Positions 1-46,615 are shown, counted from the first letter of the stretch. The stretch: 46,615 nt of DNA from an uncultured Verrucomicrobiales bacterium (GCA_937930235.1 CALGLJ010000029.1:1-46615), one strand, 5' to 3'. Translations and numbers: made by a program. The notes: generated by a model not told the origin, from the sequence alone.

Positions 1-845
1 AACGCGCGTGATTCCAGAAAGGCGCGGGCGCGGGCTGCAAGCGCGAAGTTAATGGTGGCCCGTGGTGAAGCGCCAGCTTCCACGAGATTTTTCAAAGAAG
101 AATCACAGCTCTCTGGTTCACGAGTGGCCTGAACGAGATCGACGATGTATCCTCGGACCGCGGGGTCGATGTAAATTTGATCCACGAGTTTGAGGCTGGC
201 AGAGATGGCCTCTGGGCTGGTGATAGGGCGAGTTTCTTCTTTAGGAGCATTTGTGGCCATCCGTTCAAGGATGGCGAGTTCCTCGTCCCGACTGGGGTAG
301 TCAACGGTAACTTTCAGGAGAAAGCGGTCGAGCTGAGCTTCAGGCAGCTGATAGGTTCCTTCCTGATCAATCGGGTTCTGGGTAGCTAGGACGAGAAAGG
401 GGTCGGGAAGAGGGTAGCTCTTATCCCCGATCGTGACCTGACGTTCTTGCATCGCTTCCAGGAGAGCGGCTTGCACTTTGGCGGGGGCGCGGTTGACTTC
501 GTCTGCAAGGACGAGATTGGCAAAGATGGGGCCGAGTTTCGCCTCAAAGGATCTTTGCTCGGGATGGTAAATCATGGTCCCCAGCAAATCAGCGGGAAGG
601 AGATCGGGAGTGAATTGGATACGGGCGAATTGAGCCTGCATGGTGCCAGCGAGGGCTTTCACGGCGAGAGTTTTGGCCAGTCCGGGGACCCCTTCGAGAA
701 GGACGTGCCCATTACTGAGTAAGCCGATGATGAGCTTGTCGACGAGATTATCCTGCCCGACGAGGACGCGGGACATTTCATCACGTAGATTCTGGACCCA
801 CGTGCTGGATTTACTGATTTCTAGTTGGAGGGCTTCTGCTTCCAT
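1..845 (-). CDS. MoxR-family AAA+ ATPase (partial, C-terminus off the left edge)
   Basis: The reverse strand is open from an ATG at 845 to the left edge, giving about 281 residues. The translation begins MEAEALQLEISKSSTWVQN. It carries the MoxR Walker A variant GVPGLAKT, a Walker B region followed by EVNRAPAKVQAALLEAMQE, and the sensor-1 segment ATQNPIDQEGTYQLPEAQLD. These are hallmarks of MoxR/RavA-type AAA+ ATPases, which act as chaperones that activate or insert cofactors into partner proteins, often beside DUF58 and von Willebrand factor A proteins. Any such partners would lie outside this window. The gene is divergent from the HAD gene that starts at 980. The family call is firm; the substrate is unknown. 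Confidence 0.92.
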   Translation of the reverse strand, partial: MEAEALQLEISKSSTWVQNLRDEMSRVLVGQDNLVDKLIIGLLSNGHVLLEGVPGLAKTLAVKALAGTMQAQFARIQFTPDLLPADLLGTMIYHPEQRSFEAKLGPIFANLVLADEVNRAPAKVQAALLEAMQERQVTIGDKSYPLPDPFLVLATQNPIDQEGTYQLPEAQLDRFLLKVTVDYPSRDEELAILERMATNAPKEETRPITSPEAISASLKLVDQIYIDPAVRGYIVDLVQATREPESCDSSLKNLVEAGASPRATINFALAARARAFLESRA

Positions 846-979
846 TTATGAGCGGGAGACTGCCAGAGTTCACCGAGGCTCGACGATAAAAAAAACCGGA
901 TGTGTTTGGAATTGTTCTGAGGTTCGCTCTGAGGTTCGTTTTCCTTGTCCCGTTCCGGATGAGGGGGCAGTCTCTTGGC

Positions 980-1861
980 ATGTCCGTTCCGCAGAACACG
1001 ATCGCGTTGGTCTATGATTATGACCAGACGTTGAGTCCTTCCTATATGCAGGATGACGTGCTCTTTCCAAAGTTCGGGATTAACCCAGAGCAGTTCTGGG
1101 CAAAGTGTAATGCGTTGGTAAAAAATCAATCTTGGGATGGGGAACTCGCGTACATGAAGTGTCTCCTCGATTACCTCGCGATGGATCATGTTTCAAATGC
1201 AGATCTGATGGATCTGGGGAAGGGGATGAGCTATTATCCGGGGGTGGAGGAAGTGTTCCAAGAGATCACGGAGCGCTTCACGGGAGGGGAACACGAGTCG
1301 GCGGGGATCAAAGTGGAGCACTACATTGTGTCCTCGGGACTGAAAGCGCTCCTCGATGGTTGCAGCTTAAAAGATAAGGTAAAAGCGATCTACGGCTGTG
1401 AGTTTGGAGAGGATGAACACGGCCGGATTAGTTTCCCGAAGCGGACCATTTCCCATACCACAAAGACGCAGTACCTTTTCCGCATTAACAAAGGGATGCT
1501 GAATCCTGATGATGATGTGAATGATCATATGCCACCTGAAGCGCGCCCGATTCCTTTCCAAAATATGATCTATGTGGGAGATGGACCTACTGATGTGCCC
1601 TGCTTCACCGTGATGAAAAAAAACGGGGGACATGCCATTGCGGTTTACAATCCCAAGGACATCTCCGGGCGAAGCTTTCGAAAATGCTACCAACTCTGCA
1701 CGCATGCGGATCGGGTCAAGCACATTGCCCCTGCGGATTATCGCAAGGGCAGTCATCTGCGCCTTCTCCTGGAGGAGATGGTGAAAGAGGTGGCGGATCG
1801 AATCTTACGAGAGCGTCTCGAAGAACGTGAGAGTGGTCGTGTGGCTGCTCCAGGATTTTAA
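980..1861 (+). CDS. HAD-family phosphatase-like protein
   Basis: This is a 293-residue cytoplasmic protein. The N-terminus contains the HAD motif I sequence YDYDQTLSP, with Asp nucleophile and Asp acid/base. A Ser-rich motif II segment follows (YIVSSGLKALLDG), and motif III/IV appears as IYVGDGPTDVPCF, where the acidic pair binds Mg2+. This layout is that of the phosphoserine-phosphatase-like subclass. The frame stays open upstream to 902, but those 26 residues are hydrophobic and Arg-rich and look like untranslated leader, so the ATG at 980 is preferred. The gene lies 15 bp upstream of mpl and is probably cotranscribed. The substrate cannot be told from sequence. Confidence 0.85.
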   Translation: MSVPQNTIALVYDYDQTLSPSYMQDDVLFPKFGINPEQFWAKCNALVKNQSWDGELAYMKCLLDYLAMDHVSNADLMDLGKGMSYYPGVEEVFQEITERFTGGEHESAGIKVEHYIVSSGLKALLDGCSLKDKVKAIYGCEFGEDEHGRISFPKRTISHTTKTQYLFRINKGMLNPDDDVNDHMPPEARPIPFQNMIYVGDGPTDVPCFTVMKKNGGHAIAVYNPKDISGRSFRKCYQLCTHADRVKHIAPADYRKGSHLRLLLEEMVKEVADRILRERLEERESGRVAAPGF

Positions 1862-1876
1862 AAAAATATTGATTGA

Positions 1877-3262
1877 ATGAAAGAAGAGCAATTTCACTTT
1901 ATTGGGATCTGTGGCACTGCGATGGGATCTGTGGCGGCAGGAATGGTTGAGCGCGGATACCGGGTGACGGGATCTGATCAGGCGGTGTATCCACCGATGT
2001 CGACTTTTTTAGAAAGCAAGGGAATCACGATCACAGAGGGGTATCGCGCGGAAAACATCCCGGACGATGCCACTACGGTGGTGATCGGGAATGCGATTAG
2101 CCGAGGGAATGCCGAAGCGGAAGCGGTCTTGAATCGGCGCTTGCTCTATCGTTCTCTGCCAGAAGTTTTAAAGGAATACTTTTTACGCGGTCACCGGAAT
2201 TTAGTGGTCAGTGGGACGCATGGGAAGACGACGACAAGCTCTCTCCTCGCATGGTTATTTGAATCTGCGGGGAAAAATCCTAGCTTCATGATCGGGGGGA
2301 TCCCGAGTAATTTTGGACAAGGAGCGCGCTTTACAGATTCAGAATTCGTGATTTTAGAAGGAGACGAATATGATACCGCCTTTTTTGATAAGCGTTCCAA
2401 ATTCCTGCACTATTTGCCTGAGATCGTGGTGATCAATAATATCGAATTTGACCACGCGGACATTTATGACTCGCTCGATGAGATTAAGCTCACATTTGAA
2501 CGACAGCTTAAGGTCGTGCCTGAGAATGGAGTCGCTTACATCAATGGTGATGATGAGAATTGTCTCTCCGTGGCTAAGGATGCACCGTGCCCGATCAAGA
2601 CGGTGGGGATGGGTGAGAGTTGTGCTCTGCAAATTCAGAACGTCATTTATGAACCCGGGGGAAGTCGTTTTGATCTCGATGGGGATTCCTACGAATTACC
2701 GATGGTGGGTGAGTTTAATGTGCGCAATGCGGCGATGGCAGTGATGGCTGGAAAATCTGGCGGATTATCAGTCGGGGAGATCCAAAAAGGGCTTCTCGGA
2801 TTTACGGGCATTGCGCGAAGACAAGAAGAGCGAGGGAGCGTCAATGGAATCGCGGTGGTGGATGACTTTGCTCATCACCCGACGGCGATTAAATTGGCGA
2901 TTCAGGCCCTGCGCCAGCGCTATGAAGGACGCCGCTTGTGGGTCATCTTTGAGCCTCGTTCGAATACGACGCGGCGTAATATTTTTCAAGATGACCTCGC
3001 AGCGGCATTGAGTTTGGCTGATCTGGTGGTCCTCCCGAAGGTGCCTGATCCAGAGAAGGTGGCTGAGGAAGAGCGCTTAAATCCTGAAAAACTTGTTGCG
3101 GATATTCGTAAAAACGGGAAAGAGGCGTGGTATCTCGGTGAGGTGGAGGAAATCGTGTCACATACTGTCGCTCAGTCACAAACGGGCGACGTTCTTGCTG
3201 TGTTGAGCAATGGGGGATTCGATGATATTCATCCTAGGCTTCTCGCAGCTTTGGAAAAATAA
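1877..3262 (+). CDS. mpl: UDP-N-acetylmuramate:L-alanyl-gamma-D-glutamyl-meso-diaminopimelate ligase
   Basis: This is a 461-residue Mur ligase. It opens with a Rossmann-like MurC/Mpl N-domain (FIGICGTAMGSVAAGMVERG). The ATP-binding P-loop reads SGTHGKTTTSS (near residue 113), followed by the central-domain sequence EGDEYDTAFFDKRSKF, which is characteristic of Mpl rather than MurC. The late VVDDFAHHPTAI and FEPRSNTTRR motifs also match. Mpl reattaches recycled murein tripeptide to UDP-MurNAc in the cytoplasm, saving de novo synthesis. Length and motif order fit a full-length enzyme. MurC is the alternative, but the DEYD/FFDKRSKF block favours Mpl. Confidence 0.92.
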   Translation: MKEEQFHFIGICGTAMGSVAAGMVERGYRVTGSDQAVYPPMSTFLESKGITITEGYRAENIPDDATTVVIGNAISRGNAEAEAVLNRRLLYRSLPEVLKEYFLRGHRNLVVSGTHGKTTTSSLLAWLFESAGKNPSFMIGGIPSNFGQGARFTDSEFVILEGDEYDTAFFDKRSKFLHYLPEIVVINNIEFDHADIYDSLDEIKLTFERQLKVVPENGVAYINGDDENCLSVAKDAPCPIKTVGMGESCALQIQNVIYEPGGSRFDLDGDSYELPMVGEFNVRNAAMAVMAGKSGGLSVGEIQKGLLGFTGIARRQEERGSVNGIAVVDDFAHHPTAIKLAIQALRQRYEGRRLWVIFEPRSNTTRRNIFQDDLAAALSLADLVVLPKVPDPEKVAEEERLNPEKLVADIRKNGKEAWYLGEVEEIVSHTVAQSQTGDVLAVLSNGGFDDIHPRLLAALEK

Positions 3263-3298
3263 TGAGCAATTGGCCTCCTAGGGTGTCTATGCTATAGC

Positions 3299-4093
3299 GT
3301 GGACAGAGTGATTGGCGAAAAGGACGAATTAAAGGTTCGTAAAAAAATTAAATTTAGAACTCAGGCTACCCAGTCACGAGTGAAATTGCAGTCTCCGGGG
3401 GTGAATTTCCCCACGATTGGAGCCCTGTCGATTTTGGCTGTGTACGGCTTTGTGGTCATGGCCGGGGGGGTGCATGCGAATATGAGCTGGTACACTGATT
3501 TCGGGGTGTCTTGGCAGATTTTAAGCGAAGGGAAATTCTGGGGTCTCGCGACTCATAGTATGCTCCATGGGAATTGGGTGCATGCGGTCTTGAATGCTTT
3601 GCTCTTCTATTATGCCAGTTCTCGGGTCGGGCATATTTTACAAATGCGCAAAGTCATGATTCTTTTTCTGATTTCCGCTGCGCTTGCAGCTCTGGTGCAC
3701 TCGGTGGTCCAGGGGTTATTTCCAGGGTTTTCTCAGCTCCCTTTGGTGGGGGCCTCCGGTGGGGTGATGGGATTACTCTTAGCGCAAACCGAGCTGTTTC
3801 CTGATTCCCGCATGATTCTGTTCCGAGTCTCCGGGCGGAATATGGGTCGGGGAGTGTTGGTTTCGAGCTTTCTCCTCTTTTTATTGAATCCGGGACTCGG
3901 ACTGCCGACCTTGTCCACCTTGGGCTCCTTTATTGATCAGTTGTTTCCCGGAGGGATTTTTTCCATTGGCCACTTGTATCACTTCATCGGGGGATTGGCT
4001 GGAGTGCTGCTCGTCGGGCGCATGCTCCCCCCCATTATGACCCTTGAGCAGCTTCAGTTAGAGCGAGCCCAGCGCGAAGGGGAAACAGCTTAA
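3299..4093 (+). CDS. Rhomboid-family intramembrane serine protease
   Basis: This is a 264-residue multi-pass membrane protein. Residues 1-37 are basic and cytoplasmic, followed by about six hydrophobic segments. The catalytic Ser sits in VGASGGVMGLL, preceded by HSMLHGNWVHAVLNALLFYY, which corresponds to the HxxxN region of rhomboids. The catalytic His is in IGHLYHFIGGLAGVLL. Rhomboids cut transmembrane substrates within the bilayer. The start is a GTG at 3299, 36 bp after mpl. A later start is possible because the first 30 residues are poorly conserved in type. The substrate is unknown. Confidence 0.9.
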   Translation: MDRVIGEKDELKVRKKIKFRTQATQSRVKLQSPGVNFPTIGALSILAVYGFVVMAGGVHANMSWYTDFGVSWQILSEGKFWGLATHSMLHGNWVHAVLNALLFYYASSRVGHILQMRKVMILFLISAALAALVHSVVQGLFPGFSQLPLVGASGGVMGLLLAQTELFPDSRMILFRVSGRNMGRGVLVSSFLLFLLNPGLGLPTLSTLGSFIDQLFPGGIFSIGHLYHFIGGLAGVLLVGRMLPPIMTLEQLQLERAQREGETA

Positions 4094-4099
4094 AAAAGA

Positions 4100-4807
4100 T
4101 TACCGCTTCTTGGCATTCTTTTGTCTGAGTTCCGCTTGATAACGTTGCGCGACTCTGCCGACATTTCGGTATGAAGGAGTGGTTTGGCGGAAATTCTTTC
4201 GTGATGATTTCTCCGAACGCTCTTCGTTTTTGACTACGGTGCGGCTTCGATCCTCTTTACGCTCCTTTTCGCGGCGGCGCTCGTGCTTTTGATCTCTCTG
4301 ATGATGGCGATCTCTCCGAACTGGTTTCGGTTTGGCATTCGCCGGATGGTTGTAGCGCCGGCTGTAGAGGCGACGATCATTTTTTCGGTGATCTTTAATT
4401 TTTTCACGTTCTTTTCGCTCTCGATCGTAGAGTTCTTTTTTGCGCTCCTTGCGATCTCTTCGGTCAGAACGTTCTTTCCGGTCTCTGCGGTCCTGACGCG
4501 CTCTCCAGTCACGTCTATCTTCATAACGAGATGAATGGGCTGGATAATCAGGACGACGGGAGTAAGAGCTTCGTTGATGGGATTGGCAACGACATGAAGA
4601 ATAACCACAGGTCGTGCAGCGACTCGCTTGACGATAGTAAGGCTGGTAACCGTAGGATCTGTATGAGCGATATGAGCTACCAGAGTGGGCGTAGCCAGTG
4701 CTTCGATAGTCATGACTCCCAGAGTCAGCTCGGTAAGTGTCGAAATCTGTGCATGAGGCAAGAATCAGCGCGAGCGAACAGGTGAGAATGAGAGATAAGT
4801 TCTTCAT
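4100..4807 (-). CDS. Predicted Arg/Lys-rich lipoprotein
   Basis: The predicted protein has 235 residues from the ATG at 4807; the frame is open to 4837. The N-terminus MKNLSLILTCSLALILASC is a type II signal peptide with an LASC lipobox, so it should be lipid-anchored. After a Tyr/Ser-rich stretch there is a Cys cluster (CTTCGYSSCRC, residues 64-74). A long, highly charged segment follows, with many RRDRKERK-like runs and almost no hydrophobic residues, so most of the mature protein is probably disordered or extended. I recognise no catalytic domain. It stands alone, convergent with the rhomboid gene (7 bp gap) and divergent from galE. Binding of anionic surface polymers or nucleic acid is possible but is only inference. 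Confidence 0.7.
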   Translation of the reverse strand: MKNLSLILTCSLALILASCTDFDTYRADSGSHDYRSTGYAHSGSSYRSYRSYGYQPYYRQASRCTTCGYSSCRCQSHQRSSYSRRPDYPAHSSRYEDRRDWRARQDRRDRKERSDRRDRKERKKELYDRERKEREKIKDHRKNDRRLYSRRYNHPANAKPKPVRRDRHHQRDQKHERRREKERKEDRSRTVVKNEERSEKSSRKNFRQTTPSYRNVGRVAQRYQAELRQKNAKKR

Positions 4808-4919
4808 TTTGAGATCCATATTCATCTTATTAAACAATTTTCAAAGGAAGAATATTCATTTCCGTGAGAAAGCCATCTGCCATTGACGCTCTTCGACTCC
4901 CCTGATTCACTGGTTCTAT

Positions 4920-5927
4920 ATGTCACAGGAGACGATTTTAGTAGCTGGAGGAGCGGGGTATATTGGGTCTCACACCGTGAGATTATTGCACGCAGAAGGA
5001 TACAAGGTCGTGATTCTCGATAATCTCGTTTATGGACACCGAGAGGCCGTGGTGGATGATGGCGTGGAGCTGGTGATTGGGGCCGTGGGGGATCGGGAGC
5101 TGTTACAAGACCTCTTTAAAAAACACCAATTTGCTGCCGTGATTCACTTTGCCGCTTACGCATATGTCGGTGAATCGGTTAATGATCCTCTAAAATACTA
5201 TCGTAATAATACCGCAGAGCCTTTGGTTTTGCTGGAAGTCATGCAGGAATTTGGCTGCAAATCATTCGTCTTCTCTTCCACTTGTGCGACTTACGGCGAG
5301 CCTCAAAAACTCCCTTTAACAGAAGATCATCCGCAAAATCCCGTCAGTCCTTATGGTAAAAGTAAGCTGATGGTGGAGTGGATCCTAGAGGACTGTGATA
5401 CGGCATGGGGCCTGAAGAGTGCGTCCCTACGCTACTTCAATGCCAGTGGCTGTTCTTTGGACGGGAGCATTGGCGAAGATCATGACCCGGAAACGCATTT
5501 GATCCCTCTCGTCTTGATGGCGATCCGAGGGGAGGTTCCTGAATTGACCGTCTTTGGCACGGACTATCCTACCGAAGACGGGACGTGCATCAGGGACTAC
5601 ATCCATGTGGAGGATCTCGCCTCTGCGCATGTGGCTGCTCTCCGTCATCTGACAAAAGGAGGGGAGACTTTGAAATGTAATCTGGGCACCGGAGTTGGAA
5701 TCTCGGTAAAAGAGATCATTGAATGCGCGGAAGAGGTCACGGGGAAAAAGGTCCCGCTTGTCTACGGAGAGCGACGCCCTGGTGACCCTGCGCAATTGGT
5801 TGCGGAGCCCTCGCAGGCTCGCGAGATCTTGGGGTGGGAGGCACAGCATAAAGATGTTCGCTCCATGATCGAGACCGCCTGGAACTGGATGAATGGCCCG
5901 CGTCAGGGGCATTATTCAAAAAAATAA
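4920..5927 (+). CDS. galE: UDP-glucose 4-epimerase
   Basis: This is a 335-residue extended short-chain dehydrogenase. The NAD-binding motif is GGAGYIGSHTVRLL at the N-terminus. The Ser/Thr of the active site is in SSTCATYGEP and the Tyr-x3-Lys pair in SPYGKSKLMVE. The GalE signatures RYFNASG and GTDYPTEDGTCIRDYIHVEDL are present. It interconverts UDP-glucose and UDP-galactose in the cytoplasm and so supplies surface polysaccharide synthesis. It has no same-strand neighbour close upstream and is divergent from the lipoprotein gene. Length and motifs are complete. Confidence 0.95.
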   Translation: MSQETILVAGGAGYIGSHTVRLLHAEGYKVVILDNLVYGHREAVVDDGVELVIGAVGDRELLQDLFKKHQFAAVIHFAAYAYVGESVNDPLKYYRNNTAEPLVLLEVMQEFGCKSFVFSSTCATYGEPQKLPLTEDHPQNPVSPYGKSKLMVEWILEDCDTAWGLKSASLRYFNASGCSLDGSIGEDHDPETHLIPLVLMAIRGEVPELTVFGTDYPTEDGTCIRDYIHVEDLASAHVAALRHLTKGGETLKCNLGTGVGISVKEIIECAEEVTGKKVPLVYGERRPGDPAQLVAEPSQAREILGWEAQHKDVRSMIETAWNWMNGPRQGHYSKK

Positions 5928-5993
5928 GTGATTTTCTTTGAGATTACACTGTATTTACATTTTTCACTTGATCTGTGACTCAAATTACACGAT

Positions 5994-6680
5994 ATGTCTA
6001 TCAACATGGTTCACGAATATTCACAAAAAAGCCTATTTCGAAAGGGCTTTAGCTTAGTTGAGCTGCTTGCGGTCATGGCCGTGATTGCGATCCTTCTTTC
6101 CCTTGCTTCTGTCGGGGTGAGTCGCATTGGGAAATCTCAAGGGCTGACTTCGGGGCTTTCAATCACGGAAGCGTTTTTCTCTCAAGCTCGCGCCTTGGCA
6201 GTCGGTCAGGGCACTTTCACCCGCGTCGTCATTCATTCTAAACTGGATGACCAAAATGAGCTCGACCGCAGAAGATATCGTAAAATGATGATGATCATGC
6301 AGCGGGAAGTCGATGAAGACACCGGCGAACTCGGGCAAGAGTGGGTGAGTGCAGGGCAGCCGATTTTTCTGCCGGATCAAGTCTACTACAGCCCCGAGCT
6401 GAGTAGTGATGATGTGCAAGATCGAGGCATCATCGAAGAAGGAATTCACCGCATGGGTCCAAATCCTGAAGACCAAGTGAATTCCTATTTCTATGAATTT
6501 AATCCGCAAGGAGTCTGCACGACTCCGGGTTCCTCTTTTATCTTAGAAACTGGTTCAAGGCCTCCGAATTCGGAACGCCCCGTAAGTGGCCCCCGCCGCA
6601 AGTTTGGAGGATTTATGATTGCTCGTAATGGCCGCACCTTACTGATCCGTGACACCTCGAAATTAGACGATACTCAATAA
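5994..6680 (+). CDS. Pseudopilin-like protein, Verru_Chthon cassette D-type
   Basis: The protein has 228 residues with a class III (type IV prepilin) leader: a short basic N-terminus, then KGFSLVELLAVMAVIAILL. Cleavage by the prepilin peptidase would follow the Gly, and Glu5 of the mature protein is present. The rest is a soluble pseudopilin-like head. It is first of three adjacent prepilin-type genes (3 and 12 bp gaps). That arrangement matches the Verru_Chthon protein cassettes described from verrucomicrobial genomes; assignment to type D is from position, size and hydrophobic stretch, without a database search. A second in-frame ATG at 6006 could be the start. Confidence 0.75.
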   Translation: MSINMVHEYSQKSLFRKGFSLVELLAVMAVIAILLSLASVGVSRIGKSQGLTSGLSITEAFFSQARALAVGQGTFTRVVIHSKLDDQNELDRRRYRKMMMIMQREVDEDTGELGQEWVSAGQPIFLPDQVYYSPELSSDDVQDRGIIEEGIHRMGPNPEDQVNSYFYEFNPQGVCTTPGSSFILETGSRPPNSERPVSGPRRKFGGFMIARNGRTLLIRDTSKLDDTQ

Positions 6681-6683
6681 GCC

Positions 6684-7427
6684 ATGACCTACAAAAAACA
6701 CATTCACTCGAAAGGATTCACCTTAGCTGAATCCGTTATTGCCCTCGGGATTTTGGTCGTTCTCATTACGGGATTCCTCGCGGTCTTTGGACCCGCAACT
6801 GATGCGATCCGCAGAACCCTGTCGGGTGAAGAGGCGAGCCGCTTACAGGATACCCTGCAGAATGAGCTGACGACATTGCGGGGAGAGCGGGAAAGAAATA
6901 TCTATGATGAGGATTCTTTTAGAAAAACCTTCGATTGGATTTCTCGTTCTAATTCGCCTGGAGGCAGTATTTTGCTCTATAACTATCGTGCAAATCCCGG
7001 CAGCACACGAGATGATGGCACCTTAGAGCGGTACGATGGGAACACCGGAGTTGCTGGACAGGATTTCATTGTTCAGCCCATGGCTCGCAGATTAGATGAT
7101 GATCTTTTACAGGTAGATCTTGAGTCTGTTGAGGGGCGTGTATTTTTCGTAAAACTCGCGCAACTCGTGAATACTGATGGGGCTTGGAGAACAACGGTCG
7201 ATCCTCGGGAAACGGGGGCGGAAAGTGAGCTTTCCAAGATTGTTGATCCCTACGATGATGGAGAGAGAGACTTCAGCACATCTCCTTCCGAGTTTCCAGA
7301 AGCAGTGGTCGTGGTGGAAGCCTCCTTCTTCTCCTTGCCGACGAATACCTTCCAATACATCAGCACCTTTGATCCTACCAATTTCACCCGCCCCGTCTTC
7401 ACTCGGAATCTCGGGATCCTTCGCTAG
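6684..7427 (+). CDS. Pseudopilin-like protein, Verru_Chthon cassette B-type
   Basis: The predicted protein has 247 residues. The prepilin leader is KGFTLAESVIALGILVVL, with Glu5 kept, followed by a hydrophobic helix and an amphipathic stretch (about residues 45-65) that suggests assembly into a pseudopilus. The C-terminal head is acidic and unassigned. The start codon lies 3 bp after the preceding pseudopilin gene and the stop 12 bp before the next, so the three are very probably one operon. Their joint role may be a secretion or surface fibre assembly, but no ATPase or secretin gene lies in this window. Confidence 0.75.
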   Translation: MTYKKHIHSKGFTLAESVIALGILVVLITGFLAVFGPATDAIRRTLSGEEASRLQDTLQNELTTLRGERERNIYDEDSFRKTFDWISRSNSPGGSILLYNYRANPGSTRDDGTLERYDGNTGVAGQDFIVQPMARRLDDDLLQVDLESVEGRVFFVKLAQLVNTDGAWRTTVDPRETGAESELSKIVDPYDDGERDFSTSPSEFPEAVVVVEASFFSLPTNTFQYISTFDPTNFTRPVFTRNLGILR

Positions 7428-7439
7428 CACTCCTCATTC

Positions 7440-8372
7440 ATGAAATCTCAAACACAATCCCGGAAAACTTCCAAAGGCTTCACTCTTGCAGAGCTTCTAG
7501 TCGCCATGGCGATCACGGTGGTCCTAGTGACAATTACCGTCTCTCTCACGGCAACGGCATTGGACACCTGGCGTGGCGCCCGCAATGAAGTGAGGGCCTC
7601 TCGCCAAGCGAAAGCGTTGCTTGATAGCCTTAGCCGCGATTTAGAGTCCCTCGTCGTCCGACAGGGTGGCAACAACGCAGAATGGTTGCGCGTGATCTCT
7701 GAACAGGATGACATCGGCCCGGAAGGAGAGCCTGCGGCAAATGCCACACGCCTCGTTTTTTTCACCTCGGCCCCAGATCGCTATAATGGCAATGTTGGAG
7801 ACTCAAATGATGATAAAGGAGGAGATGTTTCTCTTGTAGGCTATCAACTTGAGTATGGTGATCCGATTTTTGGAGAAACAGAAAATGTCAATGCCTCCAC
7901 CTTCGTGCTCTATCGCGATCTCGTGGATCCAGATGTTACCTTCCAGCGTTACCTCGGCGCGGAGGATCTGGATGAAGCCTATCGCCGCGATAGCGGAGGG
8001 GGGGGAGCCAGAGGAACGGCGGAAGACTATCTCTGTGAAAATATCTATGAAATGACCATCACGTTTGTGATTGAATACCTCGAAAATGATGAGCTTACCA
8101 CTGTCAGACTCCCCGTGATGTCGACCTCCTTAGCTGGAAGCTCGCTACGTGATTTTGCAATCACTGGAACTGGAATCAAAACGAATTCCTCCTCAAATTC
8201 TCCTTTCGCTTCCGGACGCATCATCTCGGTTGACCTGAGTGCGACCGTTCTTTCTGATACTGGACTCCGCACTCTTAAAAATACCACATTTCCAACTGCG
8301 GAGCGCAAATCACGTTTTCTCGCGCAAAATTCTTACCAATATACAAAATCAGTGAGGATTCCTCAGCCATAA
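7440..8372 (+). CDS. Pseudopilin-like protein, Verru_Chthon cassette C-type
   Basis: The 310-residue protein has the prepilin leader KGFTLAELLVAMAITVVLV, with Glu5 present, followed by a long helix (DTWRGARNEVRASRQAKALL) and a large mixed head. The largest of the trio, it resembles a GspJ-like minor pseudopilin in organisation, which fits the C-type Verru_Chthon protein. It is the last gene of the trio; an intrinsic terminator follows at 8400-8430. The very large A-type partner seen in complete cassettes is not adjacent. Confidence 0.75.
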   Translation: MKSQTQSRKTSKGFTLAELLVAMAITVVLVTITVSLTATALDTWRGARNEVRASRQAKALLDSLSRDLESLVVRQGGNNAEWLRVISEQDDIGPEGEPAANATRLVFFTSAPDRYNGNVGDSNDDKGGDVSLVGYQLEYGDPIFGETENVNASTFVLYRDLVDPDVTFQRYLGAEDLDEAYRRDSGGGGARGTAEDYLCENIYEMTITFVIEYLENDELTTVRLPVMSTSLAGSSLRDFAITGTGIKTNSSSNSPFASGRIISVDLSATVLSDTGLRTLKNTTFPTAERKSRFLAQNSYQYTKSVRIPQP

Positions 8373-8399
8373 TTTTTGCAGTTTCTGCATTTCAAATTG

Positions 8400-8430
8400 A
8401 GCGGAGCATCCATGATGTTCCGCTTTTTTT
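8400..8430 (+). terminator. Intrinsic terminator after the pseudopilin operon
   Basis: The arms agcggagcat and atgttccgct form a ten-pair stem with one G-U pair, closed by a short loop and followed by seven T. It lies 28 bp after the stop codon of the third pseudopilin gene. Confidence 0.85.
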
Positions 8431-8481
8431 ATGACGAGATGAAAAAATACGATGCAAAAGCGTGAATTTTTCGAAAACATC

Positions 8482-8510
8482 TTGCCAATACTCTTTCCTT
8501 CACGTAACTC
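8482..8510 (+). promoter_or_regulatory. Candidate sigma-70-type promoter for tRNA-Leu
   Basis: A TTGCCA box (8482-8487), a 17 bp spacer and a TAACTC box (8505-8510) end 22 bp upstream of the tRNA. The same TTGCCA element precedes the tRNA-Thr gene. The -10 match is imperfect, so this is a suggestion. Confidence 0.4.
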
Positions 8511-8531
8511 CTCGCCGTCCAACGGATCTAA

Positions 8532-8619
8532 GCGCGGGTGGCGGAATTGGTAGACGCGCCAGACTAAGGATCTGGTGTCCATTGCGGACGTGGGGGTTCG
8601 ACTCCCCCCTCGCGCACCA
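8532..8619 (+). tRNA. tRNA-Leu, anticodon AAG, CCA encoded
   Basis: The gene folds as a class II tRNA of 88 nt. The acceptor stem pairs GCGCGGG with CTCGCGC, the discriminator is A and CCA is encoded. The anticodon stem CCAGA/TCTGG encloses the loop CTAAGGA, which reads anticodon AAG (codon CUU). A long variable arm (tgtcc/ggacg) and a GC-rich T stem complete the leucine-type fold. An A at position 34 is rare in bacterial leucine tRNAs, where GAG usually serves these codons. It would need deamination to inosine by TadA to read CUC as well. Confidence 0.93.
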
Positions 8620-8634
8620 TCTGTCGGACTTAAG

Positions 8635-8660
8635 CCCCCTGATTAGGGGGTTGTTTATTT
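8635..8660 (+). terminator. Hairpin with T-rich tail between two tRNA genes
   Basis: A six-pair stem (CCCCCT/AGGGGG) with loop gatt is followed by ttgtttattt. It lies 15 bp after tRNA-Leu and 17 bp before tRNA-Val, so it may end the leucine transcript or act as a processing hairpin. Confidence 0.65.
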
Positions 8661-8677
8661 TAAAGATCAACGATTTA

Positions 8678-8752
8678 GCTCGGTTAGCTCAGTGGTAGAG
8701 CGCTTGCTTCACACGCAAGATGTCACTGGTTCAAATCCAGTATCGAGCACCA
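8678..8752 (+). tRNA. tRNA-Val, anticodon CAC, CCA encoded
   Basis: The acceptor stem GCTCGGT pairs with ATCGAGC, with one G-U pair; the discriminator is A and CCA is encoded. The anticodon stem CTTGC/GCAAG closes the loop TTCACAC, giving anticodon CAC for codon GUG. The D arm (GCTCAGTGGTAGAGC) and T arm (CTGGTTCAAATCCAG) are normal. Total length is 75 nt. Confidence 0.95.
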
Positions 8753-8823
8753 TCTTCTCATTAAAAATCGTTTAGAAAAATAAGGGAGACAAACTTTTTG
8801 GTCAGAGGCATTATCTTATTATA

Positions 8824-9357
8824 ATGTCATCAACGTCTCCAGCACACGGCACTGCTTGGAAAGACTGGCTCAATGAAAATGCCAGTCGCCTCCTTGCATA
8901 CGCTCGGCAGCGCTGTGAAAGCATGGAGGAGGCAGAAGATGTTCTGCAGGATGCTCTAATTAAGCTCTGGCATTATCAAGAAGAGAGAGATTATCGCCCG
9001 CCTGATATCCCGCTCGCTTTTTCGGTCCTCAGATATATCGGGCTCGACCACGGGCGTAAAAAGGGACGTCAGGAAAAGCGTAATCAAAAAATCGTCCAAT
9101 TCCAGTCCGGACAAGATGAATGGCTAGACCCTACCGCTGAAGACACGGAAGATGCCATCATTCTTCGTCGCGAGGTTGATCAGCTCCCGGAAAAGCTCCG
9201 TGAGGTGCTGGTTCTTAAAATCTGGAGCGGACTCACCTTTGCAGAAATCGCCGACCTCTTAAAAATTTCAAATAACACTGCCGCTTCGCGCTATCGCTAC
9301 GCGCTTCAGCAGCTTCAGAAAAAACTCAAACACTTAAAGGATAGCAGCCATGGATAA
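8824..9357 (+). CDS. ECF-type RNA polymerase sigma factor
   Basis: The 177-residue protein has a sigma-70 region 2 near residues 18-70 (EEAEDVLQDALIKLWHY). Region 4 is in the C-terminal third (LPEKLREVLVLKIWSGLTFAEIADLLKISNNTAASRYRYALQQLQKKL), with a clear helix-turn-helix. No region 1 or 3 is present, as in ECF sigma factors. It recruits RNA polymerase to its own promoters and is usually held by an anti-sigma partner. The next gene overlaps it by 8 bp and encodes a one-pass membrane protein, which is the obvious candidate partner. The target regulon cannot be deduced here. Confidence 0.9.
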   Translation: MSSTSPAHGTAWKDWLNENASRLLAYARQRCESMEEAEDVLQDALIKLWHYQEERDYRPPDIPLAFSVLRYIGLDHGRKKGRQEKRNQKIVQFQSGQDEWLDPTAEDTEDAIILRREVDQLPEKLREVLVLKIWSGLTFAEIADLLKISNNTAASRYRYALQQLQKKLKHLKDSSHG

Positions 9358-9799
9358 ATCACTCCAAAAACTCGAAGCCGATCTTGAAAACCTGATTCCG
9401 CGTGGACTGAGCGATCAAGGGAAACATCAGTGTGAACAGCTCATCGATCGACTTGCAGAACAAGACAAGGTCGACTCAGCCGAGATCGTTCCTCTTTCAT
9501 CAACAAGTTTATCTTGGAAAAGTTCCGCTGCGGCCGCAGCCGTCATTCTTGGAGTGGGTCTCGGCTCCGGTTGGTATTTAGGAAACTATGTCAATGATTC
9601 CAATGCCACGCCCGTTGTCGTGGAACCTGAAATTCAATCTGGAATATTCGGAGGAGATCTCATCACCACCGTCCCTGCTCAAGATGGTAAGGGAAAGACC
9701 ATTGTCATCAATGGAACAACGGAAAATGGGGACGACGAGATCAATGTGAAATCCCGCACAGGAGAGAATATCACCCTCCGCTTTTCTGAGGCTCAGTAG
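9350..9799 (+). CDS. Single-pass membrane protein, possible anti-sigma partner
   Basis: The 149-residue protein has a cytoplasmic N-terminal portion (about 55 residues), one hydrophobic segment rich in Ala and Gly (SSAAAAAVILGVGLGSGWYLG) and an acidic extracytoplasmic tail. It overlaps the ECF sigma gene by 8 bp, so the two are translationally coupled. Position and topology suggest an anti-sigma factor. The HxxxCxxC zinc motif of ZAS-type anti-sigma factors is absent and there are few Cys residues, so this would be an atypical one. The function is inference from neighbourhood. Confidence 0.6.
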   Translation: MDKSLQKLEADLENLIPRGLSDQGKHQCEQLIDRLAEQDKVDSAEIVPLSSTSLSWKSSAAAAAVILGVGLGSGWYLGNYVNDSNATPVVVEPEIQSGIFGGDLITTVPAQDGKGKTIVINGTTENGDDEINVKSRTGENITLRFSEAQ

Positions 9800-9838
9800 C
9801 AGAAACGCATCTTATATATCTTACGCGAGTTGCGCTGA

Positions 9839-10270
9839 TTAGCGTTTCTGACGACTCGCAAAGCGGATATTCCAGATCCCTGCTTTCAGAACCTCATCCA
9901 TCACCTCAAACATCGTTTGAGCACTGGTGTCCGCATCGGTCCGGATACGCACTGGTTGGTTGTCTGCTTTTTCACCGGCCAGTCGGGAAGCTTCCACGAT
10001 TTTTTCGAGTTTCTTTCTTAAACTCTCTTTGGTGAAGGCTTGCCCGCTAATCGTGATTTCTCCCTCCTTGGTAATATTAATGACAATCTCGTTTGCCACT
10101 CGGGAACTTTGCACTCCCTGTGATGAGGTCGGCACGGATACCCGATTATCTTTTTCTTGTTCCGTGATCTGATACGTCACGAGGAAGAAGAGCAGGAGGA
10201 GGAAGACAATATCGATCATCGGAGCCAGCTGGAAGCTAGCCGGGGGAGGGGAAGAGTTGCGAATCTTCAT
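9839..10270 (-). CDS. ExbD/TolR-family biopolymer transport protein
   Basis: The 143-residue protein has a short cytoplasmic N-terminus, then one transmembrane helix (FQLAPMIDIVFLLLLFFLV) containing the conserved Asp that shuttles protons in ExbD/TolR. A periplasmic domain follows (IVINITKEGEITISGQAF... VRIRTDADTSAQTMFEVMDEVLKAGI). It is downstream of the ExbB/TolQ-like gene with a 19 bp gap, on the same strand. Together they would form a proton-driven motor in the inner membrane. Whether it powers TonB-type uptake or Tol-type envelope work is not visible; no tonB or tolA gene is near. Confidence 0.9.
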   Translation of the reverse strand: MKIRNSSPPPASFQLAPMIDIVFLLLLFFLVTYQITEQEKDNRVSVPTSSQGVQSSRVANEIVINITKEGEITISGQAFTKESLRKKLEKIVEASRLAGEKADNQPVRIRTDADTSAQTMFEVMDEVLKAGIWNIRFASRQKR

Positions 10271-10289
10271 GATGATGGTGCCGGAAAAA

Positions 10290-11099
10290 TTAACCGCGCA
10301 TGGCGTCAGGCGGCAGCGTTGCTAAATAGTCCTCCCGACTGGGCAAGCCATTATTTTTGGGCTCTTGCGTAGGAGTGAGCTGTCCGCCGATCTGTGCCAG
10401 AATGTGCGTGCCCGCAGATTCCAGCTCCGCAATATGGCGCTGCACCCGTCCACGGAAATAAGAATAGAACATCATCGCAAAAATGGAAATGACGAGCCCC
10501 ACAGCAGTGGTAATGAGGGCTTCCCAAATCCCTTCCGCGAGCTGAAGTTGCTTTACTCCTTCGAAATTTCCAGAACTGATTTCCATGAATGATTTGATCA
10601 TTCCGATCACCGTGCCGAGGAGTCCAACCATGGGGGCAATCCCTCCGATGTCGGCGAGGTAGCTGATCCGTTGGGTTAGAATCCCAGCTTGCCGAGACCC
10701 TTCAGCTTCTGCGATTTCACGCAAATCTGTGGTGGTCGCATTTGGATTGTTTGTAAAAAAATCCACGGCCTTTTGGGTCACACGAGCGATGGCCTCCCCG
10801 CGTCGATGGCAGAAAGCGACAAGACCGAGGTAGTCGCGCTTCTTAATCATCGCTTCCGACGCACTCATGAACTTGTTGGTCACCATTTTCCCTCGCCGCA
10901 GGGTGAGAAAGTAAAAGAGGACCAGAACAAGAGTGAATACAGACAGGACTCCTAGCGCAATCATGGTATAACCACCCTTTGAAAGGAGCTTGATGAGATT
11001 CAGTTCTGGATCGGCCTGGAATAGGATAAAGGTCATCGGAATATGAATAAATCTTAACAGGTCTCCGAGCGAGCGCAAGGGTGCCGATGATGGCCCCAT
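10290..11099 (-). CDS. MotA/TolQ/ExbB-family proton channel protein
   Basis: The predicted protein has 269 residues with three transmembrane segments: one near the N-terminus (YTMIALGVLSVFTLVLVLFYFL) and two in the family core (GGIAPMVGLLGTVIGMIKSF and WEALITTAVGLVISIFAMMFY). The core sequence APMVGLLGTVIGM is diagnostic of ExbB/TolQ. It forms the channel part of a proton-motive-force-driven motor with the ExbD-like protein encoded next. The start is uncertain; an in-frame ATG at 11036 would remove 21 residues and also gives a plausible protein. The gene diverges from uvrC. Confidence 0.9.
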   Translation of the reverse strand: MGPSSAPLRSLGDLLRFIHIPMTFILFQADPELNLIKLLSKGGYTMIALGVLSVFTLVLVLFYFLTLRRGKMVTNKFMSASEAMIKKRDYLGLVAFCHRRGEAIARVTQKAVDFFTNNPNATTTDLREIAEAEGSRQAGILTQRISYLADIGGIAPMVGLLGTVIGMIKSFMEISSGNFEGVKQLQLAEGIWEALITTAVGLVISIFAMMFYSYFRGRVQRHIAELESAGTHILAQIGGQLTPTQEPKNNGLPSREDYLATLPPDAMRG

Positions 11100-11166
11100 T
11101 TTTAGCCTGACACGGTGAAATGTTTCCTCCAGAGCGTCAGCTTCACCGGGTTCTGTCTAAAGACCA

Positions 11167-12768
11167 TTGGCTAGTCCCGTGAGTGATGTTAGTTTTGCGG
11201 CGTCAATGTCTCAGCTAGCTTTCCTTCGTTCGCGTCTGCAAGAAGTCTCCCACCGCCCGGGAGTCTACCTGCATAAGGATCGGCTGGGTTCCATCATCTA
11301 CGTGGGGAAAGCAAAGGATCTCAAAAAACGCCTCAGCTCCTACTTTATGCCTTCTCGGAAGACCAAGGCAGATCGGAAAACGCGCGCCCTGATCGACGCG
11401 ATTTATGACTTCGAAATTCATGAAGTCCGCAATGAGCAAGAGGCCCTTCTTCTGGAAGGGAAGCTCATCAAACAATACCGCCCGCGCTATAATGTGAGCC
11501 TCCGGGATGATAAGCGATTCCTTCTCGTTAAGGTGAATTTTGAAGATCCCTGGCCTAAGCTCTCGACCGTTCGTTTGAAAAAAAGTGACAAGAGCCGCTA
11601 CTTTGGCCCCTTTGCGCACTCGGGCGCTTTACGAGCAACCGTTGCCTGGCTTAATAAAGAGTTTGGTCTCCGGAGCTGTCGCTCACGTCTTCCAGGGGAG
11701 CAAGAATACAAGCATTGCAATGCCGATGTCATTCGAAATTGCACCGCCCCCTGCATTGCTAAAATTACCCGTGAAGATTACCTCGTTCGCTTGGAGCAAG
11801 CATGTGACCTCCTCAGTGGAAAAGGAAAACGAGAACATCTTAAAGGGCTGAAAGAGGAAATGGAAAAAGCGGCCCTCGGCTTGAACTTCGAAAAAGCCGC
11901 TCGACTGCGTGATGTGATTCAGAACATGGAACGAGCCCTCAGCCCGGCACGTCAATTTTCGAGAGGACGGGGCGTCCCTACCACGGTCAAGCCAACTGAA
12001 GACCTTGCTGAACTCGGGGAATGGCTAGGACTACCCACAGGTCCGCACATTATGGAGTGTTTTGATATCTCCAATATTTCGTCTACTCACAATGTGGCCT
12101 CGATGGTGCGCTTTCGGGATGGCGCGCCAGATAATCAAAACTACCGTCGTTACCGGATTAAAACCGTCGAAGGCCAAGATGATTTTGCGAGTATGGCCGA
12201 GGTCGTCCGCCGTCGTTATGGTCGTATTCTCAAAGAGAACATGGAAGCGAACCCTGAAATTGCCTCAGAATCTCAAGAAAATGCCATGGAGGTATTACGG
12301 CGTCTGGCGCTCGAAGGGAAGAGTCCGGTGCTCTTGCCTGATCTCGTCATTGTAGATGGGGGCAAAGGGCAACTCAGTGCCGCATATGCGGAGCTTCAGA
12401 GACTCGGGCTGCCAGACCTCCCGATTGTGGGTCTCGCTAAGCAAGAAGAGGAAATTTTTACCCCTGGTGAAAGTGAATCGATCCGCATTCCGCATGACCT
12501 AGGAGCACTCAAACTCATGCAACGGATCCGAGATGAGGCGCACCGATTCGCAAATGGATATAACGAGCTCCTACTTCGGAAACGAATGAAAGAAAGCCTG
12601 CTCGATGATTGTCCCGGAGTCTCGGAAGCAAAGAAGAAATTACTTTTGAAAAAATTTGGATCGGTCAAACGGATTCAAAAAGCAACTGCGGAGGAGATCG
12701 CCGAACTCCCCGGAATCTCTCTAAAATCTGCGGAGAAAATCCTCACTTGGTTACTGGACCCATCATGA
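11167..12768 (+). CDS. uvrC: Excinuclease ABC subunit C
   Basis: The 533-residue protein has the UvrC domain order. A GIY-YIG nuclease lies near residues 30-105 (PGVYLHKDRLGSIIYVGKAK). A Cys-rich block follows (CRSRLPGEQEYKHC, then CTAPC). The UVR motif that contacts UvrB is next (LNFEKAARLRDVIQ). The RNase H-like domain contains ECFDIS and VIVDGGKGQL, and the C-terminal helix-hairpin-helix reads LDDCPGVSEAKKKLLLKKFG. UvrC makes both cuts in nucleotide excision repair. It is shorter than many UvrC proteins but no domain is missing. The start may be a TTG at 11167, a GTG at 11179 or an ATG at 11206. Confidence 0.95.
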   Translation: MASPVSDVSFAASMSQLAFLRSRLQEVSHRPGVYLHKDRLGSIIYVGKAKDLKKRLSSYFMPSRKTKADRKTRALIDAIYDFEIHEVRNEQEALLLEGKLIKQYRPRYNVSLRDDKRFLLVKVNFEDPWPKLSTVRLKKSDKSRYFGPFAHSGALRATVAWLNKEFGLRSCRSRLPGEQEYKHCNADVIRNCTAPCIAKITREDYLVRLEQACDLLSGKGKREHLKGLKEEMEKAALGLNFEKAARLRDVIQNMERALSPARQFSRGRGVPTTVKPTEDLAELGEWLGLPTGPHIMECFDISNISSTHNVASMVRFRDGAPDNQNYRRYRIKTVEGQDDFASMAEVVRRRYGRILKENMEANPEIASESQENAMEVLRRLALEGKSPVLLPDLVIVDGGKGQLSAAYAELQRLGLPDLPIVGLAKQEEEIFTPGESESIRIPHDLGALKLMQRIRDEAHRFANGYNELLLRKRMKESLLDDCPGVSEAKKKLLLKKFGSVKRIQKATAEEIAELPGISLKSAEKILTWLLDPS

Positions 12769-12823
12769 TACGGGGTTCTGCAAATCGGAAAATCATCCAA
12801 ATGAACTGAAGTGAAAACTTCTC

Positions 12824-12851
12824 TTGCCAGCGGTCTAATTATCTGTATTTT
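12824..12851 (+). promoter_or_regulatory. Candidate sigma-70-type promoter for tRNA-Thr
   Basis: A TTGCCA box (12824-12829), a 16 bp spacer and a TATTTT box (12846-12851) end 22 bp before the tRNA. The -35 box equals that proposed upstream of tRNA-Leu, which gives some mutual support. Confidence 0.45.
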
Positions 12852-12873
12852 CCGCCTCGTTCGCTAAGAACAA

Positions 12874-12949
12874 GCCGCCTTAGCTCAGTTGGTAGAGCTA
12901 CTGATTTGTAATCAGTAGGTCGACGGTTCGAGTCCGTCAGGCGGCTCCA
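12874..12949 (+). tRNA. tRNA-Thr, anticodon TGT, CCA encoded
   Basis: The acceptor stem GCCGCCT pairs with AGGCGGC; the discriminator is T and CCA is encoded. The anticodon stem ACTGA/TCAGT closes the loop TTTGTAA, which reads anticodon TGT. The D arm and the T arm (GACGGTTCGAGTCCGTC) are standard. Total length is 76 nt. Confidence 0.96.
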
Positions 12950-13031
12950 TTTTTTAAATCCCTCCAGCTTTTATACTTCAGGAGATTTATTTGTGGCCCT
13001 GATCATCGCCAAAGTAAAAGATTAACAATCT

Positions 13032-14888
13032 TTACTCGATTCCTAAGGGGAGTCTTGTGAGGATTCGGAATATTCCTGTTTCCTCGTCAAAGGGGAGTTC
13101 TGGTGATTCTAAATTTCCTGAGCCACGTGCTATGGGCGCGAGATTTACCCAGTCTAAGGTCGTGAGATCCAGTCTCTGAATGGTGTAGGATCTTAAAACG
13201 GAAGTCTCATATTCAATGACGAGGCTTTGCTCTTGGTTAAGAAGAACCCTAGATTCAAATAGAATGTTTGAGCTGAGAGGGTTCGAGTTCCCCAGAAATT
13301 CTTGCTCGTTTGAGCGACCGTCTCCGTCTGCATCTTCATTGAAATCTCCTAATCCGCTAATGATTTGGGCCGCTGAAAAATGTTCATCTCGCCAAAGGAC
13401 GTATGCTGCCAATTCAGCCGCAGCTCGTCCAATCGCTTGTTGCCCGGCAGAATCAAAGTGAAGATCATCACTCTTCATTCCGAAGGAATCAGTATCGAGC
13501 AGGAAATTTCGTGAATCTTCTTCGGCGACCGTATCTTGTGCATCACGCACAATCGCTAAATCGGCGGCTTCTAATCTCGTTTGGGCCGTTGATAGCCGAC
13601 TCACGAAAAAAGCAAGGTTTTCACCGTAGGTCGCACGAATATCTGCAATGAATTCCCTCAAGTTCGCTTCATAAGCATTACTGACGCTTGAATTGATAGT
13701 ATCAGATTCACCTTGCACCCAAAGCATCCCGCCATAATGAATCGTAGCATTTGGGAAACGAGTTGATAGAGCTGATAAACCGGAAGTGACGGTTTGTTGA
13801 AAAACGACGTAATCAGGCCCGTCTCCACTGGTGGTATTATCGCCACCAGCTTGCCAATCAGAGAAGAGATTAGTGCCACCATTGGCATACTTGATAATGG
13901 CAATCTTCGTTCCTGCTTCTGCGCGGTAGATGCGATCAAGGGAATCTCCTAATGTGATTTCCGGTCCAAATTGGTTTGATTCACTGAGTCCGGGAGCTAG
14001 GTTACCCAGAGTGGGATTTCCACCTTCAATATTGTAAAAGAAGGGGATTTCTTCCCGTTCCTCACGCAGGTTGATAGGCGTCGTTGGCAGGCCATTAGGG
14101 TTTGCGCGGCCATCTGCATTCGATTGTCCGCCCTGAAGAATCACGATCAGTTTGGTCACTAAAGGATCCGTCATTGGGTCGGGGGCAGTTATCTCGGAAT
14201 CGTTTGAGCTGAAAAGCCCTGCCACTTCGGAGGAGTCGAGGGCTTCATCAAACACCCAGACTTCATCGAGTTGTCCTTCGAAATCGAAATCTCCGTCGGT
14301 GAAAGCAGCTCCGATCGTATCTAAAATAAAACCAGTTCTCACATTGCTTGAGGTCGAGACGAGCGCCCCGTCCAAATACAAGCTGAGATTACCAGTGGTG
14401 GTTGCCACGATAGCGTAGTGATGCCAGTCGGTGTCGTTCACCCCTGAGTTAAAGTCCACTTCCCTCGTTCCTCCCGCGGTGATGATGCTCCGCCAGCGAA
14501 GGTTGTCATCCTGACCATTGGGCGCGATAAAAAAGTTAGTGTTTCCTCGTTCACCGATAACCATATTCCAGAGTCGAGCTGGATCATTGACCCGAGCCCA
14601 AAACGCGATCGAATACGCGGATCCAGAACCAAAGGTGCGGGAAGGAATTGCCAGAAAATCGCGGTCGCTACTAAAATTCATGGCTCCGCCGCCGAAGACG
14701 AAGTCCCCTGTGGTTTGAGTAATGCCAGAGTTCCCCTGAACTCCGACATCGGTCAGAATGGCATGGTTACCAGATGCTGAGGAGTCGTTGAAATTCTCAT
14801 CAAAGGAATAATGGGCAACGATATCTCCATAGGAGACAAGAGGAAGAAAAAGGAGAATAAATCTCGTGATAGATAGGGGGTGTGACAT
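13032..14888 (-). CDS. Secreted LamG plus sialate O-acetylesterase-like (SASA) protein
   Basis: The 618-residue protein has a signal peptide (RFILLFLPLVSYG). A LamG/concanavalin-like domain spans about residues 20-230, with AHYSFDENFNDSSASGNHA and DLEGQ-type closing blocks. An SGNH/SASA esterase domain follows near residues 245-505. It contains the nucleophile motif LQGGQSNADG and the conserved block MLWVQGESD, and the late DDLHFDSAGQQAIGRAAA segment carries the catalytic Asp/His. A Ca-binding-like DFNEDADGDGRSNEQEF repeat and a beta-rich tail end the protein. It probably removes acetyl groups from extracellular polysaccharides or sialic acids. It stands alone, with tRNA-Thr downstream. Confidence 0.88.
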   Translation of the reverse strand: MSHPLSITRFILLFLPLVSYGDIVAHYSFDENFNDSSASGNHAILTDVGVQGNSGITQTTGDFVFGGGAMNFSSDRDFLAIPSRTFGSGSAYSIAFWARVNDPARLWNMVIGERGNTNFFIAPNGQDDNLRWRSIITAGGTREVDFNSGVNDTDWHHYAIVATTTGNLSLYLDGALVSTSSNVRTGFILDTIGAAFTDGDFDFEGQLDEVWVFDEALDSSEVAGLFSSNDSEITAPDPMTDPLVTKLIVILQGGQSNADGRANPNGLPTTPINLREEREEIPFFYNIEGGNPTLGNLAPGLSESNQFGPEITLGDSLDRIYRAEAGTKIAIIKYANGGTNLFSDWQAGGDNTTSGDGPDYVVFQQTVTSGLSALSTRFPNATIHYGGMLWVQGESDTINSSVSNAYEANLREFIADIRATYGENLAFFVSRLSTAQTRLEAADLAIVRDAQDTVAEEDSRNFLLDTDSFGMKSDDLHFDSAGQQAIGRAAAELAAYVLWRDEHFSAAQIISGLGDFNEDADGDGRSNEQEFLGNSNPLSSNILFESRVLLNQEQSLVIEYETSVLRSYTIQRLDLTTLDWVNLAPIARGSGNLESPELPFDEETGIFRILTRLPLGIE

Positions 14889-15308
14889 GAAGAAATTTGT
14901 GAATTTACGAGTTTGAATCGCTGAGGATCTGATTCCCAGCTGCTTGCAGTGATCTTACTCACAGTTGCAATGAGAATATAGCTTCTTTGTGTCGCAAAGT
15001 CAAAGTCGGTACGGTCGAATCTGAGCTTGCCACAAGGAACTTCATTACTCTATTTCCTTTATTCAAAGGGTCAAATTTTTACTGGCTTTCAAAATACCTT
15101 CAGAGCTCGGTTGACATTGTGAAATTCAATGGCCGGCTCCGCTGACATGATACGGCACTAGGATAAGGCCACAGTAAGAATCAGGGGCTGTTGGTTTATC
15201 TGAAATCTGGCACATTATAACCCAATCTCTCCCCACAACACCTCACTCGCTTGTGAAATAAGCATTGCACCGGGTTCTCGAATGCCTAGGTTGCCTGCGA
15301 ACTTCTTC
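14889..15308. other. Intergenic region without a recognised gene (420 bp)
   Basis: This stretch separates the divergent LamG/SASA gene and sucC. I find no long ORF or RNA gene. It must hold promoters for both sides. A TATAAC element near 15216 with a poor -35 is a weak candidate for sucCD, and a TTGACA at about 15112 lacks a good -10 partner. Confidence 0.6.
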
Positions 15309-16487
15309 ATGAATATTCACGAGTATCAAGCAAAGGAGCTTTTCGACCGCTTTGATGTCCCCAGCCCACGGGGAAAAATGGCCGAGACAGCTGAAGACGC
15401 GAAAGCGGCCGCCGAGGAAATTGGAGCTGACCTCTTGGTCGTTAAAGCTCAAGTTCACGCTGGAGGGAGAGGAAAGGGGACTTTCAAAAATGGCTTCCAA
15501 GGAGGGGTGCATCTCACCAAAAGTGCTGATGAAATCGGAGAGATTGCGGGCAAAATGATCGGCGAAACTCTGGTGACGAAACAAACTGGTGACGAAGGTC
15601 GCCTCGTCCGCAAGGTGATGGTAGCTGATGCGGTGGATATTGAACATGAATACTACCTAGCCCTTCTCATGGATCGTGAAACTTCTCGTCCCGTAATCGT
15701 CGCCTCGACAGAGGGAGGGATGGATATCGAGGAGGTGGCAGAAAATCGCCCTGAAAAAATCATCCGCCAACTCATTCATCCTCTGGCGGGACTCCAAGCT
15801 TATGAGATCCGAAATCTCATCGTGGGGCTGGGTCTCAAAGGAGCGGCTGCAAAGCAGTTTGGAAAGCTCATCAAAAATCTCTACAAGCTCTTTACGAGTC
15901 TTGATTGTGACATGGTAGAAATTAACCCCTTGGTGGAAACCAAGGACGGTCAGATTCTCGCTCTTGATGCTAAATTCGGCTTTGATGACAACGCGCTTTA
16001 CCGTCACCCAGAAGTCGAAGCTTATCGCGATACTGAAGAGGAAGACCCACGGGAAGTGGCTGCTGCGGAGTTCGATCTCAACTACATTGGGCTGGATGGA
16101 AATATTGCCTGTCTGGTCAATGGAGCGGGTCTGGCCATGGCCACGATGGATGCCATTAAATTCGCTGGCGGTGATCCAGCCAACTTCCTCGACGTTGGTG
16201 GTGGGGCGACAAAAGAACAAGTGAAGGGAGCCTTCAATATCATCCAGAGTGATCCCAAAGTGGAAGCAATCCTCATTAACATCTTTGGCGGAATCATGGA
16301 CTGTAATGTGATCGCCGAAGGGGTGGTCGCCGCCGTCGAAGAAACCGGTTTGAAATTACCTCTCGTGGTGCGTCTGGAGGGCAATAATGTGGCTGCGGGT
16401 CGCGAGACTCTCACCGCATCTGGTCTCGCCATTACTGGCGCCGATGATCTTGCTGATGCAGCTAAAAAAGCGGTCGCCTCCGTCTAA
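15309..16487 (+). CDS. sucC: Succinyl-CoA ligase (ADP-forming) beta subunit
   Basis: The 392-residue protein starts [15 protein letters not shown], the canonical SucC N-terminus, so the ATG at 15309 is chosen although the frame is open to 15282. The ATP-grasp domain carries [19 protein letters not shown]. The C-terminal CoA-ligase domain has [20 protein letters not shown] and [18 protein letters not shown]. With SucD it converts succinyl-CoA to succinate with ATP or GTP formation in the TCA cycle. It lies 23 bp upstream of sucD. No clear Shine-Dalgarno precedes it. Confidence 0.96.
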
Positions 16488-16510
16488 CACCCAACATATT
16501 TTTTAATACG

Positions 16511-17416
16511 ATGTCTATATTAGTCAACGAAGACACGAAAGTGCTAGTGCAAGGAATCACCGGAGGATTTGGCGGACGCCATGCCGGTCTGAGTTTAGAT
16601 TACGGCACCTCGCTCGTCGCAGGAGTGACCCCAGGAAAAGGGGGGCAGCATTTTGAACACGGCAGTCATAAGGTGCCCGTTTTTGATACCGTTTCTCAAG
16701 CAGTAGCTGAGACCGGAGCGACGGCCTCCGCGATCTTTGTTCCTCCGCCATTTGCGGCCGATGCCATCTTGGAAGCGGTCGATGCCGGAGTTGATCTCGT
16801 GGTCGCGATCACCGAAGGGATTCCGGTCATGGATATGATGAGAGTGAAGGAGATGATGAAAGGATCTCGCACTCGCCTAATCGGGCCGAACTGCCCCGGC
16901 GTGGTGACTCCCGGAACTGGGCCGGATTCCTCCGGCGGATGCCGTATCGGGATTGCTCCAGGTTACATTCATAAGAAAGGAAACGTGGGCATCGTCTCTC
17001 GCTCTGGCACTCTGACATACGAAGCAGTGTGGCAGGTTACTCAGCTAGGCTATGGCCAGAGCACCTGTGTTGGTATCGGAGGTGATCCCATTAATGGGAC
17101 TTCTCACCTAGATGTTCTCAAGCTCTTTAATGATGATCCAGAAACGGAAGCCATCATCATGATTGGGGAAATCGGCGGATCTGCTGAAGAAGAAGCAGCG
17201 GCTTGGGCGAAGGAGCATTGCAAGAAGCCCATTGCGGGATTCATTGCTGGAGCCACCGCGCCTCCGGGTCGCCGGATGGGGCATGCCGGAGCGATCGTTT
17301 CTGGTGGTCAGGGGACTGCCGAAGCAAAAAAAGCGGCCATGACCGAAGCCGGAATTGTCGTTGCCGAAACTCCATCTGAGATGGGCCAAGCTCTCCTAAA
17401 GGCTTGGGGGAAATAA
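16511..17416 (+). CDS. sucD: Succinyl-CoA ligase (ADP-forming) alpha subunit
   Basis: The 301-residue protein begins with the CoA-binding Rossmann domain ([21 protein letters not shown]). It contains the substrate loop [12 protein letters not shown] and the phosphohistidine segment [21 protein letters not shown], where the active-site His is phosphorylated. It pairs with SucC and forms the second gene of the sucCD operon. A strong terminator follows at 17437-17474. Confidence 0.96.
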
Positions 17417-17436
17417 CACTCTTCATTCTCTTACAC

Positions 17437-17474
17437 AAAAAGGCGGCTCGCAGAATGCAAGAGCCGCCTTTTTT
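17437..17474. terminator. Intrinsic terminator after sucCD, symmetrical
   Basis: The arms AAGGCGGCTC and GAGCCGCCTT form a perfect stem around an 11-nt loop, flanked by A-tract and T-tract. Symmetry lets it serve both the sucCD operon and the converging S10 carboxypeptidase gene. Confidence 0.92.
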
Positions 17475-17526
17475 ATATCCCGGTTCTCTCTCAGAGACTT
17501 GACTGAGGAGGGTGAAAGGGGAGTCG

Positions 17527-19014
17527 TTATTTGGTGATGAATTCGACGAGATCTTTCCGCATTTTTACGAGGTCAGGCTGATTGAGGTAGAACATATGGC
17601 CGGCATCGTACCAGGTGTATTCGATCAAGCTGCGTTGAGGAGCGGGGATCTGGTATGCTTGGTTAAAGCTTTGAATGATTCCGGTCGGGGGAGTGGCAAG
17701 ATCAGTATAGCCACACATGACGAGGATGCGTAGGTCAGGATTGTCACGCATGGCACGGGCGAGTCTTCCGGTGAGGTTGACGATGCTATTGTTTGCATTC
17801 CAGTTCCAGGGGTGGACTTTTCTCGTGAGGATTTCATATGGATGGTGGCCTTCCCAGCCGAGATCACGAGAGAGGTAATCATTCATAGCGGTGGCGAATG
17901 CTCCATAGACGACAGCATACGAGGGGTCGTAGTCAGGGTAGTCATCTTGAGGGCTGACGGATGGCCAAGCGACTCGACCATCGAAGCGTCCGATGGTTTT
18001 ACCTTCGGAGCGGAGAAGTTCTTTACGAAAGCGGGACGGGGAGATGCGAAGGTGATTCTCTTTCCAGAGCTCAGCCGAAATGCCGCTGAGTTGGCTGAGC
18101 TTTTGGGCTGCAGCTTCGATTTCTTCATTAGATAAAGTGGTTCCACGCATGAGGAGGGGGAAGTATTCCTGTCGGGCGTAGTCACGTGCTTTTTGGTAGA
18201 GGGCGGCTCGGTCTCCGGTGATTTTTTTGTGGTGGTGAGCTACGGCGGTAAATGCGGGGAGGAAGATGGCATTTGAAAAGTCATCGCCTTGCCCTCCTCT
18301 GAGGGTGCGGTAGTCCAGAAGTGAGGAGAGCATGACGGTGCCATTCAGGGTCATGCCATAACGACTTTGTAAATGCTCGGAAAGTCCAGCGGCGCGAATC
18401 CCTCCATAGCTTTCTCCTAGAAGGAACTTTGGAGAAGCCCAGCGATCGTTCTCGCTCACCCAGCGGCGGATGAAGTCACCGACAGATTCGATGTCACCAT
18501 TGACTCCGTGGAAGTCTCCCTTTTTTCCTTTTTCTTCGATACGCGAGTATCCGGTGGCGACGGGGTCGATGAATACAAGGTCGGCGATGTCTAGGATAGA
18601 GTGGGGATTTTCAATGAGTTCACGAGGTGGGGGGAGAGTCTTGGTGCCATCCTCGGCGGTGGGGACGAGGCGGGGGCCGACGCCTCCAAGGTGGAGCCAC
18701 ACGGCGGATGATCCGGGCCCTCCGTTGAAACAGAAAACAACAGGGCGCTTCGCCTTGTCTTTAATGCCAAGCCTTTGATAGGCGACATGGAAGATGGAGG
18801 CGCGGTCTTCACTTTTTTCGTTCTTGAGTTTGAGGGTGGCGGCGGTGACTCGGTAATCGATTTTTTTCCCGTCAATGGTGACCGAGTCTTGTTTTTCGAC
18901 CGAGGTTTTGGCTTCTTTTTTATCGCCGCTTTTTGGCTTCTTATCGTTTTTTTTCTTATCATCAGCGACCAGCAGAACGGTCGAGAGAGCGAAGATGGTA
19001 ATCAGTTTAGGCAT
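17527..19014 (-). CDS. S10-family serine carboxypeptidase-like protein, secreted
   Basis: The 495-residue protein has an N-terminal signal peptide (LITIFALSTVLLVA) followed by a Lys-rich linker (residues 19-45). The alpha/beta-hydrolase fold shows the S10 oxyanion motif FNGGPGSSAVW, the nucleophile Ser in LGESYGGIRAAG (residue about 202), Asp in MCGYTDLATP and His in YDAGHMFYLNQP. It would remove C-terminal residues from peptides outside the cytoplasm. It is the last gene of the proC-parA-radC-lpxA run, 12 bp after lpxA. Precise specificity is not visible. Confidence 0.9.
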   Translation of the reverse strand: MPKLITIFALSTVLLVADDKKKNDKKPKSGDKKEAKTSVEKQDSVTIDGKKIDYRVTAATLKLKNEKSEDRASIFHVAYQRLGIKDKAKRPVVFCFNGGPGSSAVWLHLGGVGPRLVPTAEDGTKTLPPPRELIENPHSILDIADLVFIDPVATGYSRIEEKGKKGDFHGVNGDIESVGDFIRRWVSENDRWASPKFLLGESYGGIRAAGLSEHLQSRYGMTLNGTVMLSSLLDYRTLRGGQGDDFSNAIFLPAFTAVAHHHKKITGDRAALYQKARDYARQEYFPLLMRGTTLSNEEIEAAAQKLSQLSGISAELWKENHLRISPSRFRKELLRSEGKTIGRFDGRVAWPSVSPQDDYPDYDPSYAVVYGAFATAMNDYLSRDLGWEGHHPYEILTRKVHPWNWNANNSIVNLTGRLARAMRDNPDLRILVMCGYTDLATPPTGIIQSFNQAYQIPAPQRSLIEYTWYDAGHMFYLNQPDLVKMRKDLVEFITK

Positions 19015-19026
19015 GGTTAAGATGGT

Positions 19027-19809
19027 TTACGGTGAGCGGGTGAGGATTCCTTTCGAGGAAGGATTTTTTACGGAGTTGATCAGGATCATGGCGGCGGGGC
19101 TCCAGTGTTGGCCGGCAATAATCGCGAGGGTGGCTGCGCGGGTGTCACGACCTTGGAAGAGGGCGCGATAAGCGGCTTTGATTTCCTTACGTTCTTCAGG
19201 TTTGAAACCCGCACGTTTGAGGCCGATGATGTTGAGGCCCGAAAGTTGATTGATACCGTGGACGATACAGTAGGGAGGGATGTCTTGCGTCGCGCCACCG
19301 TTTCCCTGAATGATGGAATAGTCACCGACGTGGATGAACTGGTGGTAGCCTGCGCCTCCCCCCATAAAGATGTGGGAGCCCATTTGAACGTGGCCGGCCA
19401 CCATGGCATTATTCGCTAACACGTTTTGATTTCCGATGGTGACATCGTGGGCGAGGTGAGAGGTTCCCATCATGAAATTCCCATCTCCTACGATGGTGTT
19501 CTTTCCTGCTTCGGTGCTTCGGTGAATGGTGACATATTCGCGGAAGGTATTTCCGTTTCCGATGATGACGCCGGAAGAAATGTTGGAATCAAATGTAAGG
19601 TCTTGGGGGTCACCTCCGATGACGGATGCGTGACCGACGGAATTTTTTGATCCCATGATGACTCCTCGGCAGATTTTGGCGTGGCTGTCGATTTGACAAT
19701 CCTCTCCGAGAGAGACTCCATCTTCGATGATTGCAAAAGGACCCACTTCGACGGAGTCATGCAGTTGGGCATCGGGAGAGACGAGGGCTGTTGGATGAAT
19801 GGAAGGCAT
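19027..19809 (-). CDS. lpxA: Acyl-[acyl-carrier-protein]-UDP-N-acetylglucosamine O-acyltransferase
   Basis: The 260-residue left-handed beta-helix protein shows hexapeptide repeats from the N-terminus (IHPTALVSPDAQLHDSVEVGP). The family block VIGGDPQDLTFD and the catalytic His (residue about 121, in GTSHLAHDVTIG) are present. The C-terminal helical domain carries LSGLNIIGLKRAGF. LpxA adds the first hydroxyacyl chain in lipid A synthesis, so the organism should make lipid A. It starts 11 bp after radC and ends 12 bp before the S10 gene. The usual lpx neighbours are not here. Confidence 0.95.
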   Translation of the reverse strand: MPSIHPTALVSPDAQLHDSVEVGPFAIIEDGVSLGEDCQIDSHAKICRGVIMGSKNSVGHASVIGGDPQDLTFDSNISSGVIIGNGNTFREYVTIHRSTEAGKNTIVGDGNFMMGTSHLAHDVTIGNQNVLANNAMVAGHVQMGSHIFMGGGAGYHQFIHVGDYSIIQGNGGATQDIPPYCIVHGINQLSGLNIIGLKRAGFKPEERKEIKAAYRALFQGRDTRAATLAIIAGQHWSPAAMILINSVKNPSSKGILTRSP

Positions 19810-19820
19810 GGCGTAGGCGG

Positions 19821-20522
19821 CTAGGAGAGTTTGTGATTCTCTTGATAGGAGTAATATCCATTGATGCCATCACGAGGGGTTCCGATGATAAGGTGATCAA
19901 CGAGGGTGAGATGGAAGAGAGCTGCGGCTTCGTTGAGATCTTTGGTGAACTGATCATCCTGTGAACTGGGGGTAGGGTTCCCTGAAGGATGGTTGTGAAG
20001 GACGAGGAAGGCGGGAGCTTGGTCGATGATGGCGGGACGGATGACATCACGGACGACTGCGGCGGTGAAGTCGGCCGTGCCGGTGGAAATTTCGACGGTA
20101 CGTTTCAGATGGAGTCGCTTGGAGAGAGTAGCGACGATGAGCGCTTCGGTATTACGGTATTGGAGATCGTGGCGGAAATAATGGTAGATCCTCTCAGGGC
20201 TATTGAGGGGTGTTTCTTGGAGGTTTTCACGCGATGCGCGTAGGCCAAGTTCGAAGGCGGCGGCGAGTTGGCAGGCCTTGGCTAATCCGAGTCCATGTTC
20301 GCGGCGGAGGTCTTCGATGTGGAGCCGGCCAAGATTTGAAATGCTCCCATGTTTTTGAATTAAGCGACGGCCGATTTCGATGGCGCTGGCTCCGGCGGTC
20401 CCAGTGCGTAGGAAGATGGCGAGGAGTTCGGAGGAGCTGAGAGCGGTCGCTCCGAGGCGTTGCATTTTTTCCCGCGGGCGTTCATCTGCGGGGAGATCGT
20501 TGATACGCTGGGAATGGGACAC
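19821..20522 (-). CDS. radC: RadC-family JAB/MPN protein
   Basis: The 233-residue protein starts at a GTG (20522). The N-terminal half contains a helix-hairpin-helix-like segment (SISNLGRLHIEDLRREHGLGLAKACQL). The C-terminal half has the JAMM metalloprotease-like motif VLHNHPSGNPTPSSQD (HxH-x7-S-x2-D) that binds zinc. RadC was once linked to DNA repair, but its real activity in most bacteria is unclear. It lies between parA (54 bp gap) and lpxA (11 bp gap). Confidence 0.93.
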   Translation of the reverse strand: MSHSQRINDLPADERPREKMQRLGATALSSSELLAIFLRTGTAGASAIEIGRRLIQKHGSISNLGRLHIEDLRREHGLGLAKACQLAAAFELGLRASRENLQETPLNSPERIYHYFRHDLQYRNTEALIVATLSKRLHLKRTVEISTGTADFTAAVVRDVIRPAIIDQAPAFLVLHNHPSGNPTPSSQDDQFTKDLNEAAALFHLTLVDHLIIGTPRDGINGYYSYQENHKLS

Positions 20523-20576
20523 GGAATGGATTGAAGCGGATGTGTTAGGGGGGCGGGAGATATTTCAGGCCGAGAC

Positions 20577-21341
20577 TTAAGCATGACGCGCAAGAAACTC
20601 TTTGGTGAAGGCGAGATAGGATTTAGCTCCTGAGCCACTCGGGTCGTGTTCGTAAATTGTGCTCCCGTGACTGGGAGCTTCTCCGATGCGGATGGTCCGG
20701 GGGATGATGCTTTTGTAGAGCTGTTCGGGGAAGAAATTTTCGACTTCCTTGACCACGTCACGAGAGAGGTTAGTGCGCCCGTCATACATGGTCATGAGAA
20801 TGCCTTCGAGTTGGACTTTAGAGGCACCAGATTCACGAATTTGTTCTACGACACGCATGATCTTTGCCAGTCCTTCGAGGCCAAACCACTCACATTGTAG
20901 GGGGATGATGATCTCATCAGCGGCGGCAATGGCAGAAGTCATGAGGATGCCGAGGGAGGGAGGGGTGTCGAGGATGCAGTAGTCGAAATCAAACTTTGCG
21001 CTGACTTCATCGAGGAGGGTGCGCAAGCGAGTCAGGTGGTCATCCATTTGCGCGAGTTCGATCTCCACGCCTGCGAGATCCATGTCACCTGGGACGAGGA
21101 AGAGGTTTTCGATTTTCGTTTCGATGATTTTGTCTTCGATCTTGGCCTGTCCAATGAGGGGAAGGTAGATGCAGCCTTCGCCAGAAGCCTCCGCTCCGAT
21201 GCCGCTGGTGGCATTGGCTTGGGGGTCGAGATCGAGAAGAAGAATTTTTTTTCCTTCCGCCGCGAGGCCGGCGGAAAGATTGATGGCTGTGGTGGTCTTG
21301 CCGACTCCTCCTTTTTGGTTGCCGATGGCGATGATTTTCAT
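20577..21341 (-). CDS. ParA-family ATPase (chromosome partitioning, Soj-like)
   Basis: The 254-residue protein carries the deviant Walker A motif [13 protein letters not shown] near residues 9-21, with the signature Lys. The switch I/II regions are [13 protein letters not shown] and [12 protein letters not shown]. It is the Soj/ParA type that uses ATP-dependent dimerisation on nucleoid DNA to segregate the origin. A parB gene usually follows parA but is not adjacent here; radC follows instead. It could equally serve a protein cargo, so the name parA/soj is not claimed as settled. Confidence 0.88.
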
Positions 21342-21410
21342 GGAAGTGAGGTGGGGAAAAGTGGCAGGATGCAGCTGGTGGAAAAGTAAAATTCTCGCGT
21401 CCCGAAATAT

Positions 21411-22220
21411 TTATTCGGCTCCGAGTTCATTCCCTCGTTGGGTGGCTTGGTGGACGGCTTTGATCAAGGTGGAGCGGAGCCCCCCTTCTTCGAGGGCAGT
21501 GATCCCGGCAATGGTGGTGCCGCCGGGAGAAGTGACCCGGTCTCTGAGTTCTGCGGGGTGCAGGCCGGTTTCTCGGACCATGGTGGCGGCTCCAATGACT
21601 GTTTGAACGGCGAGTTCTAGGGCTTGTTTACGCGGGAGGCCTTCAAGGACTCCGCCGTCCGCGAGAGCTTCGATAATCATGTAAATGTAGGCGGGGCCAC
21701 TCCCAGATAGTCCGGTGACGGCATTCATGAGCTGTTCTTTGACGTGAAGAACGGAGCCAACGGCACTGAGGAGTCCTTCTACGATTTCGCCATCAGCAAG
21801 GCTGGTATGATTCCCGAGGGAATATGCGGCGGCACCTTCTCCTACGAGAGCAGGGGTATTCGGCATCACACGCACAAAACGTGCAGAATGACCTGCGGTG
21901 CGTTCCATAAAATCGAGCTGAATCCCGGCGGCGATCGAGATGATGAGAAGCTCGTCGGGAGTGCGCTGACTTTCAGCTACAGTCGTGAGAATCTGGCCCA
22001 CGGTGTCTGGTTTGACGCAGAGGAGTAAGGTATCGCATTCCGTGATGAGGTCGGTGAGGCCCTTGCCAGAGATCGCGTTGATTTCAGAAGCGAGAGTTTC
22101 CATGGCCTGGGGGACGGGGTCATAGGCCATAATCGTCGCGTGATTGAGGGCGCCTGATTGATAAGCGCCCACTGCGAGAGCATGAGCCATCTTGCCACAG
22201 CCAATGATGCCAATCTTCAT
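21411..22220 (-). CDS. proC: Pyrroline-5-carboxylate reductase
   Basis: The 269-residue protein starts MKIGIIGCGKMAHALAVG, the typical ProC Rossmann N-terminus, so the ATG at 22220 is preferred over 22250. The signature near the C-terminus is present (LSGSGPAYIYMIIEALADGGV, then VTSPGGTTIAGI). It reduces 1-pyrroline-5-carboxylate to proline. It is the first gene of the minus-strand run proC-parA-radC-lpxA-S10, although the 69 bp gap to parA leaves room for a second promoter. Confidence 0.95.
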   Translation of the reverse strand: MKIGIIGCGKMAHALAVGAYQSGALNHATIMAYDPVPQAMETLASEINAISGKGLTDLITECDTLLLCVKPDTVGQILTTVAESQRTPDELLIISIAAGIQLDFMERTAGHSARFVRVMPNTPALVGEGAAAYSLGNHTSLADGEIVEGLLSAVGSVLHVKEQLMNAVTGLSGSGPAYIYMIIEALADGGVLEGLPRKQALELAVQTVIGAATMVRETGLHPAELRDRVTSPGGTTIAGITALEEGGLRSTLIKAVHQATQRGNELGAE

Positions 22221-22279
22221 GCCGTGAGACTGAAGGGAAAGGCATTGCATTGGCGAGGGTTTTCGAGGAGAAATCCCGC

Positions 22280-23959
22280 ATGACTAGTGGGAAGACCGTC
22301 ATTTTTTTGATTCTGGCCTTAATTTCTTCGATGAAAGCGAAGGAGGAATTTCAGGTAGATCTGGTGATTCACCCCGTGGTGGCTTCTTTAGGAGAGCCAG
22401 CGTTTTATTTAGAAGAACCGACGATGTTTGCCATTTCTTCGCCAAACCCCAAGGTCTCGAAGCATATTAAACAAGGAGTGGCTCTCTTTAATGCGCCATG
22501 GGATTTCGAGGCGTATCGGCATTTCTGTGCGGCGGCGAAAGCAGACCCAGATTGTCTTATGGCATATTGGGGGATCGTAATGTCCTTGGCTGGAAATGCC
22601 AGTGAGTTTTATGAACAGCGGAAGCACGCGGTGCAGAGACTTTTGACTCTCCTGGAAGCAGAACCCAAAGTGGGGGTCGAGATTGAGCAAGCCTATGCGC
22701 TGGCGGCAGTGCGCCTTGTCAGCGAGGGAAGCGGAAAAGCGGCGGAGACCTATCTCAAGATTTCTGATAATTATCCTGCAGATCAGCAGTCCCGACTCTT
22801 AGGACATTTTCTCATGCGTGATGGCTATGATGTGAATGGGAAACCAAAAGTCCGCCAAGAGGTGGTGAATCGGAAGATGCATGAGCTTGTGGTGGAAAAT
22901 GGAGAGCGTTTTGATCTTCTTTCCTTCTGGCTCATGGGGCTATCGGAAGCACCTGCGGGAGCGATTGATCTGCGAATTGATGCTTTACCGGTGGCGAGAA
23001 GGCTCGCGCGTTTGAATCCAGATTTTCCCGTTTATCAACTGACCGCAGCGCATGTGGAAGCTCGTTGCGGCAATGCCAAGCTTGCGATTGCTTATGCTAC
23101 CAAAGCTCGTGATCTCTTTGCGAAGTATATGAAGGAGCAGAAGGTGGAGGTTTACGATTGCGAAGGTTGGATCCGAGCGCAGCTCTACTTGGCCCATCTT
23201 TACACTGGAAAAGGCGAATTTCAAAAGGCCCTGCCCATTGCGAAGGAGTTAGCGTCCTATCAGATCGAAGAATCTCGTTTGTTCTCTCGGGGAGCGTCCC
23301 TCCTACTCTGGGATGGGCGCACGCTGGGCGCGCGGCTCTATGCGTCTCGCTCTGAGGTGAAATCTTTTGATGCCGGAATTAAGATGCTCGATATCTTACC
23401 CAAGGAGCAATGGTATGAAAAAAAATCTCTGGTAGGGAACTACCGCGATGGTCTCGTATTGTATCTCGGGGCACGTAAGGCGATTGCTTCGAAAGATCTC
23501 AAAGCGGCCAGCGCATTGCACTCCCAGATGGTCCAGCGAGGGCAAATCATGGGTCAGGAGAGGAAGTTAGCGCGCCAGACGAGTAGCTTCTCTGAGTGGT
23601 ATCGAGCCGCCTCGAATCTTGGCGTCATGGCCACCGAGCTTCAGGGAATGATGGCGGAGAAAGCGACGGGAGCCCAGAAGATGGCGGCGGTCAATTGGTA
23701 TCAGTCAGCCATCGAGCAACAGGCTCTCCCGACGGGAGGGCTCCCTCCGAGCCTTTCGTATCCGGTGGAACAACGGCTCGGCTGGTTCTACATCTATGAT
23801 GGGCAAAAGCAAAAAGCCCTCGAAACCATCAGAGGTGGACTCAAGCGTCGCCCGAATCATCTGGGGATGCTGAAAGCTTATCGTGAAATCCTCGCACGTA
23901 TGGGCAAAAAAGCGGAAGCAGACCAGATTAAGAAAACGATTGATCTGGTGCTACAGTGA
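22280..23959 (+). CDS. Secreted tetratricopeptide-repeat-like protein of unknown function
   Basis: The predicted 559-residue protein starts at the ATG at 22280, which follows a good Shine-Dalgarno (GAGGAGAAA, 6 bp gap); an upstream in-frame ATG at 22250 is less likely. The N-terminus TVIFLILALISSMKA is a signal peptide. The body is helical with TPR-like units: GVALFNAPWDFEAYRHFCAA, AYWGIVMSL, AYATKARDLFAKYM and, near the C-terminus, KALETIRGGLKRRPNHLGML. TPR proteins mediate protein contacts; the partner is unknown. Its stop codon overlaps the start of the MFS transporter by 4 bp. Confidence 0.8.
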   Translation: MTSGKTVIFLILALISSMKAKEEFQVDLVIHPVVASLGEPAFYLEEPTMFAISSPNPKVSKHIKQGVALFNAPWDFEAYRHFCAAAKADPDCLMAYWGIVMSLAGNASEFYEQRKHAVQRLLTLLEAEPKVGVEIEQAYALAAVRLVSEGSGKAAETYLKISDNYPADQQSRLLGHFLMRDGYDVNGKPKVRQEVVNRKMHELVVENGERFDLLSFWLMGLSEAPAGAIDLRIDALPVARRLARLNPDFPVYQLTAAHVEARCGNAKLAIAYATKARDLFAKYMKEQKVEVYDCEGWIRAQLYLAHLYTGKGEFQKALPIAKELASYQIEESRLFSRGASLLLWDGRTLGARLYASRSEVKSFDAGIKMLDILPKEQWYEKKSLVGNYRDGLVLYLGARKAIASKDLKAASALHSQMVQRGQIMGQERKLARQTSSFSEWYRAASNLGVMATELQGMMAEKATGAQKMAAVNWYQSAIEQQALPTGGLPPSLSYPVEQRLGWFYIYDGQKQKALETIRGGLKRRPNHLGMLKAYREILARMGKKAEADQIKKTIDLVLQ

Positions 23960-25179
23960 ACCGTTCACGCTGGCTAGGGCATCCGTATTGGATTTCTGTT
24001 GTTTTTTTCCTTCTGGCAAGCGCGCCGGGATTCTGGATGCCTGCGCTCAGTAATGTGCTACGGGGGCATGGGCTAGCTGATCAAGTGGCCTTAGCTTTTA
24101 TGATCCCTGGGATCGCGGTGATGATTTCCCCGCTCATTTTTGCGGCCCAAGTCGATCAACGGTATCAAGCTCAGAAAGTGCTCGGAGGGATTCTTATCTT
24201 TGGAGCCGTTTTTCTCTACTATGCATTCGTTGCGGTGGAACAAGGGTGGGGGGCAGGATGGTTTCTGACTCTCTTTGCGATCAATGCACTCATCTCTGCG
24301 CCAGCCTGGTCCTTGCTTACTATGATTACGCTTTCGAATCTCCCAGATGCCGGGAAAAATTTCGGTCTCTTCCGGGTGTGGGGGACGGTAGGATGGTTGG
24401 TTGCGGGAATTTTAGTGAGTGTCTATTCGCTCGATCTCTCTCCCGCCACCGGGCAAATCGCCGCAGGGATACGTCTCGTGGCGGGGGTGGCGTGCTTTTT
24501 CCTGCCGCCGACTTTTCCACAAGGTGGGGCACCAAAGTCTATTGGGGAAGCTCTCGGGCTTGGAGCCTTCCGGCTCTTGAGAGATCGTGATCAGGCGGTA
24601 TTTTTCCTCACGGCCTTTCTTTTCAGCATTCCGCTTGCCGCCTTTTATCTTCACACGCCGGTGCATCTCAAAGACCTCGGAGTCGAATGGATTAGCGGGA
24701 CCATGGCGATTGCGCAAATTGTGGAAGCAATCGCTATGCTCTACCTTGGTTTTGTCATTTCGAGATTTCGGGTGAAGAGCATCCTCCTAGTCGCGCTGAT
24801 TTGTGGAGTGCTGCGATATTCTTTTTGTGCCATGGATCAATTCGGGTGGCTGCTTCTAGGGATCATGCTGCATGGAATTTGTTGGACCTTTTTTTATGAA
24901 GCCGGTCGCATTTATGTTAATCGCAGGGTCGATGCCAGTATTCGCGGGCAAGCGCAGGCTCTCTTAGGGCTTGCGACCAGCGGACTGGCAGGAGTTTTAG
25001 GGGTCTTGGTGGTAAAAGTTTTGTTTTCCCGGTTCGTGGAACAAGAAGGGGGAGCTGGCTGGTCTGGATACTGGCTCGTCCTCACCGTGCTTTCTGGATT
25101 CAGTTTGGTGCTTTTTGTCGTAGGCTATCGCGGGCTTCCGGTCTCCGCTTCAGATAAAGAAAATCCGCCTCCAATCTGA
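23956..25179 (+). CDS. Major facilitator superfamily transporter
   Basis: The 407-residue protein has about twelve hydrophobic segments. It starts at a GTG inside the stop of the TPR gene, so translation is coupled. The layout (SAPGFWMPALSNVLRGHG early, FGLFRVWGTVGWLVAG in the middle and FYEAGRIYVNRRVDASIRGQAQAL late) recalls the nucleoside:H+ symporter-like MFS group, in which the FR.WG.vGW motif and RgqaQ are typical. The substrate is not certain; nucleosides are a reasonable first guess from the family. Confidence 0.85.
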   Translation: MNRSRWLGHPYWISVVFFLLASAPGFWMPALSNVLRGHGLADQVALAFMIPGIAVMISPLIFAAQVDQRYQAQKVLGGILIFGAVFLYYAFVAVEQGWGAGWFLTLFAINALISAPAWSLLTMITLSNLPDAGKNFGLFRVWGTVGWLVAGILVSVYSLDLSPATGQIAAGIRLVAGVACFFLPPTFPQGGAPKSIGEALGLGAFRLLRDRDQAVFFLTAFLFSIPLAAFYLHTPVHLKDLGVEWISGTMAIAQIVEAIAMLYLGFVISRFRVKSILLVALICGVLRYSFCAMDQFGWLLLGIMLHGICWTFFYEAGRIYVNRRVDASIRGQAQALLGLATSGLAGVLGVLVVKVLFSRFVEQEGGAGWSGYWLVLTVLSGFSLVLFVVGYRGLPVSASDKENPPPI

Positions 25180-25296
25180 TGTTTTATGATGCAATTCAAA
25201 TTGACGAATTTTCTTCAGCAAGTAAGATAATAGATTAATTTTGTCATCCTTAGACAAATCCTTGCATTCCCTCCGCTATAGTCACAAGCTTTCGCC

Positions 25297-28465
<3,169 letters not shown>

Positions 28466-28483
28466 CTCATTTTTCGTATTTCG

Positions 28484-28518
28484 AAAGCCGTGAGAGTCAT
28501 TACTCTTGCGGCTTTTTT
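28484..28518 (+). terminator. Intrinsic terminator after eno
   Basis: The arms AAAGCCG...GAGAGT and ACTCTT...CGGCTTT form a near-perfect hairpin with a 4-nt loop and a run of six T. It overlaps the 3' end of the convergent vanZ-like gene. Confidence 0.85.
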
Positions 28519-28943
28519 GTGTGCTCAGGAGAAGAAGCAGACTTTGAAAGAAAGCCTTGATCGACCCAACGAAAAACAAATGCTCCAAATAGGCCTCCGA
28601 GGGTGTCAGCGATCCAATCGCCAAGGTCATTCCCGGTTCTTCCGGCGGAGAAAGATTGATGGTATTCATCGTAGACTCCGATCACGGAAAGGATCAGGGG
28701 AATGATAATCAGGAGTTTTTTCCACGGCCAAAGCTTCCCATAACGAATGGCCGCCGCGAGGAGTCCGGCTCCTCCAAAGAAATAGCCGAAGTGAGCAACC
28801 TTATCGATATAAGGGATTTCCAATCCTGGAGTCTTCTCGGGGACTGGGCCAGAAGAGAGGTAGGTCAGTAAGAGGAACCAGAGGACAAAACTCCAGCTCC
28901 AGAATTTCCCGGAACGAGGGACGTATTTAATCAGCGTCTCCAC
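28500..28943 (-). CDS. VanZ-like family membrane protein
   Basis: The 147-residue protein has four hydrophobic segments. It shows the VanZ family features: the IDKVAHFGYFFGGAGLLAA segment and the GVYDEYHQSFSAGRTGNDLGDWIADTLGGLFGAF block, in which the E-hQ-F...R..D..D..aN/T-G motif is typical. VanZ homologues can affect teicoplanin resistance; most are uncharacterised membrane proteins. Its start overlaps the end of the BrnA-like gene by 17 bp and its stop lies inside the eno terminator stem. Confidence 0.85.
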   Translation of the reverse strand: METLIKYVPRSGKFWSWSFVLWFLLLTYLSSGPVPEKTPGLEIPYIDKVAHFGYFFGGAGLLAAAIRYGKLWPWKKLLIIIPLILSVIGVYDEYHQSFSAGRTGNDLGDWIADTLGGLFGAFVFRWVDQGFLSKSASSPEHTKKPQE

Positions 28944-29211
28944 TCCGGCGCATTTCTTCTTCCATTCTTTCTGCGAGCCATTGCTTCATCATCGATTGGT
29001 AGTTGAGAAATCGAGAGCGAGCAATTCGCTTGATACGGGAGAGCATGCGAGGATCGAAACGTAGGGTAATGGTGGTCGATTCCCGAGAGTCAGGAGAATG
29101 AATGGAAGCATTGATCAATTGCGGAGCAAGTTCGTGCTTGTCCCAAAATGCGCATTCTTCTTCATCAGATTCGAAATCTGGGAGCTTACTCCATGAGTTG
29201 ATGGTTTTCAT
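28927..29211 (-). CDS. BrnA-like antitoxin (CopG/ribbon-helix-helix)
   Basis: The 94-residue protein has an acidic N-terminus with SDEEECAFWDKH and a C-terminal ribbon-helix-helix-like segment (STTITLRFDPRMLSRIKRIARSRFLNYQSMMKQWLAERM). This is the form of CopG-type antitoxins such as BrnA, in which the DNA-binding end also represses the operon. It follows the BrnT-like toxin gene by 20 bp, the usual toxin-then-antitoxin order of brnTA. Confidence 0.78.
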   Translation of the reverse strand: MKTINSWSKLPDFESDEEECAFWDKHELAPQLINASIHSPDSRESTTITLRFDPRMLSRIKRIARSRFLNYQSMMKQWLAERMEEEMRRSGDAD

Positions 29212-29231
29212 CAGGATAAAAAATAGGGGAA

Positions 29232-29510
29232 TTATTTGAACTCGGCGAGCTTACGGTCGTAGTAGGAGGCTTCATCTTCCGACATTTCACGAGCGGCGAC
29301 CACGCGTGCTTTTTTACCATTTGACCAAAATGCCAGAAAGAGGTGTCGATTTCCGATGGTTTTCCCGAGGAGATAATACCGTGTTTCATTATCGGCTCGT
29401 TCCGAATCTGGTAAAAGGCGGATGGAAAAAGGATCTTCAAAGATTTCCTCAATTTCGTGAGGTTTAATCTTACGGGTGTCAAAAGGGACGTCTGTAAAAT
29501 CAAGTTCCAT
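29232..29510 (-). CDS. BrnT-like ribonuclease toxin
   Basis: The 92-residue protein matches BrnT through its second half: RYYLLGKTIGNRHLFLAFWSNGKKARVVAAREMSEDEASYYDR. BrnT is a RelE-fold ribonuclease that inhibits translation and is bound by BrnA. The first half (MELDFTDVPFDTRKIKPHEIEEIFEDPFS) lacks the usual FEWDPxKxxxNxxKHGV opening, though FEDP-type residues remain, so the toxin may be diverged. It is next to the BrnA-like gene and 91 bp downstream of selO. Confidence 0.75.
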   Translation of the reverse strand: MELDFTDVPFDTRKIKPHEIEEIFEDPFSIRLLPDSERADNETRYYLLGKTIGNRHLFLAFWSNGKKARVVAAREMSEDEASYYDRKLAEFK

Positions 29511-29601
29511 AAGGCTGCGCTCTTAACAGGATAAACGATGGGTTGAGGAAGGAAAGGGATTTGTTAGGATGTCTTCAGGATAGATTGACTTCGGGTGCCC
29601 T

Positions 29602-30996
29602 TTAGGTGCCACAGAATGTCTGTTGGACTTTTTCTTCGGGGAGGGGAGGTTTTTCAAGATCAGCGGAGTCGGGAGATTCAGAATATGGATTTTGCCAGGC
29701 TTTGGAGAAACGGTGGAATGGGGTGTAGTCACCACGCTCAGCGGCTTGAATGGCTTCTTCGATTCGATGGTTTCTTGGGATGAGAATGGGGTTGTGGGCC
29801 TGCATCTCGGCGAGATCAGGTTGACTGAGTTGTCGCCATTTTTTGACCCACTCTTCTAAGGAGTTAAAAAATGAGGTTTCCCGATCTCCTGCAAGTTTTG
29901 TGAGTTCACGAAAAAAGAGGGTGAAATCGAGTTGCTGATTTGCCAGGACGCCTAAAGTTTCTTCGATGAATGCAGGGGGCGCATCATGGGGAAGGCCGAG
30001 TTTGGCTCGGAAACGAGTCTGGTAGTGGGATCGAAATTGAGGTCCGAATTGTTTCAACGCTTCTTCCGCAATGGGGATAGCTTCATCTGGAGTAGGAGCA
30101 AGAAGGGGAAGAAGAGTTTCGGCAAAACGGGTGAGATTCCAGTGCGCGATTTGCGCTTGCTTAGACCAGGCGTAGCGTGAGCCTCGATCGATGGAGCTAA
30201 AGACGCATTCAGGATGGAACTCATCCATGAAGGCGCAAGGGCCGTAATCAATTGTTTCTCCGGAAATTGAAAAATTGTCCGTATTCATCACTCCGTGGAT
30301 GAACCCGAGAGACATCCAATGCGCGATGAGGAGTGCTTGCGCGGAGATGACAGATTCGAGGAGTTCGAGGTAAGATTCGGCTTTGGGGTAGTGTCGCTTG
30401 ATGCTGTAGTCGGCCAGGATTTGAACCGCTTCTTGGTCGTCTTGCGCGGCGAAGTATTGGAACGTTCCGACGCGAATGTGACTGGCCGCCACTCGGGTCA
30501 AAATTCCTCCAGAAACTTCTCCTTCTTGTCGTAAAATTCTTTCGCCGGTAGTCACGGCTGCGAGTGCGCGGGTTGTGGGAACTCCTAAGGCAAACATCGC
30601 TTCACTCACAAGGTACTCGCGCAGGACCGGGCCGAGGGCAGATTTCCCATCTCCACCGCGAGAGAATGGGGTGCGGCCTGAGCCTTTGAGTTGAATGTCT
30701 CGGCCTTTGAGTTCGCCAAGGAGCAGAGCGCGGCCATCACCCAAGCGAGGAACAAATCCTCCAAATTGATGACCGGCATAGGCGAGCGCGAGAGGGTCGC
30801 ACGATGCGGGAAGTTGATTCCCACTCAGCATGGCGAGTCCCTCGGGTGATTTGATCCAGTCAGAATCTATTCCAAGTTCTTGTGCCAGAGGAAGATTGAC
30901 TTGGATGAGTTGAGGATTGGGAACGGGAGTGGGTGCTTGCCGATAAAAAAAATGCTCGGGGAGTTGCGCATAAGTGTGTGCGAAGGAGATGGCCAC
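29602..30996 (-). CDS. selO: SelO/YdiU-family protein adenylyltransferase (pseudokinase)
   Basis: The 464-residue protein starts at a GTG. It shows the SelO blocks ALAYAGHQFGGFVPRLGDGRA, LKGSGRTPFSRGGDGKSALGPVLREYLVSEAM and VMNTDNFSISGETIDYGPCAFMDEF; the NTDN and DYG residues bind metal and nucleotide in the inverted pseudokinase site. The C-terminus ends TFCGT, with a Cys near the position of the selenocysteine in eukaryotic SelO. SelO transfers AMP to protein side chains and is linked to redox stress. It lies 29 bp after priA. Confidence 0.95.
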   Translation of the reverse strand: MAISFAHTYAQLPEHFFYRQAPTPVPNPQLIQVNLPLAQELGIDSDWIKSPEGLAMLSGNQLPASCDPLALAYAGHQFGGFVPRLGDGRALLLGELKGRDIQLKGSGRTPFSRGGDGKSALGPVLREYLVSEAMFALGVPTTRALAAVTTGERILRQEGEVSGGILTRVAASHIRVGTFQYFAAQDDQEAVQILADYSIKRHYPKAESYLELLESVISAQALLIAHWMSLGFIHGVMNTDNFSISGETIDYGPCAFMDEFHPECVFSSIDRGSRYAWSKQAQIAHWNLTRFAETLLPLLAPTPDEAIPIAEEALKQFGPQFRSHYQTRFRAKLGLPHDAPPAFIEETLGVLANQQLDFTLFFRELTKLAGDRETSFFNSLEEWVKKWRQLSQPDLAEMQAHNPILIPRNHRIEEAIQAAERGDYTPFHRFSKAWQNPYSESPDSADLEKPPLPEEKVQQTFCGT

Positions 30997-31025
30997 GGGG
31001 TAAAAGAGTGAGGTGTTTTTAAGTT

Positions 31026-33251
31026 TTAACCAAGGTCGTAAGCGTCCAGATCTGCCGTGACAATGACATCTTCAGGGGTGGGAGTGGCGTTTAGCACTTT
31101 ATTGAGATGACGAGAGAGGGTGCGAGCATTGGGGCCACGCATGAGAAGCTGGAAGCGGTATTGCGAGTGGCTTCGAGTGAGTGGTGAAGGGATCGGCTCT
31201 CCGAGAAGTATTTCAGGAGGGAGGTTCTCTTGGAGTTTACGATGGAGCGTCTGAAGGGTGAATTCGGCTCGGCGCTCATGTGACGAACGGGCGAGGAGAA
31301 GGGCGAGATGGGTGTAGGGTGGGTAGCCAAAATTTTTACGCATTTCTAGCTCTTGTTCCACGAAGCCTTCAAAATTATGGTGACGGGCAAACTGAATCGA
31401 GGGGGAGTGTGGCGTGGCTGTTTGAATAATGACTTCGCCCGCTAATGCTCCTCGCCCGGCCCGGCCAGCTACTTGAGTGAGGAGCTGAAAGGTCCGTTCT
31501 CCAGCTCGGAAGTCAGGAGCATAGAGAGAAAGATCAGCATTGAGCACTCCCACGAGGGTGACGTTTGGAAAGTCGAGCCCTTTAGCGATCATTTGCGTAC
31601 CTAGGAGAATGTGGATTTTTTTTGCCCGGAAATCGCGTAAGGTATCACGCAGAGCATGTTTCCGGCGAGTCGTATCGGTGTCGAGTCGTGCGATTTTTGC
31701 TTGTGGAAATACTTTGCGTAAGATGATTTCCGCTTTTTCAGTTCCGTAACCTTGAAGACGAATAGCAGGATCACGGCATTCGGGGCAGGTGCGGGGAACA
31801 ATGGCTTGATGACCGCAGATATGACAGATGAGGCGTTCTTCTGCGCGATGATAAGTGAGTGGAATGGCACAGTGAGAACATTCAATGACATGGCCGCAAG
31901 GAGGGCATTGGAGTGACCGGGCAAAGCCGCGCCGGTTGAGAAATAAGATGACTTGTTCATCTGACTCCAGGCGCTGCTTGATCGAGGAACGGAGGATGTC
32001 AGAGAGGATGGCATCGCGCCCTTTCTGTTTGCGCGATTCGATGCGCATATCGACAACGCGAGTGAGAGGAAGACTAGCACCATCTGCTCGCTCGGTGAGT
32101 TTGACGATGTGATATTTCTCGCTGAGTGTATTCTGGTATGTTTCTAGAGAAGGAGTTGCGGAACCGAGGAGAACGGTGGCCTTTTCAAGATGTCCTCGGA
32201 CGATGGCGAGATCACGGGCATGATATTTAGGCGGGTTCTCTTGTTTGTATGCGGTCTCATGTTCCTCGTCGACAATGAGTAATCCGAGGTTCTTGACAGG
32301 GGCGAAAATAGCGGAGCGCGCCCCGATGATGATACGTGCTTTTCCCGAGCGAATACGGTGCCATTCGTCAAATCGTTCTCCTTGCGAGAGGTTGGAATGC
32401 AGCACTGCAATATCTTCGCTGAGCTTCGAGAAGCGGGATTTAAACCGTCGGACGGTTTGGGGTGCGAGTGAGATTTCAGGGACGAGAATGATGATGTTTT
32501 TTCCCAGATCAAGGGTGGCTTGTGTCGCTTGAAGATAGACTTCTGTTTTTCCTGACCCCGTGATGCCGTGGAGAAGAATCGGTGTTTTTTTGTCTTCGTT
32601 TTTCAAGCTGGTTTCCACCGCTTTGAGGGCCGCATTTTGCTCTGAATTGAGAGCGAGAGGTTCGGTCGGTAGAAAGGTTTCACCAGCATCCGGATCTCGC
32701 CGGACTTCGAGATCGAGGATTTCTATCCAACCTTTTTCGGTCAATGTTTTGAGTGCTCCGGTGATTTTACTCCCACCGAGATCTGCAATGGGAATGGGCT
32801 TCTCGGAAACCATGAGAAGAGACAAAATCGTATATTGTCGCTTGGCCTTCTTCGAGAGAGCAGCCAATTCCTCCTCATTTGGGGGAGACTTTATTTTGGC
32901 GGCTTTCTTGGTCTTTGCGGAGGTGTTTTCTCCTCGAATAGAGCCGGGAAGGAGGGAGCGAAGAACTTGTTCTAGAGGAGTGCCGTAGTAGGAGGTGATC
33001 CACTCTGCAAGACGCAACAGGGTGGGCGTCACTAGCGGTTCGGGGTCGATCAATGCGCTGAGATAGCGCAAGGAAAAGTCATTCTCCGAGGCCTTACCTA
33101 CTCTGATGACGGTGCCGGTAGCAGATCGGTTTCTGAGAGGAATCCGGACGCGGCACCCTGCAAGAACTTTGAGGTCTTCCGGGATGGCATAGTCGAAGAC
33201 GAGTTCAGAGGGACCGTCTACGAGAACGCTAGCAGTTGCAGCCAGAGGCAT
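31026..33251 (-). CDS. priA: Primosomal protein N' (replication restart helicase)
   Basis: The 741-residue protein carries an N-terminal 3' DNA-binding domain (about residues 1-110). A superfamily 2 helicase core follows, with Walker A GITGSGKTEVYLQA and a DEEH box (LLIVDEEHETAYKQ). The zinc-binding region has eight Cys in two groups (CPPCGHVIECSHC and CHICGHQAIVPRTCPEC). Late helicase motifs are QMIAKGLDFPNVTLVGVLNAD and QVAGRAGRG. PriA reloads the replisome at stalled forks. It leads the minus-strand run priA-selO-brnT-brnA-vanZ. Confidence 0.96.
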   Translation of the reverse strand: MPLAATASVLVDGPSELVFDYAIPEDLKVLAGCRVRIPLRNRSATGTVIRVGKASENDFSLRYLSALIDPEPLVTPTLLRLAEWITSYYGTPLEQVLRSLLPGSIRGENTSAKTKKAAKIKSPPNEEELAALSKKAKRQYTILSLLMVSEKPIPIADLGGSKITGALKTLTEKGWIEILDLEVRRDPDAGETFLPTEPLALNSEQNAALKAVETSLKNEDKKTPILLHGITGSGKTEVYLQATQATLDLGKNIIILVPEISLAPQTVRRFKSRFSKLSEDIAVLHSNLSQGERFDEWHRIRSGKARIIIGARSAIFAPVKNLGLLIVDEEHETAYKQENPPKYHARDLAIVRGHLEKATVLLGSATPSLETYQNTLSEKYHIVKLTERADGASLPLTRVVDMRIESRKQKGRDAILSDILRSSIKQRLESDEQVILFLNRRGFARSLQCPPCGHVIECSHCAIPLTYHRAEERLICHICGHQAIVPRTCPECRDPAIRLQGYGTEKAEIILRKVFPQAKIARLDTDTTRRKHALRDTLRDFRAKKIHILLGTQMIAKGLDFPNVTLVGVLNADLSLYAPDFRAGERTFQLLTQVAGRAGRGALAGEVIIQTATPHSPSIQFARHHNFEGFVEQELEMRKNFGYPPYTHLALLLARSSHERRAEFTLQTLHRKLQENLPPEILLGEPIPSPLTRSHSQYRFQLLMRGPNARTLSRHLNKVLNATPTPEDVIVTADLDAYDLG

Positions 33252-33290
33252 GTATCGAGAGTTGCTGGGCTGCGGTGGAAAAAGAAGATC

Positions 33291-33737
33291 TTAATTTGTC
33301 TCAAGGCGCATGCGATAAACGCTGATTTCGACGGTATGCTTTTTCTTTCTCGCAGGAATGTCTTTCATCATGACCTGGATATGCCACTGCACTTTTTTAC
33401 CCGTAGCATAAAGCGCGGTGCCCAGAATTTTAGGTTGAGGCCTATTTTTGTCGTCTGGGAAAAGGTCTTTGGCACCGGGGCGGAGGCTTCTGGAGATCTC
33501 TGGAGCTGGGAGTTCGACCCATTCTTTGCCAAGAATGGGAGCAAGTTTCTTCTTGAATGCTTCGATATCGTCATCTGTAGCAAAGAAAATCAGAGCGCGT
33601 TCTTTTCCGATATCACTGAGAAGTTGAAGGTCATTCTTCAGTAACTCTTTAAAGTTAGGGAGAGCAGGCATGTTTTCGGCCGTCGCAGAAAAGCTCAAAA
33701 GCAAACTGATAATTCCGAAGAAGAGTGGATTTTTCAT
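33291..33737 (-). CDS. Small secreted protein of unknown function
   Basis: The predicted protein has 148 residues from the ATG at 33737, chosen because a clean signal peptide starts there (NPLFFGIISLLLSFSATAEN); the frame is open to 33821 but that part overlaps the O-antigen-ligase-like gene. The mature part is alpha/beta in look, with KELLKNDLQLLSDIGKERAL early and TALYATGKKVQWHIQVMMKDI late. No family is recognised and Cys is absent. It lies 41 bp after the ligase-like gene on the same strand and 39 bp before priA. Confidence 0.6.
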   Translation of the reverse strand: MKNPLFFGIISLLLSFSATAENMPALPNFKELLKNDLQLLSDIGKERALIFFATDDDIEAFKKKLAPILGKEWVELPAPEISRSLRPGAKDLFPDDKNRPQPKILGTALYATGKKVQWHIQVMMKDIPARKKKHTVEISVYRMRLETN

Positions 33738-33778
33738 AGGAGAATATTGGCTAATATTTACTAAAAATTCAAACAGAT

Positions 33779-35239
33779 CTATGACGCGGCCCGCATCGAA
33801 CTCTTCTTTTTCAGCGTCCACATGATGGTAATGACGGCGAATGCCATGACGTGAATGGAGAAGACGGAGAAGGGGAAATCAAAAATACTATGCATGCTCA
33901 TGCCGACGAGCCCAATGGTGAGGGCTTTGAAGACGTGGGCGTTATTTTTCCCCTCTTGTTGATTCCATGAGAGGGTGGCGGCCCGGACGATGGCGCCCAA
34001 GCCGATAAGAAACCAGCAGGCCGCTCCCAGGTAGCCCCATTCAAAAATCGTTTGGATGGGGTCACAGTGTGCATATTGCCAGTGTTGCGTGATTTGTTCA
34101 GATTCCTTTTCCGTGATTAAGAAAGGAAAAGAATGGGCAAAGGCACCAGGTCCGGCCCCACTCCAGCCAATCTTTTCTTGATCGGAAGAAACTTCCCAAA
34201 CGAGATTTCGCACAATTCTTCGTCCTTCCAAGGTAGCGGAGCCTCGCTCACTCTGAGTATCTTCAAAAAATTTATTATACCGTTTGATTGCGGTCGGAGC
34301 TTGGGTTGCTCCAAAAACAAGCAGAAGCACGAGAATCACCCCGATGGCGCTCTTCTTTTCGATCGATAAGGGAGGACCGTGTTTAAAGTTTCTTATGCTG
34401 TGGCGAATATAAGGAGCTTCGATTATGGCAAAGCAAATCAGTTGTAAGAACAGGATCCCGATGCCTGCTTTAGAGGCCGCTGCGATGACTCCCACCGCAC
34501 TGATGCCAGCAGAAGCTAACCAAGCCATATAGACTGAGCTGTGGGGATTTTTACGATGATTGTAAAATGCCAGCCCGAGAGAAATGGCCACTGCGAGGTT
34601 CAGAAAAGAGGCAGCATTGGCATTGTAGACAAAAGGAGCAAAGTAATATTCTGGGAGTTCAATCGCTTTCCGACCCTTAATGACTTCTAGGCCGTAGATA
34701 TGCTCCATATCAAATACTCTGTGTCCAAGTCCGACAAAGGTGACCGCAATACCACATAAGGCAAAGCTACCGAGAATTCCTTTCCAAGCATTGCTCAAGG
34801 TGCTTTTCGCGACCATGAGGACAAAGGCAATCATGATTCCGAGTTCCGCAACAAATCCCTTCGAGGTGGTTGCAGTCTGGGTTCCGGGAGCCCATTCCCA
34901 GAGGACGTTTTCGCTGGGGTAATAAATAAATTCAAAGAGACGTTGATCAGTTTTTGCATTGATGATGCTCAGTAGTCCCCAAGCCATGAGAATTCCTAAA
35001 AATATGGTGAGAAGTTTGGGTAATTTAGGAATTGGGAAGGCCCCGGCTTTTTGAGCTGGAAGAAGGAAGATGCCCGCGAGAGCGGTCACTAAAATCAAAC
35101 CCCGGGAGGTATCCCGAAATTCTCGAGCATTGTGACCATGTGATCCTTCAACCGATCCAAATGCACCAATCATGTAGATTTCGGCTACGGCGAGAATGAC
35201 AAAAAAAAGAATGATTTTAGGATCTTGTCTAAGCTGCAT
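33779..35239 (-). CDS. O-antigen ligase/polymerase-like membrane protein
   Basis: The 486-residue protein has about twelve hydrophobic segments. The large loop holds GAGPGAFAHSFPFLITEKESEQ and WQYAHCDPIQTIFEWGYLGAACWFLIGL, the arrangement (H..yl..l.E.G) expected of O-antigen ligase domain (Wzy/WaaL) proteins. These link or polymerise surface polysaccharide at the periplasmic side. The start is ATG at 35239, just 6 bp from a strong hairpin with a T-run that ends the upstream gene, which is unusual for a promoter region. Confidence 0.8.
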   Translation of the reverse strand: MQLRQDPKIILFFVILAVAEIYMIGAFGSVEGSHGHNAREFRDTSRGLILVTALAGIFLLPAQKAGAFPIPKLPKLLTIFLGILMAWGLLSIINAKTDQRLFEFIYYPSENVLWEWAPGTQTATTSKGFVAELGIMIAFVLMVAKSTLSNAWKGILGSFALCGIAVTFVGLGHRVFDMEHIYGLEVIKGRKAIELPEYYFAPFVYNANAASFLNLAVAISLGLAFYNHRKNPHSSVYMAWLASAGISAVGVIAAASKAGIGILFLQLICFAIIEAPYIRHSIRNFKHGPPLSIEKKSAIGVILVLLLVFGATQAPTAIKRYNKFFEDTQSERGSATLEGRRIVRNLVWEVSSDQEKIGWSGAGPGAFAHSFPFLITEKESEQITQHWQYAHCDPIQTIFEWGYLGAACWFLIGLGAIVRAATLSWNQQEGKNNAHVFKALTIGLVGMSMHSIFDFPFSVFSIHVMAFAVITIMWTLKKKSSMRAAS

Positions 35240-35245
35240 GGGTAA

Positions 35246-35279
35246 GAAAAAGGGCCGTTAGTATTATACTAACGACCCT
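35246..35279 (-). terminator. Intrinsic terminator of the small Cys-rich secreted protein gene
   Basis: On the minus strand the arms AGGGTCGTTAGTA and TACTAACGGCCCT form 13 pairs with one G-U, around a 3-nt loop, followed by TTTTTC. It lies 64 bp past the stop codon at 35344 and only 6 bp before the O-antigen-ligase-like start codon. Confidence 0.85.
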
Positions 35280-35343
35280 AAATAAATCAGTTAAATTAAT
35301 TTTAATCGAGAACTAATAACCCAAATTGGGAACCAAATCTAAA

Positions 35344-35661
35344 TTAATCACCAGTCTGCCAAGCACAGCACATGTGGTGAACAAGCCAGTTGCGGGTGCG
35401 CCAGTAGTTGCACCAGTAGTAGCCATTCCAGCCATATTGAGAGCAATATCGGTTATAAGCGCCCCAATAGAGCCAGTTGTAATAAAAGTAAGAGTAGTTT
35501 GTGGCCGTGCTGAGGTACCAAGCTGCAAAAGGACATGTCTGACTAGCAGAGCCATTAAACGCAGCGACAGGAGATGGTCTGCAATGAACACTAAAGTAAT
35601 TAGCGTCCGATTGCTGAACAAACCCGAGAGTTAAGAATAAGGTAAGGAGCAGTGTTTTCAT
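35344..35661 (-). CDS. Small Cys/Tyr/Trp-rich secreted protein
   Basis: The predicted protein has 105 residues from the ATG at 35661 (a GTG at 35670 is possible). A signal peptide (KTLLLTLFLTLGFVQQSDA) is followed by a short mature chain. It is very rich in aromatics and Cys: ATNYSYFYYNWLYWGAYNRY, then CSQYGWNGYYWCNYWRTRNW and a final HHMCCAW. Six Cys in about 80 mature residues suggest disulphides. I recognise no family. It has its own terminator, supporting a real transcript. It lies next to the duplicated protease-like cluster, which reads in the opposite direction. The possible roles (surface peptide, coat or effector) are inference. Confidence 0.65.
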   Translation of the reverse strand: MKTLLLTLFLTLGFVQQSDANYFSVHCRPSPVAAFNGSASQTCPFAAWYLSTATNYSYFYYNWLYWGAYNRYCSQYGWNGYYWCNYWRTRNWLVHHMCCAWQTGD

Positions 35662-35908
35662 ATTTTTCACTGAATTATGGTTTTGGGAGCGAAAATCTTA
35701 GGAAACTTTTTTCAGAAAATTTTCAAATGGTCTCGAAGGTAGTGAATTACTTCTGCGACACCCGAATATAGGGTGGGAGAGGGAAGATGGTCAACGACTA
35801 TCCTTAGACTTTAGGCTAGGGTATGTGTCGCAAATCCAGCGAGAAATGAGCGGGGGTGAGACAATTGTATGATTGTGCTTTCCAAATATTTTTGGAAGGT
35901 GGCTGATA

Positions 35909-37141
35909 ATGTATAGGTGTAAAAAAGTGATTCAATTTTCTGTGGTCGCTCTGTGCGTGTTCAATTTGGTTCTTTTTGTTCTCTTAGGCCATTTCTGGAG
36001 CACCAAGAAGATCGCCAGCCAAATTCAGAATTCAGAATCTTCTCATTCCTTCTCAGGAGCTGCGACATCGGCAAATGGGAGCGCTAAAAAAGGCCAGGAA
36101 AGATATTTTATCTCAGATCAAATCCCCACCCTAGATGATGTTCTGGTGTATAGCCCCATCGAGATGGCGCGCAAGGCTGCCGCAATGAATGAAGATGAAT
36201 TAGCCGATCTAACGTATCCTCTCTCAAAATGGCTGGATGAAGACGAAGAAATGGCGCTCGCATGGCTGGATGAATTCTCAAAAGAAATGGCCAACCAGCA
36301 AGCGCATGCCAAAGCCGGTTTCTTTTTAGGTTACCTTAATCATTTCGAAAAAGTCCGTAATCTTGAACGCAAAACCTTCGATCACTGGATGGGCGGTGGA
36401 TATGAAGGGCTGGTCCATCATTTCAATCAACGATTGACGGAAGATTTCACCATTGATTCACATCATGTCTCTATTGCGGCCTCATTGATTTTAAATGAGC
36501 ACGCCGAGCACGCTCCAGATTTTTTCAAAGAGGTTGCTCAGATGAATTCACCTGAACTGGAAAGGATACAGGGAGTTTATGTGGATAAACTCCTCGCTCA
36601 TGCGAAAGATGAAGAACAGCTCTCCACTGTCATGACCTTGATCGAGCAGACACTCGATAATCCGCGCGTGTCTGCGCTCCTTCTTCCTCTGGCTCGGTCT
36701 CTTTCGGTTGAAAATCCACAGGAAACCTTATCTTGGCTCTCTGATTTACCCGTATCAGACGATGAGACTCGGGTCGCAGCTTTTGCCACCGTATTTGAAG
36801 AAGTCAGTGAATTCCAGCCGGAAGCTGCCGCGCAGATTCTCTCCGGAGAATATTTCTTGGACAACTATTTTCATAAAGAAGCACGTTTGCCGGATGGCAG
36901 CCTGACCCAAGAGTCTCAGGATTTCTTCGATACGACATTGGAGTCATTTGTGAATGTCATGTTGGTGGATCATCCCGAGACCGCGCTTGAGGCCGCTTCC
37001 GCATTCTTCGATCCGAAGAAGCAAAGCATGTATCGCAAACAAGCTCAGCAAGCATTCACCTCCGCACAAGCTGTCGGGAACGTGGGTTTCGGGTGTAGCA
37101 ATAGCAATTGTGACAAAGCCCACTGCAATGAAGCTCATTAA
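35909..37141 (+). CDS. Membrane-anchored helical protein with Cys-rich C-terminal tail
   Basis: The predicted protein has 410 residues from the ATG at 35909, which follows a GGAAGGTGG stretch; a TTG at 35873 is less likely. One N-terminal transmembrane helix (VIQFSVVALCVFNLVLFVLL) is followed by a Ser-rich linker. A helical domain shows recurring units such as EDEEMALAWLDEFS, ENPQETLSWLSDLP and DHPETALEAASAFF. The last 19 residues are CSNSNCDKAHCNEAH-like, a possible metal site or disulphide knot. I do not recognise a named family, though repeats of this style occur in other Verrucomicrobia proteins. The gene lies 51 bp upstream of the propeptide-like gene. Confidence 0.65.
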   Translation: MYRCKKVIQFSVVALCVFNLVLFVLLGHFWSTKKIASQIQNSESSHSFSGAATSANGSAKKGQERYFISDQIPTLDDVLVYSPIEMARKAAAMNEDELADLTYPLSKWLDEDEEMALAWLDEFSKEMANQQAHAKAGFFLGYLNHFEKVRNLERKTFDHWMGGGYEGLVHHFNQRLTEDFTIDSHHVSIAASLILNEHAEHAPDFFKEVAQMNSPELERIQGVYVDKLLAHAKDEEQLSTVMTLIEQTLDNPRVSALLLPLARSLSVENPQETLSWLSDLPVSDDETRVAAFATVFEEVSEFQPEAAAQILSGEYFLDNYFHKEARLPDGSLTQESQDFFDTTLESFVNVMLVDHPETALEAASAFFDPKKQSMYRKQAQQAFTSAQAVGNVGFGCSNSNCDKAHCNEAH

Positions 37142-37192
37142 ACTCTCAGGACCGAACCAATCCGAATTCTCAAACTCAAAATAAATGACCAG

Positions 37193-38071
37193 ATGAAGAA
37201 ACTCACAATTTTTCTCAGCACTTTAGCGATCCTGCAACTTGTTGCGCTCCTGTCGATCATCCCATCTTCCGCAAAAACTGTGAACCGCAGTTCTTCTGAC
37301 GACCTGTTGCCAAGTCGGAATTTTAAGGGGTGGAAGAGCTCTTCCGAAAGGCTTACTCGGATGATGGTTGGGCCTGATTCAAATGTCTTCTTCAGCCGTC
37401 CCAAGGACCCGCGATGGAACAAACTCCCGCAGAAATACACCGAAGAGGTGGGGGCGCGTAATCCGGGGGAAGAATATGTGGATCACCTCGGTAATCACCA
37501 CTGGTATCGCGAGCCACGGCCTTTTGAGGTGACTCATTCGACCAAAAATTTCAAATGGACTGCCGAGGATGGGCGCTCTCCTGAAATTATGAAGCAGATC
37601 GCGAACAATAGCCTCATGCTTGAGGAGCTGGAGAGAACAAACTCTTTTGTGACAAAGCGGCAGCTCCTTTATGTTGCTGGTGACTTTGGGGAAAAAGGCC
37701 ACGAGGTGTTTCATGGTCAACGAGATGAAGTCGTCTTACCCGGTCCCGACGGGCAGGAGTTTGTCGTCAAAATTTCTGACTACGCCGGGGATGAAACAGA
37801 TGACAATGCTCCCATGACGGGAGTCTTTACGGGGACAATTGTAGGGCAACCAGGCTCTCGGGTGGAAGCAGCTTCTCAGGAAGATTACTGGTCCATTGGC
37901 ATCCGTACCGCAGACGGAAAATCCTATGAATTGATCAACCGTGAGCATGGCGAATTGATCCTGTCAGAGATCGATTTAGTCGCACAAGCGGAACACGACG
38001 ATTTTGGATGTGGCGCGAACCTAGGTGAGGATCATGTCGGGAGCGTTCAGCCGAGCCAAGAAAATCACTAA
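37193..38071 (+). CDS. Secreted metzincin propeptide-like protein
   Basis: The 292-residue protein has a signal peptide (KKLTIFLSTLAILQLVALLS). Its second half resembles the M12B (reprolysin/ADAM-type) propeptide: LPGPDGQEFVVKISDYAG, TGVFTGTIVGQPGSRVEAAS and SIGIRTADGKSYELI follow the G-x-V-x-G-x-P-x-S pattern. Near the end is DDFGCGAN, one Cys that could act as a cysteine switch. No zinc-binding motif is present, so it is not itself an enzyme. Its stop lies 38 bp before the HEHGH gene, which has its own signal peptide and another frame. The likeness was judged by eye and needs profile search. Confidence 0.6.
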   Translation: MKKLTIFLSTLAILQLVALLSIIPSSAKTVNRSSSDDLLPSRNFKGWKSSSERLTRMMVGPDSNVFFSRPKDPRWNKLPQKYTEEVGARNPGEEYVDHLGNHHWYREPRPFEVTHSTKNFKWTAEDGRSPEIMKQIANNSLMLEELERTNSFVTKRQLLYVAGDFGEKGHEVFHGQRDEVVLPGPDGQEFVVKISDYAGDETDDNAPMTGVFTGTIVGQPGSRVEAASQEDYWSIGIRTADGKSYELINREHGELILSEIDLVAQAEHDDFGCGANLGEDHVGSVQPSQENH

Positions 38072-38109
38072 GAATCTCCAAACAAGAGAAACAAAACACA
38101 AACATAAAC

Positions 38110-38805
38110 ATGAAAATAATACCAAAATATTCCACTCTAGCGATTGCAATTGCTTGCAGTCTCAACATGAGTGTGACTGAGAGGGCTGAGGCGCAGAACA
38201 CTGCTCTCACCGCTTATATCTGGACTCAGAACTGTCAAAATCGACGTGGCGGAAGAGGCAGTACGGCTGCTCTGATGCGCCGAGCAAATAATTTGACGAG
38301 AACAGCTCATCGAGTTTCTCGCACTCAGGCAAATCTTCAGTTGAGAGATTTGCAGCTCTTCCCAAGATATAATGACAATCATTTCTCTGGGAACAGAGCT
38401 CTCAATGATCTGAGAAATGGCCGCATAGGTAATCGGGCTGGGACCAATCTGCGACTCAAAAGATGGGAAAAGCAGAGAAAAATCGACCTCGTTCAAATGG
38501 GATCCATTTATGATGAGTTTAATGGGATTGCAACCCGACCAGGCGCATACTCAAGCGTTCGCTCTGGGCGGATTGAGACTGATACTTCAGTTCATGAACA
38601 TGGTCATAACTACAATGGACTTCATGGTCGTGCTCACAGATTTCTTGGGCGTCTTACAGTCATGCGCGCGCGGGGCAGTAATGCCCACAACCGCTTTTCC
38701 AATCCATCAGTGAGAGTCAGAGGAACCGCGCAAGGAACAAGTCGTAACAATAACGCGAAAAGAATCAGAGATCGCCGCGTAGCCAATGCGAATCGCCGTC
38801 GCTAA
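38110..38805 (+). CDS. Small secreted metzincin-like zinc protease, copy A
   Basis: The 231-residue protein has a signal peptide (STLAIAIACSLNMSVTERAEA). The zinc-binding signature is HEHGHNYNGLH (residues 162-172): HExxH, then a third His at the metzincin position 11. The Gly is one place later than in HExxHxxGxxH. A TVM at 183-185 could be the Met-turn. The body is very basic (many Arg) with a Cys at 42. The protein is far smaller than typical M12 enzymes. It lacks a propeptide of its own; the upstream gene could supply one. The paralogue at 39174 is about 87% identical. Protease activity is inferred. Confidence 0.7.
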   Translation: MKIIPKYSTLAIAIACSLNMSVTERAEAQNTALTAYIWTQNCQNRRGGRGSTAALMRRANNLTRTAHRVSRTQANLQLRDLQLFPRYNDNHFSGNRALNDLRNGRIGNRAGTNLRLKRWEKQRKIDLVQMGSIYDEFNGIATRPGAYSSVRSGRIETDTSVHEHGHNYNGLHGRAHRFLGRLTVMRARGSNAHNRFSNPSVRVRGTAQGTSRNNNAKRIRDRRVANANRRR

Positions 38806-38827
38806 TTTATCAGCGTCACTCAATGAT

Positions 38828-38870
38828 GCACCTCATGTTGATGAACTCATCGAGTCGTCACATGAGGTGC
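38828..38870 (+). terminator. Long hairpin after copy A catalytic gene
   Basis: The arms GCACCTCATGT and ACATGAGGTGC are perfectly complementary, with an inner TGATGA/TCATCG stem. There is no long T-run, so it may act as an RNA-stabilising end or a weak terminator. The same hairpin occurs after copy B. Confidence 0.6.
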
Positions 38871-38879
38871 TTTGAGTTT

Positions 38880-39135
38880 AAAATTTCCGACTAAGCAGGC
38901 GATGAAACAGATGGCAATGTTCTCATGACGGGATTCTTTACGAAGCAATTTAAGGGCAAGCAGGCTCTCGGGTGGAAGGCAGCTTCTCAGGAAGATTAGT
39001 GGTCCATCGATATCCGCACCGCAGACGGAAAACCCTATGAATTGATCAACCGCGAGCATGACGGTTTTTTGATGTGGCGCGAACCTAGGTGAGGATCATG
39101 TCGGGAGCGTTCAATCCAGCCAAGAAAATCACTAA
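38880..39135 (+). pseudogene. Dead second copy of the propeptide-like gene 3' end
   Basis: This stretch aligns with 37769-38071, the last 100 codons of the propeptide-like gene. It has TAC to TAA at 38892-38894, TAC to TAG at 38997-38999, at least one frameshift near 38945 and a deletion of about 47 bp near 39062, which removes the segment before the Cys. There is no start codon or 5' part, so it was truncated when duplicated. It shows that only the catalytic gene is kept functional in copy B. Confidence 0.9.
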
Positions 39136-39173
39136 GACTCTCCAAACAAGAGAAACAAAGTACAAACATAAAC

Positions 39174-39872
39174 ATGAAAATAATACCAAAATATTCCACT
39201 CTAGCGCTTGCAATTGCTTGCAGTCTCAACATAAGCGTGACTGAGAGGGCTGAGGCGCAGAACACTGCTCTCACCGCTTATATCTGGACCCAGAACTGTC
39301 AAAATCGACGTGGCGGAAGAGGCAGTACGACTGCCCTGATGCGCCGAGCAAATAATTTGACGAGAACAACTCATCGAATTTCTCGCACTCAGGCAAATCT
39401 TCAGTTGAGAGATTTACAGCTATTCCCAAGATATAATGACAATCATTTCAATCCGGGCAGAGCTCTGAATGATTTGAGAAATGGCCGTATAGGGACTCGT
39501 GCTGGGAGCAATTTGAGACTCAAAAGATGGGAATCACAGAGAAAAATCGACCTCGTTCAAATGGGAGCCATTTATGATGCCCTGAATGGGAATGCAAGCG
39601 TACCAGGCGCATACTCAACTGTTCGCTCCGGGCGGATTGAGGGTTCTACTTCAGTTCATGAACACGGTCATAACTACAATGGTCTTCATGGCCTCGCTCA
39701 CAGATTTCTTGGAGGACGCTTTACAGTCATGCGGAGTGGGGCCAGTAACAGACACAACCGCTTTTCCAATCCATCGGTGAGAGTCAGAGGAACTGCGCAA
39801 GGAACAAGTCGTAACAATAACGCGAAAAGAATCAGAGATCGCCGCGTAACCAATGCGAATCGTCGCCGCTAA
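39174..39872 (+). CDS. Small secreted metzincin-like zinc protease, copy B
   Basis: The 232-residue protein keeps every residue of the signature HEHGHNYNGLH (residues 162-172) and the basic tail (GTAQGTSRNNNAKRIRDRR) of copy A. Differences cluster in the loop before the signature (NGNASVPGAYSTV against NGIATRPGAYSSV) and after it (LGGRFTVMRSGASNRH). It has its own signal peptide. The propeptide-like sequence that precedes it is a pseudogene, so if it needs a propeptide it must use that of the upstream intact gene. An intact reading frame beside decayed flanking DNA suggests selection on this protein. Confidence 0.7.
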   Translation: MKIIPKYSTLALAIACSLNISVTERAEAQNTALTAYIWTQNCQNRRGGRGSTTALMRRANNLTRTTHRISRTQANLQLRDLQLFPRYNDNHFNPGRALNDLRNGRIGTRAGSNLRLKRWESQRKIDLVQMGAIYDALNGNASVPGAYSTVRSGRIEGSTSVHEHGHNYNGLHGLAHRFLGGRFTVMRSGASNRHNRFSNPSVRVRGTAQGTSRNNNAKRIRDRRVTNANRRR

Positions 39873-39894
39873 TTCATCAGCGTCACTCAATGAT

Positions 39895-39937
39895 GCGCCT
39901 CATGTTGATGAACTCATCAAGTCGTCACATGAGGTGC
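39895..39937 (+). terminator. Long hairpin after copy B catalytic gene
   Basis: The arms GCGCCTCATGT and ACATGAGGTGC pair fully as RNA, with one G-U from an A-to-G change that keeps pairing. The inner stem TGATGA/TCATCA is perfect. It may end transcription from both sides, as the YbjN-like gene converges here. Confidence 0.6.
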
Positions 39938-39939
39938 CC

Positions 39940-40455
39940 TTAAAGCTCCTCTTCTTCAGAGTATTCGGGAACTGGGGGGAGGAGGTCTTCTCTTTCGAGG
40001 AGGAGTGGAATGGAAAGATCATCCAGAAGATCGTCCGCCGTTCGGTTGATCACTCCGAGTAGAGGCGTGATCCGATCGATCTCGGCGATGGTGCAATGGA
40101 CCATGGAAGAGATGATGTCGGGATCATAAACTTCTTTTTCAAAGACGTTGGTGATCCGAAAGACGACAAGGGAGCGGTCCATGTCGTATTCGAAATTTCC
40201 CAGAGTAACCTGCTTGTTGGCTCGCATGAGGAGCTCGAGTGCCAGCGGCGTGCGTTCCTCATCAAGGGTGAGTGGGGTTTCCCCTACGACGGCGAGGGCA
40301 TTGAGGTTTGTGAATGTCTGCGCGTGGAGGTGCAGGTGGGTGTGATGCGCTTCAAAGGCAGCGGTGACCACTTCACGCCCCTCGACGGTTTCGCAGTGCC
40401 ATCCTTGATTCCCGAAGGTATCAATGACGGACTGAAGTTGGCGTGAAGGAGGCAT
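39940..40455 (-). CDS. YbjN-like/type III secretion chaperone-like protein
   Basis: The 171-residue cytoplasmic protein has the fold-type sequence of YbjN/T3SS-chaperone-like proteins: an N-terminal helix (SRQLQSVIDTFGNQGWHCETV), a strand set (VVTAAFEAHHTHLHLHAQTF), then LALELLMRANKQVTLGNFEYDMDRSLVVFRI. It ends with a strongly acidic tail. Function is unknown for most such proteins. It lies 20 bp upstream of the stop codon of rpoD on the minus strand, so it is downstream of rpoD and may be its operon partner. Confidence 0.7.
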   Translation of the reverse strand: MPPSRQLQSVIDTFGNQGWHCETVEGREVVTAAFEAHHTHLHLHAQTFTNLNALAVVGETPLTLDEERTPLALELLMRANKQVTLGNFEYDMDRSLVVFRITNVFEKEVYDPDIISSMVHCTIAEIDRITPLLGVINRTADDLLDDLSIPLLLEREDLLPPVPEYSEEEEL

Positions 40456-40475
40456 CAGGACTGGTGGATTTCTAA

Positions 40476-42422
40476 TTACATCGGAAGTTCGATGAAGCCT
40501 TCCAGTTTCCGAATCCGGGTCGGGTGACGCATTTTGCGAAGCGCTTTCGCCTCGATCTGACGAATCCGCTCGCGGGTGACTTGGAACTGGCGTCCAACTT
40601 CTTCGAGGGTGCGGGAGTAGCCATCTTTGAGGCCGAAGCGTTGTTCGAGGACTTCGCGCTCACGCTCGGTGAGGGTGTCGAGGACTTCGATGATCTTATC
40701 TTTCAGCATCGCGAAACCAGCTTCTTCCATCGGGTTTTCAGCAGATTTATCTTCGATGAAATCACCGAAAGAGGTGTCATCGGAATCACCCACCGGGGCT
40801 TGAAGCGAGATGGGCTGTTGGGCCATTTTGAGGACAGCGCGAACGCGCTCGACGGGGAGGTGGATTTCTTCCGCGATCTCGTCGGGGGTTGGTTCACGAC
40901 CATATTCCTGCACGAGCTGTTTCTGCACGCGCATGAGCTTGTTGATCGTTTCGATCATGTGGACTGGAATACGGATGGTCCGGGCCTGATCTGCAATAGA
41001 GCGGGTAATGGCCTGGCGAATCCACCAAGTGGCATAGGTCGAGAACTTATATCCTCGGCGGTATTCAAATTTTTCAACCGCTTTCATCAGTCCCATATTC
41101 CCTTCCTGAATGAGGTCGAGGAATGAAAGGCCCCGGTTGGTATATTTTTTAGCGATGGAAATGACGAGACGTAAGTTGGCTTCGACCATCTCATCTTTCG
41201 CTTTGCGGGCTTTGCGAATCCAGTGATGGAGGTCTTTGTTGTGAGATTCAAATTGTTCCAGATTATGCCAAGATTCGAGGTGAAGCTCCTTCATCGCGGT
41301 CTCTGCCTCTGCGGATGTTTTCTTAGAATACTTCCAGAGCTTTTCCTGATATGTGCTGACGACATCGCAGAAATCTTCCACTACTTTTTGCTTAAAGTAG
41401 AAGCGCGTGTAGAGACGTGAAATGGATTGGAGATTCTTTTCATATGAGGTCTCAAGTTTCTTTTTGCCACGAGGAGCCTTCGCGCAAAGTTTTTTGACAA
41501 TCTGGGTCGTTTCCTCATGGAGATTACGAACTTGCTCACAGAGTTTGGGGAGTGCTTTCATGTAGCGCTCCCGAGATTCGATTTTCTTATCCAGAATGAC
41601 GCGATCAAAGCGCTCTTTTCCGCGCATGAGTTTATCGGCAAGAGTCAGGTAGCCTTTGGCGGTGAATCCAAAGAGGTGGAGGAATTTTTGAACCTCGATT
41701 TCGGCATCCTCGATACGCTTGGATATTTCCACTTCCTGTTCCCGCGTGAGCAGTGGGACTTGTCCCATTTGCTTGAGGTACATCCGGACGGGGTCGTCTA
41801 AGATGTCGAGTTTCTGATTTTTGGTTTCCTCTTCTGAGTCAAGGTCTCCTTTTTTCTTGTCCTTGTAGCGGTCAACTTCGGAGGCGTCGATGATATCGAA
41901 CTCCATTTGACGGAGGCGATCGAGGATGGCGTCTACGTCTGCGGGTTCGACGATGTTGTTCGGGAGGATTTCGTGAATGTCATCGTAGGTGAGGTATTCC
42001 TGCTCCTTGGCCAGTTTGATGAGTTCCCGAATTTTTTCCTGAATCTCAGGAGTGTCGATGCGGTTCTTGGGTTTGCGCTTCGCGGCTTTGGCTTTTTTCT
42101 CAGCCTCTTCTAGCTCAAGTTTTTCCTCCAGAGTGAGTTTCTTGGCAGTTTTTTTCGCAGGAGCTTTCTTGGCAGCGCTCTTCTTCGTAGCCGCCTTCTT
42201 TGCGGCGATTTTCTTGGTCGCGGCTTTTTTTGCGGTCTTTTTCGCAGGAGCTTTCTTGGCGGCGGCTTTTTTGGCTCCCTTTTGAGTTACTGCTTTTTTC
42301 GCAGTGACCTTCTTGGCTGCTTTTTTTGCAGGAGTTTTCGTGGCGGTCTTTTTTGCAGCAGCTTTCTTGGCTGGTGCCTTTTTCGCAGCGGCTTTCTTAG
42401 TAGGAGCTTTTTTCTTTGCCAT
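40476..42422 (-). CDS. rpoD: Primary RNA polymerase sigma factor (sigma-70) with Lys/Ala-rich tail
   Basis: The 648-residue protein starts [15 protein letters not shown]; the ATG at 42422 is preferred to 42464. Residues 1 to about 95 are an almost pure Lys/Ala/Thr tail resembling histone H1 (AAKKAPAKK repeats). Region 1.1 follows, then 1.2 ([17 protein letters not shown]), region 2 ([24 protein letters not shown] and [18 protein letters not shown]), region 3, and region 4 with the helix-turn-helix ([23 protein letters not shown]). All functional regions are complete. It directs housekeeping transcription. dnaG precedes it by 143 bp. Confidence 0.97.
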
Positions 42423-42565
42423 GATCAGGGAGCGATAGAGAGAGTCGGATATTCGTAGACACACTTCACCATTATAGGGTCAACGGGTGCCCGTCGAGGA
42501 GGCGTATGTTTGTGAGGAATGCGGTTGGGTCAAGAATTTTTCGATGCCAGAGGCAGAAAAAATGA

Positions 42566-44398
42566 CTAACGGATGAAGCGGGAGTCCAGATTTTTGAGGA
42601 ATTCTTGCAATTGTTTGATTTCTTCGACCAAGGGGAACATCTGATCTGAAGGGAGAGAGGGGTCTGCAAGTTGTGCTCGAATGGTCGCTTCTTTCTTTTG
42701 AAAATGAGTTGCGAGCAGAAGGGTGACGGATTCTGTCACCTCTTTGATAGGGTCGGCGGTGGGGGCGTCGGTAAAGGTGCGGGAGAGGGCAAGTTGATCA
42801 GCTTCAGGTAAGGTGGTGAGAAAGGCTTGGACCGCAGCGGGTGAGTCAGTGTCTGGCTTTCGGGCAAGGATGAGCTGAAGGAGGGCGCCTCCGGCGGTTT
42901 CTTGAAGTGGTTCGTAAAGTGACTCAAGTTGCTCGCAGAGAGATTCGGTTGCGACCTTTGATTTTAAGCACAAATGGCAGAGGTATGCGATGGTGGAATC
43001 GATGGGAGTGGATTCGGTTTTGGCTTCAACGGGTTCCTGAGCACTGGCGCGACGGTTTTCGAAGAACGCTTGTTTCTCCGCGACGGCTTTTGCGTTGGAG
43101 ACGATTTGGCGGAACTCATCAGCGCCCAGTCTGAGGCGGGTGGCCATGATTTGAATGGTGGCATCTTGGAGAAGAGGATCAGCCATTTTGGCGACAGAGG
43201 AGGCGAGGTCCTGTAAGAGCTTCGCGCGTTCGGAGGCTGAGTTCAGATTGGTATGGGCGATTTCTTGATCGAGTTTCACATCGAAAAAATCGCGAGCCTG
43301 TTCGATGAGTTCTTGCAGTTTTTCTGTGCCAAATTCCTGAAGGTAGCTGTCGGGATCATGACCATCGGGCATGTCGACGAGTTTGATGGTCAGGCCGTTG
43401 GCGGTGAGGTGATCGAAGGCTTTTCCAGCCGCGATCCGTCCCGCCGAGTCTCCATCGTAGCAGATGGTGACGTGATCAGTGTAGCGTTTGAGGATGCGGG
43501 CATGTTGTTCCGTGAAGGCGGTTCCGAGTCCGGCCACGGTGTTTTCGAACCCAGCTTCGTGCATGACGATGGTATCGAGCTGACCTTCACAGATGAGCGC
43601 GAACTTTTTTTTCCCCATCGCTTTACGGGCTTTGCCTAAACCAAATAGAAGGGATGATTTGTTAAAGAGGACGGTGTCACTGGTGTTGATATATTTTCCT
43701 CTTTTGTCGTCCTCACGTAGGATTCGGGCACTGAACCCGACGACATCACCGACATCGTTATAAATCGGGAAGGTGAGTTGGTCATACCACTTAGACCAGA
43801 GGCCGGAGCGCGGGTTGTCTTTGTCACGCAGTCCTCCGAGTCCGGCATTTAAAATCTCACGACCATTAAATCCCTCGCTTTTGAGAGTGTGAAAAAATTC
43901 ACGCGAGTTCTTTGGGGCCCAACCGATGAGCCATTTTGTTGCGGTGTCTTTGCTGAATCCGCGAGACCTCATATAATCACGGGCGTGCTGAGCATCAGGT
44001 GATTCCATGAGTTGTTTGTGGAAATAGCGGGCCGAGAAATTATTGATCTCTTTGAGGCGTGAAATCTTACGCCGACGCTTATCGCTTTCGGGATCGTATG
44101 CGTCTTCGATGATTTGAATGTTGGCTCGCTGGGCGAGTTTTTTTACGGCGTCAATGAAGGGGAGGTTCTCATGGTTCATGAGGAAGCCGATGGCATTGCC
44201 CGATTCGCCGCATCCAAAACATTTGTAGTTTTGATAAACGGGGCTGATATTAAATGAAGGAGTTTTTTCGTTGTGAAAAGGGCAGTTACATTTGAACCCT
44301 GAACCTGAACGTTTCAGTGGGAAATAAGATCCAATAAGATCCACGATGTCTGTAGCCGCGAGGACTTCGGTGACGGTTTCTTCAGGAATGCGACCCAC
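42566..44398 (-). CDS. dnaG: DNA primase
   Basis: The 610-residue protein has the N-terminal zinc ribbon with C39-x2-H42 and C60-x2-C63 (CPFHNEKTPSFN and CFGCGESGNAIGF). The catalytic core has the RNAP-basic motif and the TOPRIM domain (ALICEGQLDTIVMHEAGF, then TICYDGDSAGRIAA, with the acidic metal-binding triad). The C-terminal DnaB-binding helices are weakly conserved. It makes RNA primers for replication. It is upstream of rpoD, as in the macromolecular synthesis operon of many bacteria, but rpsU is not next to it here. Confidence 0.96.
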   Translation of the reverse strand: MGRIPEETVTEVLAATDIVDLIGSYFPLKRSGSGFKCNCPFHNEKTPSFNISPVYQNYKCFGCGESGNAIGFLMNHENLPFIDAVKKLAQRANIQIIEDAYDPESDKRRRKISRLKEINNFSARYFHKQLMESPDAQHARDYMRSRGFSKDTATKWLIGWAPKNSREFFHTLKSEGFNGREILNAGLGGLRDKDNPRSGLWSKWYDQLTFPIYNDVGDVVGFSARILREDDKRGKYINTSDTVLFNKSSLLFGLGKARKAMGKKKFALICEGQLDTIVMHEAGFENTVAGLGTAFTEQHARILKRYTDHVTICYDGDSAGRIAAGKAFDHLTANGLTIKLVDMPDGHDPDSYLQEFGTEKLQELIEQARDFFDVKLDQEIAHTNLNSASERAKLLQDLASSVAKMADPLLQDATIQIMATRLRLGADEFRQIVSNAKAVAEKQAFFENRRASAQEPVEAKTESTPIDSTIAYLCHLCLKSKVATESLCEQLESLYEPLQETAGGALLQLILARKPDTDSPAAVQAFLTTLPEADQLALSRTFTDAPTADPIKEVTESVTLLLATHFQKKEATIRAQLADPSLPSDQMFPLVEEIKQLQEFLKNLDSRFIR

Positions 44399-44607
44399 GG
44401 CATGAGGGTGAAGAGAGATGCTCCGGAAGGCAAGAGTCTGAATTTAGCTTTTACGGGACATTTTGATTTTCGATAGAAATCGTGCGGAGCATTTGCGAAT
44501 CTTACCTTGTTTATTTTGAGCGATTTTGAAGGAAGAATGATTCAGAGGAGAAAAGTGTTCTTTCTTCGTGCCCTCAGATGTCGCTAAATTGATTTCACAA
44601 ACACCGT

Positions 44608-45798
44608 ATGACGCCGCTGCTTCGAAAAATCCTGGGGATGAACTGGGTTCTGATTCTAACGATGTATGGGCTTTTGGTGTTCGGTCTCTTTGCAATCGAG
44701 AGTGCGGCCCGCCATCTTCCTGCGCCAGATGGGATGACCGGAGGGGAGTTTTTTTCCGGGCGTCATAAGATGTGGATGGCACTGGGAAGCATAGTCTACT
44801 TTGCCACCGCGCTTCTGGACTATCGCTGGGTGCGCTGGTTGGGCATTCCGATGTATGGGGTGGGCATTGTCTTGATGGTGATGGCGATGCAGGTCGATGA
44901 TGAGGTGCACCGATTGTCGATTGGGCCGATCAGTTTTCAGCCTGCTCAGATTGCCATTGCCGCGGGGATCATCGCCATTGCCACGCTGGCTCAGGATTTG
45001 CCTCAGTTGCATCGTTCTCTGGGGGCGCCCTTTGTGCGGGTGCTCCTCGTGGCGATCTTGACTGGAGTGCCGTTTCTTATGGTGGTGAAGCTGGGAGATA
45101 TGGGGTCGGCTTTGGTGTGGGTGCCGGTCGCCGTGGTCACCCTCCTCGTGGGTGGAATTCCATGGCGTTATTTGATTTTTCTTACGGCGGTGGTGGCGAT
45201 GATCACTCCGATTGCTTATTTCATTGTCCTTCCTTCTGTTTCTGAACGGGGAACGAAGCGGATCGAAACGTATCTGGAGAGCGTCCAGTCCGGAGTGGTG
45301 GAGAAAAATGATGACACTTGGGCTTCTTACTGGGTGACGACTGCCGTTGGAAAAGCAGGCTGGAAGGGCTTGGGCTGGGGAGCGACCGAGGAGCGAGGTT
45401 CCTTACATGATAAACGCTACATCCCATGGAAGACGGCGCATAATGATTACATCTTCGCTGTCATTGCCGAGGAGCAAGGATTTCGGGGAGGGATTTTGTT
45501 AGTCTCTGGATTTGCTCTTCTTTTGATCCAGTGCCTGTTTATCGCATTTTATAGCCGAGACCTCTCGGGAAGAATCATCGTAGGCGGGGTAGTGGGCTTA
45601 TTCTTCGCGCACCTTTTTGAAAATGTGGGCATGTGCATATTACTCACGCCCATTACAGGAATTCCGTTACCCTTGGTGAGTTATTCAGGAACGTTTGTGG
45701 TGATCTGCATGTTCCTCTTGGGCTTAGTGCAGAGTGTATGGCTACACCGGGGCCGCGTTGATCGGGTGGAGGCTAAAAAAGCTCCGGTTTCCATCTGA
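44608..45798 (+). CDS. rodA: Rod-shape/cell-division SEDS protein (RodA/FtsW family)
   Basis: The 396-residue protein has about ten transmembrane segments. SEDS signatures present are LDYRWVRWLG early, MGSALVWVPVAVVTLLVGG in the middle, the periplasmic-loop sequence WGATEERGSLHDKRYIPWKTAHNDYIFAVIAEEQGF, and the final PLVSYSGTFVVICMFLLGLVQSV. SEDS proteins polymerise peptidoglycan glycan strands. RodA is favoured over FtsW or SpoVE by length and the HNDYIFAVIAEEQGF block; the other two cannot be ruled out. It is divergent from dnaG and convergent with ruvB. Confidence 0.9.
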   Translation: MTPLLRKILGMNWVLILTMYGLLVFGLFAIESAARHLPAPDGMTGGEFFSGRHKMWMALGSIVYFATALLDYRWVRWLGIPMYGVGIVLMVMAMQVDDEVHRLSIGPISFQPAQIAIAAGIIAIATLAQDLPQLHRSLGAPFVRVLLVAILTGVPFLMVVKLGDMGSALVWVPVAVVTLLVGGIPWRYLIFLTAVVAMITPIAYFIVLPSVSERGTKRIETYLESVQSGVVEKNDDTWASYWVTTAVGKAGWKGLGWGATEERGSLHDKRYIPWKTAHNDYIFAVIAEEQGFRGGILLVSGFALLLIQCLFIAFYSRDLSGRIIVGGVVGLFFAHLFENVGMCILLTPITGIPLPLVSYSGTFVVICMFLLGLVQSVWLHRGRVDRVEAKKAPVSI

Positions 45799-45840
45799 GG
45801 AAGATCGGTAGCGGATCTGGGGGGAGGATGCGAGCGCACT

Positions 45841-46615
45841 TTAGAGGAGGCCGGGAAGTTGGCTGGGATCTTGAGGTAAGTCCGCTCCGATCTTCCCGTA
45901 TGCCGCAGGCATGGCCACACGCCCTCTGGGAGTGCGCTTCACAAAGCCTTGCATAATCAAAAAAGGCTCATGCACCTCTTCTAAGGTGGAGGCATCTTCC
46001 CCAATCGCGACGGCGAGGGAAGAGAGTCCAACGGGGCCTCCATTGAATTTATAAATCATCGCTTCCAGAATGCGTTTGTCCATTTCATCCAGACCATCTT
46101 CATCAATCTCGATCATGGTGAGAGCCTTGATCGCGACTTCGGCCCCGATCTTACCATCGGCCTTCACTTGCGCAAAATCTCGAACCCAGCGTAAGAGGTT
46201 GTTTGCGATACGCGGAGTGCCTCGGGAACGGGCCGCAATTTCCAGCGCTCCAGCTTCATCGATCTCTAATTCCAAGAGGGATGATGATCGCGTGATGATC
46301 ACGGCAAGTTGTTCTTGAGTGTAGTAGTCGAGTCGATTGATGAGGCCGAAGCGAGAGCGCAGAGGAGAGGTGAGCATCCCGGAGCGGGTGGTCGCCCCGA
46401 CGAGTGTAAATTTTGGAAGCTGTAGCTGGATGGAACGTGCCGAGGGGCCTGAATCGATAATGATATCGAGGCGAAAATCCTCCATGGCAGGGTAGAGATA
46501 TTCTTCGATGGCAGGGTGAAGACGGTGGATTTCGTCAATGAAGAGCAGATCACCGCGTTGCAGGTTGGTTAAAATCCCAGCGAGATCACCTGCTTTTTCA
46601 ATCTGGGGGCCAGAT
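45841..46615 (-). CDS. ruvB: Holliday junction branch migration ATPase RuvB (partial, N-terminus off the right edge)
   Basis: The minus strand is open from the stop at 45841 to the right edge (about 258 residues). The translation runs [38 protein letters not shown], the RuvB Walker B block. It continues through [21 protein letters not shown] (sensor 1 and arginine finger) and ends with the winged-helix domain ([17 protein letters not shown]). RuvB drives branch migration of Holliday junctions with RuvA. The P-loop part lies outside the window. Confidence 0.96.

What the first reader, a model, noticed from the sequence alone, without database searches (positions are those of the whole stretch)
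37193..39937. Candidate split metzincin system: one propeptide-like gene and two tandem minimal catalytic genes
The intact gene at 37193 has M12B-propeptide-like features and a GCG Cys but no zinc site. Two later genes (38110 and 39174) have an HEHGH...H zinc signature and their own signal peptides but no propeptide. In known metzincins the propeptide and the protease are one chain. Here they look like separate secreted chains, so the inhibitor or chaperone would act in trans on two enzymes. Only about 230 residues per enzyme would make this unusually small.
Basis: partly seen in the sequence, partly recalled or inferred. Interest (0 to 1): 0.85.

Follow-up and report, generated by a model that had tools for sequence, protein, structure and literature searches.

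The report
Protease split from its prodomain
A bacterium appears to keep a secreted zinc protease and the prodomain that should fold and restrain it on two separate genes, the prodomain apparently tethered to the membrane, and repeats this kit at several places in its genome; in human ADAM proteases and similar enzymes the two parts are made as one chain.

Summary
The gene at 37193 (B) is an M12B-type prodomain. Its profile finds the ADAM17 propeptide first, and it is homologous to the N-terminal region of single-chain reprolysin-like proteases (E 6e-10, 3e-8). The genes at 38110 and 39174 (C) are complete adamalysin-type catalytic domains. An AlphaFold2 model of a paralogous B+C pair superposes as one unit on the ADAM17 zymogen (Z 21; catalytic domain alone about 14).

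It is not a local oddity. The same order, A (membrane-anchored alpha-solenoid), B, C, recurs at five further loci of this genome and in relatives; B sits next to C in 31 of 36 loci examined. B and A look like uncleaved signal anchors and C like a cleavable secretory protein, so B probably acts in trans as a membrane-tethered folding chaperone and inhibitor, comparable to CpaB or Lif.

Corrections: B is probably tethered, not secreted; the GCG cysteine is not conserved; about 230 residues is normal for a metzincin; the second C comes from a 1.1-kb tandem duplication whose B part has decayed. CpaA/CpaB and Lif are functional precedents. Verdict: new variant of a known kind. No biochemical function was tested.

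The parts
35909..37141 (+). Gene A: about 410 aa, N-terminal TM anchor followed by an alpha-solenoid (HEAT/ARM-like), acidic, Cys/His tail; unnamed family
   Evidence: A3/A7 alignments; AF2 pLDDT 86.4, all-helical; no convincing Pfam or PDB family; 20 of 36 B loci have it adjacent
37193..38071 (+). Gene B: 292 aa, membrane-anchored stand-alone M12B-type prodomain (trans-chaperone/inhibitor candidate)
   Evidence: profile best PDB hit ADAM17 propeptide E 0.006; homologous to the N-terminal region of fused proteases; model of a paralogue superposes on the ADAM17 zymogen; signal-anchor N-terminus
38009..38011 (+). Codon of C273 in GCG, candidate cysteine-switch residue (not conserved in the family)
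   Evidence: sequence; alignments
38110..38805 (+). Gene C1: 231 aa secreted minimal adamalysin-type metzincin, strongly basic (pI about 11.8)
   Evidence: profile hits CpaA E 1.5e-6 and snake-venom/ADAM M12B enzymes; 16 of 20 family members match Reprolysin_5; pI
38593..38625 (+). Zinc motif HEHGHNYNGLH of C1
   Evidence: sequence; invariant H162, E163, H166, H172
38662..38664 (+). Met-turn Met (M185, TVM) of C1
   Evidence: alignment
38871..39132 (+). Decayed remnant of the 3' part of a second B gene
   Evidence: 63% and 80% identical segments with stops
37769..38870 (+). Source unit of the tandem duplication (3' third of B + C1)
   Evidence: 86.7% identity over 1109 columns
38880..39937 (+). 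Duplicated unit (B remnant + C2)
39174..39872 (+). Gene C2: 232 aa second metzincin, 88% identical to C1
   Evidence: dN/dS about 0.36 against C1
39657..39689 (+). Zinc motif HEHGHNYNGLH of C2
   Evidence: sequence

Best explanation
A-B-C is a three-gene cassette for making a secreted adamalysin-type protease whose prodomain is encoded as a separate protein. C is exported by Sec with a cleavable signal peptide. B stays anchored in the inner membrane with its prodomain in the periplasm, binds C as the prodomain of an ADAM zymogen binds its catalytic domain, helps it fold and keeps it inactive, and then stays behind when the folded enzyme leaves, for example through a type II-like secretion route. 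A is a membrane-anchored helical scaffold that probably assists the same step. Shown: homology of B to prodomains and of C to M12B enzymes, the recurrent gene order, the anchor versus signal-peptide contrast, and a predicted zymogen-like complex. Inferred: binding in trans in the cell, chaperone and inhibitor action, the release step, and any role for A.
For: B profile: the best PDB match is the ADAM17 propeptide (E 0.006). The B model matches the region before the catalytic domain in single-chain relatives (L129 E 6.2e-10, L131 2.8e-8), whose catalytic domains pass Pfam Reprolysin cut-offs. C profile: CpaA 1.5e-6, acutolysin 6.5e-6, then ADAMs. AF2 of the paralogous pair B+C (L018): pLDDT 85.8, pTM 0.83. 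It aligns across both domains with ADAM17 zymogens (Z 19.6-21.1, 290-314 residues, rmsd about 4) and with profragilysin (Z about 18), while adamalysin catalytic domains alone reach Z about 14. Gene order: 31 of 36 B loci have C adjacent on the same strand, 28 with B directly upstream, 20 with A. B and C distances correlate, r 0.78, 0 of 5000 permutations. N-termini: B and A hydrophobic anchors, C mostly clean AxA sites. Acidic B (pI 4.2-5.4) against basic C (pI mostly 10-12) in the cassette lineage. One separated pair: contig C18 has A-B without C, while its likely C partner sits alone on contig C24; in relative G011 their counterparts are adjacent. Precedents: CpaB is membrane-anchored, encoded next to the protease CpaA, needed for its secretion, and its C-terminal tail enters the active site (PMC4713064, PMC7542363). 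The ADAM17 prodomain is needed for folding, and its Cys184 is dispensable for inhibition (PMC12184519).
Against: The docking was modelled on a paralogous pair (about 33% identical to the window proteins) joined through a read-through linker, with three single-chain relatives in the alignment that could guide it; neither PAE nor coordinates were available, and no negative control was run. Membrane anchoring rests on hydropathy and the absence of a clear signal-peptidase site, not on a dedicated predictor, and window B has a weak candidate site (SSA|K). Charge complementarity does not hold in all lineages (L092 C pI 5.5; the large-C clade). Several B genes (L019, L021, L089, L093) have no C adjacent. 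No Pfam or NCBIfam family recognises B. No assay exists.
Confidence: 0.7

Rival explanations
1. B is mainly a zinc-loading or metal-sensing partner: its Cys/His-rich C-terminal tail (and the tail of A) delivers the catalytic zinc to C or gates it, rather than acting as a steric chaperone.
For: Many B tails are Cys/His rich (L018 HGHHHDHNDPNCSLC; L078; L082; L093), and most A proteins with Cys-rich tails are paired with B proteins that have one.
Against: Seven of 23 B proteins lack any tail Cys, four of them (L022, L076, L086, L092) still next to a C gene. The conserved part of B is the folded prodomain, not the tail; the tail is disordered in the model.
Confidence: 0.12
2. B is only an immunity-type inhibitor that protects the producing cell from C; folding of C does not need it.
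For: A prodomain fold next to a secreted protease; in ADAM17 the prodomain blocks the cleft (PMC12184519). A stand-alone subtilisin propeptide-like inhibitor is known (title and abstract of PMC6993865, listed).
Against: Prodomains of this class also act as folding chaperones. B persists and diverges in step with C, which fits either function.
Confidence: 0.13
3. The split is gene decay: a single-chain protease gene broke, and B and C are remnants.
For: Single-chain relatives exist (L087, L095, L129, L131). A true decayed B fragment lies between C1 and C2.
Against: Intact split genes at many loci and in several families, each with its own N-terminal targeting sequence, conserved catalytic residues, purifying selection on C1/C2 and often overlapping ORFs.
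Confidence: 0.02

Closest known systems
ADAM17 (M12B) zymogen: prodomain + catalytic domain
   Same: Prodomain and catalytic fold and, in the model, their relative placement (Z 21); the best PDB sequence match of B is the ADAM17 propeptide
   Different: One chain cleaved by furin in ADAM17; two genes here, with the prodomain apparently membrane-anchored and no disintegrin or Cys-rich domains
CpaA/CpaB of Acinetobacter (T2SS protease and membrane-bound chaperone)
   Same: Adamalysin-like protease with an adjacent gene for an N-terminally anchored periplasmic partner whose tail blocks the active site (PMC4713064, PMC7542363); the CpaA catalytic domain is the closest catalytic structure to C (rmsd 1.9 over 195 residues)
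   Different: CpaB was described as SRPBCC-like rather than a prodomain, and CpaB is not among the sequence matches of B; cpaB lies downstream of cpaA; CpaA is large with extra domains; no gene A
Lipase-specific foldase Lif
   Same: Membrane-anchored steric chaperone encoded beside its secreted enzyme
   Different: A different enzyme class; no homology of B to Lif was found
Profragilysin of Bacteroides fragilis
   Same: Bacterial metzincin zymogen with the same two-domain arrangement (Z about 18)
   Different: Single-chain precursor
Plasmodium stand-alone subtilisin propeptide-like inhibitor of SUB1 (PMC6993865)
   Same: Propeptide homologue made apart from the protease it inhibits
   Different: Subtilisin family, not metzincin

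Membership tests
M12B adamalysin/reprolysin catalytic domain (for C) | HExxHxxGxxH zinc motif (here HExxHxxNxxH) and a Met-turn | tested here: met
   H162/E163/H166/H172 invariant in 20 relatives; M185 in C1. Position 8 is N, not G; three relatives (L020, L081, L085) lack the Met
M12B adamalysin/reprolysin catalytic domain (for C) | Adamalysin fold | tested here: met
   Modelled paralogue aligns with CpaA 1.9 A over 195 residues and with P-I snake-venom enzymes at Z about 14; profile hits M12B structures down to 1.5e-6
M12B adamalysin/reprolysin catalytic domain (for C) | Pfam Reprolysin match over the curated cut-off | tested here: inconclusive
   Window C1/C2: none. Relatives L091, L092 and the lectin-tailed C on contig C24 pass; 16 of 20 members match Reprolysin_5 at E up to 0.01
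M12B adamalysin/reprolysin catalytic domain (for C) | Peptidase activity | not testable with these tools
   No biochemistry
M12B-type prodomain (for B) | Sequence homology to prodomains of single-chain M12B-like proteases | tested here: met
   E 6.2e-10 (L129) and 2.8e-8 (L131), located N-terminal of the catalytic domain
M12B-type prodomain (for B) | Prodomain fold docked as in the zymogen | tested here: met
   Two-domain superposition of a paralogous pair on ADAM17 zymogens, Z 19.6-21.1; a prediction, with the caveats given
M12B-type prodomain (for B) | Pfam Pep_M12B_propep match | tested here: not met
   No such hit for any of 23 B proteins, nor for the fused relatives scanned
M12B-type prodomain (for B) | Cysteine switch | tested here: inconclusive
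   Tail Cys in most but not all B proteins, absent in 7 of 23; Cys-Zn geometry not available
M12B-type prodomain (for B) | Same chain as the catalytic domain | tested here: not met
   Separate genes
Membrane-bound T2SS chaperone class (CpaB/Lif) | Encoded next to the effector, N-terminal TM, periplasmic C-terminal domain | tested here: met
   Adjacency in 31 of 36 loci; uncleaved hydrophobic N-terminus by a simple scan; periplasmic topology is inferred
Membrane-bound T2SS chaperone class (CpaB/Lif) | Required for secretion of the partner through a T2SS | not testable with these tools
   One secretin-family ORF in this incomplete genome; no assay
CpaB family | Homology to CpaB | tested here: inconclusive
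   CpaB not among sequence matches of B, nor recognisable among the fold matches listed; absence is not proof

The most novel reading that the evidence does not exclude
A dedicated inner-membrane assembly complex (solenoid A plus tethered prodomain B, with metal-binding tails) folds, zinc-loads and releases a family of small secreted metzincins, so that prodomain removal needs no proteolysis: the zymogen is activated by dissociation at the membrane and one tethered B can serve several enzyme molecules.
Probability: 0.25. Interest if true: 0.8.

Novelty: new variant of a known kind. Interest (0 to 1): 0.62.

Why it matters
Metzincin prodomains are normally studied as parts of one chain, where folding help, inhibition and removal by cleavage are hard to separate. 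A natural system with the prodomain on its own gene and apparently tethered to the membrane lets chaperoning and inhibition be tested genetically, shows a plausible evolutionary path from zymogen prodomain to dedicated membrane chaperone, and offers a ready-made two-component expression system. It also gives a testable function to two gene families (A and B) that the curated libraries searched here do not recognise.

Tried and rejected
Pfam, NCBIfam and PHROGs single-protein scans of the window B and C proteins gave nothing usable; the phmmer search of window C1 gave chance hits only. A scan with window B alone found two weak Chloroflexota stretches not pursued and no viral relative. Promoter and terminator scans were at chance level. 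Fold search of gene A gave only generic helical repeats, none under E 0.001. Gene decay was rejected because intact pairs recur. The 'unusually small' claim was rejected by comparison with adamalysins of about 200 aa. Reading the window's own B and C as one chain for folding was not possible (different frames), so the in-frame paralogous pair in L018 was used. The catalytic-domain tree puts two split pairs (L126, L128) among the fused proteins, needing at least two changes between split and fused, but deep branches are weak and the direction is open.

Full report
What is there. The three ORFs are real and correctly placed. Directly upstream is a fourth gene, A (35909-37141), that belongs to the same unit. 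Between C1 and C2 lies a decayed piece of B (38871-39132), because a 1.1-kb segment, 37769-38870, was duplicated in tandem to 38880-39937 at 86.7% identity. The picture of 'one propeptide, two enzymes' is therefore a duplicated C with its B part lost. C1 and C2 remain under purifying selection (dN 0.074, dS 0.207).

The cassette is repeated. In the same genome, B relatives occur at seven further loci, and C relatives occur beyond the window on contigs C120, C101, C24 (two genes), C41 and C89. Reading them shows A-B-C at contigs C120, C24, C101, C41 and C89, A-B without C at C18, and B alone at C123. With profiles, A-B-C or B-C units appear in relatives of the same genus, family and order. B directly upstream of a large C (1200-1500 aa) appears in other families of the class. 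In 36 B loci tabulated, 31 have C adjacent on the same strand, 28 of them with B just upstream, and 20 have A adjacent; gaps are mostly under 100 bases or overlapping. The survey was drawn from B and C hits, so it measures the linkage, not the frequency: B was found in 16 of 384 genomes sampled from the class and 8 of 388 from the phylum.

What C is. Window C1 and C2 match no Pfam model, but the family profile hits M12B enzymes in the PDB (CpaA 1.5e-6, acutolysin 6.5e-6, atrolysin, ADAMs), 16 of 20 members match Reprolysin_5, and cassette members L091 and L092 pass Pfam cut-offs. H162, E163, H166 and H172 are invariant. At about 200 residues after the signal peptide they are ordinary adamalysin-size domains. 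Some members carry extra C-terminal domains (ricin-type lectin).

What B is. No curated family matches it. Three lines say prodomain. First, its profile finds the ADAM17 propeptide first in the PDB (E 0.006, weak alone). Second, it matches significantly the region before the catalytic domain of single-chain relatives (E 6.2e-10 and 2.8e-8). Third, a model of B and C from contig C101 (the two genes joined in frame, the stops read as Ser only to link the chains) has pLDDT 85.8 and pTM 0.83, and aligns across both domains with ADAM17 zymogens (Z 19.6-21.1 over 290-314 residues) and with profragilysin (Z about 18), against about 14 for adamalysin catalytic domains alone. Caveats: a paralogous pair, a covalent linker, three fused proteins among 38 alignment rows, no PAE and no negative control.

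Topology. Nearly all full-length A and B N-termini carry a strongly hydrophobic stretch (mean hydropathy mostly 2-3) without a convincing signal-peptidase site (one A, on L093, looks like a lipoprotein), while C N-termini have milder stretches mostly ending in AxA-type sites. This is a simple scan, not a trained predictor. In the cassette lineage B and A are acidic (pI about 4.2-5.4) and C is strongly basic (pI mostly 10-12), but not so in other lineages.

Partnership. B and C distances correlate (r 0.78, none of 5000 permutations as high; 0.73 after dropping close orthologues and the unlinked pair). That fits inheritance as a unit and does not prove binding. A separated pair exists: C18 carries A-B without C, and C24 carries a lone C whose closest relative (81%) is the C of a complete A-B-C set in G011, whose B is 68% identical to that of C18. 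If that C is the partner, B acts in trans from another locus.

The cysteine. C273 has a counterpart in most B proteins, but seven of 23 lack any tail Cys, four of which are still next to a C gene. In ADAM17 the switch Cys is itself dispensable for inhibition, whereas the prodomain is needed for folding (PMC12184519). The mechanism most likely conserved is thus folding help plus steric blocking, with the Cys an optional addition. The Cys/His-rich tails of many A and B proteins keep a metal-handling role open.

Comparison with known systems. CpaB is a membrane-anchored partner encoded beside the adamalysin-like protease CpaA, needed for its secretion, with its C-terminal tail in the active site (PMC4713064, PMC7542363). 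[quoted passage not shown] What differs is that B is homologous to the prodomain itself, comes with a third gene A, and belongs to multi-copy cassettes. In the literature that could be searched, I found no description of a metzincin prodomain encoded apart from its protease; most subscription papers are not held, so this is not proof of absence.

Verdict. Function in trans, chaperoning and inhibition are inferences that simple co-expression experiments would settle.

Noticed in passing
L116, L117, L118, L119, L121, L122, L123, L124, L125 (large C proteins): Nine large C proteins in several families of the class have a zinc motif one residue longer, HExxxHxxxxxH (e.g. HELGGHNFGCAH, HETGGHNYGCDH). 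They form one clade with L120, whose motif is degenerate. A lengthened motif in a metzincin setting looks unusual and deserves its own study; one paper search for it gave a single hit, which was not read.
   Followed up: partly
window 38871-39132: Decayed 3' fragment of a second B gene between C1 and C2, left by the tandem duplication.
   Followed up: yes
L019 648-2640 and L017 6072-6851: An A-B pair without C and a lone C on another contig that look like the separated parts of one cassette (intact in L076 of G011).
   Followed up: partly
L020, L081, L085 (C genes): These C proteins keep the zinc motif but have Ile, Val or Leu where the Met-turn Met is expected (TLIGS, TLVGS, TLLGS).
   Followed up: no
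L016-L022, L076-L092 (A and B C-termini): A and B proteins of the same cassette often both end in Cys/His-rich tails, or both lack them; many B tails also share a VG-containing ending such as DxVG[ST].
   Followed up: partly
L088 and L090 (G053): Reversed order: a C protein of 1104-1133 aa first, then B, then A. L127 has C then B, and L093 has B then A without C.
   Followed up: no
L022 243-1683: An ECF-like sigma factor and a likely anti-sigma gene (judged by eye from the sequence) lie directly upstream of the A-B-C cassette on contig C89.
   Followed up: no
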